DNA of 64,000 nucleotides from an uncultured beta proteobacterium (lineage in GTDB: Bacteria; Pseudomonadota; Gammaproteobacteria; Burkholderiales; Burkholderiaceae_C). The translations under genes were made by a program, and so were the position numbers. The notes below the pieces were generated by a model. It saw only the letters and a program-made list of their open reading frames with translations, had not been told where the DNA came from and ran no database searches. Shown here one piece after another: positions 1 to 64,000 of the stretch (its first letter is position 1; each line of letters begins with the position of its first letter). The stretch covers positions 39,538-103,537 of the forward strand of contig CAIJOK010000106.1 in NCBI GenBank assembly GCA_903822205.1, given 5' to 3'.

Positions 1-1082
1 CGCACGGCCTTGTCCAACGCATTCTGAACCTTGCCCACAGCAAGCCCCGTGCGTTCAGACAACAACGCCAGTGCAAAACCCTCCTTTAAGCGCAGGGCAC
101 CCAGCATAAACTCAAACGGCAGATCAACGGCACAGACCACGTCGTCCTTCGCCACGGCGCAACCGGCTAGGGCTTGCGTCATGTACCGGTCGGGGTCACT
201 CAGCCTGACCTGACGGGTAATCCGATCACCCAAGCTGATTTTGCTGTGGGCACCGGCTCCAATGCCCAGATAGTCGCCAAACTGCCAATAATTAAGGTTA
301 TGACAACAGCGATGCCCTGGCCTGGCAAAGGCCGAAACTTCGTAGCGATCCAGCCCTGCTGATTGCGTCATGAGGGTGATCAGATCCAACATCTCAGCAG
401 TCGTGTCATCGTCTGGCAATGACGGTGGATGTATGGCAAACCGGGTGTTGGCTTCAATGGTGAGCTGATACACCGACAAATGTGCAGGAACAAACGACAG
501 CGCCACGGCCAGGTCCTGTTGCAGGTGGTCCAGGGTTTGGCCTGGCAGAGCGTACATCAGGTCCAGGTTAAAGGTGTCAAAAGTTTTGGCAGTTGCTGTA
601 ACCGCCGCCAGCGCCTGATCGCGGTCATGCACTCGGCCCAACGACTTTAAGAAATCATCGTCAAAACTTTGCACGCCCAGCGACAGCCGCGTGACACCGC
701 TGTGGCGATAGGCCTTCAAGCGCTCTGGCAACACCGTACTGGGGTTGGCTTCAAGCGTGATCTCGCAGCCAGGCAGCAAGCGCACACAGGATCGGACGTG
801 GCCCAGCAACAGGTCAATGGCCGATGCCGAAAATAAACTGGGGGTGCCGCCTCCGATAAAGATGCCCTGCACGGTGCGACCCCAGATCAACGGCAAGGCC
901 GCATCCAAGTCTGCCTGCAACGCCGCCAGATAACGCTGTTCAGGTAGCTCATGCAAATCAGCAAGGCGTAAAGCGTGAGAATTGAAATCGCAATAGGGGC
1001 ATTTGGCCAGACACCAGGGCAGATGCACATACAAGAACAACGGCGGCAAGGCTGCCTGCTGCGATAGTCGGTGGTGTCTCAC
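1..1082 (-). CDS. hemW: HemW-like radical SAM protein, heme chaperone (partial; C-terminus beyond the left edge)
   Basis: A continuous minus-strand frame runs off the left edge of the window. Near its start it reads LPPLFLYVHLPWC and then CLAKCPYC, the CX3CX2C motif that holds the 4Fe-4S cluster of radical SAM enzymes. GIFIGGGTPS and LSLGVQSF follow, both typical of the HemN/HemW family. Studied HemW proteins bind heme and act as chaperones rather than as coproporphyrinogen oxidases. About 360 residues are visible and the C-terminal part is missing. There is no ATG in frame. GTG at 1082 is the most plausible start; TTG codons further up to about 1118 are alternatives. The GTG lies inside one arm of a 24-bp inverted repeat, so the N-terminus may have been altered by an insertion. 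Family assignment is secure; the start is not. Confidence 0.88.
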   Translation of the reverse strand, partial: MRHHRLSQQAALPPLFLYVHLPWCLAKCPYCDFNSHALRLADLHELPEQRYLAALQADLDAALPLIWGRTVQGIFIGGGTPSLFSASAIDLLLGHVRSCVRLLPGCEITLEANPSTVLPERLKAYRHSGVTRLSLGVQSFDDDFLKSLGRVHDRDQALAAVTATAKTFDTFNLDLMYALPGQTLDHLQQDLAVALSFVPAHLSVYQLTIEANTRFAIHPPSLPDDDTTAEMLDLITLMTQSAGLDRYEVSAFARPGHRCCHNLNYWQFGDYLGIGAGAHSKISLGDRITRQVRLSDPDRYMTQALAGCAVAKDDVVCAVDLPFEFMLGALRLKEGFALALLSERTGLAVGKVQNALDKAV

Positions 1083-1180
1083 GTTGACATACAAGGCCGT
1101 GCTGGGTATGAAATCCAATTAAATCCAAAACATTGCCACAGCCTTCGTTCTGGCGCTGTATGTCAACGTGAGACACCACC
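1070..1180. repeat. 24-bp perfect inverted repeat with 63-bp spacer
   Basis: Bases 1070-1093 (beginning GGTGGTGTCTCACGTTGAC) are the exact reverse complement of 1157-1180. The pair encloses a 63-bp spacer and covers the probable start of hemW. I see no target-site duplication at the ends and no coding sequence inside. It could be a miniature inverted-repeat element or a large hairpin in the hemW leader. Confidence 0.75.
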
Positions 1181-1280
1181 CAAATTTCGGTCGGCATCAA
1201 CAGAAACTTGGTCGGAATGCAGCCAGTATCGATCAAATAGACTGATCATGAGGGTCGTCATGCTGTTTTTAGTCCCAATC

Positions 1281-3608
1281 TCACCCACGTGCCGGTAGCC
1301 ACTTGCTTAATGCCGATTTCAGGCTCTCAAGCGCGATGGGTTTGGTTAAAAAGTCATCCATACCCACCGTCAGGCAATGCTGGTGGTCTTCTTCGTACGC
1401 ATCGGCGGTCAAGGCAATGATCGGCAGACGTGTCTGGTTGTTGCTGATTTCCCACTGGCGTATCTGCTCGGTCGCAATGTAGCCATCCATGATGGGCATG
1501 TGCAAATCCATCAGAATGAGGTCAAACCTGTCCCCCCGAGTGATGGCATCCAGTGCTTGCTGACCGTTGTAGGCTGGTATCACACATACCCCTAGTTTGG
1601 CAAGGAATGACTCAATCACCATGCAATTGATGGCGTTGTCCTCAACCACCAGCACTCGCCCGTCCAACAGCGACGGTGTTGTCGCAGCGTTGGAGGATGT
1701 CAGGCGTTCGGAACTGCGGCTTTCTTCATCTTTGGTGACAGGTTTGGCTTGCAGACGAAACCAGAATCTGGAACCCTTGCCCGCCGTGCTTTCAACACCC
1801 ACTTCACCGCCCATGAGTTTTGCCAGAGTTTGCACAATGGACAGACCCAAGCCTGAGCCTCCAAACTCGCGCGTGGTGGAGCTGTCCGTTTGAGAGAAGG
1901 GTTTAAAGAGCAAATCAATTTTGTCAAGGGGTATGCCCATGCCTGTATCGCTGACGGAAAACTCCAGCATGGCTGATTCGCCCTCACGCAAAAGCTCGAA
2001 TCCTTCCAGACGAACGCTGCCTTTCTTGGTGAATTTGATGGCATTCCCAACCAGGTTGCAGAGCATCTGACGCACCCGGTGCGCATCGGCCTGGTAACGT
2101 CGATCAGGCGGACTGAGCCATTGGTACTCAAGTTGCAAACTCTTGGCATGTGCTGCGCCGGCAAACAGTTCTCGCGTTTCACGGATGACAGACACAGGAT
2201 CAAACACGATGCTTTCAAGCTGCAATTTTCCGGCCTCGATTTTTGACAGGTCCAAAATGTCGTTGAGCAGTGTCAGCAAGGTCTGCCCGGACGAAAAAAT
2301 GGTTCTGGCGTATTCGCAACGCTCCTCATCTGTCAAATTGGGCATCAACAAAAGCTGTGCCATGCCCAGAATGCCGTTCATGGGGGTGCGAATCTCGTGC
2401 GACATGGTGGCCAAAAAGCGGCTCTTGGTGATGTTGGCCGCGTCGGCGGTGATCTTGGCCCCTATCAGCTCGATCTCGTTTTGCCCCAATACCATCAACA
2501 AGCGATTAAAGCTGTGGATCATCTCGCCAATTTCATCTTCACGCACGACGGGCAAGGGTTGCGGCGTTTGTTTTGAACCCGCCTGGGTGGCCAGCATTCT
2601 CGATGCCACCAGCATGGGGGACAACTGGTGCCTCAAAATGAGCGAGACGATCCACCAGGTCAGGGGGCCTGCCAGCAGAGTCAAAAATACCATGGACAAC
2701 AGCATGTTGCGTTGCATAGCCCGCATCGGTGCAAAAGCCTCATCTGTTGGCAGGACGACGGCCAACACCCAGCCCGCCACGGGAATACCCTTGGCGGCGG
2801 TGAGTTCTTCTACGCCACGTGAACTGATGGTCACGCCATGCCCCTCATACCCCTGCACGTACTTGTCGTGCATCTGATTCAAACCTTGGGCAGGAAGCGG
2901 CTGCATGGTAAGACGCTTGTTTGATGCGGTAACAAAGATATTGTGCTGGGGGGCCATGAGCAAATAGCCACCGGATTTTCCGTAATGTCCGGCCGCAATT
3001 TTGTCAAAAAAACTGGGTTTGCCCAGATTGACCGTGCCCACTAAGGCACCGATAACGTTGCCTTGCCTGTCGCGAAGGGGTACCACCATGCTGAAAATGG
3101 GCGCATTCAGCTTTTTGCCCATCGCCGGCTTGCCAATGATCGATTGATTTGTTTTGAGCGGAATGGAAACAGATTCCCTGTCCATGTAATTGACACCGAT
3201 CCGTCCTGCTGACAACGGAACGTCGGCAATGGCCGTGCCTTGAATATCTGTCACGAAGGTTCCCCCATTGAACAGATTTTGCAGAAGCGGACGCTGTTGC
3301 ATACGTGTTTGCAAAGCGGCCCTGTCGCCCACGACTTCAGGTGTCATTTCGTCGGCGATGGTTTTGAGCGCATCAAGTCGGGTTTGCATTTGCTCGTTGA
3401 TGCCCGTTGCGATGAGTGAAACAACCGAAAACTGTTGCTCGCCCAGATTGCGCTGCATATCGTCGCGCAGCATCCTGATGACAAAGAACGCGATAGACCA
3501 AATACTGACCAGAAAGACCGCTAAGGTGGCCAGTGCAATTCGGGTTCTGAGAGACTGATGTTTGATATTCACGGTAACAACGCTTTCGAGTAGAGGGTGT
3601 GCCTGCAA
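1281..3608 (-). CDS. Hybrid sensor histidine kinase with receiver domain
   Basis: A membrane sensor kinase of 775 residues if TTG 3608 is the start; GTG 3572 is equally plausible. Domains in order: transmembrane segment about 22-46; a large extracytoplasmic region about 50-295 with double-Cache features, including a GTFVTDIQG strand and a repeated [15 protein letters not shown] motif; second transmembrane segment about 300-325; HAMP linker about 325-380; HisKA with the phospho-acceptor His404 in [10 protein letters not shown]; HATPase with N522 (GNAIKFT), DTGMGIP 554-560 and GGSGLGL 583-589; and a C-terminal receiver with D701 (LILMDLHMP) and K756 (LTKP). No Hpt domain or output regulator is encoded next to it, so its partner is elsewhere. 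It probably senses a small extracellular ligand, but the ligand cannot be told from sequence. Confidence 0.9.
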
Positions 3609-3781
3609 GGCGGATGGGCTACTGACGTACTAGAAATTCAACCTCATGAGATCAAATATCGCACCTGACATTCACCACTTGGCAGCGTGAAAACCCGCGC
3701 TCAGCGGCGGTATTGTCACCCCACACAAGCGTGCTTGCTTGGGGTTGTGGCTATGCTAAGCCATTCAATGGGGCAACCTGC

Positions 3782-4831
3782 TTATAGCGGCACCTCGATG
3801 CGAACCTGAAAGAGGCCGTCCTTCAGGCCGTACTGAAACTTGCCCTGCACATCGTGCAACAAGCTTAGACGTTCTTGTACATTGGCCAGTGCCAGGCCAA
3901 ACCCTGCTGGTCCGCAGTCACCCGACACGGTGTTGCTGATCTTGATGATGGCAAACGTCCCACGGCGCTCGGTCTTCATTCTGATTGTGCCCCCCGCAGC
4001 GCTGGGTTCTATTCCATGTTTGACGGCGTTTTCAATCAAGGGCTGCAACAACAGAGGCGGCAGTCTGGCCGAATGTGCAGCGCTGTCCAGCGCCCAGTGC
4101 ACCACGATCCTGTCACCAAAACGCACGTGTTCAATGGCCAGATAGCGCTGTGCCAGGGCTATTTCGCAAGCCAGGGTGACGGACTCGCCTTGATCGATCA
4201 GGGCGTGGCGAAACAGATCGCTCAGGTCTTCAAGGACCCGCTCTGCCTGCACAGGATCAGCCCGCACCAAGGCGATCGCACTGTTCAAGGTGTTGAACAA
4301 AAAGTGCGGACGAATGCGTGCTTGCAATTCACTCAAGCGGGCGGTGGTTGCAGCCGGCATCCGTGCCCTGGCACGCAGTACCAATGCTGCTACCAGCATG
4401 GAAGACAGCAGGGCACCGCTGAATGCACTGGCCAGCCAGGGGGCAGGTGTCAGCAGTCCGGCCATGGCCAGCACGCCGCAGCTATACAGGCCGGCCACCG
4501 CCCCCAGCAACACCCCCGCAGTTTGCTGGGCCATGTTGCCCAGACGGCCCAAGAGTTTTTTGAAGCTGCACCCTACCAGCAACCACAGCAAGGTACCCGG
4601 CAAAACGCCTGCCGTGACCAGAGACACGCGAGCCATCCAGTCCATCCAGGATGCCGCGCCGAACATGACCGCCACTGCTGTGACTGTTTCAACAAACAAA
4701 ACCGAACGCAAGACCACCCCGACATGGCAGGCATCAAACAGCAACACTTGCGGCAGTTTGTGCATGGTATCCCTGTCGGCGGGCTGGGTAGAAAAGTCAT
4801 GAAAGGTCGATAAAATTTGAGAATCCTGCAT
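3782..4831 (-). CDS. algZ: AlgZ/FimS-like (LytS-family) sensor histidine kinase
   Basis: The protein has 349 residues. The N-terminal half has about four hydrophobic segments between residues 35 and 155. The C-terminal half is a His_kinase (LytS/YehU) catalytic region with the phospho-acceptor His176 in RPHFLFNTLN, an N-box at N268 (PLIENAVKHG) and a GFGLALANVQERL glycine motif. The start is ATG. Kinases of this type often sit next to argH in beta- and gammaproteobacteria, where they work with the LytTR regulator AlgR in control of twitching and exopolysaccharide. Here argH is divergent and adjacent, which fits that origin, but no LytTR regulator gene lies nearby. The assignment as AlgZ-type rests on family and position; function is inferred. 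Confidence 0.8.
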   Translation of the reverse strand: MQDSQILSTFHDFSTQPADRDTMHKLPQVLLFDACHVGVVLRSVLFVETVTAVAVMFGAASWMDWMARVSLVTAGVLPGTLLWLLVGCSFKKLLGRLGNMAQQTAGVLLGAVAGLYSCGVLAMAGLLTPAPWLASAFSGALLSSMLVAALVLRARARMPAATTARLSELQARIRPHFLFNTLNSAIALVRADPVQAERVLEDLSDLFRHALIDQGESVTLACEIALAQRYLAIEHVRFGDRIVVHWALDSAAHSARLPPLLLQPLIENAVKHGIEPSAAGGTIRMKTERRGTFAIIKISNTVSGDCGPAGFGLALANVQERLSLLHDVQGKFQYGLKDGLFQVRIEVPL

Positions 4832-4906
4832 AGCGGTCGGTTGGATGGGTGAATTGGATCATTATGGACGATGGGGCAGTTATTTTGTAAACATCATCGT
4901 TGTCTT

Positions 4907-4940
4907 CAATATCCAATATCCAATATCCAATATCCAATAT
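4907..4940. repeat. Tandem 7-bp repeat (CAATATC) in the algZ-argH divergent spacer
   Basis: Four exact copies of CAATATC (4907-4934) plus CAATAT lie between the two divergent starts, about 50 bp before argH. Copy-number change by slippage could shift promoter spacing. No function is established. Confidence 0.9.
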
Positions 4941-4992
4941 TTAATACTCATTACTCATTACCCGCGTCCACATTCGCCCAACATTCCCCTTT

Positions 4993-6450
4993 ATGATATC
5001 CAACCAATTTGACACCAAGCCCACCGCTTGGTCGGCCCTTTTCTCTGAGCCTATGAGCGACCTGGTCAAGCGTTACACCGCCAGCGTGTCTTTTGACCAG
5101 CGGCTGTGGCAGGCTGACATCCGCGCCAGTCTGGCTCACGCCGCCATGCTGTGTACCCAAAACATCATCAGCCCCCAGGACTTTGAGGCGATTGAACGCG
5201 GTATGGGTCTGATCCGCGCCGAAATTGAATCGGGCCGATTTGAATGGAATGCCGATCTGGAGGATGTCCACCTCAACATCGAGGCCCGTTTGATCCAGTT
5301 GGTTGGCGATGCCGGCAAGCGCCTGCACACGGGCCGATCCCGCAATGACCAGGTGGCCACTGACGTGCGGCTGTGGCTGCGGGGTGAGATCGACCAGATC
5401 ATCGGTCTACTGACCGGCCTGCAAACCGCTTTGGTCGACGTGGCAGAGCAAAACGTCTCGGTCATCCTGCCTGGCCTAACCCACTTGCAAGTGGCGCAGC
5501 CCGTCAGTTTTGGCCACCATCTGTTGGCCTATGTCGAGATGCTGTACCGCGATGCTGAACGCATGGCTGAGGTTCGCCGTCGCACCAATTGCCTGCCGCT
5601 GGGGGCGGCTGCGCTGGCGGGAACCAGTTTTCCTCTCGACCGCAGCCACGTGGCTTGTGCCCTGGACATGGTGGATGACAGTGGACAAGCCTGCCTGTGC
5701 CAAAACTCTTTGGATGCCGTGAGCGATCGAGATTTTGCGATTGAATTTAGCGCAGCCGCTGCGCTGTGCATGGTGCATATCAGCCGATTGAGCGAAGAGC
5801 TGATCTTGTGGACGTGCCAGAGCTTGGGTTATATACGCCTGTCTGACCGCTTTACCACCGGTAGCTCCATCATGCCGCAAAAAAAGAACCCCGATGTGCC
5901 AGAGCTTGCGCGCGGCAAAACGGGTCGTGTCGTGGGCCATTTAATGGGGCTTTTGACCTTGATGAAAGGTCAGCCGCTGGCCTATAACAAGGACAACCAA
6001 GAAGACAAAGAGCCTTTGTTTGATACGGTGGATACCCTGAAGGATACGCTGCGCATCTTTGCCGAGATGATCGGTGGGCAGACCAACCCTGCCACGGGCC
6101 ACAAAGACGGTGGCCTGACCGTCAACCCAGGTGCGATGGCACAGGCCGCCAGGCGAGGTTACGCCACCGCCACTGACCTGGCTGACTACTTGGTCAAAAA
6201 AGGCCTGCCGTTTAGAGATGCCCATGAGACTGTCGCCCATGCCGTCAAGGCTGCACAGGCCTTGCAGCTTGATCTGGCTGACCTGCCACTGGCCCGGTTG
6301 CAAGAGTTCAGTCCGCTGATCCAGGGTGACGTGTTTGAGGTGTTGTCTCTGTCAGGCGCTTTGAATGCCCGCAACACCTTGGGTGGCACAGCCCCCGATC
6401 AGGTACGCGCCCAGATTGCCAGACACCGGCTACGACTGGCATCGGTTTGA
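4993..6450 (+). CDS. argH: Argininosuccinate lyase
   Basis: The cytoplasmic enzyme for the last step of arginine synthesis, cleaving argininosuccinate to arginine and fumarate. The 485-residue length is normal for the family. The sequence shows the N-terminal [20 protein letters not shown] stretch typical of beta/gammaproteobacterial Arg[10 protein letters not shown] in the substrate site, GLTHLQ, and the superfamily signature [12 protein letters not shown] that carries the flexible catalytic-serine loop. It starts at ATG 4993, about 160 bp from the divergent algZ-like gene. It ends only 3 bp from the convergent parC stop, with no obvious terminator between them. Confidence 0.97.
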
Positions 6451-6453
6451 AGG

Positions 6454-8823
6454 TTATAAAACCCGCACGATCGTCACGGGCTTAAACCCCAAATCAGCCT
6501 GCTTGCCCTTGCGTGCCCGGGCTGATTTGGCATTGTTCAGGCTGCGAATCTCCAGCGTTTCATCGCGCCATTTGCCGCCACGGCCCAGGCCCTCCAGCCG
6601 CACACTGCGGGTATAGGCCGCCGCTCCGGCCAGAGTATCTTTGGCCTCCAGATCGATCAACGACAAACCCCTGCCGCCGTTGCCCATGGTTTTGATCTCG
6701 TCGATGGCAAAGGTCAATATCCGTCCGCCCGTCGAGGCACAGGCCACGTGGGTGGCAGCGGGCACAGGGGTTGATCCAGCGGCACTGCTGACCAGCGATG
6801 GCTGGCACAGGGTCTCATCGTCATTCAGACTGACAAAGGCTTTGCCGGCTTTGTGGCGCGATGTCATCTGCAAAACGGTGGCCATAAACCCATAGCCCCC
6901 TGAGCCGCACAGCAGCAAGCAAGCCTCAGGCGGGCCGGCAAAATAGTGCACCAGTTGGGTGCCAGCCTCCAGCTCGATCAGACTGGTGACCGGCTGACCG
7001 TCACCGCGCCCGCCCGGCAGAGCCGCCACCGCCACCGAATACACCCGCCCATTGCCGCCAAAGGCCAGCAGGGTGTCCGTCGTGCGGCATTCATAAGCGC
7101 CATACAAGGCATCACCGGCCTTAAAGCTGTATTCTGGCAACGTTGTTGTGGGACCGGCCCAGCCTTTTTGCACACGCACCCAGCCCTTTTGACTGACCAC
7201 CACCGTGACGGGTTCATCCGCCACACTGACCGACGGCGTAGCTTTGTTGTCAGCAAAAATCAAGGTGCGACGGGCATCCGCAAACAATTTGGCATCGGAC
7301 TCAATCTCTTTGACCATCAAACGGCGCAGCGCTGTCGGACTGTCCAAAATCTCGGACAGCTTGCGTTGTTCGTCGCGCAGTGAAGACAATTCCTGTTCAA
7401 TTTTGATGGCCTCAAGCCGTGCCAATTGGCGCAGCCGAATGTCCAAAATGTCATCAGCCTGCGTTTGCGATAGATTGAAACGTGCCATCAGGGCGGCCTT
7501 AGGGTCATCCGCTTGCCGAATAATGGCGATGACCTCGTCAATGTTGAGCAGCACCAGCGCCCGGCCTTCCAGAATATGGATGCGATCCACCACCTTGTTC
7601 AAACGATGCCGCGACCGCCGCTCAACCGTGGTTTGCCTGAACGTGATCCACTCGGTCAGCATCTGCCGCAGCGACTTTTGCACCGGCCTGCCGTCCAGTC
7701 CGATCAATGTCAAGTTGATGGGACACGAGGTCTCCAGACTGGTGTGGGCCAGCAGAATGTTGATCAGCGCCTGTGGGCCGGCCTTGCAGGTTTTTGGCTC
7801 GCACACCAGACGCACGGCGGCCTCTTTGCCGGACTCGTCGCGCACACAGTCCAGTGCAGACAGCACGGTGGCTTTCAGCAGTGTTTGCTCGGGTGACAGG
7901 GCTTTTTTGCCGGTCTTGATTTTGGGATTGACCAGGTCTTCAATCTCCTCCAGTACGCGCTGGGTACTCACGCCAGGCGGCAACTCGGTCACCACCAGTT
8001 GCCATTGGCCGCGAGCTAGGTCTTCAACCTTCCAGCGGGCGCGGCATTGAATGGAACCCCGTCCGGTGCGGTACGCCTGAGCAATCGCGTCGGCACTGCT
8101 GATGATTTGCCCGCCACCGGCATAGTCGGGGCCTGGCAAGATGGCCCACAGATCATCGTCAGACATATCGGGCGATTTGATCAGTGCCACGCAGGCATCG
8201 GCTACCTCGCGCAGGTTGTGGCTGGGTATCTCGGTGGCCAGTCCCACGGCAATGCCGCTGGCCCCGTTCAGCAGACTAAAGGGCAGTCGTGCCGGAAGCA
8301 GTTTGGGCTCGGTGGTTGATCCGTCGTAGTTGGGCGTGAAATCGACCGTGCCTTCGTCGATCTCATCGGTCAACAAACAGGTGATCCGAGCCAGGCGGGC
8401 CTCGGTATAGCGCATGGCGGCGGCACCGTCGCCGTCGCGGCTGCCAAAGTTGCCCTGCCCGTCGATCAAGGGGTAGCGCTGGCTAAACCCCTGCGCCATG
8501 CGCACCAAGGCATCGTAGGCCGCCTGGTCGCCGTGCGGATGAAAGCGCCCCAGCACGTCGCCCACCACACGGGCACACTTGACGGGCTTAGCGGCGGTGT
8601 TGCCATTGGCCCCGCCAAAGCCCAGCCCCATGCGGCTCATGGCGTACAAAATGCGCCGCTGCACGGGTTTTTGGCCGTCGCATACATCGGGCAGGGCGCG
8701 GCCTTTAACCACGCTGAGGGCATATTCAAGATAGGCAGACCGTGCATAGTCGGCCAAGTCCATGTCGTCCGGGCTATCGTCTGACGCGGGGAGTGGAGGT
8801 CTATCAACGCTCAGGGTATTCAT
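6454..8823 (-). CDS. parC: DNA topoisomerase IV subunit A
   Basis: The breakage-reunion subunit of topoisomerase IV, which decatenates daughter chromosomes with ParE. I take the start at [10 protein letters not shown] (8823), giving 789 residues; a longer reading to 8862 adds 13 residues. Visible are the N-terminal [20 protein letters not shown], the helix-turn-helix/QRDR segment [12 protein letters not shown] (about 95-106), the catalytic Tyr139 in [10 protein letters not shown], and a C-terminal beta-pinwheel with several degenerate blades. The QRDR has Gln where E. coli ParC has Ser80. parE is not adjacent; upstream is the divergent polyamine transporter. Confidence 0.95.
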
Positions 8824-9054
8824 CAATGGATGGCTGATTTGAATTGGAAATGGTTGTCGCAAGCGGTTGCGGGGTAAACGCTTAGCACCCCCGGTGCCGT
8901 TCTACGTAAAGTACGATGTAAATCAAACATTTGGGCTGTTGCCAACAGGATTTTACGGGTGATGCCATGGGCGGACGCAATACAAAATCGGGCTAGAATT
9001 TGGCGGGTCTTATTTCCCTTTTTCTGTCTGTCCATTCAAGGAGTTACCCCCAAG

Positions 9055-10266
9055 ATGAAACACAATATTTTGATTCTTTCGCTGTCCGTTCTGGCTTTGG
9101 CAGCCTGTGGAGAAAAAGAGCTGCCTGCCGCCAATACCCCGACACCGGTGGCGGCTCGCGCAGCCAGTGCGACTGCATCAGGGGCATCGGCAGCATCGGC
9201 AGCATTGGCCGCTTCAGCGCAGGCAGCGGTCCATCATGAGGAAAAGGTACTCAACATCTACAACTGGCCAGACTATGTTTCTGCCGATCTGATCGCCAAT
9301 TTTGAGAAAGAAACCGGCATCAAGGTGAACTACCAGACCTTTGAAAACAACGAAGGTTTGCACGCCAAGCTTGTCGCTGGCAACAGCGGTTTTGACTTGG
9401 TGGTGCCAGGCGCGGTGTTTGCCAAATCGCAGATCGAAGGGGGCCTATTGATGAAGCTCGACAAGTCCCGCATTCCCAACCTTGCCAACCTTGACCCCGC
9501 CATCATGGGCAAGCTTGCCAGCGTCGATCCTGGCAACGATTACCTGGTGCCGTGGGCCTGGAGCTACACCACAGTGGGCATCCAAAGGGACAAAGTTAAA
9601 AGAGCGCTGGGTTCAATGCCGCTGCCGGACAACACCTGGGAGCTTGTCTTTAACCCAGCCTACACCGCAAAATTGAAATCCTGCGGCATCGCCTACCTTG
9701 ATTCACCGACAGAGGTCATTCCGCCTGCGATGCACCATCTGGGTAAAAACCCCTATTCCAATGACCCTGCCGACCACAAAGCTGCTGGTGACATGCTGGC
9801 CAAGGTTCGCCCGCACATCCGCATCTTTACAAGCACCATGATCGACGATCTGGCCGGTGGCAAGGCCTGCGTTGCGCTGGGCTGGGCCGGTGACATGAAC
9901 ATTGCCCGCAACCGTGCCATCGAAAACAAGAGCACCAACGTGGTTGAGGTTTTGTTGCCCAGCAGCGGCGGTCTGATCTTTTTTGATTCGCTGGCCATCC
10001 CTAAGGATGCTCAACATCCCCAAAATGCGGCAGCTTTCATCAACTACTATTTGCGACCAGAGGTTTCGGCATCGCTGACCAATGAACTGACCTACGCCAC
10101 GGCCAACAAAGCCAGCTTAACCAAGGTTAAACCCGAAATTGTTGCCAATAAAACCGTGTTTGTCGATGAAGAAAACATGAAAAAAATGGTATCACCCTCC
10201 AGTTTTAGCAATGAAGCGCGTGAGTCCATGAGTAACGTCTATACCCAGTTTAAAAAAGGAAAGTAA
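9055..10266 (+). CDS. potF: Polyamine ABC transporter substrate-binding lipoprotein (PotF type)
   Basis: An extracytoplasmic binding protein for putrescine/spermidine-type ligands that feeds the permease encoded downstream. ATG 9055 is preceded by AAGGAG about 10 bp upstream and gives 403 residues. The N-terminus is a lipoprotein signal, LALAAC, with Cys18 as the lipidation site. An Ala/Ser-rich tether (about 25-62) follows. The binding fold begins with LNIYNWPDYVS and contains ANFEKETGIKV and GFDLVVPG, all characteristic of PotF/PotD. It is the first gene of potFGHI; a strong terminator follows it, so it may be made in excess over the transporter subunits. Confidence 0.92.
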   Translation: MKHNILILSLSVLALAACGEKELPAANTPTPVAARAASATASGASAASAALAASAQAAVHHEEKVLNIYNWPDYVSADLIANFEKETGIKVNYQTFENNEGLHAKLVAGNSGFDLVVPGAVFAKSQIEGGLLMKLDKSRIPNLANLDPAIMGKLASVDPGNDYLVPWAWSYTTVGIQRDKVKRALGSMPLPDNTWELVFNPAYTAKLKSCGIAYLDSPTEVIPPAMHHLGKNPYSNDPADHKAAGDMLAKVRPHIRIFTSTMIDDLAGGKACVALGWAGDMNIARNRAIENKSTNVVEVLLPSSGGLIFFDSLAIPKDAQHPQNAAAFINYYLRPEVSASLTNELTYATANKASLTKVKPEIVANKTVFVDEENMKKMVSPSSFSNEARESMSNVYTQFKKGK

Positions 10267-10299
10267 CCCCCCAATTTTTTGAATACACGAGTTTGATTA

Positions 10300-10342
10300 G
10301 GCTGTGAGTTGCCCCTATTCGGGTGGCTCACGGCTTTTTTTT
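10300..10342 (+). terminator. Intrinsic terminator/attenuator between potF and potG
   Basis: GCTGTGAG pairs with CTCACGGC around a GC-rich inner stem (TTGCCC/GGGTGG), followed by a run of eight T. It lies 34 bp after the potF stop and 34 bp before potG. A partial stop here would raise potF transcript over potGHI. Confidence 0.85.
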
Positions 10343-10375
10343 GACCAAAGAAATCTTTTGTGATAAATAAATCAG

Positions 10376-11470
10376 TTGAGTACTCAAATTCACGGCTTTT
10401 TACGCACTGAAAACCTCGTCAAGCGCTTTGATGATGTTGTGGCGGTTGATGATGTGTCGATCTCCATTCAAAAAGGCGAGATATTCGCGCTGCTGGGTAG
10501 CTCAGGTTGCGGCAAATCTACCTTGCTGAGAATCATGGCGGGGTTTGAAAAACCAAGCTCTGGGCGGGTGTTTTTGAATGGTGCCGATGTCGCATCTTTT
10601 CACCCCTACGAGCGACCGATCAACATGATGTTTCAGTCGTATGCTTTGTTTCCGCACCTGAATATTTGGGAAAACATCGCCTTTGGCTTGAAGCGCGAAG
10701 GCATGCCCATGCCGCAGATCAGGACGCGTGTGGACGAGATGCTTAACCTAGTGCAACTGACGGCCTACGCCAAACGGTGGCCTCACCAACTGTCAGGCGG
10801 ACAGCAGCAGCGCGTGGCACTCGCTCGCAGTCTGGCCAAAAAGCCCCAGTTGCTGTTGCTGGATGAACCGCTGGGGGCACTGGACAAAAAGCTGCGTCAG
10901 CGCACCCAGTTTGAGCTGGTCAATATCATTGAATCGGTCGGCGTGACGGTGGTGATGGTCACGCACGACCAAGAAGAGGCGATGACGATGGCATCGCGCA
11001 TTGCCGTCATGCACCATGGTCGGGTGTTGCAGGTGGGGTCGCCCAAAGAAATCTACGAATGCCCGATCAACCGTTTTGTGGCGGACTTCATTGGCAACGT
11101 CAATCTGTTTGACGGACAGCTCAGTGTGGATGAACACGATCGCTGTGAAATCAAAACCGACCACGGTACCATGCACATTGCCCACGGCATTGGAGGGGCC
11201 ATCGGTATGCCTTTGGCCGTTGCCGTGCGGCCTGAGAACATCTCCATTTCAAAGCAACGACCGGATGTCAGCGTCAATTTGTTTGACGGCAGGGTGCGTG
11301 AGATCGCCTACTTTGGCAGCTACACGTCATTTATCGTTGAAACCGCCGGCGGACGTACCGTTGTGGTGACCGAGTTGAATGGCAGCCGTCTCGAAAATAT
11401 TGACATTACCTGGGAAGATCACGTGTTCTTTTGGTGGGATCAAACAGACCCCGTGGTTTTGACGCAGTAA
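10376..11470 (+). CDS. potG: Polyamine ABC transporter ATP-binding protein
   Basis: The ATPase subunit of the polyamine importer, 364 residues. Walker [10 protein letters not shown] is at 41-49, followed by a Q-loop region ([12 protein letters not shown]), the ABC signature [14 protein letters not shown], Walker [13 protein letters not shown] and the H-loop in [12 protein letters not shown]-terminal TOBE-type domain (about 270-360) is as in PotA/PotG. The only reasonable start is TTG 10376, because an in-frame stop lies 12 bp upstream and no ATG occurs before the Walker A region. No good ribosome-binding site is visible, which together with the upstream terminator suggests modest expression. 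Confidence 0.93.
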
Positions 11471-11471
11471 A

Positions 11472-11498
11472 GCGTATATCGCATATAGCGCATATATC
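11472..11498. repeat. Three imperfect 9-bp tandem repeats before potH
   Basis: GCGTATATC, GCATATAGC and GCATATATC follow one another in the potG-potH spacer, ending 2 bp before the potH ATG. They occupy the place where a ribosome-binding site would be expected. Confidence 0.75.
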
Positions 11499-11500
11499 AC

Positions 11501-12439
11501 ATGAATCTCGAAAGCCTGGCCAGGCTGCGTCTGGGTAAACGTTTTGTGATCGGTGTGCCATTTATTTGGCTGTTGATTTTCTTTGTGGTGCCCTTCCTGA
11601 TTTTGTTGCGCATCAGTGTGACTGACATGGGCAATGGTGTTGATCCATTTGCCCCGATCATTCAAACGGCAGACGGTATTTTGCACATCGCGCTCAAATA
11701 CCAAAATTACAGTTCAATTTTTGAAGATGCCAACCCGAGCGGATCGCTTGCCTTTGGCCAGACGATTTATCTTGAGGCCTTTATCACTTCGGTCAACTAT
11801 GCATTTTGGACCAGTCTGCTTTGTTTGGTCATGGGTTATCCTTTTGCCTATTTTCTTGCGCGTACCAAAAGTACCCTTCAGCCCGCCTTGTTGATGATGG
11901 TCATGCTGCCGTTTTGGACTTCGTTTTTGCTGCGGGTTTATGCGTGGAAGGGCATTCTGGCCGATCAGGGTGTGGTCAATAACGCCCTGATCTGGAGTGG
12001 CCTGATTCAAGAGCCTATCCAACTGCTGTATTCGGACGTGTCGATGCTGGTCGGCATGACCTATGTCTATTGTCCTTTCATGATCTTGCCGCTGTACGCC
12101 ACGCTGGTCAAAATGGATTTCAGACTGCTGGAAGCGGCTTATGACCTGGGGGCCAGCCCCTGGAAGGCCTTTTGGCTCATTACCGTACCGCTCAGCAAGG
12201 CCGGCATCATCGCGGGTTCCATGCTGGTGTTCATTCCATGTCTGGGTGAATTTGTCATTCCGTCTCTTTTGGGCGGGGCTGAAAACATCATGATGGGCCG
12301 TGTGGTTTGGGACGAAATGTTTAGCAGCAACAACTGGCCACGGGCCGCTGCACTGGCCATTGTGATGATCCTCGTCATCCTTGTGCCCATGGCGCTTTAC
12401 ACCCGGTACAGTGCCGAGCGCGATGCAGTAGAAGACTAA
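11501..12439 (+). CDS. potH: Polyamine ABC transporter permease (PotH type)
   Basis: An inner-membrane permease of 312 residues with about six hydrophobic segments; the first is IGVPFIWLLIFFVVPFLILL. The EAA loop that docks on the ATPase is visible as LEAAYDLGASPWKAF followed by ITVPLSKAGIIAGSMLVF. This is the binding-protein-dependent transport inner-membrane fold. The start is ATG 11501, 30 bp after potG. A 10-bp direct repeat (three copies of a GAAGACTAAA-like unit, 12431-12460) begins over its last codons and stop. Confidence 0.93.
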   Translation: MNLESLARLRLGKRFVIGVPFIWLLIFFVVPFLILLRISVTDMGNGVDPFAPIIQTADGILHIALKYQNYSSIFEDANPSGSLAFGQTIYLEAFITSVNYAFWTSLLCLVMGYPFAYFLARTKSTLQPALLMMVMLPFWTSFLLRVYAWKGILADQGVVNNALIWSGLIQEPIQLLYSDVSMLVGMTYVYCPFMILPLYATLVKMDFRLLEAAYDLGASPWKAFWLITVPLSKAGIIAGSMLVFIPCLGEFVIPSLLGGAENIMMGRVVWDEMFSSNNWPRAAALAIVMILVILVPMALYTRYSAERDAVED

Positions 12440-12460
12440 AGAAGACTCAAGAAGACTAAA
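12431..12460. repeat. Three 10-bp tandem repeats over the potH stop
   Basis: GAAGACTAAA, GAAGACTCAA and GAAGACTAAA follow in series. The first copy holds the potH stop codon, so the repeat looks like local duplication of the gene's 3' end. Confidence 0.85.
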
Positions 12461-12485
12461 GCAATCAAAGACGCACGGACTAGAA

Positions 12486-13334
12486 ATGCAACGGGTAACA
12501 AGATTTTTGCAAGACAACTTGGGTCGTCTCTGGCTGACAGGGGTTTTTCTGTTTCTTTATGCGCCGCTGTTTTTCTTGATTTTGTTTTCGTTCAACAGCA
12601 CCCGCCAGGATGGGGTGTTTACGGGCTTTTCGATGCGCTGGTACCAGGCCTTGCTGGGTGATTCGCGTCTGGTTGGCGGTTTTTTTCTGTCCCTGAACGT
12701 GGCGGTGATTGCAGCCACACTGTCAACCATCCTGGGGACGTTTTCTGCCTATGTGTTGGTGCGTTATCCCAGGTTCATCGGGCGATCGTGGTTCTCAGGG
12801 CTGGTCAGTGCGCCACTGGTCATGCCAGAGGTCATCATTGGCCTGTCGCTGCTGTTGCTGATGGTCTCCATCCAGCATGCCATTGGCTGGCCAGAGCGGG
12901 GAATGACCACCATCGTGATTGGACATACCCTGCTGGGCATGGCTTACGCCACAGTGGTTATCAGTACACGATTGCGTGACATGGATCGCACCATCGAAGA
13001 GGCTGCCATCGACCTGGGTTGTCGTCCGGTGCAGGTGTTTTTTTTGGTGACGCTGCCAAATATCCTGCCATCACTGATTGCGGCCTGGATGCTGACTTTT
13101 ACGCTGTCGTTTGACGATGTGGTGATTTCAGAATTTTTGTCTGGGCCAGGGGTGACCACGCTGCCGCAAGTCATTTTTGGCTATGCTCGCCGTGGCATCA
13201 ACCCCGCCATCTACGCCGCAGCAACCCTGCTGATCTTGACCATTTCAACCGGCATCATCGCCTATAGCATCCACACGGTCCGTACTCAGTTGCGCAGAGA
13301 ACGTGAAATCAAGGCTGCGATGCGCACATCCTAA
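12486..13334 (+). CDS. potI: Polyamine ABC transporter permease (PotI type)
   Basis: The second permease of the polyamine importer, 282 residues with about six membrane segments (for example LFLYAPLFFLILFSFNSTR at the N-terminus). The EAA-type loop is IEEAAIDLGCRPVQVFFLVTLP. It completes the potFGHI order. ATG 12486 lies 46 bp after potH. The stop is 24 bp from the convergent ppk1 stop, with no clear terminator between. Confidence 0.93.
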   Translation: MQRVTRFLQDNLGRLWLTGVFLFLYAPLFFLILFSFNSTRQDGVFTGFSMRWYQALLGDSRLVGGFFLSLNVAVIAATLSTILGTFSAYVLVRYPRFIGRSWFSGLVSAPLVMPEVIIGLSLLLLMVSIQHAIGWPERGMTTIVIGHTLLGMAYATVVISTRLRDMDRTIEEAAIDLGCRPVQVFFLVTLPNILPSLIAAWMLTFTLSFDDVVISEFLSGPGVTTLPQVIFGYARRGINPAIYAAATLLILTISTGIIAYSIHTVRTQLRREREIKAAMRTS

Positions 13335-13358
13335 ATCGGATCGGCACAGCAGTGGTAT

Positions 13359-15461
13359 TCAGGCCCTGGTGGCCGAGTATTGCGCCATCAATTGAGACTG
13401 CGCACTGATCGGAGTTTTGGCCTTGCCTGACGTACGTGCCTTGGTGGGCTGTGCCAGGGTGTAATGACCACTGACATCCTGTATCCAGGCATCCACTGTG
13501 TCGTCCAGGTAAGTCTGCAAACACTCTTTGACGATGCGCTGGCGCAGGGCAAAGTCTTCAACCGGCCAGGCCAGCTCAACGCGGCGCAGCATGTTGCGGT
13601 TCATCCAGTCGGCGCTGGCCAAGTACAGCCACTCGTCACGGCCCGTGGCAAAGTAATACACCCGTGAGTGCTCCAAAAACCGCCCGATGATCGATCGCAC
13701 ACGGATGTTGTCTGTCACCCCCGGGCGCTGTGCCGGCAACATGCAGGCCCCCCTGATGATCAAATCGATCACGACACCGGCCTGACCTGCGCGCACCAGA
13801 GCCTCCATCAGCCGTTCGTCGGTCAGGCTGTTCATTTTCAGGATGATGCGCCCTGTCGTGCCAGCCCTGGCCGCGTGGGCTATGGTGTCGATCCACTCCA
13901 GCAGTTTGTGCTGCAAATGAAACGGTGCCAAGATCAGCTTGTTCAATCTTGGAATGCGGCTTTGATTGGCCAGCAACCCAAAGACGTTTTCAATGTCCTG
14001 GGTGATCTTGGGGTTGCAGGTCAGGTAGCTCAGGTCGGTGTAAAGACGTGCGGTGTTGGGGTTGTAGTTGCCGGTGGACAGGTGGGCGTAATGGCGAATG
14101 GCGCGGCCTTCGCGGCGTGACACCAGCAGCATCTTGGCATGGGTTTTCAGGCCCACGATGCCATAGACCACCTGGGCACCGATGTATTCCAGTTTTTCGG
14201 CCCAGTCGATATTGGCTTCTTCATCAAAGCGGGCTTTTAGCTCAACGACCACCGTGACCTCTTTGCCACGTTGAACGGCTTGACGCAACAAGTCCATCAA
14301 CACCTTGTCTGAGCCTGTGCGGTAAATGGTTTGTTTGATGGCCAGGACAGCAGGGTCTTGCACGGCCTCGCGCAAGAACGCTATCACCCCGTCAAAACTT
14401 TCATACGGTTGGTGGATCAGCACGTCGCCTGCTTGCAGCCGTTCGATGATCGAGATGTGGCCTGCCAATTGCTGCGGGTAGCCTGCCTGGTAGTGGGCAA
14501 ACAACCATTTGGGCTGATCGACCAGAGCGATCAATTGGGTCAGCCGCACCAGATTGACTGGCCCGCGAACACGGTACAGCGCTGATGGCGGAAGCTCAAA
14601 TTGCCGCAGCAGCAGGTCAGACAAGTGCGCAGCACAACTGGCTGAGACCTCCAGCCGTACCGACTGGCCGTAATTGCGGTGCTCCAGGCCTTGGCGCAGC
14701 GCGGTGCGCAGGTTTTTGACATCCTCCTCATCCACCGACAAGTCAGAGTGGCGTGTGACGCGAAACTGTGAAAACTGCCCCACAGTGCGCCCCGGAAAAA
14801 GGTCTTTCAGGTGGGTGCGGATGACGCTGGAGATCGATACAAACAGGGTGCGTTTGCCAGACAGACGGTCAGGTAGGCGGATAAAGCGCGGCAGGCTGCG
14901 TGGCACTTTAACGATCGCGATCTCGTTGTTGCGACCAAAGGCATCGACACCGGACAACTGGACGATAAAGTTAAGCGACTTGTTGGCCACCTGCGGAAAA
15001 GGGTGGGCGGGGTCAAGCCCCACGGGCAGCAGCAGAGGGCGAACCTCGGCTTCAAAAAAAGATTTAACCCAGCGTTGCTGGGCCAGGCTGCGCTCGCTGT
15101 GCGACACGATGCGAATGCCCTCTTGGGCAAAAGCCGGCAGCAAGACATCGTTGTACAAGGCGTATTGGTCTTCAACCAGACTGTGGGCCACGCGGCTCAA
15201 GGCCTCTTGGGCCTTGGCATCAATGGCATCGAGCGCTGCTTTGGGCTGGGCCAGACTGGTGTAAAGGGCGGCCCTGACCTCAAAAAACTCATCCAGGTTA
15301 GAAGACACAATGCAAAGATAGCGGAGCCGCTCCAGCAGCGGCACGTCAGGTCGTGCGGCCCAGTGCAGCACCCGCGCATTAAAGGCCAGCAAGCTCATGT
15401 CGCGGTCGATCCAGTCCACCGCGATGGGAATGTTGTTCTCAGATTTTGCGTTCATGGGCAT
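13359..15461 (-). CDS. ppk1: Polyphosphate kinase 1
   Basis: Makes inorganic polyphosphate from ATP reversibly. The protein has 700 residues from ATG 15461; ATG 15455 and TTG 15485 are alternatives. It shows the N-domain start DRDMSLLAFNARVL, LRYLCIVSSNLDEFFEVR, and the two phospholipase-D-like catalytic segments. GLKTHAKM and RHYAHLSTGNYNPNTARLYTD carry the histidine that is autophosphorylated in the family. The usual partner ppx is not adjacent. A 9-bp hairpin lies about 110 bp upstream. Confidence 0.96.
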   Translation of the reverse strand: MPMNAKSENNIPIAVDWIDRDMSLLAFNARVLHWAARPDVPLLERLRYLCIVSSNLDEFFEVRAALYTSLAQPKAALDAIDAKAQEALSRVAHSLVEDQYALYNDVLLPAFAQEGIRIVSHSERSLAQQRWVKSFFEAEVRPLLLPVGLDPAHPFPQVANKSLNFIVQLSGVDAFGRNNEIAIVKVPRSLPRFIRLPDRLSGKRTLFVSISSVIRTHLKDLFPGRTVGQFSQFRVTRHSDLSVDEEDVKNLRTALRQGLEHRNYGQSVRLEVSASCAAHLSDLLLRQFELPPSALYRVRGPVNLVRLTQLIALVDQPKWLFAHYQAGYPQQLAGHISIIERLQAGDVLIHQPYESFDGVIAFLREAVQDPAVLAIKQTIYRTGSDKVLMDLLRQAVQRGKEVTVVVELKARFDEEANIDWAEKLEYIGAQVVYGIVGLKTHAKMLLVSRREGRAIRHYAHLSTGNYNPNTARLYTDLSYLTCNPKITQDIENVFGLLANQSRIPRLNKLILAPFHLQHKLLEWIDTIAHAARAGTTGRIILKMNSLTDERLMEALVRAGQAGVVIDLIIRGACMLPAQRPGVTDNIRVRSIIGRFLEHSRVYYFATGRDEWLYLASADWMNRNMLRRVELAWPVEDFALRQRIVKECLQTYLDDTVDAWIQDVSGHYTLAQPTKARTSGKAKTPISAQSQLMAQYSATRA

Positions 15462-15570
15462 ACGGGGGGCGACGGGGTTTTGCAAGGAAATCCATCAAAG
15501 TTTGACTCCAGAATAGGACAATGATGTGACCATCATGTGACAAAAGCGCTCACAAGCAAGTTGTTTACTG

Positions 15571-15600
15571 CGTCAATCAGTTTGCAATGCTTGATTGACG
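15571..15600. promoter_or_regulatory. Inverted repeat CGTCAATCA/TGATTGACG upstream of ppk1
   Basis: CGTCAATCA (15571-15579) and TGATTGACG (15592-15600) are perfect reverse complements with a 12-nt loop, in the spacer between the toxin gene and ppk1. No T-run follows on either strand, so it looks more like a protein-binding site or mRNA hairpin than a terminator. Confidence 0.4.
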
Positions 15601-15664
15601 GTCATCGTCTTGTACCAAAAAACAAATAACGAACAAAAACATGAATGTCGATTCTGGGCACGAT

Positions 15665-15925
15665 TTAATACACAGAATCTCGTCGGCTGATTTTGACCAC
15701 GGTCACGGTGATGACGCTGCGATCGATCTCGACAATGATGCGGATTTGCCCGACACGGTAACGGTGAAAACCCGCCCACGGCCCGGTCAACGGGTGGCCT
15801 CTGTCGGCAGGGTTTTGTAATTGACATACATCGTCAAGAAAACTGCGTACCTTGCGCAAAATGTCCTTGTCCAGTTTGCCAAGCTGCTTGTCCGCGCTGT
15901 CAGAGATCAAGAGTTCCCAAGCCAT
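15665..15925 (-). CDS. RelE/ParE-family toxin of a type II toxin-antitoxin pair
   Basis: An 86-residue basic protein with the RelE fold pattern: a helical hairpin (ADKQLGKLDKDILRKVRSFLDDV), the central GPWAGFHRYRVGQIRIIVEI strands and a C-terminal VTVVKISRRDSVY. Members usually cleave mRNA on the ribosome, while the ParE branch poisons gyrase; sequence alone does not decide which. Its ATG overlaps the stop of the upstream gene by one base (TGATG), the usual coupling of antitoxin-first modules. The Arg and Tyr residues near the C-terminus fit the RelE branch. Confidence 0.85.
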   Translation of the reverse strand: MAWELLISDSADKQLGKLDKDILRKVRSFLDDVCQLQNPADRGHPLTGPWAGFHRYRVGQIRIIVEIDRSVITVTVVKISRRDSVY

Positions 15926-16167
15926 CAGATGTCATGCCTGGCCCATACCTCTGCGGCTGGATACACTTTTTCTTGACCGTCATGGATGCGCGTGGAAACT
16001 TTTGCCGCATCTCGGCCATCGACTTGGTCTTCCAGCCATTGCGTCAGGTACTCTGCAACGGAGAGTCGGCTGCGATGGGCTTCCCGTTTGAGCAGCCTTG
16101 CCACCGTAGCGGGTAGGGTGATCGTTTCAAGGGCCTGCGGGTTTTGGGCTAATGACGGCGTGTTCAT
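15925..16167 (-). CDS. Antitoxin of the RelE-type pair
   Basis: An 80-residue protein from ATG 16167; an upstream ATG at 16188 adds 7 residues. The middle (ITLPATVARLLKREAHRSRLSVAEYLTQWLEDQ) has a strand-helix-helix pattern like ribbon-helix-helix DNA-binding antitoxins. The acidic/aromatic tail (VYPAAEVWARHDI) would wrap the toxin. It is directly upstream of, and one base overlapping with, the toxin gene. Such antitoxins normally neutralise the toxin and repress their own promoter. Identification rests on size, fold pattern and position. Confidence 0.78.
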   Translation of the reverse strand: MNTPSLAQNPQALETITLPATVARLLKREAHRSRLSVAEYLTQWLEDQVDGRDAAKVSTRIHDGQEKVYPAAEVWARHDI

Positions 16168-16295
16168 GGTGTGGTGGGCGGGGCCCAAGGCAAGGCGCGT
16201 TCATTGTTGCAGATGCCCACTATCGGCGCAACGCTTGTGGGTTTTGATCGGGTTGTGGGGAAAGTCACTCTTGATGCTCACAGGCACAGCGGGCC

Positions 16296-17168
16296 TCACA
16301 CCACGGCATCGGCGCTTTGGCGAGTGAGGATGGCCAAAGTATTGGCGATGGTTTTTCTCAGCTCTCTCCGGTCGCAGATCAGATCAATCGCGCCCTTGGT
16401 TTGCAAAAACTCGGAACGTTGAAAGCCCTCTGGCAGCGTGACGCGCACAGTGGACTCAATGACACGTGGGCCGGCAAAGCCAATCAGTGCTCTCGGCTCG
16501 GCAATGACCACGTCGCCCACGAAGGCAAACCCCGCGCTGACCCCACCCATGGTGGGGTCCGTCAGCACGCTGATGAAGGGCAGATTTTTTTGGGCCAGAT
16601 GGGTGAGGGCGGCATTGGTCTTGCACATTTGCATCAGGCTAAAAAGGCCCTCCTGCATCCTGGCACCGCCGGTTGCTGTAAAGCAGATGAAGGGCACTTT
16701 TTGCTCGATGGCGGTGTGAACACCCCGTACAAAGCGCTCGCCGACCACAGACCCCATGCTGCCGCCCATAAATTCAAACTCAAAGCACGCCACCACCGCG
16801 CCAATACCACACACCGTTCCCCCCATTACCACCAGCGCGTCGGTTTCGCCGGTGTTTTCAAGGGCATCTTTCAGGCGTTCTGCGTATTTGCGGCTGTCTT
16901 TGAACTTGAGAACGTCAACGGGTAGAACCTCTTGTCCGATCTCAAAGCGGCCCTCGTTGTCCAAAAAATGATCCAGTCGCAACCGTGCACCGATGCGGTG
17001 GTGGTGGTTACAACCAGGACAAACATTCTGGTTTTGATCGAGGTCTGTTTTATAGAGAACGTTGTCGCAGCCTGCGCATTTGACCCATAAGCCCTCGGGA
17101 ACGGTGCGGCGGTTGGCAGGGTTGGTTTGTTGAATTTTGGGGGGGAGAAGTTTTTCAAGCCAGCTCAT
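16296..17168 (-). CDS. accD: Acetyl-CoA carboxylase carboxyltransferase subunit beta
   Basis: The beta subunit of the carboxyltransferase that makes malonyl-CoA for fatty acid synthesis. It has 290 residues, the usual length. A four-cysteine zinc ribbon (C31, C34, C50, C53) is followed by the crotonase-like carboxyltransferase domain with [15 protein letters not shown] and [14 protein letters not shown]. It lies 8 bp after trpA, the standard trpFBA-accD order of betaproteobacteria. The folC gene that commonly follows accD is absent; a toxin-antitoxin pair and ppk1 come next. Confidence 0.97.
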
Positions 17169-17176
17169 AAGGACAC

Positions 17177-18034
17177 CTAGAGGAAGGAAGATGAGAATAA
17201 AGGGGGAGGCATCGGCACATCCAGTGCCGTGCGAATCTCACGAATAAAAGCCTCTGCCACACTTGCGACACGGTCGCGTGGCAGGTCACCCACCAACCGG
17301 ATGATCTGGCTGCCAATGACCACGGCATCAGCCACCTGGCTGATGGCACGGGCGGTGGTGGCATCGCGAATGCCAAAGCCCACAGCCAAGGGTATCCGAA
17401 CGTACAGGCGAATGCGGTTCAGCATGGAATTGATGGCATCGATGTCTGGTGTGCCTGTGCCGGTCACACCTTTGAGTGACACGTAATAAACATAACCGCT
17501 GGCCAATGCAGCCACTTGCCGGACGCGGGTTTCGGTGCTGGTGGGGGCCAGTAAATAAATCATATCCAAACCATAAGCTCTTAGCTCGGCGGCCAGGTCT
17601 TCGCATTCTTTGGGCGGGTAATCCACAATCAACACACCGTCCACACCGACTGCTGCGGCATCCTGAACAAAAGCGTTGCCACCTTGATTTGCGCTGTGCT
17701 TCTGGTTGTAGCGCTCCACCGGGTTGGCGTAGCCCATCAGGACGACCGGTGTACTGTTATTTTGAGAGCGAAACACCCGCACCATGTCCAGAACCCGCGC
17801 CAGCCCAATGCCGCAGGCCAAGGCCCTGTCACCGGCCTGCTGAATGACAGGGCCGTCGGCACTTGGGTCCGAAAAAGGCACACCCAGCTCGATCACATCC
17901 GCCCCGCCGGCCACCATGGCATGCATCAACTCAGGGGTGATGTCGGCAAACGGAAAACCCGCCGTCACAAAGGGAATCAGCGCTTTGCGGCCTTGTGCTT
18001 GCAGACGGGCAAAAGTGGTGGCGATGCGGCTCAT
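17177..18034 (-). CDS. trpA: Tryptophan synthase alpha chain
   Basis: Cleaves indole-3-glycerol phosphate to indole and glyceraldehyde-3-phosphate. The 285 residues start at ATG 18034, which overlaps the trpB stop as ATGA; a longer reading to 18088 would lie inside trpB. The TIM-barrel motifs are present: the catalytic Glu in [17 protein letters not shown], the catalytic Asp in GVLIVDYPP, and the phosphate site VGFGIRD. Coupled translation with trpB fits the alpha-beta complex that channels indole. Confidence 0.97.
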
Positions 18035-19305
18035 GGGGTGACCTTGGGACTGCCCTTGACGGATTGCCCTTGGCAACTGGGGCGGCAATAAAAATCAGCG
18101 TGGGACAAGTCTGCTACGGTGCCGATGTCCTTGTCGCCCCGACCAGACAGGTTGACCAAAATGGATTGGTCCTTGCGCATCGTTGAGGCCAGCTTCATAG
18201 CGTAGGCCACGGCGTGGCTGGATTCAAGGGCAGGAATAATGCCCTCGGTGCGGCAAAGATAGTGAAAGGCTTGTAGTGCCTCAGTGTCGGTAATACCCAC
18301 ATATTGCACACGACCCATGTCGTGCAAATAGGCGTGCTCAGGACCCACCCCGGGGTAGTCCAGACCGGCACTGACGCTGTGGGTGGGGATGATCTGGCCG
18401 TCGTCGTCTTGCAGGATATAGGTGCGGTTGCCGTGCAAAACCCCCGGGCTGCCACGCAGAATAGAGGCGGCGTGGTGTCCGCTATCCAGTCCATGGCCTG
18501 CAGCCTCAACCCCTACCAGTTGAGTGGCCTGATGTGACACGTAAGGGTAAAAGATGCCCATGGCGTTGCTGCCTCCGCCCACACAAGCCACCACCACATC
18601 GGGCTGAAGACTGGTGCAACCGACGTGTTGCAGTATCCACGGCATTTGCACCAGGCATTCCCTGCCGATCACGCTTTGAAAGTCCCGCACCATCATGGGG
18701 TAAGGGTGCGGGCCACAGACGGTGCCGATAACGTAGAACGTGTTGTCCACGTTGGCTACCCAGTCGCGCATGGCCTCATTGAGCGCGTCTTTCAGGGTAC
18801 GGCTGCCGCTATTAACGGGCACCACAGTGGCCCCCAATAGTTTCATGCGATAAACGTTGGGGCTTTGGCGTTTGACATCTTCGCTGCCCATATAGACCAC
18901 ACATTCAAGCCCGTAGCGTGCGCAGATGGTGGCGGTGGCCACACCGTGCTGGCCGGCACCGGTCTCGGCGATGACGCGGAGCTTGTTCATGCGAACCGCC
19001 AGCATCGCTTGGCCGATGGTGTTGTTGATCTTGTGTGCGCCGGTGTGGTTCAAGTCTTCGCGTTTGAGAAAAATTTGGGCACCCCCCTGTTCACGGCTTA
19101 AGCGGGCGGCGTGGTAGACCGGCGATGGACGGCCTACAAAATGCGCCAGTTCAGATTCAAATTCAGCCATAAAGGCAGGGTCAGACCGGTACTGGGTGTA
19201 GGCGCTGGTGAGTTGATCGATGGCGTAGCTGAGCGTTTCGGACGCAAAACATCCGCCGTAAATGCCAAAGTGCCCATGGGCATCGGGTTGTTGATAGTCA
19301 AACAT
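18031..19305 (-). CDS. trpB: Tryptophan synthase beta chain
   Basis: The PLP enzyme that joins indole with serine to give tryptophan, 424 residues. The PLP lysine is K92 in the signature [11 protein letters not shown], and the cofactor phosphate loop is [10 protein letters not shown]. The start [18 protein letters not shown] is typical. It sits between trpF (14 bp upstream) and trpA (4-bp overlap). The C-terminal tail is slightly extended (Gln/Ser/Lys-rich) relative to the core family. Confidence 0.97.
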
Positions 19306-19319
19306 TAGTTAAACATTAG

Positions 19320-20042
19320 TCAAACATGGTGATCAAGAGACGAAAGCTGGTGGTCTGCCGCACGCACAGCGGCCACAAACTGGCTGATTTTGCGGGGAGA
19401 TTTGATGCCTTTTTGACCCGAGATCTCAACGCCCGAGCTGACATCAACGCTGAGCGTTTTGCAGCGAGGCCTGACCTGCCCAATGGCCTGGGTGACGTTG
19501 GCAGCGTTCAGCCCACCGCTCAAAACCAAATGGGCATCCACACGGGGCGGTATCACAGACCAGTTAAAAGCCCTGCCGCTGCCGCCATAGCCATAGCCAT
19601 CAACGCGTGTGTCCAGCAAAATAGCCTGCGCTTGCGCATATTCGGCGACAAACCCAGCCAGGTCAAAGTCTGTGTCGTTGTCGTCCATCGGAACATGGGC
19701 CGCACGCAGCCAGGCGTTCCGACCTAAAGCGCAGGCCTGTTCACAGTGTGCAGCGGTTTCGTCGCCGTGAAACTGCGCCACAGCACCCTGCACGGTGGCG
19801 CAAGCAGCAGCTACCTCATCGGTGCTGTGATTGACAAACAACAAAACGGGGGTGACAAAGGGCGGCAGTCTGCGGGCCAGCTCGGCGGCGCGGGCCAGAG
19901 TCACGCAGCGCGGGCTGTTGTGGTACAGCACAAACCCGACAGCGTCGATGCCGGCGGCTACGGCGGCATCCACGTCAGATTCGCGGGTCAGGCCGCAGAC
20001 TTTGATACGGGTGCGGCAGGTCAGGTGAGCATTGTGAGACAT
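19320..20042 (-). CDS. trpF: Phosphoribosylanthranilate isomerase
   Basis: Carries out the Amadori rearrangement in tryptophan synthesis. It has 240 residues from ATG 20042. The catalytic cysteine is in RIKVCGLT at the end of the first strand, the general-acid aspartate in ILLDTRVDGYGYGGSG, and the phosphate-binding strands in LSGGLNAANV and VDVSSGVE. A C-terminal extension of about 25 residues follows the usual GIKSPRKISQFVAAV end. It is 8 bp downstream of truA and heads the trpFBA-accD run. Confidence 0.96.
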   Translation of the reverse strand: MSHNAHLTCRTRIKVCGLTRESDVDAAVAAGIDAVGFVLYHNSPRCVTLARAAELARRLPPFVTPVLLFVNHSTDEVAAACATVQGAVAQFHGDETAAHCEQACALGRNAWLRAAHVPMDDNDTDFDLAGFVAEYAQAQAILLDTRVDGYGYGGSGRAFNWSVIPPRVDAHLVLSGGLNAANVTQAIGQVRPRCKTLSVDVSSGVEISGQKGIKSPRKISQFVAAVRAADHQLSSLDHHV

Positions 20043-20050
20043 AGCGAGTG

Positions 20051-20833
20051 TTATGGCAGTCCATCAAAAAGCGGGGTTGAATCAGGCAGACCCCATCTTG
20101 GGTCGTAGCGCGGCCCCAAAAAATACAGTCCGTCTGGCGCAAAAGTGGGCGCTGCTGCATCGCGGGTTCGTGCCGCTAGGACATCCTTGATCCAGTCTGG
20201 TGACTGGCGTTGCTCACCCACGGCGATCAAACAGCCCATGATATTGCGAATCATGTGGTGCAAAAAGGCGTTGGCCTCAAAGTCAAAGCGCCAATAAGCA
20301 CCGCGCCTTGAAATGTTCAGACGCATCAGGTGTTTGACTGGAGAGTGGGCCTGACACGCGCTGGCCCTAAACGATGTGAAGTCGTGCGTACCGATCAAGT
20401 GCTGCGCAGCCTGCTGCATCAGCGTGTGGTCAAGCGACCGATAGGCCCATCCAACGCGCCCTGTATCCAGGCTGGGCCGAACGGCAGACTGAAATAGAAC
20501 ATAAGCGTAGCGGCGAGACAAGGCGCAGGTGCGGCAGTGAAACTGGGGGGGCACGATACAGGCCCAATGTACGGCAATATCGCGGGGCAACAAAGCATTG
20601 GGGCCACGAACCCAGGACGGGGCAGGACGGTCCAGCGGGGTATCAAAATGAATGACCTGCATGAGACCATGGACACCTGAGTCTGTGCGACCGGCGCACA
20701 AGGTCGAAATTTTGTGGTTCGCAAACCGTCCTAAGGCACTTTCGATGCAGTCTTGCACCGTGCGACCGGAAGGCTGACTTTGCCAGCCGCAGTAGGCCTG
20801 TCCGTTGTAGCTAATACCCAAAGCCAGCCTCAC
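20051..20833 (-). CDS. truA: tRNA pseudouridine(38-40) synthase TruA
   Basis: Modifies uridines 38-40 in the anticodon arm of many tRNAs. The catalytic aspartate lies in CAGRTDSGVHG. FHCRTCALSRRYAY and FLHHMIRNIMG are the other family signatures. The frame can be opened to TTG 20860, but GTG 20833 gives the N-terminus (V)RLALGISYNGQAYCGWQ, matching the usual TruA start, so I prefer it (260 residues). Placement between fimV and trpF is the common betaproteobacterial arrangement. Confidence 0.94.
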   Translation of the reverse strand: MRLALGISYNGQAYCGWQSQPSGRTVQDCIESALGRFANHKISTLCAGRTDSGVHGLMQVIHFDTPLDRPAPSWVRGPNALLPRDIAVHWACIVPPQFHCRTCALSRRYAYVLFQSAVRPSLDTGRVGWAYRSLDHTLMQQAAQHLIGTHDFTSFRASACQAHSPVKHLMRLNISRRGAYWRFDFEANAFLHHMIRNIMGCLIAVGEQRQSPDWIKDVLAARTRDAAAPTFAPDGLYFLGPRYDPRWGLPDSTPLFDGLP

Positions 20834-20882
20834 GGTATGACGTGCGTCTATCGATCTCAATCGGCATCAGTCGGGTGGGCGC

Positions 20883-23384
20883 TTACTTGAGCTTGGCCAG
20901 GGTGCGCTGTGCTTTTGCTTTCATATCACCTGAAGCCTCGGCAATGACTTCTTCGATCAGGGCACGTGCGCCGTCATCGTCGCCGATAGCCTGAAACTCT
21001 TCAGCCAAGGCAAGCTTGGTGGCCAGGGGGTCTTCGGGTGTAGCGGGTGTATCACGACCGACCAGGTCACCGGTGGCTGGCGCATCGTCCAAGTCAAGCG
21101 ACAGCGACCCCAGGTCAAATTCAAGCATTCCAGAGCTGGCGGCAGGTGTAGGAGCAGTCTGAACGGCTGACTTTGCCAGCGCGTCTGAGGCGTTATCCAT
21201 ATTGGGTGCAGTTGCGGGGGGCGATACCACGATGTCAGGCAGCTCTAAATCAAAGGTGTCGGTTGCGAGTGACGGCAAAGGTGCTGCGGGAACGGGTGCA
21301 GGCTGTGCGGGGTTGCTGCCAAACTCGGGCAGGGACATGGCCTGGGGCAGATCGTCCGGGTTCAGTGGCTTCGTATCGAGATCGGCGGGTGATGTGATCG
21401 ATTCGTCAAGCGAAAAGTCGAGGTCAAAGTCAACGCCGACCGGCGTGTGAGGCTGAGAATAAGAGGCACTCATGGCAAGGTCTTCGCCAAAGGATGTCGG
21501 AATGTCAGGCTGCAAGACCGGCTGTGGTGTTACGGCGACAGGACCCTCCGGCTGTCTGCCCAGCACATAAAGGGCATTGTTGGGATCGATCTCGCGACCC
21601 GACACGCATATGGTGGCCCATTGCTCACCCTTGCCGTTGGTTAAGTGGTAGGCCAGTGCAGCAACGGACTCAAAAGCCCTAGGGTCTTCGCGCTTGCGGT
21701 AAATCTCAAGCAGCTTTTGGTGGATAGCGATGCGTTCGGGATGTTTGCGCAAAGCGTCCTTCAGTATCTCTTCGGCTTGCATGTCGCGCCCATAGGCCAA
21801 ATAAACGTCGGCCTCGGCAATGGGGTCCACGTCATCGACGGCATCCATCTGACTGGGCGAATAAACCATGGACGACCCTGAGGCCAAGCTCTCATTGGTA
21901 TCAATGTTTTGTCCCCCGCTGACACCAAAAAAGGACTCAGGGTGCATGCGGCTTTCAAAAAACGAACTGTCAGAGATGCCTGGTTTTTTTCGCAATCGGA
22001 TTTCATAAAACACCAGCCCCGCCAGCAGGACGACCACGCCCAAAGCTGCCAGCGGCAAGATCGGGTTTTCAGCCAGAGTGTCGAGCAGCCTGGTGGTGGC
22101 ATCGGAATCAGCGGCGGCTACAGAGACCGGCTGGCTGGCGGCTGATGCTGCGTTTGAGGCAGAAGACGCTGGAGGTACAACGGATGCAGGTACAACGGAT
22201 GCAGGTGCAACGGACGGAGGTGCAACGGACGGAGAGGTTGTCGCAACGACAGGTAGTCTGGTGGTGGAACTGGCCGCAGCACTGGCCGGAATTGAAGCGC
22301 TGGCCAATTGACCCAAGTCACGGATGTTCTTGGTCAGCTCGGCGGCAAGGCTGGCGGCATCCTGAGCGCTGCGGGCGGCGGCCAATTGCCCCAACTGTCC
22401 ATTTGCTGGTTTGCCTTGCACCGCACTCTTGGACAGTGTGAGCTTATCGGGTAAGGCGGTCGGTTTTTGGTCGGTCACTTTGGCCTGCACACGACCGCTG
22501 ATGTTGCGGTCAGCAGGGCTAAGCTGCGCTTTGGGCGCACTGGCTGCTAGTTTGCGGCGAAAGTCATTGAAGTCCTGGCTCTGGGCAGCGATGATCTGGC
22601 TAGCCTGTTCGGGATCTGTGGCCTGAACCTGATCGTCGGCAGGCAGACTGAGCACGGCACCCGCCTTGATCCGATGCACGTTGCTGCCGATGAAAGCGTC
22701 AGGGTTGGTGCGCAGCAGGGCGACCAGCATTTGGTCAAGCGAGACCTCGGTAGTTTTGTGGGCCAGGGCGATGCGACCGGCGGTGTCACCGTTGTGGACC
22801 GTGACTGTAGGCTGCAAGCCGGCATCCTCAAGAAGATCCGCCGTTGCTGTTGGGCGGGCCGAGGGTAAGGGGCGGCCCTCCTGTGGTGGCCTGTCTCTGC
22901 CTGTTTGCGCCTGTTCCTGGGACGATGGCGGGGTTTGGGCTAACTGCGGCGTTGAACTGTTTTTGGCCCTCAAGCTGGGGGGGTCAAACAGCATGGTGTA
23001 GTCGCGAACGATGCGGCCCGAGTTCCACTGAACCTCGATGATCGTATCTACAAAAGGATCATTGACGGCACGGTCACTGCGCAATTGAAGATAAGACTGC
23101 CCGTTATGACGCTTTTTAAGCATCATTTGCAGACCGGCCATTGCGACGTTGTATTCCAAGCCAGCAGCCTTAAAGGAATCAGGCTGCGCCACCGTGACTT
23201 TGAGAGAGGCGGCTTCTTCGGCGTTGATGTTGGAGATGTCGATCTCGGCCCGAAGAGGCTCACCCAGGGCGGACAGAACGGAGAGCTTTCCGAGCGACAA
23301 GGCAAAGACGCTGGTGCCCCATAAGGCCAAAAGCAAGGCCACCACGAAGGTGGAGACTGGCCGGCGGTGTGATGTGGCTATCAA
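20883..23384 (-). CDS. fimV: FimV/HubP-family polar peptidoglycan-binding protein
   Basis: A large inner-membrane protein (833 residues) that in relatives organises the cell pole and type IV pilus function. Parts in order: signal peptide 1-28; FimV N-terminal core (LGKLSVLSALGEPLRAEI) about 29-135; a LysM-like segment (VTVHNGDTAGRIA) about 193-250; a Pro/Ala/Ser/Val-rich linker containing a 5-residue tandem repeat; one transmembrane helix (LPLAALGVVVLLAGLVFYEI) near 445-465; a TPR-like part (EADVYLAYGRDMQAEEIL); an acidic stretch; and the FimV C-terminal helix domain (LALAEEFQAIGDDDGARALIEEV). TTG 23384 is supported by GGAG 8 bp upstream. Its pilus role agrees with pilT/pilU nearby. Confidence 0.92.
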   Translation of the reverse strand: MIATSHRRPVSTFVVALLLALWGTSVFALSLGKLSVLSALGEPLRAEIDISNINAEEAASLKVTVAQPDSFKAAGLEYNVAMAGLQMMLKKRHNGQSYLQLRSDRAVNDPFVDTIIEVQWNSGRIVRDYTMLFDPPSLRAKNSSTPQLAQTPPSSQEQAQTGRDRPPQEGRPLPSARPTATADLLEDAGLQPTVTVHNGDTAGRIALAHKTTEVSLDQMLVALLRTNPDAFIGSNVHRIKAGAVLSLPADDQVQATDPEQASQIIAAQSQDFNDFRRKLAASAPKAQLSPADRNISGRVQAKVTDQKPTALPDKLTLSKSAVQGKPANGQLGQLAAARSAQDAASLAAELTKNIRDLGQLASASIPASAAASSTTRLPVVATTSPSVAPPSVAPASVVPASVVPPASSASNAASAASQPVSVAAADSDATTRLLDTLAENPILPLAALGVVVLLAGLVFYEIRLRKKPGISDSSFFESRMHPESFFGVSGGQNIDTNESLASGSSMVYSPSQMDAVDDVDPIAEADVYLAYGRDMQAEEILKDALRKHPERIAIHQKLLEIYRKREDPRAFESVAALAYHLTNGKGEQWATICVSGREIDPNNALYVLGRQPEGPVAVTPQPVLQPDIPTSFGEDLAMSASYSQPHTPVGVDFDLDFSLDESITSPADLDTKPLNPDDLPQAMSLPEFGSNPAQPAPVPAAPLPSLATDTFDLELPDIVVSPPATAPNMDNASDALAKSAVQTAPTPAASSGMLEFDLGSLSLDLDDAPATGDLVGRDTPATPEDPLATKLALAEEFQAIGDDDGARALIEEVIAEASGDMKAKAQRTLAKLK
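22174..22233. repeat. Four 15-bp tandem repeats inside fimV
   Basis: Two copies of GGTACAACGGATGCA and two of GGTGCAACGGACGGA follow in series. They encode a repeated five-residue Ala/Pro/Ser/Val unit in the periplasmic linker. Being in frame, changes in copy number would only lengthen or shorten the linker. Confidence 0.9.
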
Positions 23385-23502
23385 ATTGTGGACTCCGGTT
23401 GTGGTGCCCGCGAACGGCGGCGGGAGGGCTGGCCTACCGTGCGAGGTGCAGAATACGGCAGTGTGACGATAGGCCCTGACACTGGCTTAGAACGGTCTGT
23501 GA

Positions 23503-24669
23503 TTATGCCGCCAACAGTATCCGCAACATCCGGCGTAAAGGCTCGGCAGCTCCCCACAGAAGTTGGTCCCCGATGGTGAAGGCACTGACGTACTCCGGCC
23601 CCATGGCCAGCTTGCGAACCCGCCCGACTGCGATGGTCATGGTGCCACTGACCGCGACGGGGGTCAAGTCACGGACGCTGGCCTCACGGGTATTGGGAAC
23701 GACCTTGACCCAGGGGTTGTCGGCGGCCATCATGGCCTCTAAGTCTGGCGTTGGCACGTTTTGCTTCAGTTTGAAAGTCAGGGCCTGGCTGTGGCAGCGC
23801 ATGGCACCGACACGCACACACAGACCGTCAACCGGAATCTCGGGTGTACCAAAGGCTGCGCCCAGACCCAGAATTTTGTTGGTTTCGGCCATGCCCTTCC
23901 ATTCCTCACGCGACACGCCAAAACCCGGCTGATCCGGATGCCGGCCTACGCCGAGATCTTTGTCTATCCACGGTATCAGAGAACCGCCCAGCGCTACCCC
24001 AAAATGAGCGGTCTCTATGTCGCTCAGATTGCGCTGCTTATCAACCACACGTTGGTCAATTTCGAGGATGGATGAATGGCTGTTGTCAAGCAGAGGTTGG
24101 ACCTCGGCGTAAAGTGTGCCAAACTGGGTAAGAAGCTCACGCATGTGCTGCGCTCCACCTCCGCTGGCGGCTTGGTAGGTTTGGGTACACATCCACTCCA
24201 CCAGACCGGCTTTGTACAGGGCACCCACCCCCATCAACATGCAACTGACAGTGCAATTGCCGCCTATCCAGTTGCGTATGCCAGAGTGCAGTGCCTTTTG
24301 GATGACGGGCAAGTTGACGGGGTCCAGCACGATCACCGCGTCATCGTTCATACGCAGGGTAGATGCCGCGTCTATCCAGTGCCCCTGCCAGCCTGCTGAG
24401 CGCAACTGCGGAAAAATCAACGTGGTGTAGTCACCGCCCTGGGCGCTCAGGATGATGTCGCACTTTTGCAGGGCGCAGATGTCGTTGGCATCTTGCAGTG
24501 TGGTCTCGTTTTTAGCCTGGGCGGGGGCTTTGCCACCTACGCTGGATGTCGAGAAAAACACGGGATCGATCAGATCAAAATCCCCCTCGGTCTGCATCCG
24601 ATCCATCAACACCGAGCCAACCATGCCGCGCCAGCCGACCAGCCCTACCAAATTGCCTGTTTTCTTCAT
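23503..24669 (-). CDS. asd: Aspartate-semialdehyde dehydrogenase
   Basis: Reduces aspartyl phosphate to aspartate semialdehyde for lysine, methionine, threonine and diaminopimelate synthesis. It has 388 residues from ATG 24669, preceded by GGAA about 8 bp upstream; a longer reading to 24744 has no support. NADP-binding [13 protein letters not shown] is at the N-terminus. The catalytic Cys139 is in [12 protein letters not shown], and the family segment [16 protein letters not shown] is present. It is the first gene of the asd-fimV-truA-trpFBA-accD run; leuB, often upstream in this group, is not here. Confidence 0.96.
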
Positions 24670-25029
24670 TGCTGTTTCCTTGAAAGTAGAAGGGAATGTG
24701 TTTTTGAAGTGTAAGCGCCTGCCAGCGGGACCGTCACCCGCCAATGGAACAGGTGGCTAAACAGGTGGCTAAGATGTCGGAGCGTCCACAGGCACTGTGA
24801 TCGCATTGAAACGTGGGGCAGGTTACGTCAATCCTGTTACGATACTCAGAACATGGTGCATGCTCAAATATAATATGTTTTCGATATGCATATTATTTTG
24901 CAGATATATTATAAATCTAGCTATTTCTATAGTTAGTGTTGGAATATAAAATACGTAAAACAGGTCACGCATGAACCCGTCAAGTGGTTCATCATCATAG
25001 GCAAAATTAAATTTCGTTACGGAAACTTT
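24670..25029. other. AT-rich divergent spacer between asd and pilT
   Basis: No convincing gene is present. The asd-proximal part is of average composition. From about 24860 the sequence becomes strongly AT-rich, with several TATAAT-like hexamers and an imperfect AT palindrome (24866-24877 against 24889-24898). It is the likely promoter region of pilT, and of asd at the other end. A 73-codon minus-strand reading frame at 24823-25044 overlaps the pilT start and resembles no family. Confidence 0.5.
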
Positions 25030-26073
25030 ATGGATATTACCCAATTACTGGCTTTCAGCGTTAAAAACAAAGCATCCGACCTGCATCTTTCAGCAGGGTT
25101 GCCGCCCATGATTCGTGTGCATGGCGATGTGCGCCGTCTGAATGTGGAACCTTTGGACCACAAGCAGGTTCATGCGATGGTCTATGACATCATGAACGAT
25201 TCTCAGCGTAAACATTATGAAGAGTTTTTGGAAATTGACTTTTCATTTGAGATCGAAGGACTGGCACGGTTTCGGGTCAATGCCTTCAATCAAAATCGGG
25301 GGGCGGGGTCTGTATTTAGGACCATTCCAACCAAAATTTTGACACTTGAGCAGCTGAATGCCCCCAAAATTTTTGGCGACCTTGCATTAAAACCCCGTGG
25401 CATGGTGCTGGTCACCGGTCCAACGGGTTCAGGTAAATCGACCACCTTGGCGGCCATGGTGAATTATTTAAATGAGACCGAATTCGGCCATATTCTGACA
25501 GTTGAAGACCCTATCGAGTTTGTCCATGACTCCAAAAAATGCCTGATCAACCAGCGTGAAGTTGGCCCACACACCCAAAGCTTTGCTGCAGCCCTTAAAT
25601 CTGCACTGCGCGAAGACCCCGACGCGATTTTGGTAGGCGAAATGCGTGACCTTGAAACCATCCGCTTGGCCATGACGGCCGCAGAAACCGGCCATTTGGT
25701 TTTTGGCACACTGCATACCTCCAGCGCAGCCAAAACCATCGACCGGATTATCGACGTATTTCCGGCCGAAGAAAAGGAAATGATCCGTGCCATGCTGTCT
25801 GAATCCCTACAGGCTGTGATTTCACAAACGCTGTGCAAAACCAAAGACGGCAACGGTCGGGTGGCCGCGCACGAGATCATGCTGGGGACCCCCGCCATTC
25901 GAAATTTGATCCGCGAGGCCAAAGTAGCGCAAATGTACTCCAGCATTCAAACTGGTAATGGTGTGGGGATGCAAACCTTGGATCAAAATCTGACAGACTT
26001 GGTCAAGCGAAATATTATTTCGCCTTCAGAGGCCCGTTCCAAGGCCAAAATCCCTGAAAACTTTCCTGGCTAA
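25030..26073 (+). CDS. pilT: Type IV pilus retraction ATPase PilT
   Basis: A hexameric motor that disassembles the pilus and powers twitching. It has 347 residues, the usual length. N-terminal PAS-like domain (ASDLHLSAGLPPMIRVHGDVRRL); Walker A GPTGSGKST with K136; His box (TGHLVFGTLHT); Walker B region ILVGEMRDLET; and the PilT-specific AIRNLIRE motif needed for retraction in studied homologues. ATG 25030 follows the AT-rich leader. pilU follows after 70 bp, forming a pilT-pilU unit. Confidence 0.97.
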   Translation: MDITQLLAFSVKNKASDLHLSAGLPPMIRVHGDVRRLNVEPLDHKQVHAMVYDIMNDSQRKHYEEFLEIDFSFEIEGLARFRVNAFNQNRGAGSVFRTIPTKILTLEQLNAPKIFGDLALKPRGMVLVTGPTGSGKSTTLAAMVNYLNETEFGHILTVEDPIEFVHDSKKCLINQREVGPHTQSFAAALKSALREDPDAILVGEMRDLETIRLAMTAAETGHLVFGTLHTSSAAKTIDRIIDVFPAEEKEMIRAMLSESLQAVISQTLCKTKDGNGRVAAHEIMLGTPAIRNLIREAKVAQMYSSIQTGNGVGMQTLDQNLTDLVKRNIISPSEARSKAKIPENFPG

Positions 26074-26143
26074 ACAGATGAGGGGTCAATCGGAGTCATT
26101 TTTATTATTTAATTAATTCAATCAATTCAAAGAAGAGGCTATT

Positions 26144-27280
26144 ATGGAACGCGATCAGGCGACTACTTTTATCACCGATCTGCTCAAGCTGATGATCAGT
26201 CGTGGCGGTAGTGACTTATTTATCACAGCAGAGTTTCCGCCCGCCATCAAGGTGGACGGCAAAGTTACCAAGGTATCACCCCAACCACTCAATGGGGCGC
26301 ACACCATTGCGTTGGCAAGGTCGATCATGAATGACAAACAAGTTGCCGAGTTTGAGCGCACCAAGGAGTGCAACTTTGCCATTTCGCCGCCAGAACTGGG
26401 GCGTTTTCGCGTCAATACCTTTATGCAGCAAGGCAAAGTGGGCATGGTGCTCAGAACCATCCCCACCACCTTGCCCACCATCGACGGCTTGAAGCTCCCC
26501 CCCATCCTCAAAGAAGTGATCAACAGCAAGCGCGGTCTGTGCATCATGGTGGGTGCGACAGGGTCAGGTAAATCTACGTCACTGGCCGCCATGGTGAACT
26601 GGCGCAATGAGTCCACTTATGGCCACATCATCACCATTGAAGACCCGATTGAATTTGTCCATGCGCACAAAAACTGCGTTGTCACGCAGCGCGAGGTAGG
26701 GATAGACACCGACAGTTGGGATGCCGCCCTCAAAAACACCCTGCGCCAGGCTCCGGATGTGATTTTGATGGGCGAAATCCGCGACCGAGAAACCATGGAA
26801 CACGCCGTTGCGTTTGCAGAAACCGGTCACCTTTGTATTGCTACCTTGCATGCCAACAGCGCCAACCAGGCGCTTGACCGTGTGATCAATTTCTTTCCTG
26901 AAGAACGTCGCACCCAATTGTTGATGGATTTGTCACTGAATCTGCGCGCCCTGGTGTCGCAACGCCTGGTTCCCAAACAAGATTCCAAGGGCCGTGTTGC
27001 CGTGGTTGAGATCATGCTGAATTCCCCGTTGATCTCAGATATGATTTTTAAGGGCGAAATCTCGGAGATCAAAGAGATCATGAAAAAAAGCCGCAACATC
27101 GGCATGCAAACCTTTGATCAGGCACTGTTCGACGCTTATGAAGCCAACTTTATATCTTATGAGGATGCCCTGCGCAATGCCGACTCTGTCAATGATCTGC
27201 GACTGCAAATCAAACTCAACAGTCAGCGTGGCAAACGCCAGGATTTGGGTGCTGGTACTGAAAGTTTGAGCATTATTTAG
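26144..27280 (+). CDS. pilU: PilT-dependent retraction ATPase PilU
   Basis: A PilT paralogue of 378 residues that boosts retraction together with PilT. Walker A GATGSGKST, Walker B VILMGEIRDRETM and the His box CIATLHANSANQALDR are present. The C-terminal tail (QRGKRQDLGAGTESLSII) is longer than in PilT, as is usual for PilU. AAGAAGAGG about 8 bp before ATG 26144 is a good ribosome-binding site. Its stop overlaps the convergent phosphatase stop by 4 bp. Confidence 0.96.
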   Translation: MERDQATTFITDLLKLMISRGGSDLFITAEFPPAIKVDGKVTKVSPQPLNGAHTIALARSIMNDKQVAEFERTKECNFAISPPELGRFRVNTFMQQGKVGMVLRTIPTTLPTIDGLKLPPILKEVINSKRGLCIMVGATGSGKSTSLAAMVNWRNESTYGHIITIEDPIEFVHAHKNCVVTQREVGIDTDSWDAALKNTLRQAPDVILMGEIRDRETMEHAVAFAETGHLCIATLHANSANQALDRVINFFPEERRTQLLMDLSLNLRALVSQRLVPKQDSKGRVAVVEIMLNSPLISDMIFKGEISEIKEIMKKSRNIGMQTFDQALFDAYEANFISYEDALRNADSVNDLRLQIKLNSQRGKRQDLGAGTESLSII

Positions 27281-28059
27281 TGACCGGTAAGGACATCGTC
27301 GGTCAAAGGCTCAAGCTTGACGATGACCAGTGACAGGTTATCTCCACTGCCTTTTGCGCGTGATCTGGCTTTGTCGATCAAAAACTCGGTGGCATCACGG
27401 GGTGACAGAGACGACAGGACAGAACCCAGCTCGGCGTGGCTGAAGTAATGCCAAACCCCGTCGCTGCACGCCATCAGGGTGTCGCCGGTACGCAGTTTGG
27501 GTATGTAGTGCGTGCCCATCGGCGGGTCTTTTTCGGTACCCAGACAGCCCATCAAAATGTTGGACTTGGGGTGGTTGTTGGCCTGTTCTTCGGTAATTTC
27601 ACCGCGATTGACCAAGGTTTGAACGTAAGAGTGGTCCAGGGTACGCTTGACCAGTTTTTTGCCATGAAAGTGGTAAATGCGGGAATCTCCGGCATGAACC
27701 CAATAGCAGTCACCGCCGGCGTTGATCAAAAACACCACGATGGTGCTGTGTGGCTCTTGTTCAGACGATATGGCCGTCAGTTTGATCACAATATGGGCCT
27801 CATCGACAATTTGCTTGAGAAAGGCCACGGGGTCATCCGTATCGGGGTCAAAGCGCTCAAACAACTGCCGAGCAGTGAGCATGACCTGGTCTGAGGCCTT
27901 GCGACCGCCGCTACGCCCCCCCATGCCGTCGGCCAGAACAGCCATGACGCAGCCCTTGATGCGGGAGTGACTAAGCAGGGCAACCTGGTCTTGCTGATAT
28001 TCCCGATCTCCCTTGTGAATGCCCGTCGATGCAGTGAGCCGGTAGCCCTTGGCGATCAT
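27277..28059 (-). CDS. PP2C-family serine/threonine protein phosphatase
   Basis: A 260-residue metal-dependent phosphatase. The metal-binding aspartates are seen in GDREYQQDQ, AVLADGMGGRSGG, CYWVHAGDSRIYHF, LMACSDGVW and GSGDNLSLVIVKL, the full set of PP2C motifs. The start is taken as ATG 28059 (MIAKGYRLTAST), 4 bp after the bamD stop; the longer reading to 28188 runs through the end of bamD. It is probably co-transcribed with bamD. No matching Ser/Thr kinase is encoded here, so the substrate is unknown. Confidence 0.9.
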   Translation of the reverse strand: MIAKGYRLTASTGIHKGDREYQQDQVALLSHSRIKGCVMAVLADGMGGRSGGRKASDQVMLTARQLFERFDPDTDDPVAFLKQIVDEAHIVIKLTAISSEQEPHSTIVVFLINAGGDCYWVHAGDSRIYHFHGKKLVKRTLDHSYVQTLVNRGEITEEQANNHPKSNILMGCLGTEKDPPMGTHYIPKLRTGDTLMACSDGVWHYFSHAELGSVLSSLSPRDATEFLIDKARSRAKGSGDNLSLVIVKLEPLTDDVLTGH

Positions 28060-28063
28060 GCCA

Positions 28064-28879
28064 TCACCAAACCTTCCACCAGGGGTCAGACGGGGATAGC
28101 GTGGCATCTGGTGTGTAGCGTGTCTGGGGGTAATTCTTTTGAAGGACGCGCCAAGTGTCGTCGCGCAATTGAGCCAGCCCCAGGGCATCGTAGGACTTGA
28201 TCATCACAAACAGGGCATCTTCAAGGACGGGAACACCCTCATAATCCGTGAGGGCAGTTTGGGCGCGGTTGATGGCTGCCAGATAGGCGCTGCGCTCATA
28301 GTAATAGCGGGCAACGTGAATCTCGGATTTTGCAAGCAGACTGACGATGTATTTCATGCGGTGACTGGCATCGTCCGCATAGCGGGACTGTGGAAAACGT
28401 GTGACCAACTCTTTGAATGCCTCAAAAGAGTCCTTGGCGGCTTTTTGGTCGCGTTCAGCCAAGTCCTGACGGGTGATGTTGGAGAAAAGACCCAGCTCGT
28501 CGTTGAAATTGACGATACCCTTCAGGTAGAGGGCATAGTCCAGCACCGGACTGGCAGGGTGAAGCTTAAGGAAACGGTCGATCGCAGCGACCGCCAGAAC
28601 AGGCTCACCAGCTTTGAAGTGAGCGTAGGCCTTGTCGATCTGCACTTGCTGGGCCAGGGGCGTTCCGGCGGCGCGGCCTTCAATTTTGTCGTACAGGATG
28701 ATGGCCTTGTCATAGACACCCGACGCGACGTTGTCCTTGGCTTCGGCGTACATCTGGTCGGGGCTCTGACCGGCCTCCCGGTCAGCCGGTGGGGTGGAAC
28801 AGGCCCCCAGTGACAAGGCCAGCCACAGACCAAGCGACAACGAAACCCACCGCAGTATGCACCGACACGATAATTTCAT
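28064..28879 (-). CDS. bamD: Outer membrane protein assembly factor BamD
   Basis: An essential lipoprotein of the BAM complex that inserts beta-barrel proteins in the outer membrane. It has 271 residues from ATG 28879; upstream in-frame extension to 29263 would lie inside rluD and is not credible. Signal and lipobox LALSLGACS, then TPR repeats starting DQMYAEAKDNVASGVYDKAI, and YYYERSAYLAAINRAQ, a well-conserved BamD stretch. It is divergent from rluD, a common arrangement. It would serve the TpsB barrel at 50.8 kb among other clients. Confidence 0.95.
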   Translation of the reverse strand: MKLSCRCILRWVSLSLGLWLALSLGACSTPPADREAGQSPDQMYAEAKDNVASGVYDKAIILYDKIEGRAAGTPLAQQVQIDKAYAHFKAGEPVLAVAAIDRFLKLHPASPVLDYALYLKGIVNFNDELGLFSNITRQDLAERDQKAAKDSFEAFKELVTRFPQSRYADDASHRMKYIVSLLAKSEIHVARYYYERSAYLAAINRAQTALTDYEGVPVLEDALFVMIKSYDALGLAQLRDDTWRVLQKNYPQTRYTPDATLSPSDPWWKVW

Positions 28880-29969
28880 TCCAGACATCCAGGACAGCTT
28901 TCTCTTGAAAAATTTAAAAAAGATTATATCGGTCACCCCTTTGGCGGCGGGCGTGGCAGAGAACGACACCGATACCGATACCGATACCGATACCGACTTG
29001 GGTGAAGAACCCGGTGCTGACGAACCCGAAACAAGATGTCTGACCTTTGACCCACCGCAACACGGCCTTCGGCTCGATGTGGCCCTGGCAGGGTGCATCC
29101 CGTGGTTTTCGCGCCAGTATTTACAACAGTTGATCGGAGGGGGCGATGTGTCCGTTTGTGGCAAGGTTATCCGCAAACCTGCCTTCAGGGTCAAAGCGGC
29201 AGACCCTTGCGTGGTGGTGCTGCGCCCAACGCCACAAAGCCTGGCTTTTTTGCCCGAGAGCATGGCGCTGGTAGTGGTCTATATCGATGACCACCTGATG
29301 GTGATCAACAAGCCTGCCGGATTGGTTGTTCACCCTGCTCCGGGCCACTGGAGTGGCACTTTGATGAATGGGCTATTGGGCTTTGACAGCCGCGCCACAA
29401 GGCTGCCCAGGGCCGGCATCGTACACCGTCTGGACAAGGACACCAGCGGTTTGATGGTGGTGGCACGCAGCCGTGTTGTGATGGATGCCTTGGTCAGGGC
29501 CATCGCAGCGCGGACGGTCAATCGCCAGTATGTGGCTCTGGCCCACGGGGCCTGGCAGGGTGCCCAATGCCGCGACATCAACGCGCCGATAGGGCGCGAC
29601 CCCCGTCACCGGCTGCGCATGGCCGTCGTTGACTTGGCCCTGCACCCGGGCAAGCCCGCCAGGACTTCATTCAGGCACGTGGCAAGTTCCATTCATGGTT
29701 GCCTGGTGCAGTGCAGCCTGGACACCGGCAGAACGCACCAGATCAGGGTTCACATGGCCAGCATGGGTCACCCGCTGGTCGCCGATCACCTCTATGGGGG
29801 TCAGCCTGCTGCCGGTATGCAGCGGCAGGCCCTGCACGCCTGTCACTTGGCGTTTGTTCATCCGGTAACATCACAGCCGCTCAGTTTTGCAGCCGATTTG
29901 CCAGACGATTTTGCAAGCGCCCTGGTCCAGTGGGGCTTGCCCTACACCCCACCCAATTTGCCCAGATGA
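28857..29969 (+). CDS. rluD: 23S rRNA pseudouridine synthase RluD
   Basis: Makes pseudouridines 1911/1915/1917 in 23S rRNA helix 69. It has an N-terminal S4-like domain ([24 protein letters not shown]) and a catalytic core with the active-site aspartate in [17 protein letters not shown], then [20 protein letters not shown]. The start is uncertain. ATG 28857 lies within the divergent bamD 5' end and lacks a ribosome-binding site, whereas TTG 28905 has AGGA 10 bp upstream. Before the S4 domain there is a microsatellite-coded Asp-Thr run. It ends in an ATGA overlap with rluB. Confidence 0.93.
28969..28998. repeat. Hexanucleotide (GATACC) microsatellite in rluD
   Basis: About five tandem copies of GATACC encode Asp-Thr pairs near the N-terminus of RluD. 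The unit is a multiple of three, so slippage keeps the reading frame. Confidence 0.9.
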
Positions 29970-31030
29970 AAAAACAAGTTGTTGCACCCGTTCAGTCTGA
30001 GGCCCTTCGTTTTGAAGACGTGGTCTCAGGCCAATTTGACACGGTTTGTGTTGATGCTGAGAGGGCTGACATTGCAGGCAGCGTTGATGCCGATGCACCT
30101 GCCGACACCTCCGCCACCAAGCGTGTGCTGCAGCCCCAGGCAGATTCGCCCAAGCTTCACAAGGTTTTGGCCCAGGCGGGCGTGGGGTCACGCCTCAAGG
30201 TGGAGCAGATGATCTTGGCCGGACACATCAGCGTCAATGATGCGCCAGCACACATTGGGCAAAGGGTTCAGATGGGCGATCGCATCAGGGTATTTGGCAA
30301 ACTTGCCAATATCAAAATTGCAGCACCGCCGCCCCGGGTTGTCGCATACCACAAGCCCGCCGGCGAAATCGTCAGCCGCGATGACCCTCAAAATCGTCCC
30401 ACGGTGTTTCGTCATTTGCCCGGGCTGTGGCACGGCAAATGGCAAGCGGTGGGGCGGCTTGACATCAACACCGAGGGCCTGCTTTTATTCACCAGTTCCG
30501 GCGAATTGGCCAACCACCTGATGCACCCCCGCTTTGGGTTGGAGCGTGAGTATGCCGTCCGAGTGCTGGGTGCACTCAGCCAGGACGAGAAACAGCGTCT
30601 GCTGACCGGCATCAAACTGGACGACGGCATGGCGCAGTTTGGCAGTTTGCAAGATGGCGGCGGCGAGGGTGCCAACTGTTGGTACAGGGTGACGATTGCC
30701 GAGGGCCGCAACCGCGAGGTTCGCCGCCTGATGGAATCGATCGGACACGCCGTCAGTCGGCTGATCCGCATTCGCTATGGCGCTGTGGTGCTGCCACGTG
30801 GCTTGAAACGCGGTGCCTGGGTAGAGCTTGATGCCAACGACATTCAGCGCCTAATGCAGAAGGCCGCTCCCACTCGGGCTGCATTGCAACCAGGCGAGGG
30901 TGTTCGCCCACCACGGGCCACCGGTCAGGCGCTGCCCGTGCGCCCCGCCAAAACAGCCCAGGGCTACATTGGCGCTGACAGTTTGACGCGCCAGCGCCAA
31001 GCCCGCGACAAAAAGCGCCACATCCGGTAA
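29966..31030 (+). CDS. rluB: 23S rRNA pseudouridine(2605) synthase RluB
   Basis: Modifies U2605 in 23S rRNA. It has 354 residues from ATG 29966, overlapping the rluD stop as ATGA. A variable N-terminal lead of about 65 residues precedes the S4 domain ([30 protein letters not shown]). The RsuA/RluB-type core has [16 protein letters not shown] and the catalytic aspartate in [15 protein letters not shown]. The basic tail ends [13 protein letters not shown]. Pairing with rluD is unusual; rluB is more often found near scpB. RluE/RluF type is less likely given the length and tail. Confidence 0.92.
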
Positions 31031-31054
31031 GAACCGTTACATGAATTTACATAA

Positions 31055-31080
31055 ATTTTATACTTAATAAAGTATAAAAT
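31055..31080. repeat. AT palindrome (11-bp arms) after rluB
   Basis: ATTTTATACTT and AAGTATAAAAT are perfect reverse complements around a 4-nt loop, 24 bp after the rluB stop. It begins the longer diverged repeat shared with 49.85 kb. It may end rluB transcription or bind a protein; the all-AT stem argues against a strong terminator. Confidence 0.7.
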
Positions 31081-31152
31081 GATAGCAGCCCATGCAATAA
31101 AGACGTGCGTAAAGCTTAATTTGCCAAATTTTATGATGTATTTAACTTATTG
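31056..31152 (+). repeat. Diverged intergenic repeat, copy 1 (recC leader)
   Basis: This stretch aligns with 49846-49941. Shared blocks include ATAGC, ATGCAAyAAA, ACGTGC, GCCAAATyT and TTATGATGTATyTAACTT in the same order. It fills most of the spacer before recC. The match is imperfect, so it is an old repeat or a shared regulatory leader. Confidence 0.55.
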
Positions 31153-31163
31153 TTGATTGTATT

Positions 31164-34100
31164 ATGGCGAACGCTTTACAGCCTGGCCTGTTGGCCTTGC
31201 ATGGCAACCGCACCGAGGACCTGGCCAGCGTCATGGCCAGCTTTATCCGCCGCCACCCCCTGGGTCCGCTTGAGACCGAGGTTATCCTGACGCAAAGCAA
31301 CGGCATGGCCGAGTGGGTCAAGATGACCCTGGCTGGCCTGGGGGGTGTCTGTGCAGCCACCGATGTCATGCTGCCGTCGCGTTTTTTGTGGCGAACCTAT
31401 CGGCAAATTTTGGGAGCAGATGCCGTTCCGGTTGATTCTGCGCTGGACAAAACTCCCATGACCTGGCGCTTGATGCAATTGCTGCCAGGTTTGCTGGGCC
31501 TGCCTGACTTTGCCCCGATAGCCAGTTTGCTGGCCGCTGATGCGCCTGACCGAATGCTGCAATTGGCCACCCAACTGGCCGACTTATTTGACCAATACCA
31601 AAACTACCGCGCCGACTGGTTATTGGCCTGGGCGGGTGGCGATGATATTTTGATATTGGGCAACGGGGCCAAGTCCAGTTTGCCGCCTGAGCAGATGTGG
31701 CAGCCGCAGTTATGGCGGGCGGTGCTGCAAACGCTGGACGAACAGGACAGACACTGCACCCGGCCCGCCATACAGCGGCGTGTGCTGGCGCATTTGGCCA
31801 CCGGCACGCCCCTGGCCGGCCCGGTGGCACGGCGCGTGATCGTCTTTGGCATGAGCCAAATCCCGTATGACACCTTGCAGACACTGGCTGCACTGGCCGC
31901 TCACAGCCAGATCATCTTGGCCATACCTAACCCGTGCCGGTTTGACTGGGGTGGCATCATGGATGGGCGAGAGCTGCTGCGGGCATCGCGCCGTCGCCAT
32001 CCGTCGCGCTGCGGCCTGGATCTGTCGGCTGTGCCGCTTCAGGACATGCACTTGCACGCCCACCCACTTTTGGCGGCCTGGGGCCGGCAGGGCCGCGACT
32101 TTGTGCGTTTGCTGGATGATTTTGACGATGCGCAGCGCAGCTTGCAAACGTTTGACCTGCCGCGCATCGATTTGTTTGACGAAGCAGCCGACGATGCCTG
32201 TACCCCTTGGCTAAAGCAGGTGCAAAACCGCATCCGCGACTTGTCACCTTTGGCCGAACACCCTCTCCGCGTCGATGCCCCTGCGGGTACGCTGGCCGCA
32301 GACGACCTGTCCTTTGTGTTCCATACGGCGCACAGCGCGGTGCGAGAGCTTGAGATTTTGCAAGACCAGTTGTTGCAACTGCTGGCCACCACGACTGCGG
32401 TAGCGGTAGCGGGGGGCACGCAAGCTGTTCAGCCTCGCGATGTGATCGTCATGGTGCCTGACATTGAACGGATGGCCCCCGCCATCAGGGCCGTTTTTGG
32501 TCAATACCCCCGCCACGACGCACGGTTTATCCCGTTTGACATTGCCGACATGAGCGCCAAAACCACCAGTCCGCTGATCGGCTTGGCCGACTGGTTGTTG
32601 CGACTGCCCGCACTGCGTTGTGGCATGAGCGACCTGGTGGGCCTGCTTGAAATCCCGGCGGTGGCCGCACGGTTTGGCGTGAATGCAGACGATTTGCCCA
32701 CGATCACCCAATGGCTGGCGGGGGCGGGCGTTCGCTGGGGACTTAACACAGCCCACCGTGCGGGGCTGGGCCTGGCCGCCTGCGGCTTGCAAAACACCGC
32801 TCTGTTTGGGCTGCGCCGAATGCTGATGGGTTATGCCTGCGGTGCGACGGGGGGGGTGGCCGATATTGCCCCTTATGCCGAGGTTGCCGGACTACAGGCC
32901 GAGCTGGCAGGCAGTCTGGCGCATTTGATCGATGCACTGAGCGACTGGTTACAGACGGCCAACACCCTGGCCACGCCCGACGTTTGGGCCGATCGCTGTC
33001 GGCAATTGCTGGCATCGGTGGCACAGGCCTGCTCGGATACCGACCGCCAGGCTTTGCAAGCGCTGGACGACGGCTTGATGGCATGGCAAGATGCCTGCGA
33101 ACAAGCTGGTTTTGTGGCCTTGGTGCCAGTGACGGTGGTACGCCTGGCCTGGATGGAGGCCACGCAGATACCTGCCCAGCGGCAGCGATTCAGGGCAGGT
33201 GGCATCACTTTCTGCACCCTGATGCCCATGCGGGCCATTCCGTTTGACGTGGTCTGCCTGCTGGGCATGAACGATGGCGACTACCCCAGGCGCAGTACCC
33301 CCAATGACTTTGACCTGATGGGGCTGCCCGGGGCGGGGCGTGCAGGCGACCGCAGCCGCCGTGACGATGACCGGCAACTGATGCTTGAGGCCTTGCTATC
33401 GGCGCGGCGCATGTTGTACGTGAGCTGGTGCGGTCACAGTGTGCGGGACAACAGCGCTTTGCCGCCATCGGTATTGGTATCGCAGTTGCGCGACTATCTG
33501 GCGGCGGGCTGGGGCCAGGGCGAGGTGGACCGGCGCACCACACATCACCCTTTGCAGCCTTTTAGCCGTCGCTACTTTGAGGCTGGCAGCCTGCTATTCA
33601 CCCATGCGACTGAGTGGCGCAGCGCCCATTCGGACGGGGGAACCGGCGATGGCACAGTCACCACCGACACCACCTCTGACACTAACAGCACCGATGCAGT
33701 CCCCGTGACCTGGGCCTCTTGGTCAGATGTGCCGGTCACGCAGGCCCGGTTGGTGCAGTTTTTGCGTTATCCGGTGCGGACTTTTTTTAGACACCGGTTG
33801 CAGGTGTCGTTTGAGTCGGATACGACAGAGGTTTCAGACCTGGAGTGTTTTGGCTTGGATGGTTTGCAAAAATACAGCCTGATCCTGCAGCTGCTGACCC
33901 CGCTGGCTGCCGATACCGCCGCCCAAGACCAGGCTCAGGCTCATGATCAGGGCGATGTGTCGGGTTGTGTGCAGCAGGCTTTGGAGCATTTGCGCAAAAC
34001 CGGTGTCTTGCCGTTGGGCGGATTTGGCCAACTGGCAGAGCGGTCACTGGCGCAAGACCTGATCGCCATTTTGCAGTCGTGGCGCGATGCTCTGGCCCGA

Positions 34101-34745
34101 TACCCCGTGCCGTCCAAGCCCTTGGCTGTCCGCTTGAGCGCCAAGGTGGGTGATGCGGGTGATGCGGGTCATTTGGATGAAGGTATTAGCGTTGTGCTGG
34201 AGGACTGGGTGGATCGTTTGCGGGCGGGGGCAGGCATCCCGTCTGATACGGCATGGCTTGACTGGTCGGCCAGCAACTTGCTGAATGCCAAAAAGTCGGA
34301 TACCAAGGCACAGATTCGTCACGACAAGCTGTTGGCGGTCTGGGTGCGCAGCTTGGTCTGTGCAGCAAGCGGTCTGTCGGTGCGGGGCGTTTTGGTGGGG
34401 CGTGACGGGGTGATCGAGGTGGCACCCATGCCCTGTGACACCGCCACCCAAACGCTGACCACGCTGCTGAGGCTATGGCACGGCGGCATGGCTGCACCCT
34501 TGCCGTTGCCCCTCAAAACGAGTCTTGCTTGGGTAACCGGCAACAACCCCATGGTGGCCTATCAGGGTGGCTATGACCAAAACTATCCATCTGATGTGGA
34601 CGAGCTGTGCATGGCGCGCATTTACCCGGACTATGCCGCACTCTGCGCCTGCGGCAGATTTGAACGTTTGGCCACAGAGATTTATCAGCCACTGATCGAC
34701 TGGGCTAAAACCTATGTGACCGCCCGTTTGCACGACCCGGCTTGA
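31164..34745 (+). CDS. recC: Exodeoxyribonuclease V gamma subunit RecC
   Basis: A structural and Chi-recognition subunit of the RecBCD double-strand-break repair enzyme, 1,193 residues. It opens with LHGNRTEDLASVMASFIRRHPLGP and LTQSNGMAEWVKM, a conserved RecC start. Mid-protein PFDVVCLLGMNDGDYPRRSTPNDFDLM is typical of the inactive helicase-like core. ATG 31164 has no clear ribosome-binding site. A low-complexity Thr/Asp run (about 835-850) sits before the nuclease-like C-terminal region. The stop is directly followed by recB. Confidence 0.95.
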   Translation: MANALQPGLLALHGNRTEDLASVMASFIRRHPLGPLETEVILTQSNGMAEWVKMTLAGLGGVCAATDVMLPSRFLWRTYRQILGADAVPVDSALDKTPMTWRLMQLLPGLLGLPDFAPIASLLAADAPDRMLQLATQLADLFDQYQNYRADWLLAWAGGDDILILGNGAKSSLPPEQMWQPQLWRAVLQTLDEQDRHCTRPAIQRRVLAHLATGTPLAGPVARRVIVFGMSQIPYDTLQTLAALAAHSQIILAIPNPCRFDWGGIMDGRELLRASRRRHPSRCGLDLSAVPLQDMHLHAHPLLAAWGRQGRDFVRLLDDFDDAQRSLQTFDLPRIDLFDEAADDACTPWLKQVQNRIRDLSPLAEHPLRVDAPAGTLAADDLSFVFHTAHSAVRELEILQDQLLQLLATTTAVAVAGGTQAVQPRDVIVMVPDIERMAPAIRAVFGQYPRHDARFIPFDIADMSAKTTSPLIGLADWLLRLPALRCGMSDLVGLLEIPAVAARFGVNADDLPTITQWLAGAGVRWGLNTAHRAGLGLAACGLQNTALFGLRRMLMGYACGATGGVADIAPYAEVAGLQAELAGSLAHLIDALSDWLQTANTLATPDVWADRCRQLLASVAQACSDTDRQALQALDDGLMAWQDACEQAGFVALVPVTVVRLAWMEATQIPAQRQRFRAGGITFCTLMPMRAIPFDVVCLLGMNDGDYPRRSTPNDFDLMGLPGAGRAGDRSRRDDDRQLMLEALLSARRMLYVSWCGHSVRDNSALPPSVLVSQLRDYLAAGWGQGEVDRRTTHHPLQPFSRRYFEAGSLLFTHATEWRSAHSDGGTGDGTVTTDTTSDTNSTDAVPVTWASWSDVPVTQARLVQFLRYPVRTFFRHRLQVSFESDTTEVSDLECFGLDGLQKYSLILQLLTPLAADTAAQDQAQAHDQGDVSGCVQQALEHLRKTGVLPLGGFGQLAERSLAQDLIAILQSWRDALARYPVPSKPLAVRLSAKVGDAGDAGHLDEGISVVLEDWVDRLRAGAGIPSDTAWLDWSASNLLNAKKSDTKAQIRHDKLLAVWVRSLVCAASGLSVRGVLVGRDGVIEVAPMPCDTATQTLTTLLRLWHGGMAAPLPLPLKTSLAWVTGNNPMVAYQGGYDQNYPSDVDELCMARIYPDYAALCACGRFERLATEIYQPLIDWAKTYVTARLHDPA

Positions 34746-34774
34746 GCTGCCCAGGCTTTCTACAAAATTTCTAC

Positions 34775-37700
34775 ATGATGTCTGCTTCAACCCCTTCTGA
34801 TGATGCATTGGGCCTGTCGGCTGCGCAGTCCTTGGTGGCCGACACCTTTGACCTGTGGGGCAGCCGCTTGATCGAGGCCAGCGCCGGTACTGGCAAAACC
34901 TGGACCATCGCTGCCCTGTACGTGCGACTGGTGCTGGGGCATGGGGGAGATCACGGCTTTGTGCAGCCCCTGCTGCCGTCCCAAATTTTGGTGATGACCT
35001 TTACCCGCGCTGCCACGCGGGAACTGTCGGATCGCATCAGGGCGCGGCTGATCCATGCCGCGCAATGCTTTCGCGGCGAAAAAAGGGTGGATGCCCACGA
35101 TGTGTTTTTGACCGCACTTTTGCAGGCCTATCCTTTGGGGCCGGCACGTCAGCGGGCTGCATGGCTGTTGGCCATGGCGGCTGAGAGCATGGACGATGCC
35201 TCGGTCTATACCATCGACGGCTGGTGTCAGCGTGTCCTGAAAGAACACGCCTTTGAGAGCGGCAGGCTGTGCGACGAAGAGCTGATTGCCGATGAATCAG
35301 CCATGCGCATCATGGCCGCCCAGGACTATTGGCGACAAGAGGCTTACTTGCTACCCCCAGACTTGCTGGCTGTTTTGTTGGATGTCTGGGCCAGTGTCGA
35401 TGCTCTGATCAGCGACATGCAGCAGTTGCAAGGCATGCCGTGCTTGCAAGACCTGTCCAAAACCCATACCGACCATGCCTTGGCCACACTGCAACAGGTG
35501 ATGACGCAAACCATGATGCAGCGTAAACAGGCCGTCGCAGACCTGAAACAAGACTGGGCCGAACGTGCACAAAACATGCAAGACTGGCTCGATGCGCAGA
35601 CCGCCCGCCCCAAAAACGGCTGGGATGGCCGCAAGCTGCAAAGCAGGTTTTACGGCAGTTGGCTGAATGCCCTGGCAGACTGGGCCAAAGACCCCGCAGC
35701 AGATGCCAGGCCCGATCTAAAAACCGGCTGGCATCGATTGACCCCCGATGGCCTGCAAGAGGCCCGCAAAGACCCCACGGTGGCCATTGATCTGCCTGCT
35801 GACTTTGCTGCGCTGGCAGAACTGTCGCGGGCTTTGGATGATTTACCGCAGGTGGATGTGGTCGTTCGGCTGCATGCGGTGGCCAAAATTGAACAACGCT
35901 TGCAGCACCTGAAACAGCAAAACGGCAGTTTTGGATTTTTGGACCTGCAGCAGCGCCTGGACGCGGCCTTGTCCGGCCCCAGCGGCCCCACCTTGCGCCA
36001 AAGTTTGCTGGCGCAATACCCCGTGGCCCTGATCGACGAGTTTCAGGACACATCGCCTCTGCAATACCGCATCTTTGACCAGATTTACCGCATTCGGGAC
36101 TGTGACCCCCAGTACGCTCTGCTGCTGATCGGTGACCCCAAACAGTCGATCTATGGTTTTCGTGGGGCTGACATCGACAGCTATTTGCAGGCACGCATGG
36201 CCACTTCAGGCCGACACGCCGTTTTGCAGACCAATTACCGTTCCACCCATGCCCTGGTTGAGGGGGTCAATCACTGGTTTGCCAGAGCAGACCGTTTGCA
36301 TGATGAGGGTGCTTTTGGCTATGGTCGGGGGGTGGCCAGCCCCCTGCCGTTTGTGCCGGTCGCGGCTTGTGGCCGACCTGAGCAATTCGTCACCTCAGCC
36401 GGAGCCGCGCCCGCCATGACACTGCTGCATGACCCCGAACTTTGCAATACCGCCACCATGCGAGAGCGTTTTGCCGCACACTGCGCTGAGCAGGTGGTGG
36501 CCTGGCTGAATGACCCCAAGGCAGGCTTTGCGACTGAGGGCCTTGGTGATTCACCTCCCAACTTTGTGCCTGACTTGGTGCCGATCCGCCCTGCTGACAT
36601 CGCTATTTTGGTACGCACCGGCACAGAGGCTGCCGCCGTGCAGCATGAACTTACACGCCGTGGCGTGGTGTCGGTCTATCTGTCCGACAAAGACTCGGTG
36701 TTTCAAAGTGCCGAGGCCCGTGACCTGGTGTATTGGCTGCAAGCGGTGGCTGCACCGCAGGACATGCGTGCCTTGCGTACCGGACTGGCCACCGCCACAG
36801 TGGGCTTAAGTTTGGCCGAACTGGTTGCTTTGGCCCGTGATGACGAGCTGCTTGATCAGTACGCCAACTTGCTGCGCCAACTGGGGACTGTGTGGCGCAC
36901 ACAGGGCGTTTTGGCCATGCTGCGTCAAACCCTGCATCGACTGGGCCTGCCTGCAAGGTGGCTGTCAGGCCCAGGCGGTGAGCGCAAACTGACCAATGTG
37001 CTGCATCTGGCCGAGCTGCTGCAATCCGCCAGCGCCGATTTGGAGGGTGAACAGGCGTTGATCCGATGGCTATGCGACACCACAAGCGCCTGCGATGACA
37101 GTCGCGGTACCGACGAAGCTCAGGTGGTTCGCCTGGAGAGCGACGCAGACTTGGTCAAAGTCATCACCATCCACAAAAGCAAGGGCCTTGAATACCCACT
37201 GGTCTGCATCCCATTTGCCGCCAGTTGCTTGCCTAAAACCCGCAAAAATACCGCGTTCGTCCAACTCAAGGATGACACGGGGCAGAGCGTCCTGCGCCTC
37301 CAGCCCAACGACGATGATCTGGTGCAGGCCGATCGGGCGCGTCTGCGAGAGGACTTGCGTTTGTTCTATGTGGCACTCACCCGTGCCCGCCATGCCCTGT
37401 GGCTGGGGTTTTCTGCCATCCAAATAGGCAAGGGTGCAGAATGTGCATCGCACCGCAGCGGCTGCGGTTATTTGCTGGGTGGCCCAAGTCCCGTGGCTGC
37501 GGCAGGCTGGCTGCCCCTGATGGAGCAATTGGCATTGGACTGCCAAGGCATACGCCTGCAATCTGCCACGGCTGTATCTGCCTGCACCCCGCTGACCTAT
37601 GCTCTGACCCAGCCCCCTTTGCAGGACCGTCCCGTTTATCAGGCCAGCTTTGACCGTCAGTGGACGATCGCCAGCTTTTCAAGTTTGGTCAAAAGCATGC

Positions 37701-38575
37701 CTATTGCGCATCAGCAGATGCCCAGACCGGCAGACGATGAGGACCACGGCCACCATGAAGCCTCTGTACTTGATGCCTTTGTGTCAACTGCGATGGCTGC
37801 GCCTACAGTCCCAGAAGTCATCACCCCACACGGGCTGGCTAAAGGGGCGCGTTTTGGCAACTTTGTTCATGAGCAAATGCAGTGGCTGGCTACCCAGGGG
37901 TTTGCCCTGCCCACACGACCCCAGTTGGTGGCCCGACTGCAACAACGCACCGACCGTGCGGGCTACCATGTGCAGGCCGAACAGGTGCTGGCCTGGCTGA
38001 CTGATCTGGTGCAAACCCCCTTGCCTGGTTTGGGGGTGGCCCTGACTGGCTTGTCGGGCCACGTTTTGCCTGAGATGGAGTTTTGGCTGCCACTAAAGCC
38101 GATGAACATCCCTAACACCCCCAACACCCTTGATGCCCGACAGATCGATGCCTTGTGCCAACGTCACCTGTGGCCTGGGCTGGCCCGTCCCTGTCTGGGA
38201 GAGCACCCACTGCACGGCGTGCTGATGGGTTTTGCCGATCTGGTGTTTGAGCATCAGGATCGGTATTGGGTGTTGGACTACAAGTCCAACCACCTGGGCG
38301 ATACCGATGGGCACTATGGTCAGGATGCTTTGATGAGCGCCATGCTGCAACACCGCTATGACGTGCAAGCCACGCTCTACATGCTGGCGCTGCACCGGCT
38401 ACTGCGGCAGCGTCTGGGGTGTGCTTACCGGATTGCCGAGCACCTGGGGGGGGCGGTCTATTGGTTTGTTCGCGGAGTGCATGGCCCACAAAACGGTGTT
38501 TGCCTGATACCGGTGTGCATCCCGTTGATCGAAGGTCTGGATGCCCTGCTGCCCGACATCATACCGACCGAATAG
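34775..38575 (+). CDS. recB: Exodeoxyribonuclease V beta subunit RecB
   Basis: The 3'-5' helicase and nuclease subunit of RecBCD, 1,266 residues from ATG 34775. TTG 34742, overlapping the recC stop, would add 11. UvrD-type motifs: Walker A EASAGTGKTWTI, motif Ia MTFTRAATRELSDRIR, motif II ALIDEFQDTSPLQYRIF, motif III LLIGDPKQSIYGFRGAD, and VITIHKSKGLEYPLVC. The C-terminal nuclease has GFADLVFEHQDRYWVLDYKSN, the D...DYK active site. recD, usually next, is not found downstream. Confidence 0.96.
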   Translation: MMSASTPSDDALGLSAAQSLVADTFDLWGSRLIEASAGTGKTWTIAALYVRLVLGHGGDHGFVQPLLPSQILVMTFTRAATRELSDRIRARLIHAAQCFRGEKRVDAHDVFLTALLQAYPLGPARQRAAWLLAMAAESMDDASVYTIDGWCQRVLKEHAFESGRLCDEELIADESAMRIMAAQDYWRQEAYLLPPDLLAVLLDVWASVDALISDMQQLQGMPCLQDLSKTHTDHALATLQQVMTQTMMQRKQAVADLKQDWAERAQNMQDWLDAQTARPKNGWDGRKLQSRFYGSWLNALADWAKDPAADARPDLKTGWHRLTPDGLQEARKDPTVAIDLPADFAALAELSRALDDLPQVDVVVRLHAVAKIEQRLQHLKQQNGSFGFLDLQQRLDAALSGPSGPTLRQSLLAQYPVALIDEFQDTSPLQYRIFDQIYRIRDCDPQYALLLIGDPKQSIYGFRGADIDSYLQARMATSGRHAVLQTNYRSTHALVEGVNHWFARADRLHDEGAFGYGRGVASPLPFVPVAACGRPEQFVTSAGAAPAMTLLHDPELCNTATMRERFAAHCAEQVVAWLNDPKAGFATEGLGDSPPNFVPDLVPIRPADIAILVRTGTEAAAVQHELTRRGVVSVYLSDKDSVFQSAEARDLVYWLQAVAAPQDMRALRTGLATATVGLSLAELVALARDDELLDQYANLLRQLGTVWRTQGVLAMLRQTLHRLGLPARWLSGPGGERKLTNVLHLAELLQSASADLEGEQALIRWLCDTTSACDDSRGTDEAQVVRLESDADLVKVITIHKSKGLEYPLVCIPFAASCLPKTRKNTAFVQLKDDTGQSVLRLQPNDDDLVQADRARLREDLRLFYVALTRARHALWLGFSAIQIGKGAECASHRSGCGYLLGGPSPVAAAGWLPLMEQLALDCQGIRLQSATAVSACTPLTYALTQPPLQDRPVYQASFDRQWTIASFSSLVKSMPIAHQQMPRPADDEDHGHHEASVLDAFVSTAMAAPTVPEVITPHGLAKGARFGNFVHEQMQWLATQGFALPTRPQLVARLQQRTDRAGYHVQAEQVLAWLTDLVQTPLPGLGVALTGLSGHVLPEMEFWLPLKPMNIPNTPNTLDARQIDALCQRHLWPGLARPCLGEHPLHGVLMGFADLVFEHQDRYWVLDYKSNHLGDTDGHYGQDALMSAMLQHRYDVQATLYMLALHRLLRQRLGCAYRIAEHLGGAVYWFVRGVHGPQNGVCLIPVCIPLIEGLDALLPDIIPTE

Positions 38576-38785
38576 GACGGCACTGGTTCAGTTGAATGTC
38601 CAAGCCAGTCCCCTGTTGTCTTTGCGCTCGGCCAGTGGGTCTCTGCCCTCGCATATCTGCGCTTTGACCGGTCATCCACCCCCACAAAAGAAAATGCGAT
38701 TGAATCAAACGGGATGATACAGGTTTACATCGAACAAACGGGTTAAACGGCTGTTTTTCTTGGGACTGTGTGAATCCATAAGGCG

Positions 38786-38811
38786 AAAAAAACCCCCGTA
38801 GGACGGGGTTT
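38786..38811 (-). terminator. Terminator of the tRNA cluster
   Basis: On the minus strand AACCCCGTCC-TACGGGGGTT forms a short GC hairpin followed by a run of seven T, right after the tRNA-Asp CCA end. Confidence 0.9.
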
Positions 38812-38888
38812 TGGCGGAGCGGACGGGACTCGAACCCGCGACCCCCGGCGTGACAGGCCGGTATTCTAACCAACTGAACTACCACTCC
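38812..38888 (-). tRNA. tRNA-Asp (GTC)
   Basis: A 77-nt cloverleaf including an encoded CCA. Acceptor stem GGAGTGG pairs with CCGCTCC with one wobble pair. The anticodon loop CTGTCAC carries GTC, and the T arm is GCGGGTTCGAGTCCCGT. It is the last gene of a minus-strand Ala-Glu-Asp cluster, followed by a terminator. Confidence 0.97.
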
Positions 38889-39001
38889 TGGCAGATTATG
38901 TTTACCCAAGAGATCCAAGTCATTTGCCCTACAAAGGCAAACCGTCTGTGACCTGATTCTTGTCCGATGGTAACAATTGTCATCAATTGCTACCATTCAA
39001 C

Positions 39002-39077
39002 TGGCGACCCCACGGGGATTAGAACCCCGGTACTCACCGTGAAAGGGTGATGTCCTGGGCCTCTAGACGATGGGGTC
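39002..39077 (-). tRNA. tRNA-Glu (TTC)
   Basis: A 76-nt cloverleaf with encoded CCA. Acceptor GACCCCA/TGGGGTC, anticodon loop CTTTCAC with TTC, and D arm CGTCTAGAGGCC as in bacterial tRNA-Glu. It is close to gltX, the gene for its own synthetase. Confidence 0.97.
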
Positions 39078-39103
39078 ATAAAGGAACTAACGAAAACAAA
39101 TAT

Positions 39104-39129
39104 ACCAACCAACCAACCAACCAACCAAC
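39104..39129. repeat. Tetranucleotide (CCAA) microsatellite between tRNA-Glu and tRNA-Ala
   Basis: About six tandem copies of CCAA lie in the spacer between two tRNA genes of the same transcript. Length change here would alter the precursor RNA spacer. Confidence 0.9.
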
Positions 39130-39172
39130 AACAAGGTGGTTGAAATGGACCTGCTGTCAAGTCCAGACAATT

Positions 39173-39248
<76 letters not shown>

Positions 39249-39305
39249 TCAAACCGCCAAACACCGACACAGTCTGAACTGTGTAAGGGAGTATTCTAGC
39301 CCGAA

Positions 39306-40706
39306 TCAACGCCCTGACTTCAGTCTATCAAGTACTTTTTTGCGGTCACACAGTTCAAGTACGGCATCAAGCGAGGGCGTATGCACACGTCCAAAGACCA
39401 ATACCCGGACAGGCATTGCCAGTTGAGGCATCTTCAGGCCACAGGTCGACAGTACTTCCTTGACAGTTGCTGCGATCGCGGGTCTGTCCCAGAGACACAA
39501 GGACAATTTTTGCTGTAACAGGGCCAAGGCCGGTCGGATGGCATCAGTGACGTGCTGCGCCAGATCGTCCGCACCAGGTGTGACATCGCCATAAAACAAC
39601 GCGGCCCAATCGGCCAGTGCCACGGTGGTGTCGCAGCGGTCTTTGAACAAGGCACAAATACGCGGCAGCCGGTCATCGGCAGACAGTCCGCGTGTTTGCA
39701 ACTGCGCCTGCACCAACGCAGCCAATGCATCATCCGGCATAATTTTGAGGTGCTGGGCATTGACCCAACGAAGCTTGGTGCCGTCAAACTGCGCCGCGCT
39801 TTTGCCCAAATGATCCAGATCGAACCATTGCACAAACTGAGGCCGGCTAAAAATCTCGGCATCGCCGTGGCTAAAACCCAGACGCGCCAGATAGTTCACC
39901 AAGGCATCGGGCAAATAGCCCTCGTCACGGAACTGCGTGACGGGCTTGGCTCCGTGACGCTTGCTCATCTTTTGGCCGTTTTCGTCCAGCACGGTCGGCA
40001 GGTGGGCATAGATGGGGGGCGGATGACCCAGTGCCTTGAAAATATTGATCTGGCGAGGGGTGTTGTTGATGTGATCATCCCCTCTGATGACATGGGTGAT
40101 GCCCATGTCCATGTCGTCGACAACCACGCAAAAGTTGTAGGTGGGTGTGCCGTCCTGGCGGGCGATGATCAAGTCATCCAGCTCGTCGTTGCCGACCTCA
40201 ATACGGCCTTTCACCTTGTCGTGCCAGACCACCTGGCCGCCCTGTGGGTTTTGAAAGCGCAGCACAGGCGACACGCCATCAGGCACAGGGGGCAAGACTT
40301 TGCCCGAGGCAGGTCGCCAAGTGCCGTCGTAACGCGGTTTTTGTTTGGCCGCAGTCTGGCGTTCACGCAAGGCATCCAGCTCTGCTAGGCTCATGTAACA
40401 CGGATAGACGTGACCGGCTGCTGTCAGATCGGCCAGAACAGCACGGTAGCGATCCATGCGCTGCATCTGGTAGAACGGGCCTTCATCGTAATCAAGCCCC
40501 AGCCACTGCATACTGTCCATGATGAGATCGACGGCAGCCTGGGTGGATCGCTCAAGGTCCGTGTCTTCTATCCGCAAAATAAAGTCACCCCCTGTGGCAC
40601 GGGCAAACGCCCATGGATACAGGGCGGATCGAATATTGCCCAGGTGAATAAATCCGGTGGGCGACGGCGCAAAACGTGTACGGGTGCGAGGTGTGGTGGT
40701 CATCAC
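39306..40706 (-). CDS. gltX: Glutamyl-tRNA synthetase
   Basis: Charges tRNA-Glu; class I synthetase of 466 residues. The HIGH motif is [15 protein letters not shown] (about 15-29), followed by [11 protein letters not shown] and the KMSKR motif in [12 protein letters not shown]. There are two adjacent ATGs (40706 and 40703). The first overlaps the metZ stop as ATGA, so the two are probably translated together. Its own substrate tRNA-Glu lies just downstream on the same strand. Confidence 0.97.
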
Positions 40707-41950
40707 AGTGTGCTCGTTGTTGGCGACATCGAACGTGTTTGCAGCGTTTGCAGGCCGCGCAACAGGTCAGACTGAAGGTCTGCACAGTGCTCCAGCCCCA
40801 CGGCTATGCGAATCAAACCCTGACCAATACCCGCTGCTTGGCGCTGTTCATCTGTCAGCCGACCGTGCGAGGTCGTGGCCGGGTGGGCGATCGTGGTTTT
40901 GGTGTCGCCTAGGTTGGTGGTGATTCGGCAGACTTGCGTACTGTCGATCACATGAAAGGCCCGCAAGCGGGCCTGAACGGCATCGGAGGCCGCGATATCA
41001 AACGACACCACGGCACCGCCCAGCCCGCTCTGCTGGTGCATGGCCAGACGATGTTGCGGGTGTGACGGCAGACCGGGGTAATAGACCCGCGCAACCTCAG
41101 GGCGGGCTTGCAGCCATGTGGCCAGGGTCATGGCGCTGTCGGACTGTGCTCTCATGCGCAACGACAAGGTTTCAAGGCCCTTGGTGACCACCCAAGCATT
41201 GAAGGGTGAGAGCACCATGCCTACAGTGCGTAAGACGGGCAAAAAGGCATCGTTGGCAAACTGGTGCGAACAGCAAATAGCACCGGCAACGACCCGTCCT
41301 TGTCCGTCCAAATACTTGGTGCCGGAATGGATCACAAAGTCAGCCCCCAACGCGACGGGCCGTTGGAGTGCCGGTGTGCAAAAACAGTTATCGACGGCCA
41401 GCAAAGCACCACCGGCATGTGCCACATCGGCCAATGCGGCAATATCGCAAATATCTGTCAGGGGATTGCTGGGGGTTTCGGCAAACAGCAGCTTTGTGTT
41501 GGGGCGCATGGCGGATCGCCACTGGGCGACTTCGGTCTGCGAGACAAAGGTGGTTTCAATGCCAAACTTGGACAGTTCACCCGCAAACAAACGCAGGGTT
41601 GAACCAAACACCGATTGCGAGCACACGACATGGTCGCCGCAGCGCAACAGCCCCATGCTCAGCAACAAAATGGCGGACATGCCGCTGGCGGTGGCTACCG
41701 CTGTTTCTGTGCCCTCCAGCGCGGCCAAACGTTGCTCCATGCCGGTCACGGTGGGGTTGCCTACCCGCGTGTAGGTGTAACCCTCTTCCTCCATTGCAAA
41801 ACGTCTGCGGGCAGTCTCGGCATCTGGCTGCACAAAACCGCTGGTCAGGTACAGGGCCTCGGAGTTTTCACCGTATTGGCTGCGGTCGATGCCGACATGC
41901 ACGGCCAAGGTGTCACTGTGCAAGGTATCTGGCAAAGCGTGGACTGTCAT
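40703..41950 (-). CDS. metZ: O-succinylhomoserine sulfhydrylase
   Basis: A PLP enzyme making homocysteine directly from O-succinylhomoserine and sulfide. It has 415 residues. The Cys/Met-metabolism family core [25 protein letters not shown] is near the N-terminus, and the PLP lysine is in [31 protein letters not shown] is the C-terminal family signature. MetZ rather than cystathionine gamma-synthase is suggested by the start ([23 protein letters not shown]). It overlaps gltX by 4 bp. Confidence 0.9.
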
Positions 41951-41980
41951 GGTTCATGCTTGTAGATTGTCAGTGACCGG

Positions 41981-42727
41981 TCAAAGCGAAATACCGCCTG
42001 AGACCTCGATCACCTCGCCGTTGATGTAACTGGCTTCGTCGCTGGCCAAAAAGGCATACACATTGGCGATCTCTTCGGGCTGGCCCACACGTCGCAGATG
42101 GACTTTTCCGGCCAAGTCCTGCAGGACTTTTTCGGGCATGGCGGCCACCATGGGGGTACTGATAAAGCCGGGGGCTACGGCATTGACGCGAACCCCTTTG
42201 GGGCCAAGCTCACGGCTCCATGTTTTGGTAAAGCCGATCACGCCAAATTTGGTTGCCGCATAGTTGGTTTGACCAAAGTTGCCATACAGGCCCACCACTG
42301 AACTGGCGTTCAAAATCACGCCGCTGCCTTGCGCCACCATGCCATCGGCGACAGCCTGTGTGCAGTGAAACACACCGCGCAGATTGACATCGATGACGCG
42401 GTCAAACTGTTCTAACGTCATCTTTTGAAGCCTGGCATCTTGGGTAATGCCGGCGTTATTGACCAGCACATCGATGCGGCCAAATTGGGCACGAACGAGG
42501 CTGACCACCTCTTCAACCCTTGGGCGCTGGGTGACGTTCATCACAAAACCCTCGGCGGTGACACCCAGAGTGCGACATTGCGCTGTCGCCTCGTCAACGC
42601 CCGTTTGGTTGAGGTCACAGACGACGACAGTGGCCCCCTCTTTGGCAAATTTAAGCGCGGTGGCCAGCCCGATACCCTGTGCGGCACCGGTGATCAGGGC
42701 AATTTTGTTGTGCAAACGTGCAGTCAT
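41981..42727 (-). CDS. fabG: 3-oxoacyl-[ACP] reductase, FabG-type
   Basis: A short-chain dehydrogenase of 248 residues that reduces 3-ketoacyl-ACP with NADPH. Cofactor motif TGAAQGIG is at 13-20, then VNNAGITQD, and the catalytic triad S143, Y156, K160 (NYAATK). The C-terminal [33 protein letters not shown] is typical. No other fatty-acid synthesis genes adjoin it, so an acetoacetyl-CoA reductase (PhaB-like) role cannot be excluded. It lies 32 bp downstream of rne. Confidence 0.88.
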
Positions 42728-42759
42728 GGTGGTCCTTGGTGAATGAAAGGGCGCTGATA

Positions 42760-45615
42760 TTACGGCAACTTGTTGGCTTCAAACGGCAAAGTGACGCTGT
42801 GCAGGTCACGTTTGGTCTCAACCAGCACCAAAGGGCTGTCGTCTTGAGGCTGCAAAACAGGCACAGGGCGGGGCTGATGCACAGGCTGTGGCTCTGCGGC
42901 CATTGCGGACCGCAGACTGGCCACCTTGTCAGCGTCAGAGTTCACCCAGACCAGGCCCGATGCGTTTGCAACGCGGGCCAGTTCGTCCACCGGCAAAGCA
43001 AAGCCCGGAGTTGGAGGCATCGCCGCGATGTTTGGCGCAGCGGTTGCTACAGGCGCTGCTGGCATCGTATCCGTCTGAGCCTGCGGTGTGATCACGGTCA
43101 TGGCAGCAGGACGGGGGGGGGGAACCGCAGTAGATTCGGCATTTGCAGCTTGTGGGGTCGTCACCGGTGCAGACATCGCTGCTGGCGTAACCGTTGGGTC
43201 TGGCACATTGAAGTACGACCTGCGAGGGGCATCGCTGGATGCATCAGCAGTGTTGGCGACAACCGCGCTGGCCCCTTCATCTCCGTTGGGCGATGCCATA
43301 TCAGCAGACTGGGCACGATCGGGGCGATCACCCCGTGGCCTGCGTTCACGACCATAGCGATCACGTGACCGTTTTTCACGCGGCCTGGCATCTGCCTCAG
43401 GGGTAACGGCTGCCGTTCCTGCGGACGAAACGTTGGTATCAGGCTGATCCGTCATTTGTGGCGGCAGGCCCGCAGCGATGCGATCATCGTCCGGACGCAC
43501 TGAACGCTCAGGACGCGTACGCACTGGACGGTCGCTGCGGTCGGGACTGCGGCGCGGTTCATTGCGAAGAACAGCATCAGAGGTTGCCGCTGTGACAGGA
43601 TCAGGGGTGGCGGTCATCGCAGGGGCTGCGCTACTTGGGTTGTCCGATCGGTCACGCGAACTGCGTTCATTTTTGACACCGGTGCGGCGACCGTCTGTCC
43701 GTGCGACCCCCCGTCCATCGGGCCTGGGGCCTCGACCTTCGGCGCGTGGTGGACGTGTGCCATCACGTGCGGCGCGGTCGCTGCCGGGCCGACGTTTATC
43801 GTCTGACTGAGAGGCAAGGTTAGTGGCTATGGGCGCAGGCGGTGTCTGGGGCGCTGTTGTGCCGGGCAAAAACAGGTTTTTGATCCAGCCCAAGAGTCCT
43901 GGCTCAACCACCGTGGGAACAGCGGGCTTGACCTGTGGAACAACGGGTACGACAGCGGGCGCGGTCTGAGCAGACACCAAAGGCAAGGGGGTCTGCTGTG
44001 CCTGTGGCGCAGGGGCATCGGGCAGCACGCCCTTGATCACGGGGGTTTGCTTGTTGATAGGCTCAGACGACCGGCGCGTGACCGCAGTGGTGTCCTCGAT
44101 CTCGTCGGCCATTTTGTAACTGGCCTTGATGCTGTCTAGGCGAGGATCATCGTGCTTCAGGCGCTCCAGCCGATAGTTGGGGGTTTCAAGCGATTTGTTG
44201 GGCACCATCAGCACATTGATGCGCTGTTTGAGTTCAATTTTGGCGATCTCGGTACGCTTTTCATTGAGCAAAAAGGACGCGACCTCAACAGGCACCTGGC
44301 ACAAAACCGAGGCCGTGTTGTCCTTGAGAGACTCTTCTTGGATGATGCGCAAAATTTGCAAGGCGCTGGACTCGGTGTCTCGCACGTGACCCGACCCGCC
44401 ACATCGTGGACACGGGATAGAGGCACCCTCAGACAGGGCAGGACGCAAGCGCTGGCGGCTTAATTCCATCAGGCCAAATTTGCTGATCGTGCCAAACTGC
44501 ACACGGGCGCGGTCCTGGCGCAAGGCATCGCGCAGACGGTTTTCAACATCGCGCCGATTGCGGCTTTCTTCCATGTCGATAAAGTCGATCACGATCAGAC
44601 CGCCCAAGTCACGCAGCCGCGCCTGGCGAGCCACTTCCTCGGCGGCCTCGAGGTTGGTACGCGTAGCGGTTTCTTCAATGTCGCCGCCTTTGATGGCGCG
44701 GGCAGAGTTCACATCCACTGACACCAGGGCCTCGGTGTGGTCGATCACGATCGCGCCGCCGCTGGGCAGGCTGACCGTGCGAGCATAGGCCGACTCGATC
44801 TGATGCTCGATCTGGAAACGGCTGAACAGCGGGGCATCGTCGCGGTAGCGTTTGACGCGATCTTCGTGCTCAGGCATGACGTGTGCCATAAATTGGCGCG
44901 CCTGGTCAAACACATCGTCGGTGTCGATCAAGATGTCGCCAATGTCCTGGTTGAAATAATCGCGAATGGCCCGAATGACCAAGGAGGACTCTTGGTAGAT
45001 CAAAAATGCGCCCTTGCCGCCTTTCGCGGCGCTGTCAATGGCTGCCCACAGTTTGAGCAGATAGTTTAAATCCCATTGAAGCTCTGGTGCGCTACGACCA
45101 ATACCTGCGGTGCGTGCGATGATGCTCATGCCGCCCGGGTATTCCAGTTGATCGAGCACTTCTTTAAGCTCAGCCCGGTCTTCGCCCTCAACGCGGCGCG
45201 AAACCCCGCCACCCCGGGGGTTGTTGGGCATCAGCACGACGTAGCGTCCGGCCAAGGACACAAACGTGGTCAGGGCAGCCCCTTTGTTGCCACGTTCTTC
45301 TTTTTCGACCTGCACCAAAAGCTCTTGGCCCTCGCGGATGGCATCGGATATGCGTGCCTGGCTGGCTGTGGTACCTGGTTGAAAGTACTGTTTTGAAATT
45401 TCCTTAAAAGGCAAAAAACCGTGACGGTCTTCGCCGTAATCGACAAAACAGGCCTCAAGTGAAGGTTCAACCCGCGTGACCAGGGCCTTGTAAATGTTGC
45501 CTTTGCGCTGTTCGCGTCCTTCTATCTCGATCTCGTAATCGAGTAACTTTTGTCCATCGACAATGGCCAAGCGGCGTTCTTCGGCCTGCGTGGCGTTGAT
45601 CAGCATCCGTTTCAT
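42760..45615 (-). CDS. rne: Ribonuclease E
   Basis: The main endoribonuclease for mRNA decay and rRNA/tRNA processing, 951 residues from ATG 45615 ([15 protein letters not shown]). An S1 domain ([23 protein letters not shown]) is followed by the DNase I-like catalytic domain ([22 protein letters not shown]) and the zinc-link CPRCGGSG that joins dimers. From about residue 560 the protein is Pro/Arg/Asp-rich and unstructured, with several [12 protein letters not shown]-like basic clusters suited to RNA and degradosome binding. It is divergent from rluC, as in E. coli, with a long leader. Confidence 0.96.
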
Positions 45616-46209
45616 GGGTAGCGTTCCTTTGATTAAACATAAGTGCCCAAAACTGGGCATGGATACCTGACCCAACACATTGAAACAAAACCAAAAATAC
45701 AGGGGAACGGCCTAAGCCTGGCAAAAAAGCGAGGCAGGAGCACACAAAAAAGCACACAAAAGCACACAAAAGCAAGGCAGAACCGAAGGTGGAACGCACT
45801 CATAAGGAATGCACTCTTAAGTAAACAGCGGGCTGCGCCAGATGGGCGGGCATGAACGATCATGAACGAACATTAACGTGCATCAACAGGCCGTGAAGGC
45901 CCGTGACAGGTGCAACTATGCGCTGCCGGCAAAGGTTTGTCATCCACAAAAAACACAGTGCTCTCGCTTTTTGTCTATCGCATCAGGCGACAAACAGGGG
46001 GTATTTTGGGTCAGGGTTTCAAGGGGTTGTCTGGACTGCTCACCTTGTGCGCAGCAGAGGACACGAGGGTCACAAAGCGGCAGATCGGGCGGCAGGGGGT
46101 ATCGACTGACTGGCAAGGCTGATGGCCAAAATTGCCATGTGAACTAAACGAACTAAACTTAACAGGACAATAAATTATCTTTTTTGTTAAATCAACAACT
46201 TACAGCACA
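45616..46209. other. Long spacer between rne and rluC (rne leader)
   Basis: About 590 bp without a convincing gene. Near rne, three roughly 10-bp AGCACACAAA units (45739-45770) give a U-rich repeat in the rne leader RNA. E. coli rne is autoregulated through its long 5' leader, and this spacer has the length and position for a similar role, but I could not derive a conserved stem. The rluC side is AT-rich from 46139. Small reading frames here overlap each other in three frames and resemble no protein family. Confidence 0.5.
45739..45774. repeat. Tandem AGCACACAAA repeats in the rne leader
   Basis: Three consecutive units, the first with two extra A, lie about 125 bp upstream of the rne start. 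In the transcript they read as U/G-rich stretches. Confidence 0.85.
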
Positions 46210-47310
46210 TTGCCAGTGAAACACATTATACGGGCCAATTTACTGGTTCAATCACAAGTCAGGTCTCCGGCGACAGCACCTGAAGTCACCACCCTTTCTG
46301 TTGATGCTGACGCTGCCGACCAGCGTCTGGACAATTTTTTGATGCGACACCTCAAGGGTGTCCCCAAGACCCACGTTTACCGCATCATTCGCAGCGGAGA
46401 AGTGCGCATCAACAAAGGCAGGGCCCGGGCCGACACCCGGCTGACCCCGGGGGACTGTGTGCGATTGCCACCGGTGCGGGTCTCAGAGCGCGTGGCTGCC
46501 AAAGACCGCGCCAAAAACCACGCAATAACCCAAGCCACAGAAACCAGCAAACCGGCGCGAGCCTTTGCCATTTTGTTTGAAGACGACCACCTGATCGCCA
46601 TCGACAAACCCGCCGGTGTGGCGGTTCATGGAGGTTCGGGGGTTCGGTTTGGGGTGATCGAGCAAATGCGCATGGTACGTCCGCAGGCCCCGTTTTTAGA
46701 GCTGGTTCACAGGCTGGACCGCGACACCAGCGGGGTTTTGCTGCTGGCCAAAAAACGCAGTGCCTTGAAACATTTGCAAGACCAGTTCAGGCAGCGTCAA
46801 ACTGGCAAAACCTACCTGGCTTTGGTACGCGGTCAGTGGCCTGCTGGGCTGACCGTGCTGGATCAGCCCCTGCACAAATACCTCTGCATCACACCTGATG
46901 CCCCTGACGGCGAGCGCCGTGTGCGGGTGGTGGCGCGTGACAACCCTGACGGCATGGCCGCCGTGACCCTGGTCAGGGGGGTGGCATCGTCGCCTGACTA
47001 TTCGCTGCTACAGGTCACGCTCAAAACCGGTCGCACCCATCAGATACGGGTGCATCTGGCCCATGTAGGCCACCCCATCGCGGGTGATGACAAGTATGGC
47101 GACTTTGAGTGGAACAAGTCCATCATGCACCTGCCGGCGGCGGGTGGAGGGATCGGAGTAGGGGTCAGGCGGATGTTTTTGCATGCCTACAAATTACAGT
47201 TTGATCACCCTGTCAGTCGTGAACGGATGGAACTGCTGGCCAAGCTGCCTGCTGACCTGGCCCTGTTTGCAGAGACCGTATTGGGCGCTGCCGCACGCGC
47301 CATCCGATAA
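46210..47310 (+). CDS. rluC: 23S rRNA pseudouridine synthase RluC
   Basis: Modifies U955/2504/2580 of 23S rRNA. It has 366 residues from TTG 46210; GTG 46216 is an alternative two codons later. An S4 domain (DQRLDNFLMRHLKGVPKTHVYRIIRSGEVRIN) precedes the RluA-type core: ILFEDDHLIAIDKPAGVAVHGG, catalytic aspartate in VHRLDRDTSGVLLLAK, and [20 protein letters not shown]. Divergence from rne is the classical gammaproteobacterial and betaproteobacterial arrangement and separates it from RluD. No ATG is available upstream. Confidence 0.93.
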   Translation: MPVKHIIRANLLVQSQVRSPATAPEVTTLSVDADAADQRLDNFLMRHLKGVPKTHVYRIIRSGEVRINKGRARADTRLTPGDCVRLPPVRVSERVAAKDRAKNHAITQATETSKPARAFAILFEDDHLIAIDKPAGVAVHGGSGVRFGVIEQMRMVRPQAPFLELVHRLDRDTSGVLLLAKKRSALKHLQDQFRQRQTGKTYLALVRGQWPAGLTVLDQPLHKYLCITPDAPDGERRVRVVARDNPDGMAAVTLVRGVASSPDYSLLQVTLKTGRTHQIRVHLAHVGHPIAGDDKYGDFEWNKSIMHLPAAGGGIGVGVRRMFLHAYKLQFDHPVSRERMELLAKLPADLALFAETVLGAAARAIR

Positions 47311-47345
47311 GCACCAAGCCACCGCATCACGCCCTGGCCAGACCT

Positions 47346-48179
47346 TCAGGCCGCCCACGTGACCCAGCCCGTCTGGGCGGTGACCAGCACCAAGAGACCA
47401 AAAGCGATGCGGTAATAGGCAAACCCCGCAAAGCTGTGACTGGCAATGTAGCGCAGCAGCCAGCGAATACACAGCCAGGCGCTGACAAAAGACACGATCA
47501 ACCCAACCCCAAACATCGGCGCGTCAGACCATGACAACAAAGCGCGTTCTTTGTACAAACTGTAGACACCAGCACCGATCAGCGTGGGGATGGCCAGATA
47601 AAACGAAAAATCGGTGGCGCAGCGGCGCGACAACCCCAGCAACATACCACCGATGATCGTGGCCCCGCTGCGGCTGGTGCCCGGGATCATCGCCAGGCAC
47701 TGTACGAGGCCGACTTTAAGTGCATCCATGGCACTCATGGCATCCACCTCTTGCAAACGCACCGTGGTGGGATTGCGCAGCTGGCGGCGTTCAGCCCATA
47801 AGATGATGAAACCCCCTACGATAAAGGCTGCGGCCACTACCGTGGGTGTAAACAAATGGGCTTTGATAGCCTTGCCAAATAACAGGCCCAGGATGACCGC
47901 CGGAACAAAGGCGATCGCCACATTCATCGCAAACTGCCGTGCTTGCTGATCGGTGGGCAAGGCCAGCACCGTGGCGCGAATTTTTTGCCAATAAACCAAA
48001 ATGACGGCAAAAATGGCCCCCGTCTGGATGGCGATGTCAAACACCTTGGCCACATCGTTATCAAAGCGCAGCAGCGCCCCGGCCAAGATCAAATGCCCTG
48101 TCGATGAGATCGGCAAAAACTCGGTCAAGCCCTCTACCAGGCCCATGATGGCGGCCTTTAGCAACAACGCAGTATCCAT
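47346..48179 (-). CDS. uppP: Undecaprenyl-diphosphatase UppP (BacA)
   Basis: An inner-membrane enzyme that recycles the lipid carrier for peptidoglycan synthesis. It has 277 residues with about eight hydrophobic helices. The two signature loops are visible: [18 protein letters not shown] near the N-terminus and [15 protein letters not shown] in the middle, holding the catalytic Glu and Arg/Ser residues. ATG 48179. Convergent with rluC with a 35-bp gap. Confidence 0.96.
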
Positions 48180-48260
48180 GCAAACTCCAAAAATGAAAAA
48201 AAGCCATCATGAAACGCCAATGCAAGGACTGCCGCTCTTGGCATGTGGGCCAATTCCAGA

Positions 48261-49820
48261 CTAGCCCTCCAGCACTTGAGCTTGAGGTTCTGTCTGAAAA
48301 ATGGCGACGGTATGCGCCAGGCTTTGCGCCTGGTCGTTCAGGCTGCTGGCGGCGGCGGACATTTCCTCAACCAGCGCAGCGTTTTGCTGCGTCGCATGAT
48401 CCATCTGCGTGATGGCCTCACCCACCTGGCTGACCCCCTGGCTTTGTTCCTGACTGGCAGCGCTGATCTCGCCCACGATATCGGTCACACGTTTGATCGA
48501 GGCCACGACCTCGTTCATGGTGGTACCCGCCCTGTCGACCAGGGCGGTGCCCTGCTCAACCTGCGTGACGCTGGCGTTGATCAGAGCCTTGATCTCGCGG
48601 GCGGCATCGGCACTGCGACCGGCCAGCGACCGAACCTCACTGGCCACCACGGCAAAGCCCCGTCCTTGTTCGCCCGCACGCGCGGCCTCAACGGCAGCAT
48701 TCAGAGCCAAAATATTGGTCTGAAAGGCAATGCCGTCGATCACACTGATGATGTCGGCAATTTTGCGACCGGCCTCATTGATGCCCTTCATGGTATTGAC
48801 CACCTGCGCGACCACCGTACCACCCTGCACCGCCACGGCGCTGGCGCTGACGGCCAGTTGGCTGGCCAGACGTGCGTTGTCGGCATTTTGATGGACGGTG
48901 GCGCTCAGCTCTTCCATGCTGGCGGCGGTTTGCTCCAGTGCGCTGGCCTGGCTGTCGGTGCGGCCCGACAAATCCTGGTCGCCCTGGGCTATTTGGGCGC
49001 TGGCTGTGGCCACACTTTCAGCCTCTTTTCTCACCTGACTCACCACGTGGATCAGGCTGGTCTGCATCGCCGCCATGGCCCGCAGCAGATCGCCCAGCTC
49101 ATCCAGCCGCGTGGTGCGGGTGTCCACCGTTAAGTTGCCAGCGGCCACACTGGTGGCCATGCGGGCGGCACGCTGCAACTCATGGACAATTTTGCGCTGC
49201 ATCACCCAAGACAGCCATACGACCACGCTTGAAGCCAACAAACCCATCAGGGCCAACATCAAATTGCTGCGGCGCGACCGGGCTTGACTCTCGTCGTTGG
49301 CTGTATCCACCCCGCGATCCAGGCGTTCGACCAGATCGGTCATGGTGGCATGCAGCGTGACAAACTTGGCATCGGCACTCTGCATGGCAGCGATACCGGT
49401 GTTGGGGTCAATCGACGACAGGTCGATGGCCAAATCAGCGTCTTTGGCATATTGGTCGATCTGGCGTTGGACATCGGTCAGCACGGATTTGATTTCAGCC
49501 GGCATGCCAGTCGTTTGGGTCAGGGTGTCGGCGCTTTGTTGCACAGCCCGCAGTTGCTTGGCAACATCCTGTCGGATGGCTGAGATCTTGGCCTCATCCA
49601 AAGAGCCGATCAGCCCCAGATTGCGATAGACGCTGGCGTGAATGACACCCACCTGCTGCTGCATTCTGGACACCGCTTTGAATTCATCCAGGCTAACGCT
49701 AAAGCCATCGTGAATTTGATCGGCGGCACGGGTCATCAGCCAAGCGTTGATCTGCCCAAACAATATCAACACGATGGCGGTCAGCAGGGGAGCGAGTAGC
49801 AGCTTGGTACTGAGTTTCAT
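48261..49820 (-). CDS. Methyl-accepting chemotaxis protein
   Basis: A transmembrane chemoreceptor of 519 residues. Transmembrane segment about 6-28, a helical four-helix-bundle periplasmic domain to about 190, second transmembrane segment about 190-210, HAMP, then a long signalling hairpin whose tip is the invariant [21 protein letters not shown]. No deletion in the hairpin is evident, and there is no NWETF-type C-terminal pentapeptide for CheR/CheB docking (it ends QAQVLEG). No che genes are near. A small secreted protein, possibly Cache-like, is encoded upstream on the same strand. Confidence 0.94.
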
Positions 49821-49845
49821 GGCAAATCAAGTATCTATAAAAAGT

Positions 49846-49941
49846 AAACTACTTTATAAATCATAAAACAATAGCGCACTATGCAACAAACACGTGCATT
49901 ACCGCCAAATCTATCATGGTTATGATGTATCTAACTTTATT
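49846..49941 (+). repeat. Diverged intergenic repeat, copy 2 (between chemoreceptor and the small secreted-protein gene)
   Basis: Matches 31056-31152 in the order ACTT, ATAAA, ATAAAA, ATAGC, ATGCAA, ACGTGC, GCCAAAT, TTATGATGTAT, TAACTT. Like copy 1 it begins with an AT-rich inverted repeat (TATAAA...GTA / TACTTTATA). Here it reads away from the chemoreceptor start rather than into a gene, so it is a dispersed element rather than part of one operon. Confidence 0.55.
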
Positions 49942-49974
49942 ACAGGTGCTGATGCACCCCGCATCGTGGCTGAT

Positions 49975-50430
49975 TTACTTGTAAATGCCACCGCACACCG
50001 CAGCATCTTCCAGCTTTTCGCAGTACATGCTTTTAGGCTCGACTTTTCTGCTGACGGGGTTGGTGAACTTGTAATCCTGCCAAAAGATACCCTTGGACTT
50101 GGCCAGATCGACGCGTTCCTGGACAAAAGCCTTACCGTCGATGTCTTTGAGACTGATCAGGTTTTTGCCGATCATCTTCTCGTTGGCACCATGCGCCCTG
50201 ACCGTGCCGTCCAGACCATAAACCACCAAATACAGGTCACGGTCAATAAACTGACCACTTTTATTGCTGATTTCGGCCAGACCTTTGGCTGCACCGTTGG
50301 CCTTGATAAAAGCGACACCTTTTTTGACCATGGCGATGGCCTCGGGAGCGGTGGCGTGGGTTTGAGCCTGGGCTGCGATGGGGGCGGTCAGTGAGCCAAC
50401 CAGACCCAAAAGAATGAAAGAACGTTTCAT
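49975..50430 (-). CDS. Small secreted Cache-like (sCache_2-type) protein
   Basis: A 151-residue protein from ATG 50430; an upstream extension to 50508 is unlikely. Signal peptide MKRSFILLGLVGSLTAPIAAQA about 1-22. The mature part resembles a single Cache domain: helix EAIAMVKKGVAFIKANG, then FIDRDLYLVVYGLDGTVRAHG, GKNLISLKDIDGKAFVQERV and a GIFWQDYKFTNPVSRKVEPKSMYCEKL strand pair. Such free periplasmic domains may bind small ligands. Its position upstream of a chemoreceptor on the same strand suggests a sensing role, but no interaction is shown. Confidence 0.7.
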   Translation of the reverse strand: MKRSFILLGLVGSLTAPIAAQAQTHATAPEAIAMVKKGVAFIKANGAAKGLAEISNKSGQFIDRDLYLVVYGLDGTVRAHGANEKMIGKNLISLKDIDGKAFVQERVDLAKSKGIFWQDYKFTNPVSRKVEPKSMYCEKLEDAAVCGGIYK

Positions 50431-50768
50431 GGTGATTCCTGTAAAAACACGTTGTGACGAAAGGTGACCGTGCCCATAACCAGCGGTGCTGACCCGGTGG
50501 CTTGACACCGTCCGGATTGTGCCGCCAAGAATGGGCTTGCCCAGGGCTTTGCTCCTGTTTTCGCACCGTTTTGACCCATTTTTTTGTGTATTGCCCGGGC
50601 GACGGATGGGCCAAAAATCAACAAAATATGCGATCTGCGTTTGCTACATTTTCTCTCGATGACAAAGTTGCCCGTCTCGACCGCCACCGTGGCAAGCGGG
50701 ACGGCCCGATGTGACAGGTGGTGGTGGCCTCGGAGTCAGCCAACATTTTTTTGTAACTGGAGCGATGA
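50431..50768. other. Divergent spacer between the small secreted-protein gene and tpsB
   Basis: About 340 bp holding the promoters of the two divergent genes. I see no gene with a recognisable product. GGAG 7 bp before the tpsB ATG is a clear ribosome-binding site. A GCCCGGGC palindrome (near 50596) and an adjacent poly-T stretch are the only notable structures. Confidence 0.5.
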
Positions 50769-52430
50769 ATGAGCAAACCTAAGCCCTTTGATTTTTGTGC
50801 TGCCGTGTTGGTGGTGGCCCCTTTGATGCTGGTTCAGCCGGCCCTGGCGATCAACTCGGCTGATGCCAACGATGTCGTCACTGCTGTCACTGCGGTCAAA
50901 TTTGACATTGCAGGTTTTTTTGTCGATGGCAACACCCTGCTGCCCACGGATGAAATTCAGCAAACCCTGGCCCCCTTTACCGGTGCGGGGCGCACGATGG
51001 AAGATGTGACACGGGCGGCTGCGGCACTGCGATCTTTGTACCTGGACGCAGGCTATGCTGTGGTGCAGGTTCATGCACCGCAGCAGGCCGTCAGCATGGG
51101 ACAGGTGGTGCTCAAGGTGCTTGAAGACAAAATCAAGTCGATCGATGTCAAAGGCCATTCCGCCTACGGTATCGACAACATTTTGGCCAGCCTGCCCCAG
51201 CTTGAGGTCAATCAAAGCTTTAACGCCAAGCGTGTCGAGTCCGCGATCGCCCTGGCCAATGAAAATTCAGCCAAACAGGTGGCAGTCAATGTGCAGCCCG
51301 GCACAGTCCCGGGCGACATCCTGACCATGATCGATGTCACCGAAGATCGTATTCGCAGGCTGGTGGCCACCTATGACGACACCGGCAGCGAGGCCACAGG
51401 CTCCAACAAGGTGGGCCTGACTTGGCAAAATGCCAACCTGTTAGACAGCGACCATGCCCTGACGCTGCAATATGGCGGCACTCTAGACCACGTGGACAAG
51501 GTCTATAGCCTGAGCGCCGGTTACCACATTCCGTTTTATGCGCTGGGCGTGTCTGCCGACCTGATGGCGGCCTATTCGTCGTCGTCAGGCCAAAATGTCA
51601 ACCTGTACTTTGCCGGCAAGGGCACCGTGCTGGCGGGCCGTTTGAACTACCCATTGGCCACCATGGGCTACCTTCGCCACAAGCTGATCCTGGGGGCGGA
51701 CTACAAGGATTCTGAGAGTGTTTCAGGCCCCCTGACCACCCCCATCACCGAGACCCCCGCCAGCCTGACCTGGTTTGCACAAATGGCCAGTCCCGGGTTT
51801 CAGGGCAATGCCAATGTGACGTGGGTGCGCAACCTGGGCGGCGGGGCGCATGGCCAAAGCGCCGACTATTACGATCAGACGACCGGACGGGGCGCACGTA
51901 CGCCGATCAGTGGCCCAGCCAGCAGCAATTTTCCGGGCGACCAATGGCAGGCCGTGCGCATTGGTGCATCAGGCGGGCTTAACCTGCCGCTGGACTGGCA
52001 AGCGCGGGCCGGTCTTAATGCCCAGTTGTCTGGCGACTTGTTGCTGCCGTCCGAACAGTTTGGCGCAGGCGGTGTCAGCTCGGTGCGTGGCTATCCTGAG
52101 CGCATCCTTTCGGGCGACCAGGGCTACACCGTCAATTTTGAGCTTTACACCCCCGAGCTGAACCCCTACGTGGGCGGGCCAGATGCCAGCTTGCGCGCCC
52201 TGGTGTTTGTGGATGGGGGCCGTGTGTCGATCAACGACACACCTCTGCCGGCGGGGTTTAGGGCCTCCCAGATCATCTACAGCGTGGGTTTTGGGCTGCG
52301 CATGACTTACAAAAAGGACATCACTTTCAAGCTGGACATCGGCAAAGCGCAAAGAGCCGCAGGCGCGGCCCCCTTGATCGTCAACCAAGGCGACGTTCGC
52401 GGCAATGTCTTGTTGTCTGTCGCATTTTGA
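50769..52430 (+). CDS. TpsB-family outer membrane transporter (ShlB/FhaC/HecB type)
   Basis: The outer-membrane pore that secretes its partner exoprotein in two-partner secretion. It has 553 residues from ATG 50769. Signal peptide to about residue 27 (QPALA). Two POTRA-type domains: FDIAGFFVDGNTLLPTDEIQQTLAPFTG, then VEDKIKSIDV-like strands with a GHSAYGIDNILASLPQLE stretch. A 16-strand barrel has the conserved VRGY tetrad in GGVSSVRGYPERI, the L6 loop motif of the family, and a C-terminal Phe. It lies 44 bp upstream of the exoprotein gene. Confidence 0.93.
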   Translation: MSKPKPFDFCAAVLVVAPLMLVQPALAINSADANDVVTAVTAVKFDIAGFFVDGNTLLPTDEIQQTLAPFTGAGRTMEDVTRAAAALRSLYLDAGYAVVQVHAPQQAVSMGQVVLKVLEDKIKSIDVKGHSAYGIDNILASLPQLEVNQSFNAKRVESAIALANENSAKQVAVNVQPGTVPGDILTMIDVTEDRIRRLVATYDDTGSEATGSNKVGLTWQNANLLDSDHALTLQYGGTLDHVDKVYSLSAGYHIPFYALGVSADLMAAYSSSSGQNVNLYFAGKGTVLAGRLNYPLATMGYLRHKLILGADYKDSESVSGPLTTPITETPASLTWFAQMASPGFQGNANVTWVRNLGGGAHGQSADYYDQTTGRGARTPISGPASSNFPGDQWQAVRIGASGGLNLPLDWQARAGLNAQLSGDLLLPSEQFGAGGVSSVRGYPERILSGDQGYTVNFELYTPELNPYVGGPDASLRALVFVDGGRVSINDTPLPAGFRASQIIYSVGFGLRMTYKKDITFKLDIGKAQRAAGAAPLIVNQGDVRGNVLLSVAF

Positions 52431-52474
52431 TTTTGAGTCACCGTCATTATTTTGAATTTGAAGGTATTCGCACC

Positions 52475-55400
52475 ATGAAATCACACCACACCACACCCTC
52501 GTCTGCCGTATCCACAACACCGGTCGCCAACGCAGCAGACTTTCGTCTCAAAACCTCTTTTGTTGCCATTGCTGCCTGCTTTATGCCGTGGGTTTACGCT
52601 AACCCTGTGGGGCCGGTGGTCGTCCACGGCACGGCCACCATGGCCACCCAGGGAAGCACCTTGAGCGTGACCAACACCCCGGGGACCGTTTTGAACTGGC
52701 AACAGTTCAACATTGGCCAGGGCCAGACCACGCAATTTATCCAGCCATCTGCCCAGTCTGCGGTGCTTAACCGCGTGATAGGTACGGATGCCAGCCAAAT
52801 CATGGGCACCCTGCGGTCCAACGGCCAGGTGTTTTTAATCAACCCCAATGGCATTTTGTTTGGAGCCGGCGCAGTCATCGATGTCAATCGGCTGATCGCC
52901 TCGACGCTCAACATCACCGATGCCAACTTTTTGGCCAACAACCTCAAATTTGGTGGCAGCAACGGCACGTCCGTGGTCAATCAGGGCCGGATCACCACGC
53001 CGCTGGGGGGCAGCGTTTATCTGATCGGCAACGATGTGTCCAACCAGGGCGTGATCACCACACCCCAGGGCCAGGTGGTGCTGGCAGCAGGCAGCAGTGT
53101 CAGTCTGGTCGATACCGCTACGCCGCACATCAGCGTGACGGTCAGCGCTCCGGCAGGCGGCCAGGCCTTCAATCTGGGCCAGGTAACTGCTGCCGGCGGG
53201 TCGATAGACATGTATGGCGCACTGGTCAGACAGCAGGGCGTTGTCAGCGCCGATAGTGCCCACATCGACGCACAGGGACAGGTGGTGTTGTCGGCCACGC
53301 AGTCGGTGGATGTGGCCGCAGGCGGCAGCACCACAGCCACCAACAGCGCGGGCCAAGGCGGCACGGTGCACATTTTGGCCCCGCAAGTGGCGGTGGCAGG
53401 TGCCATCGATGTTTCAGGCAGCTCGGGCGGCGGCACGGTTTTGGCAGGCGGTGACTACCAGGGCAGCAATGCCGCAGTACCCAATGCACTGACGACTGAT
53501 GTGGCCTCAACGGCCAGCATCAAGGCTGATGCCACTGGCACGGGCAACGGCGGCAAAGTGATTGTCTGGGCCAACGACAGCACACGGGTCAACGGCAGCA
53601 TTTCAGCGATGGGCGGGGCGGGTGGCGGCCATGGCGGTTTTGTGGAGACCTCGGGGCATGTGCTGGATGTGACGGGCATCACGGTCAATGCCCAAGCACC
53701 AAAGGGCCTGCCCGGGAATTGGCTACTGGATCCCATTAACGTCACGATTGCAGCAGCGGGTGAAACTGCCGGCTCTTGGCTCAATGGCACCTGGACACCC
53801 AGTGCAACAGGCTCCACTGTTTTGAACACCAGCCTTGAAATAGCCTTGAATGCCGGTACCAACGTCACCGTGACCACCAATGGCGGCAGTGCCTCTGATC
53901 TGGGTGACATCAACGTCAATGCCCCCATTACCAAGACCGGAGCGGCCCTCTCTAACCTAACCCTCAACGCTGCTCACAACATTAACCTGGACAACGCCAT
54001 CACCTCGACCGGCGGTGTCTTAAACCTGTCCTTGAACGCTCAGACCGGTGTGACCCAATTGGGCAACGCCACGGTGGCACTGGGTGGGGGCGCGATGATC
54101 TCTGAAGAATCTCCCCCTGGGCCTGGGGTTGCAGGGGCACGCGGTGTGGTCAGTTTGGCCGCAGGCAAGACATTTACCGCCAACAGCGACATGCTGGTGA
54201 GTGGTCTCAATCTTACGGGTGGCACATTGCAAGGTAGCGGTGCAGTCACCGTCATGAGCAATTACAACCAGACTGGCGGTGCGATCAACACCACCGGTGC
54301 GCTGTCTATCAACCAGTTGATCGGTACGCTTAACCTGGGCAACATCACCGCAGGCTCTCTGGCGCTTGCATCGGCGGGCGACATCCAACAAACAGCGACC
54401 AGCGGACTGGTTGCAGGTGGTTTGACCACAAGCTCTGCCAAAGGCGCAGCGCTCAACGGCACAGCCAATCAAGTGGCCAGGTTCACGGCCAGCAACACAG
54501 GGACCGGTAACGTCGAACTGGTTAACGGTGTGGCTTTGGCAGTGCAAGGCATTGACGCGTCCAACGGCAACATCACGATCACCAACACCGGTGGCATCAC
54601 CACCACGGGCGAGGTAACAGCCAAAAACGGCAACCTGTCCATGACAGCCAACAGTCCTCTGACGATTGGCGGACAGGGTGTGTCTGCCAGTGGGGACATC
54701 GCTCTGGTCACCACCAATCTGACCAGCTCGGGCGACATGACGCTGAATGCACCGGTTACCTCTGGCGCAGGCGCTATCAACCTGAAAGCCGCCAACAACT
54801 ACGTGCAAAACAGCGCGGTGTCTGCCGCAACGGGTGTAACGGCCAGTGCCGGTGGCAGCATGACACTTGACCCCAAAGCCACCACCCACGGCAGGCCGGT
54901 TGCCTACACCGCTGCGGGTGTGAGTCAATCACCACCGTCTGACCCGGATCCGCTGGCATCGGTATCTTTCCCGGAGCCGGAGCAACCACAAACCTGTCTG
55001 ACCAACCCCACATTGTGTGAAAAAACTTTGCAAGTCGTCCACTTGCAAGGTTCAGACACCGACATGCCCAGTACAGACAACCGTGTGAATGCAATCAGCA
55101 AAATCAGCTACCAAAGCATTCAAGCCGTTGTCGCATCAGCAGAAGTTGTGACCTACAAGGAAATCGTCCACGCCCGCACCGATGCGCGTCGGGCTGACGA
55201 TGCAGCCCAAATCGCTGAAGACCTTGTGCTTCAGGCCCAATCCCCCGAAGAAAAATCAGCCGCGCAAGAAGTGGCCAAATTCAAGTCTGGAGACGCTGAT
55301 GCCAAACGTGCAACCGCCAAAATGGCCGAGGCCGAGTCTGAACGGCAAGCCGCAGAGCACGAGGTCACAACTGCATCGTCCGAACACGACCGTGTGCGGG

Positions 55401-57631
55401 CAGAGTCAAGGCGCGCCGTAGCTGAGTCCAAACATGCTGAGGCCGCTGTGGACAAGGCCGATGCAGAGTCACGCATGGCTGAGTCCGAGCTCAAAACCGC
55501 CAAAACCCCTGAGGCCAAAAATCGAGCTGAGTTAAAACTGGCTGCCGCCCAGGCCCAAAAGACCGAGGCTGAAGTGCATCAAGCCGAGACCGATGTCAAA
55601 AAAGCAGAGGTTGAGGTTCGTCAGGCTGAGGTTCAGGCACGGGCAAGCACCTCTGCTCAGGCCCAAGACACGGTCGCTTTGAAACAGGCCGCAGTCCAAA
55701 GCAAACGCGCAGATGCTGAGCTGAAGCAAGCCCAGGCCGAACTCAATGCAGCCAAGACCTCTGCGGATGCCGATAGGGCACAAGAAAAACTGGCTGCGGC
55801 AGAGATCAAAAAATCAGGCTCAGAGGCCCACGCAGCGGAGTTGGAGGCCAGGCATGCCCAAACACGGGCGCAGTCGCCTGAGGCTGCACCGGTCGATCAA
55901 CACAGGGCTGCCGTCAAGCAGGCCGATGCCGATGTCAAAAAAGCCGATGTCGAGCTTAAACAATCGGCCCGAGAACTGAAATCCGCAACGACAGAGGATG
56001 CTCGCCAAGCCGCTATCGCCACTCACGCCAGGGCTGATGCCCATAAAGCCCAGCTTGAGGCCCAAAAAGCCGACCGCGAAGTGGCCATGACCGAAGCGCT
56101 TGCCACAGCCCATCCACAGGCGCAGCAAGACATTCAGGCCAAAAAAGCAGGGGCCGCCGTCAAGGCAGCAGATGCTGAGGTCAAAATGGCACAGGCAGAG
56201 GTTCACACTGCCAAAGAGCCCCATGTCCGAGATGCCGCTGTAGCCAGACGCAACAGCGCAGAACTTAAAAAATCGCAAGCAGAGCTGAGAAGTGCCGAAC
56301 TGGCCGCCAAGCGTGACCAAGATGATGCCAGCGCACCGCAGTCAGCGTATGTCAAACTGGCCGTCGATAAAAGAGCGATCGCTTCAACGGCTGTGCTTCA
56401 AACCAAAAAAGCCGAGCTAGAGGTCAGGCAAGTCCAACTTGCAGTCAAGCACGCCGAAGCGGCCTTGCGACACGCCAGGACTCCTGACGAAAAGGCTGTA
56501 GCGCAACAACACCTTGAGGCTGTTCGCACACAAGCCAGCGCCATAGAGCAAAAGGCAGCAGCCCTCAAGGCCGATGCCGATGCCAAAACCGCTGATGCTG
56601 TGATTGCCAAACGCAGCAGCGACAGCAAAATCATTGAAATTTTTGGTGGCATGACCCTGACCGCCACAGCCCAGACCCGCATCAAGAGCGCCATGGAGGC
56701 CCGCCATGCGTTCATGACCGAAACCCTGAAACCTGCGCTTGAAATTTTGCAGGCCAACCCCCAGGCCGCCGACCTGCCAACCTGCGGTGCATCCAGCGGA
56801 GATGTTTGCATCAGGCAGGCCTCATTGGCCACCGACAACCAGCCGCCAGTCATCATGCCCCGTGTACAGTCGCCAGTGGTCAAACCGGTGATCTCGTACC
56901 TGCCCGCCATCGTGCGCAAAGTGGCTGTGGTGATCGGCAACAATGCCTACCTTGACCCCAAAATTCCGTCACTTGACGGTGCCATCAAAGATGCCGATGC
57001 GATAGCAGACTTGCTTAAAGCCAAGCTGGGCTATGAAGTTCGCATGGTGCATAACGGCACCAAGGCCGATATCATTCGTCAGCTTAACTTGGTTTCAGAC
57101 GAGACAGGGTCAGAGGACAGCGTGGTGGTGTATTACGCAGGCCATGGTTACCAGATGCAGGACACCAAAGAGGGCTATTGGATTCCTAGCGATGCATCGG
57201 TCAAAGACCCGGGCAACTGGGTGTCCAACGCTGACATCACCAAAATTTTGACCAACATTCCGGCCAAACAAATGATCTTGATGTCCGATAGCTGCTATTC
57301 AGGGGCATTGACCAACGAGCAGCGCGTGACCGCAGGCACGGACAGCAGCAATGTGCAGGATATTTTGGGAAAACGTTCAGTGCTGGTGATGTCATCCGGT
57401 GGTGAAGAACCCGTGCTGGACGAAGGCCGCGAAGGTCATTCGATCTTTGCCTGGCATTTGATGGACAGGTTAAACCACGTGGCGCAATACAAAAACGGGT
57501 TTGATATTTTTGAGGCCGTCAAGGCCGCTGTGATCAAAGACGGCATTCCGCAAACGCCGCAATATGGCGCATCACCCCGTGCTGGCCACAAAACGGGCGG
57601 CGAGTATTTGTTTGAGGTTCGCCAATATTGA
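52475..57631 (+). CDS. TpsA exoprotein: filamentous-haemagglutinin domain, long coiled coil and C-terminal caspase-like protease
   Basis: A 1,718-residue protein from ATG 52475 (GAAGG 10 bp upstream), partner of the TpsB encoded just before it. (1) A long signal sequence to about residue 44 (SFVAIAACFMPWVYA). (2) The TPS secretion domain with NPNGIL at 123-128, then Gly/Ala/Thr/Asn-rich beta-helix to about 830. (3) A linker with a Cys pair, C841 and C848 (CLTNPTLC), like the cysteine clusters at the end of many exoproteins. (4) About 880-1390: Ala/Lys/Glu-rich coiled coil of repeated KADAEVKKAE-like units. (5) From about 1480, a peptidase C14 caspase-like domain, AVVIGNNAY, with catalytic H1557 (YYAGHG) and C1607 (DSCYSG). 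Known exoproteins usually end in adhesin or toxin domains; a protease of this type would be carried outside the cell. Its target and activation are unknown. Confidence 0.9.
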   Translation: MKSHHTTPSSAVSTTPVANAADFRLKTSFVAIAACFMPWVYANPVGPVVVHGTATMATQGSTLSVTNTPGTVLNWQQFNIGQGQTTQFIQPSAQSAVLNRVIGTDASQIMGTLRSNGQVFLINPNGILFGAGAVIDVNRLIASTLNITDANFLANNLKFGGSNGTSVVNQGRITTPLGGSVYLIGNDVSNQGVITTPQGQVVLAAGSSVSLVDTATPHISVTVSAPAGGQAFNLGQVTAAGGSIDMYGALVRQQGVVSADSAHIDAQGQVVLSATQSVDVAAGGSTTATNSAGQGGTVHILAPQVAVAGAIDVSGSSGGGTVLAGGDYQGSNAAVPNALTTDVASTASIKADATGTGNGGKVIVWANDSTRVNGSISAMGGAGGGHGGFVETSGHVLDVTGITVNAQAPKGLPGNWLLDPINVTIAAAGETAGSWLNGTWTPSATGSTVLNTSLEIALNAGTNVTVTTNGGSASDLGDINVNAPITKTGAALSNLTLNAAHNINLDNAITSTGGVLNLSLNAQTGVTQLGNATVALGGGAMISEESPPGPGVAGARGVVSLAAGKTFTANSDMLVSGLNLTGGTLQGSGAVTVMSNYNQTGGAINTTGALSINQLIGTLNLGNITAGSLALASAGDIQQTATSGLVAGGLTTSSAKGAALNGTANQVARFTASNTGTGNVELVNGVALAVQGIDASNGNITITNTGGITTTGEVTAKNGNLSMTANSPLTIGGQGVSASGDIALVTTNLTSSGDMTLNAPVTSGAGAINLKAANNYVQNSAVSAATGVTASAGGSMTLDPKATTHGRPVAYTAAGVSQSPPSDPDPLASVSFPEPEQPQTCLTNPTLCEKTLQVVHLQGSDTDMPSTDNRVNAISKISYQSIQAVVASAEVVTYKEIVHARTDARRADDAAQIAEDLVLQAQSPEEKSAAQEVAKFKSGDADAKRATAKMAEAESERQAAEHEVTTASSEHDRVRAESRRAVAESKHAEAAVDKADAESRMAESELKTAKTPEAKNRAELKLAAAQAQKTEAEVHQAETDVKKAEVEVRQAEVQARASTSAQAQDTVALKQAAVQSKRADAELKQAQAELNAAKTSADADRAQEKLAAAEIKKSGSEAHAAELEARHAQTRAQSPEAAPVDQHRAAVKQADADVKKADVELKQSARELKSATTEDARQAAIATHARADAHKAQLEAQKADREVAMTEALATAHPQAQQDIQAKKAGAAVKAADAEVKMAQAEVHTAKEPHVRDAAVARRNSAELKKSQAELRSAELAAKRDQDDASAPQSAYVKLAVDKRAIASTAVLQTKKAELEVRQVQLAVKHAEAALRHARTPDEKAVAQQHLEAVRTQASAIEQKAAALKADADAKTADAVIAKRSSDSKIIEIFGGMTLTATAQTRIKSAMEARHAFMTETLKPALEILQANPQAADLPTCGASSGDVCIRQASLATDNQPPVIMPRVQSPVVKPVISYLPAIVRKVAVVIGNNAYLDPKIPSLDGAIKDADAIADLLKAKLGYEVRMVHNGTKADIIRQLNLVSDETGSEDSVVVYYAGHGYQMQDTKEGYWIPSDASVKDPGNWVSNADITKILTNIPAKQMILMSDSCYSGALTNEQRVTAGTDSSNVQDILGKRSVLVMSSGGEEPVLDEGREGHSIFAWHLMDRLNHVAQYKNGFDIFEAVKAAVIKDGIPQTPQYGASPRAGHKTGGEYLFEVRQY

Positions 57632-57704
57632 AACACCACCAAAAAAATCCGCACCGCCCACACCCTCACGCCAACCGTGGCGGCGGTGTTTGCAATCCAT
57701 GAGT

Positions 57705-57726
57705 TGGGGATGACTCCCATTTTTTC
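57705..57726 (+). terminator. Weak terminator-like hairpin after the exoprotein gene
   Basis: TGGGG and CTCCCA form a 5-bp stem followed by TTTTTT, just before the next gene. A second GC-rich inverted repeat (CACCGCC...GGCGGTG) lies upstream. The stem is short, so readthrough into the ATPase gene is possible. Confidence 0.4.
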
Positions 57727-57737
57727 AACCTGTTGTC

Positions 57738-59288
57738 ATGATCCGCAAAAAACTCCCACTTGGTATTCAGACTTTTCGCGAAATCATCGAGGAAGGTCAC
57801 TACTATGTCGATAAAAGTGGCATTGCAGTACGTCTTGTCAACGAGGGTAAATATTACTTTTTATCGCGGCCACGGCGGTTTGGCAAAAGCCTGTTTTTGG
57901 ATACGCTCAAAGAACTGTTTGAGGGCAACGAATCGCTTTTCAAAGGGCTGGCCGCAGAGACCCGATGGGACTGGAGCAAGAAATATCCTGTGCTTCGCAT
58001 CAGCTTTGGCGCAGGTGTGTTGGGGTCGGTGGCTGATTTGCAGCAAAGTTTGCACCAGCAATTGACCACCATGGAAGATCAGTTTCTGTGTGCAGCGAGG
58101 TTTTTGGATCACCGCAGTCGTTTTAAAGACATCATTGTCCACGCGGCAAAAAGTACCGGCCAGCGCGTGGTTATCTTGGTCGATGAATATGACAAACCCA
58201 TTCTAGATCGCATTGAAGAGCCGGACATTGCACGGCAAATTCGCGAAGTGCTCAAGGATTTGTATTCGATGATCAAGGATAGCGATGCTTATATCAAATT
58301 TGCTTTGTTGACTGGTGTGTCCAAATTCAGCAAGGTCAGCCTTTTCTCTGGCCTGAATAACCTGAAAGACATCACACTGGATGAGCGTTACAGCGATATT
58401 TGTGGCTATACCGATGCGGATGTGGATACGGTATTTGCGCCCGAGTTGCCTGGCCTGGACCGTGAACTGATCCGCGAGTGGTACAACGGCTATAACTGGC
58501 TGGGTACGTCGGTCTATAACCCCTTTGGTTTGTTGCAACTGTTTGATACCCGCAAGTTCAAGCCGCACTGGTTTGAGACCGGTACGCCCTCTTTTTTGAT
58601 CAAACTGCTTGAAAAACGCCAACAATTCACCCCTGACCTGTCGCGCATCGTGGCATCTGATACGCTGCTATCGACTTTTGATATTGACAACATTCCGGTG
58701 GAGGCATTGCTTTTTCAGACAGGCTACCTGACCATTGACAGCGTCAGGTACACACCCGGTCGTCTAACATTAACGCTGAAATACCCTAATCTGGAGGTGC
58801 AAGCCAGTCTGAACAACTGCCTGCTGCAAAGCCTGACCGGCAGTCAAACCAAGCCGGAAACACAGATGAACCAGTTGTATGACCTGCTGATTTCCTTGGA
58901 TTTTGCCGGCCTTAAAAACCTGTTTCACACCTTTTATGCCAGCATTGCCAACGACTGGTATCGTAAAAATGAGATGAGCGATTATGAGGGTTACTATGTC
59001 AGTATCTTTTACAGTTACTTTGCCGCGCTGGGACTTCATATCCAACTGGAAGACCCGACCAACTTTGGCTGTATTGACATGACCGTGCTGTTTCAGGGCC
59101 ATGTTTATCTTTTTGAGTTCAAGGTGGTCAAGGTCAGGTCACGTGGTCAGGCTTTGAAGCAAATCAAGGAACGCAATTACGCTCAAAAATACAAAAATAG
59201 GGGCGAACCCATCCACCTGATCGGCGTGGAATTCAGCAAAGCCAGCCGCAATATTGTCAGGTTTGAGGTTGAAACGCTCCCCATTTGA
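57738..59288 (+). CDS. AAA-ATPase-like / PD-(D/E)XK family protein, copy 1
   Basis: A 516-residue protein of the AAA-ATPase_like (PF09820-type) plus PDDEXK_9 (PF08011-type) architecture. The N-terminus LPLGIQTFREIIEEGHYYVDK and the atypical P-loop RPRRFGKS (K50) are followed by Walker B VVILVDEYDKP (D149, E150). The C-terminal nuclease-like motif is D447 (IDMTVLF) and E460-x-K462 (FEFKV). The family is widespread and often multi-copy; its function is not known. Residues about 81-185 are unlike copy 2, although both flanks are nearly identical. It begins 106 bp after the exoprotein gene. Confidence 0.88.
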   Translation: MIRKKLPLGIQTFREIIEEGHYYVDKSGIAVRLVNEGKYYFLSRPRRFGKSLFLDTLKELFEGNESLFKGLAAETRWDWSKKYPVLRISFGAGVLGSVADLQQSLHQQLTTMEDQFLCAARFLDHRSRFKDIIVHAAKSTGQRVVILVDEYDKPILDRIEEPDIARQIREVLKDLYSMIKDSDAYIKFALLTGVSKFSKVSLFSGLNNLKDITLDERYSDICGYTDADVDTVFAPELPGLDRELIREWYNGYNWLGTSVYNPFGLLQLFDTRKFKPHWFETGTPSFLIKLLEKRQQFTPDLSRIVASDTLLSTFDIDNIPVEALLFQTGYLTIDSVRYTPGRLTLTLKYPNLEVQASLNNCLLQSLTGSQTKPETQMNQLYDLLISLDFAGLKNLFHTFYASIANDWYRKNEMSDYEGYYVSIFYSYFAALGLHIQLEDPTNFGCIDMTVLFQGHVYLFEFKVVKVRSRGQALKQIKERNYAQKYKNRGEPIHLIGVEFSKASRNIVRFEVETLPI

Positions 59289-59289
59289 A

Positions 59290-59456
59290 GTAATTATTTA
59301 GACCCCCATGCGAAATGCCGTCATTCCGGTGGATGCAAACAACAGTCGTCATTCCCGCGAAGGCGGGAATCCAGTGTATTTTGGTTTTATAGGATACCAA
59401 GTCAGTCTGGATTCCCGCTTTCGCGGGAATGACGGTGACGGGGTCTAAACGATTAC
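59290..59456. mobile_element. 167-bp MITE with IS66-like ends
   Basis: The ends are inverted repeats GTAATTATTTAGACCCC (59290-59306) and, reversed, GTAATCGTTTAGACCCC (59440-59456), identical at 15 of 17 bases. The element is flanked by an 8-bp direct repeat CATTTGAA (59282-59289 and 59457-59464). Ends beginning GTAA and 8-bp target duplications are hallmarks of the IS66 family. Inside are two near-identical inverted copies of an ATTCCCGC...GCGGGAAT palindrome. It encodes no transposase, so it would be moved in trans. It inserted at the stop codon of the first ATPase gene. Confidence 0.85.
59347..59434. repeat. Inverted pair of REP-like palindromes inside the MITE
   Basis: Bases 59347-59374 and the reverse complement of 59407-59434 agree at 27 of 28 positions. 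Each is itself a palindrome of the form ATTCCCGCgaa-gGCGGGAAT. Such GTCATTCCCGC repeats are common in intergenic DNA of beta- and gammaproteobacteria and resemble neisserial dRS3. They could fold into a large cruciform or RNA hairpin. Confidence 0.85.
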
Positions 59457-59473
59457 CATTTGAAAGTTAGTTG

Positions 59474-61063
59474 ATGACATCCTCTACACAACACCCGTTT
59501 ACGTCCACGAGCATGCCGTTGATACGGCGCAAATTGCCCATTGGTATTCAGACTTTTCGCGAAATCATCGAGGAAGGTCACTATTACGTCGATAAAAGTG
59601 GCATTGCAGTACGTCTGGTCAACGAGGGAAAATATTACTTTTTATCGCGGCCACGGCGGTTTGGCAAAAGCCTGTTTTTGGATACGCTCAAAGAACTGTT
59701 CGAGGGTAACGAGTTGCTTTTCAAAGGGCTGGCCGCAGAGACCCGATGGGATTGGAGCCGCAAATTTGCAGTAATTTTTATCAGTTTTGCCGAGGGTGTG
59801 GTGCATAGCCGCGAGGCACTGAATGCCAAAATCACCGAACAGATTGATGTCAACCAAGAGGCCCTGGGCCTGCACACAACCCAGCCCATGCTCTCGGGCC
59901 GATTTAGCGAGTTGATTCGACTGACCCGGGCCAAGTATGGTCAACGTGTTGTGGTTCTGGTGGATGAATACGACAAGCCCATGCTGGACAATATCACCGA
60001 TCCTGGCATTGCCAGCGACATGCGCGATGGCCTGCGTGATCTGTATTCGGTCATCAAGGGGCAGGATGCCAACCTTCAGTTTGCCATGCTCACCGGTGTG
60101 TCCAAGTTCAGCAAGGTGAGTTTATTCTCGGGCCTGAATAACTTGACAGATATTACGCTCGATGAGCGTTACAGCGATATTTGTGGCTATACCGATTCTG
60201 ATATCGATACGGTGTTTGCGCCCGAGCTGCCCGGCCTGGACCGTGAACTGATCCGCGACTGGTACAACGGTTATAACTGGTTGGGTACGCCGGTCTATAA
60301 CCCCTTTGGCTTGTTGCGTCTGTTTGATACCCGCCAATTCAAGCCGCACTGGTTTGAGACCGGTACTCCCGATTTTTTGATCAAACTGCTGGAAAAACGC
60401 CAACAATTCACCCCTGATCTGTCGCGCATCGTGGCATCTGATACGCTGCTATCGACTTTTGATATTGACAACATTCCGGTGGAAGCATTGCTTTTTCAGA
60501 CCGGCTACCTGACCATTGACAGTGTTTGGTATGCGCCTGGCCAGATGGAAATCACCTTGAAATACCCCAATCTGGAGGTACAGGCCAGCCTAAACAACTG
60601 CCTGCTGCAAAGCCTGACTGGCAGCCTGAATGTACCCGGGCCGCAGATCACAAGGCTCTACAAACTGCTGATTAAACGGGATTTTGTCGGCCTTAAAAAC
60701 CTGTTTCACGCCTTTTATGCCAGCATTGCCAACGACTGGTACCGCAAAAATGAGATGAGCGATTATGAGGGTTACTATGTCAGTATCTTTTACAGTTACT
60801 TTGCTGCGCTGGGACTTCATATCCAACTGGAAGATCCGACCAATTTGGGCTGTATTGACATGACCGTGCTGTTTCAGGGCCATGTTTATCTTTTTGAGTT
60901 CAAGGTGGTCAAGGTCAGGTCACGTGGTCAGGCCTTGAAGCAAATCAAGGAGCGCAATTACGCCCAAAAATACCAAAACCGGGGCGAACCCATTCACCTG
61001 ATCGGCGTGGAGTTCAGCAAAGCCAGCCGCAATATCGTCAGGTTTGATGTTGAAACGCTATAG
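59474..61063 (+). CDS. AAA-ATPase-like / PD-(D/E)XK family protein, copy 2
   Basis: A tandem paralogue of the 57738-59288 gene, 529 residues from ATG 59474; ATG 59513 (MPLIRRKLPIGIQ) matches the paralogue's start better. Same P-loop RPRRFGKS, Walker B VVVLVDEYDKP and C-terminal FEFKV motif. DNA of the first 230 bp and of most of the last 900 bp is almost the same in the two copies. The block between about residues 95 and 200 is diverged in sequence and length, with a second smaller diverged patch after SLTGS (about 385-400). This points to recombination or gene conversion with selection for different middle parts. It ends 28 bp before the FIST gene. Confidence 0.88.
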   Translation: MTSSTQHPFTSTSMPLIRRKLPIGIQTFREIIEEGHYYVDKSGIAVRLVNEGKYYFLSRPRRFGKSLFLDTLKELFEGNELLFKGLAAETRWDWSRKFAVIFISFAEGVVHSREALNAKITEQIDVNQEALGLHTTQPMLSGRFSELIRLTRAKYGQRVVVLVDEYDKPMLDNITDPGIASDMRDGLRDLYSVIKGQDANLQFAMLTGVSKFSKVSLFSGLNNLTDITLDERYSDICGYTDSDIDTVFAPELPGLDRELIRDWYNGYNWLGTPVYNPFGLLRLFDTRQFKPHWFETGTPDFLIKLLEKRQQFTPDLSRIVASDTLLSTFDIDNIPVEALLFQTGYLTIDSVWYAPGQMEITLKYPNLEVQASLNNCLLQSLTGSLNVPGPQITRLYKLLIKRDFVGLKNLFHAFYASIANDWYRKNEMSDYEGYYVSIFYSYFAALGLHIQLEDPTNLGCIDMTVLFQGHVYLFEFKVVKVRSRGQALKQIKERNYAQKYQNRGEPIHLIGVEFSKASRNIVRFDVETL

Positions 61064-61091
61064 ATGCAACAATGACACAAGAAATCACCCC

Positions 61092-62411
61092 ATGTTCAAA
61101 ATCAGTATCTCCCACAGTTTGACATCTGATGCCAGGGTTGCCGCGACAGCCATGGCGACCCATGCACTGCAAGAGCTGGGTGACTGTGCGCCCACGGCGG
61201 CCCTGTTGTTTTCAACGTTTGGCAACGATCACGCCGGTTTGCTCAAAGAACTGGTGCAGTTATTGCCCGACTGCCCCATTGTGGGCGGCAGTTCAAATGG
61301 TGAGGTTTCGCGTGAACAGGGTTATCGCGTGGGGTCTTCTGTGCTCATCGTGTTTGCCAGCGACACCATCATTATCCGTGCAGGTGTGTTGCGCGGCTTG
61401 ACGTTTGATAACGATGCGTTGAATCTGGAAATGGCTTTTCAGCAATGGCAAACACAGGGATTGGCGCATCCATCCAGCAAGGGCCAATCCCTTGGCACGC
61501 CTGTACTGGGTTTATTGTTTCCTGATGGTTTGGGGTTGGACGGTGGGTCGATCGTCAGGTTGTTTTCAGATTATTTTGTGGGCACCCGATTTTTTGGGGG
61601 GGCCAGTGCAGAGAACTTTACGCTGACGCAAACGGTGCAGTTTTTTAATGACGAGGTACTGCACAACGCTGTGCCCTATTTGCTGTTTTATGGCCCGCTG
61701 CGCTGTCACTGGGCAGTCACTGAGGGCTTGGGGTCGGGCTGGCATGCGGTGGGTGATCGCATGGAGGCACAATGCAATGGCAAATTCATCCAAACCATCG
61801 CGCAAAAACCCGCCGTTGAATACCTGGCATCGCGCTACCGCCTGCAAGGGGGGCAGTTATCGGTTTGCCACCCTTTTGTGATTTACCCCAACCGCGACAG
61901 TAACGAGCATTATTTGCGAGATGTGATTCGGTATTGTGAGGAAACAGGCCAATTGGAATCCGTGCAGATTTTGCCAGCGGATTGCCAGATTCAACTGACC
62001 CAGCCCAATGTCACCGATATATTGGCGGTGTCCAGACAAAACATTCACCAGGCTCTGGCGCATTTTCCGGGTACAGAGGTTCCTGTGGCAGCGCTTTGGT
62101 TTTCATGTGTCAGCCGTGCTCTGGTACTGGAGCAGAATGCCGCAGATGAATTCAAAACTGCCACCGAGACGATTCCATCGTGTTTGCCTGTGGCGGGTTT
62201 TTATACCTACGGCGAAATTGCTCCATCTGGTTTATTGGGTCAAAACGCTTATCACGGTGCAACCCTAGTTACCTTGCTGCTGGGTGAGGAGCCTTTGACC
62301 GCTACCGGTATCTTTGATCAGCACCATCAGTTTTCTGCCAACAATTTGGCGCAGGATAACCAGGCACTGCGCCAGGCATTGGCCGCCAGTCAGGTTTGGC
62401 TTGGTGTGTGA
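61092..62411 (+). CDS. FIST-domain sensory protein
   Basis: A 439-residue cytoplasmic protein with FIST N- and C-terminal domains. IVGGSSNGEVSREQGYRVGSSVLIVFAS, LLFPDGLGLDGGSIVRLF and RFFGGASAENF belong to the N-domain. AALWFSCVSRALVLE and LPVAGFYTYGEIAP belong to the C-domain. FIST modules sense small ligands, probably amino acids, and are usually joined to kinase or GGDEF outputs. Here the protein stops shortly after the FIST C-domain in a helical stub (LAQDNQALRQALAASQ) that looks like the beginning of a linker, so it may be truncated. ATG 61092 is preferred to upstream TTG/ATG codons. Confidence 0.85.
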   Translation: MFKISISHSLTSDARVAATAMATHALQELGDCAPTAALLFSTFGNDHAGLLKELVQLLPDCPIVGGSSNGEVSREQGYRVGSSVLIVFASDTIIIRAGVLRGLTFDNDALNLEMAFQQWQTQGLAHPSSKGQSLGTPVLGLLFPDGLGLDGGSIVRLFSDYFVGTRFFGGASAENFTLTQTVQFFNDEVLHNAVPYLLFYGPLRCHWAVTEGLGSGWHAVGDRMEAQCNGKFIQTIAQKPAVEYLASRYRLQGGQLSVCHPFVIYPNRDSNEHYLRDVIRYCEETGQLESVQILPADCQIQLTQPNVTDILAVSRQNIHQALAHFPGTEVPVAALWFSCVSRALVLEQNAADEFKTATETIPSCLPVAGFYTYGEIAPSGLLGQNAYHGATLVTLLLGEEPLTATGIFDQHHQFSANNLAQDNQALRQALAASQVWLGV

Positions 62412-62775
62412 GTTGCTCGATACCCGTTTGGTTGACTTCAGACGATTGGCTATCAAAGGCGACCCGCCAAAGCTCAACAAAATGGGGCTGGCCCGATTGG
62501 TCAATGATCTGCATTTGCAGCGGCATGGTGTGCCCTTTCCACTCACGCTCAAGTACATGGCGGGCCTGATGACCCCCTCTTTGACAGAAATCGGTGACGA
62601 TAACCCTTTGTTGTAATTCAAATTTTGATTTTATTTTGCCAACGGTACGTTTTTCAAAAAATTGTGCCGTTTTGCCAAAAGCGGGGTTAAAAATGGTTTT
62701 AATCAGCCCGTCAGGGGGCATGCACTGTTGGGTGTCTGGCTGTCACTGACGGTGTTGTGTTTTCAGGAGCTTGTT
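62412..62775. other. Spacer after the FIST gene, with a possible gene remnant
   Basis: No complete gene is evident. One minus-strand frame (about 62412-62640) reads in a protein-like way, with a PAS/PAC-like stretch PLQMQIIDQSGQPHFVELWR, but it lacks a start and other family motifs. Further right the DNA is AT-rich with a 7-bp inverted repeat CCGTCAG/CTGACGG (62710-62716 and 62744-62750). AGGAG before ATG 62776 is the ribosome-binding site of the next gene. Confidence 0.45.
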
Positions 62776-64000
62776 ATGTGTCAATTTGTATTTCGCATGG
62801 TGCGCATGGTGATATGGCTGGCTTTGGCTGTGCCGTTGGTGACGGTCGCGGCGACAGTCGATGTGGTCAAGGGCTGGAATTTATTGGGTAACAGTGAGCT
62901 AACTGCACTGAATGTGGCGACGGGTTTGAGTGACCCGGGCACCGTGACCACAGTCTGGAAATGGAATCGGACGGCAGGCACGTGGGCTTTGTTTTCGCCC
63001 AGCATGACCTCTGCCCAACTGGCCGCTTATGCCCAAACCAAAGGGTATGACGTGCTGACGAGCATTGCGTCCAAAGAGAGTTACTGGGTCAATGCCGTCA
63101 AAGCGGGTACATTGACCGTGTCGCTTGAACCCCCGCCGCAGGTAGGCACTCCGCTGCTGGTTTTGGCGGCAAGTGACTTGGGGGTTGGTTGGAATTTGTT
63201 GGCCAGTGCTGATGGCAAAAACCCGAGCCAGTTCAATGCGGCGCTTGTTCCCAATCTGAATGCTGTGGGCAAATCCATCCAGACGTTGTGGGCGTGGGAT
63301 GCCGCAGGTGCATTGTGGAAGTTTTATTCACCTATCCTAGCCGCGCAAGGCGGCAAGGCGCTGTCAGACTACATTGCCCAAAAATCCTACGTTGCTTTTG
63401 ACAGTGCTATCGGTGTGACTGAGGGGTTTTGGGCGAATGTGGTGACGGGGGTAACAAATACAACGGGCACAACAACATCAACAACTTCGACCAGCACGAC
63501 ATCGAGGGCATCGACTACTGCTGCAAGGACAACGACTTCCACGACGATACCTGTTGATACTTCTCAAGTGTTCAAAGACTGCGCCAGTTGTCCTGAAATG
63601 GTCGTTATCCCGGCAGGCACTTTTCAAATGGGCAGCAATAATGGTGACAGCTATGAACAACCCGTTCATAGTGTCAATATTAGGCAATTTGCCATTGGTA
63701 AGACAGAAGTGACCCAAGCGCAATGGCAGGCAATTATGGGCAGTAATCCAAGTGAGTTTAAATCATGTGGTAGCAATTGTCCTGTGGAAAATGTTAGTTG
63801 GGATGATGCCCAGCTATTTATCCAAAAGCTAAACGCAAATACGGGTAAACAATACCGCTTGCCCACTGAAGCCGAATGGGAATATGCCGCTAGGGCTGGT
63901 GGTACGGGTAGCTGGAGTTTCGGTAACGACGCAACGCAACTAGGACAGTATGCTTGGTATAACGCCAACAGTGGTGGCACAACGCACCCGGTTGCAAGCA
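62776..64000 (+). CDS. Secreted protein with two GWNLL repeats and an FGE/SUMF1-like domain (partial)
   Basis: The frame runs off the right edge; 408 residues are visible. Signal peptide MVIWLALAVPLVTVAA (to about 26). Two tandem modules of about 80 residues, 33-107 and 138-223, each begin GWNLL, have W-x-W plus W-x-F/L-F/Y-SP in the middle, and end with an aromatic pair before N-(A/V)-V. A Thr/Ser-rich linker (226-258) follows. The FGE-sulfatase domain then starts at about 268 with MVVIPAGTFQMGS, IGKTEVTQAQW, PVENVSWDDA and YRLPTEAEWEYAARAG. The catalytic cysteines of true formylglycine-generating enzymes would lie beyond the edge, so enzyme activity cannot be judged. Good AGGAG ribosome-binding site. 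Confidence 0.88.
   Translation, partial: MCQFVFRMVRMVIWLALAVPLVTVAATVDVVKGWNLLGNSELTALNVATGLSDPGTVTTVWKWNRTAGTWALFSPSMTSAQLAAYAQTKGYDVLTSIASKESYWVNAVKAGTLTVSLEPPPQVGTPLLVLAASDLGVGWNLLASADGKNPSQFNAALVPNLNAVGKSIQTLWAWDAAGALWKFYSPILAAQGGKALSDYIAQKSYVAFDSAIGVTEGFWANVVTGVTNTTGTTTSTTSTSTTSRASTTAARTTTSTTIPVDTSQVFKDCASCPEMVVIPAGTFQMGSNNGDSYEQPVHSVNIRQFAIGKTEVTQAQWQAIMGSNPSEFKSCGSNCPVENVSWDDAQLFIQKLNANTGKQYRLPTEAEWEYAARAGGTGSWSFGNDATQLGQYAWYNANSGGTTHPVAS

Follow-up and report, generated by a model that had tools for sequence, protein, structure and literature searches.

A caspase-like protease domain at the C-terminal end of a two-partner-secretion exoprotein: a rare and conserved combination

Introduction

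TpsA exoproteins such as FHA, HMW1, HxuA and CdrA are alike in having a signal peptide, a TPS domain, a dedicated TpsB and a long repeat region. HMW1 and HxuA each carry a disulfide loop that fixes their C-terminus in the TpsB pore and keeps it periplasmic (PMC5422565, PMC8151025); close cysteine pairs need not impede export (PMC8151025). The TpsA CdrA stays attached to the cell surface through a periplasmic tail, which is open to cleavage by a cysteine protease. That protease, LapG, is a separate, transglutaminase-like enzyme, whereas the exoprotein described here carries its protease within its own chain.

Most discussion of bacterial caspase homologues concerns intracellular programmed cell death. 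Caspase-fold proteases outside the cell have a precedent in the gingipains, which belong to clan CD but to family C25 rather than C14. Some gingipains are joined to haemagglutinin-type regions; they use type IX secretion and their catalytic domain is N-terminal. Cyanobacterial TPS proteins with a CHAT domain are another possible precedent, and neither CHAT nor C14 was found in the four cyanobacterial plasmid TPS proteins that we scanned. The bacterial orthocaspases and metacaspase homologues of family C14 resemble the protein described here in fold, His-Cys dyad and DSC motif. According to a review, extra domains of orthocaspases are commonly C-terminal to p20 (PMC5756287), whereas in the present protein C14 forms the very C-terminal end of a TPS giant. 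A Campylobacter genome paper of 2005, compared by its description only, places metacaspase-like ORFs near TpsB genes; its legend names them apart from the FHA-like ORFs (PMC539331), in contrast to the fusion seen here. Extracellular roles for some metacaspases were already suggested in a 2012 survey (PMC3501461).

Results

The window, the whole stretch of DNA analyzed here, comprises 64,000 nucleotides from an uncultured beta proteobacterium. It contains a tpsB gene at 50769-52430 on the + strand, as are all features of the gene pair given below, which encodes an outer-membrane transporter of 553 aa (Pfam ShlB, 1.8e-20; POTRA_2, 9.1e-15). The ATG of tpsA-C14 follows 44 bp after the tpsB stop and opens a frame for an exoprotein of 1718 aa (52475-57631), which bears out the gene order given in the first-pass annotation, with the exoprotein gene 3' of its own TpsB gene. 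An alternative TTG start at 52427, where the ORF list begins, would give 1734 aa; the residue numbering of that annotation fits the ATG at 52475. The window TpsB is 44-64% identical to the TpsB encoded directly upstream of the TPS-C14 gene in five other loci (L132, L008, L009, L010 and L011).

The exoprotein begins with an extended signal peptide, read from the sequence (residues about 1-42; 52475-52600), which ends ...VYA just before NPVG; A42, N43 and P44 are invariant in an alignment of six proteins. The TPS secretion domain follows at 52640-53299 (PF05860, 96 bits, E 3.8e-27; TIGR01901). A signal peptide (by eye), an N-terminal TPS domain and a cognate TpsB of the ShlB/POTRA_2 type are thus all present in the window, and the earlier claim that the protein carries the signals for the TPS export route stands. 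Judged from these signals, the protein is almost certainly exported from the cytoplasm.

At the other end of the chain lies a peptidase C14 (caspase) domain at 56915-57568 (PF00656, 97 bits, E 1.8e-27; also matched by Foldseek). Catalytic His1557 (57143-57145) is within YYAGHG starting at residue 1553, and catalytic Cys1607 (57293-57295) is within the DSC of DSCYS starting at 1605. The dyad is intact as previously read, with H and C also present in relatives: both positions are invariant in the six-way alignment and kept in 66 of 66 rows of a family search, which represent 60 different proteins; the profile used for that search had itself been derived from sequences that carry the dyad. The Asp two residues before the catalytic Cys, which we take to have a role in the S1 pocket, is invariant in the six aligned proteins.

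A model of the C-terminal module (342 residues, from 7 sequences) is of modest quality, with a mean pLDDT of 57.6 and a pTM of 0.64; blocks of the p20-like core reach pLDDT ~64-90 and the last ~110 residues are poor. Its best solved Foldseek matches are the MALT1 paracaspase (E 1.3e-10), a Candida glabrata metacaspase (3.6e-8) and Geobacter GSU0716 (9.3e-8), so that the structure prediction, a check proposed in the first-pass annotation, agrees with a caspase fold. By sequence, phmmer matched metacaspase-9 weakly (2.8e-5) and GSU0716 (0.0033). The domain is probably an active protease, presumably cutting after Arg or Lys. Calcium dependence, which the first-pass annotation had anticipated, should not be assumed, as a review suggests that activation of orthocaspases occurs without calcium (PMC5756287). 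An ordinary C14 paralogue or a misannotation was considered and rejected: the three other C14 genes of the same genome are frames of 527-656 aa with DAC instead of DSC and have no TPS part.

Between the TPS and C14 domains lie two regions of different character. The first, at 53300-54994, is a Gly/Asn-rich repeat region, presumably a beta-helix. Its final part looks like the corresponding part of a TpsA without C14 from the same genus (L139). The second, at 55154-56650, is a helical array rich in A/E/K/Q/R/D with a net charge of -4. We modeled the 878 residues from the CLTNPTLC motif onward from 6 sequences (mean pLDDT 68.5, pTM 0.52); the packing of the helices in this model is not trustworthy and its first 52 residues are below pLDDT 50. 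The array (residues 894-1392, 499 residues) is drawn as 12 helices with a mean length of 38, mostly at pLDDT 80-95 and interrupted by motifs like AKTPEAK, and one further helix precedes the second cysteine pair. The region had been described as about 500 residues of coiled coil; its helical nature is upheld, and the model shows 12 helices, not one rod. Among the 50 Foldseek matches listed of 333, all have the caspase fold and none matches the array. Residues 1393-1482, ahead of the C14 domain, contain nine Arg/Lys.

Neither of two cysteine pairs in the protein was mentioned in the first-pass annotation. The first, C841 and C848, lies in CLTNPTLC (54995-55018) and is a possible export-stalling loop; the second, C1437 and C1445 (56783-56809), is in the linker before the protease. 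All four are invariant in the six-way alignment, and the only other cysteines in the protein are catalytic Cys1607 and Cys35 in the signal peptide. The motif of the first pair, CxxNPxxC, is found in seven of 13 TPS-fused proteins (the window protein, L005, L132 and L008-L011), always where the repeat region gives way to the helical array, although the repeat regions themselves differ greatly. It is missing in six (L084, L085, L086 and three Azospirillum proteins) and in all 20 C14-free TPS proteins compared, of which 16 have their end within the retrieved DNA (L018 partly masked). The second pair occurs in ten of the 13 TPS-fused proteins and in all four stand-alone C14 proteins described below; the three Azospirillum proteins have neither pair. 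Conserved short-range cysteine pairs such as these would suit an oxidizing compartment.

Cysteines of other kinds were seen in C14-free TpsA proteins. In six (L022, L029, L134, L136, L138 and L139), a cysteine lies one or two residues short of the last; a C-x15-C pair occurs close to the C-terminus of two; and the cut-off end of a TpsA from Massilia sp. TS11 (L012:16170-17150) has tandem cysteine repeats of the C-x-x-NP-x-x-x-x-C type.

How common is the combination of TPS and C14? Scanning genome contigs with a pattern turned up 26 loci, many of them cut off before the gene end, and TPS and C14 share one frame in five: L005 (Nitrosomonadales), L008 (Gallionellaceae), L009 (Desulfobulbaceae), L010 (Sterolibacterium) and L011 ('Deltaproteobacteria'). 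Genome searches added L132, a second copy in the L005 genome, L084 and L085 in one genome, and L086 in a single-contig genome, for a total of ten TPS-C14 proteins in eight genomes, the window's included. A plasmid search returned four Azospirillum records in which a 'filamentous hemagglutinin' gene overlaps a C14 match, and three of these were examined. Pfam finds both domains in all 13 proteins (10 genomic and 3 Azospirillum plasmid). The first-pass annotation left open how rare the TPS-C14 combination is; we find it to be real, conserved and rare. The same architecture in seven other genomes, one of them single-contig (G343), and on complete Azospirillum plasmids makes an assembly chimera unlikely. 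TpsB is encoded in the loci of L008, L009, L010, L011, L132 and L086, with a weaker match at L084 (82 bits) and a partial one at L005; none was found in the three Azospirillum stretches, each of ~18.7 kb, or in the upstream part of the short L085 contig.

Because at most five candidates were scored per genome, the counts from one class and two phylum searches are lower bounds: at least four of 369 genomes of the class carry the module at >=390 bits (one stand-alone and three TPS-fused, among which is the window genome); in the phylum, at least 19 of 398 genomes matched at E<=1e-70 (two TPS-fused, the window's own and G343, one stand-alone and 16 others of 248-272 bits, most in frames >1000 aa); and among 395 genomes of the phylum of L009, the full module was found in the L009 genome alone, with the C14 part at ~226 bits in two others. 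Across 13 genomes of the genus, at most 23 candidates scored in each, TPS and C14 share a frame in the window's own genome (G000) alone. A recent insertion within the genus was considered, and no empty site was found among the genus genomes compared.

We found no description of a TPS-C14 fusion in the literature searched, to which subscription journals are largely external. The 2012 metacaspase survey (PMC3501461) does not use the terms hemagglutinin or haemagg in its main text, nor do two orthocaspase papers, including PMC5756287, use hemagglutinin or haemagglutin, figures being outside the search in each case. Exported caspase-fold proteases as such have precedents; the small TPS-C14 family is uncharacterized.

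The C14 lineage extends beyond TPS proteins. Four loci (L010, L087, L131 and L133) encode C14 proteins that stand alone, begin with a signal peptide (by eye) and share the second cysteine pair. Directly upstream of the gene in L087, L131 and L133 are a barrel gene and an alpha/beta-hydrolase gene, whose products are 42-44% and 42-55% identical, respectively, among the three loci; this gene pair was not seen at L010. Pfam matched the autotransporter barrel in L087 and L131 and not in L133, and scored the hydrolase family above the cut-off in L133 and a little short of it in L131 and L087. On the Sterolibacterium contig, ~3 kb separate the stand-alone gene (L010:1897-3123) from the TpsB/TPS-C14 pair downstream of it. 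Where their N-terminus is present, the long C14 proteins of the phylum search start with an LEPR-like motif (by eye), and Pfam finds DUF4347 together with C14 in all seven giants scanned, which come from seven of the 16 genomes (L118, L120, L121, L124, L125, L128 and L129).

A quick tree of 60 C14 domains (13 TPS-fused, 4 stand-alone, 17 DUF4347-type and 26 others) splits the first three groups from the 26 others with an SH-aLRT of 97; it is midpoint-rooted, with groups named by locus and no 'ordinary' outgroup row, and carries a long-branch warning for L078, L086 and others. The ten TPS-fused domains from outside Azospirillum group at 89, under the tool's starring level. The Azospirillum domains sit apart from these, which would fit either an older TPS fusion or two separate origins of it. 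Eight of the 26 others were viewed by eye: five have a lipobox-like start and Sel1-like repeats and three lack that layout. The view of bacterial caspase-like proteins as mostly intracellular, from which the first-pass annotation started, describes the C14 proteins found here only in part, as exported-looking ones recur among them (signal peptide or lipobox-like start, by eye). In other families of the class (L062, L063, L067, L068 and L075), a lipobox-like start is followed by Sel1-like repeats, a coiled-looking region and a C-terminal C14; the repeats are Pfam-checked in L063 only.

Gene neighborhoods of the relatives vary. L132 is near a CHASE2-cyclase gene and a protein kinase gene with a cyclic-nucleotide domain, and L133 is near a CHASE2-cyclase 39% identical to that of L132. 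L086 is near T6SS_FHA_C, PP2C and OmpA genes, and L011 near OmpA and peptidoglycan-binding-domain genes. Scanned neighbors of L008, L009 and L010 gave redoxin, M23 peptidase or no Pfam match, and the Azospirillum loci are surrounded by genes for metabolism and transporters. None of the OmpA-/peptidoglycan-type, CHASE2, kinase, T6SS_FHA_C or PP2C neighbors was found directly beside the window locus.

Discussion

We propose, as a tentative reading with chances slightly below even, that the locus encodes an adhesin-like TPS exoprotein with a protease at its trailing end, whose chain stalls during export and is processed in the periplasm. The exoprotein would be exported by Sec and its TPS domain would dock on its own TpsB. 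The repeat region would be threaded out and fold on the surface, until the CLTNPTLC pair at its end formed a small disulfide loop and stalled the chain in the TpsB pore, as in HMW1 and HxuA. The helical array and protease would then remain in the periplasm beneath the outer membrane, where the protease could process its own chain or a neighboring envelope protein and thereby govern how the surface part is assembled or released. The most likely main job of the enzyme, again at less than even odds, is to process or release a surface protein, either its own or that of a partner.

Several observations count for this proposal: the invariance of C841, C848, C1437, C1445, H1557 and C1607, and the stand-alone relatives with their signal peptides, second pair and, in three of four, barrel and hydrolase neighbors. 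Periplasmic cleavage of the TpsA CdrA by LapG and disulfide-locked periplasmic TpsA C-termini are both described in the literature (PMC5422565, PMC8151025, PMC4694147). By analogy with the anchored TpsA proteins, the first pair may stall export and keep helices and protease periplasmic. The likeness goes as far as the cysteine pair: the loop of HMW1 and HxuA is at the C-terminal end, whereas here ~870 residues, with the long array and C14, follow it, which counts against the proposal. So do the lack of TpsB in the Azospirillum stretches and on the L085 contig, the lack of OmpA-/peptidoglycan-type neighbors at the window locus and the lack of a match to the array among the Foldseek matches listed.

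Where does the protease end up? The whole chain may instead cross the outer membrane, with the protease acting at the surface or shed, on matrix, neighboring cells or prey; we regard this as a serious alternative, though a less probable one. The six members without CxxNPxxC, including the Azospirillum proteins without any cysteine pair, count against periplasmic stalling. Passage of the whole chain would also fit the same C14 lineage ending DUF4347 adhesin-like giants, the ability of close cysteine pairs to pass, noted in PMC8151025 and counted against our proposal, and the inclusion of the gingipains in clan CD (PMC4357240). What speaks for the periplasm is the constant position of CxxNPxxC at the repeat/helical junction in seven of 13 proteins and the OmpA-type and peptidoglycan-binding proteins near some relatives. 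Given the cysteine pair, a periplasmic protease is at least as likely as a surface one for the window protein: we give the periplasm an even chance as the final site, and the surface a distinctly lower one.

Two further explanations concern what the domain does. It could serve purely to mature the exoprotein, in a role like that of the MARTX cysteine protease domain, which belongs to the same clan (PMC4357240). The Arg/Lys residues just ahead of the domain could offer cleavage sites, and orthocaspases are described as autoprocessing (PMC5756287), but the four stand-alone forms lack any exoprotein part on which to act, and we consider this unlikely. Less likely still is a contact-dependent effector, in which C14 would enter neighboring cells in the manner of CdiA, the helical part serving for its delivery. 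C14 is indeed C-terminal behind variable middle regions, and toxic domains are known at the C-terminus of some TpsA proteins (PMC5422565). Yet the VENN motif is absent from all ten proteins searched, which come from outside Azospirillum, the C-terminal domain is conserved and not swapped among the members compared, and no small immunity-like gene is seen by eye directly downstream in the window, where an AAA-ATPase_like/PDDEXK_9 gene comes next.

If a conserved lineage is linked to adhesin-like secreted proteins, caspase-type proteolysis would take place in the envelope or outside the cell, where it might control surface attachment. More speculatively, and with rather low probability, one exported-caspase lineage could be wired to surface proteins in at least three arrangements (TPS exoprotein fusion, DUF4347 adhesin-like giant fusion, and stand-alone beside an autotransporter-like barrel) as a general device that senses or binds and then executes at or under the outer membrane. 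Location and function can be tested directly, because named Azospirillum strains, among them Azospirillum sp. B510 and A. lipoferum 4B, carry a TPS-C14 gene.

The DNA downstream of tpsA has features of its own. Two tandem, similar AAA-ATPase_like/PDDEXK_9 genes lie directly downstream (57738-59288 and 59471-61063), with a GC of about 0.49, lower than that of the TPS locus. Farther downstream is a FIST-domain gene (61044-62411), found in one of 16 genomes of the genus and in none of the 15 others at E<=1e-30; a second copy, 86% identical, is located elsewhere in the same genome (G000:C123).
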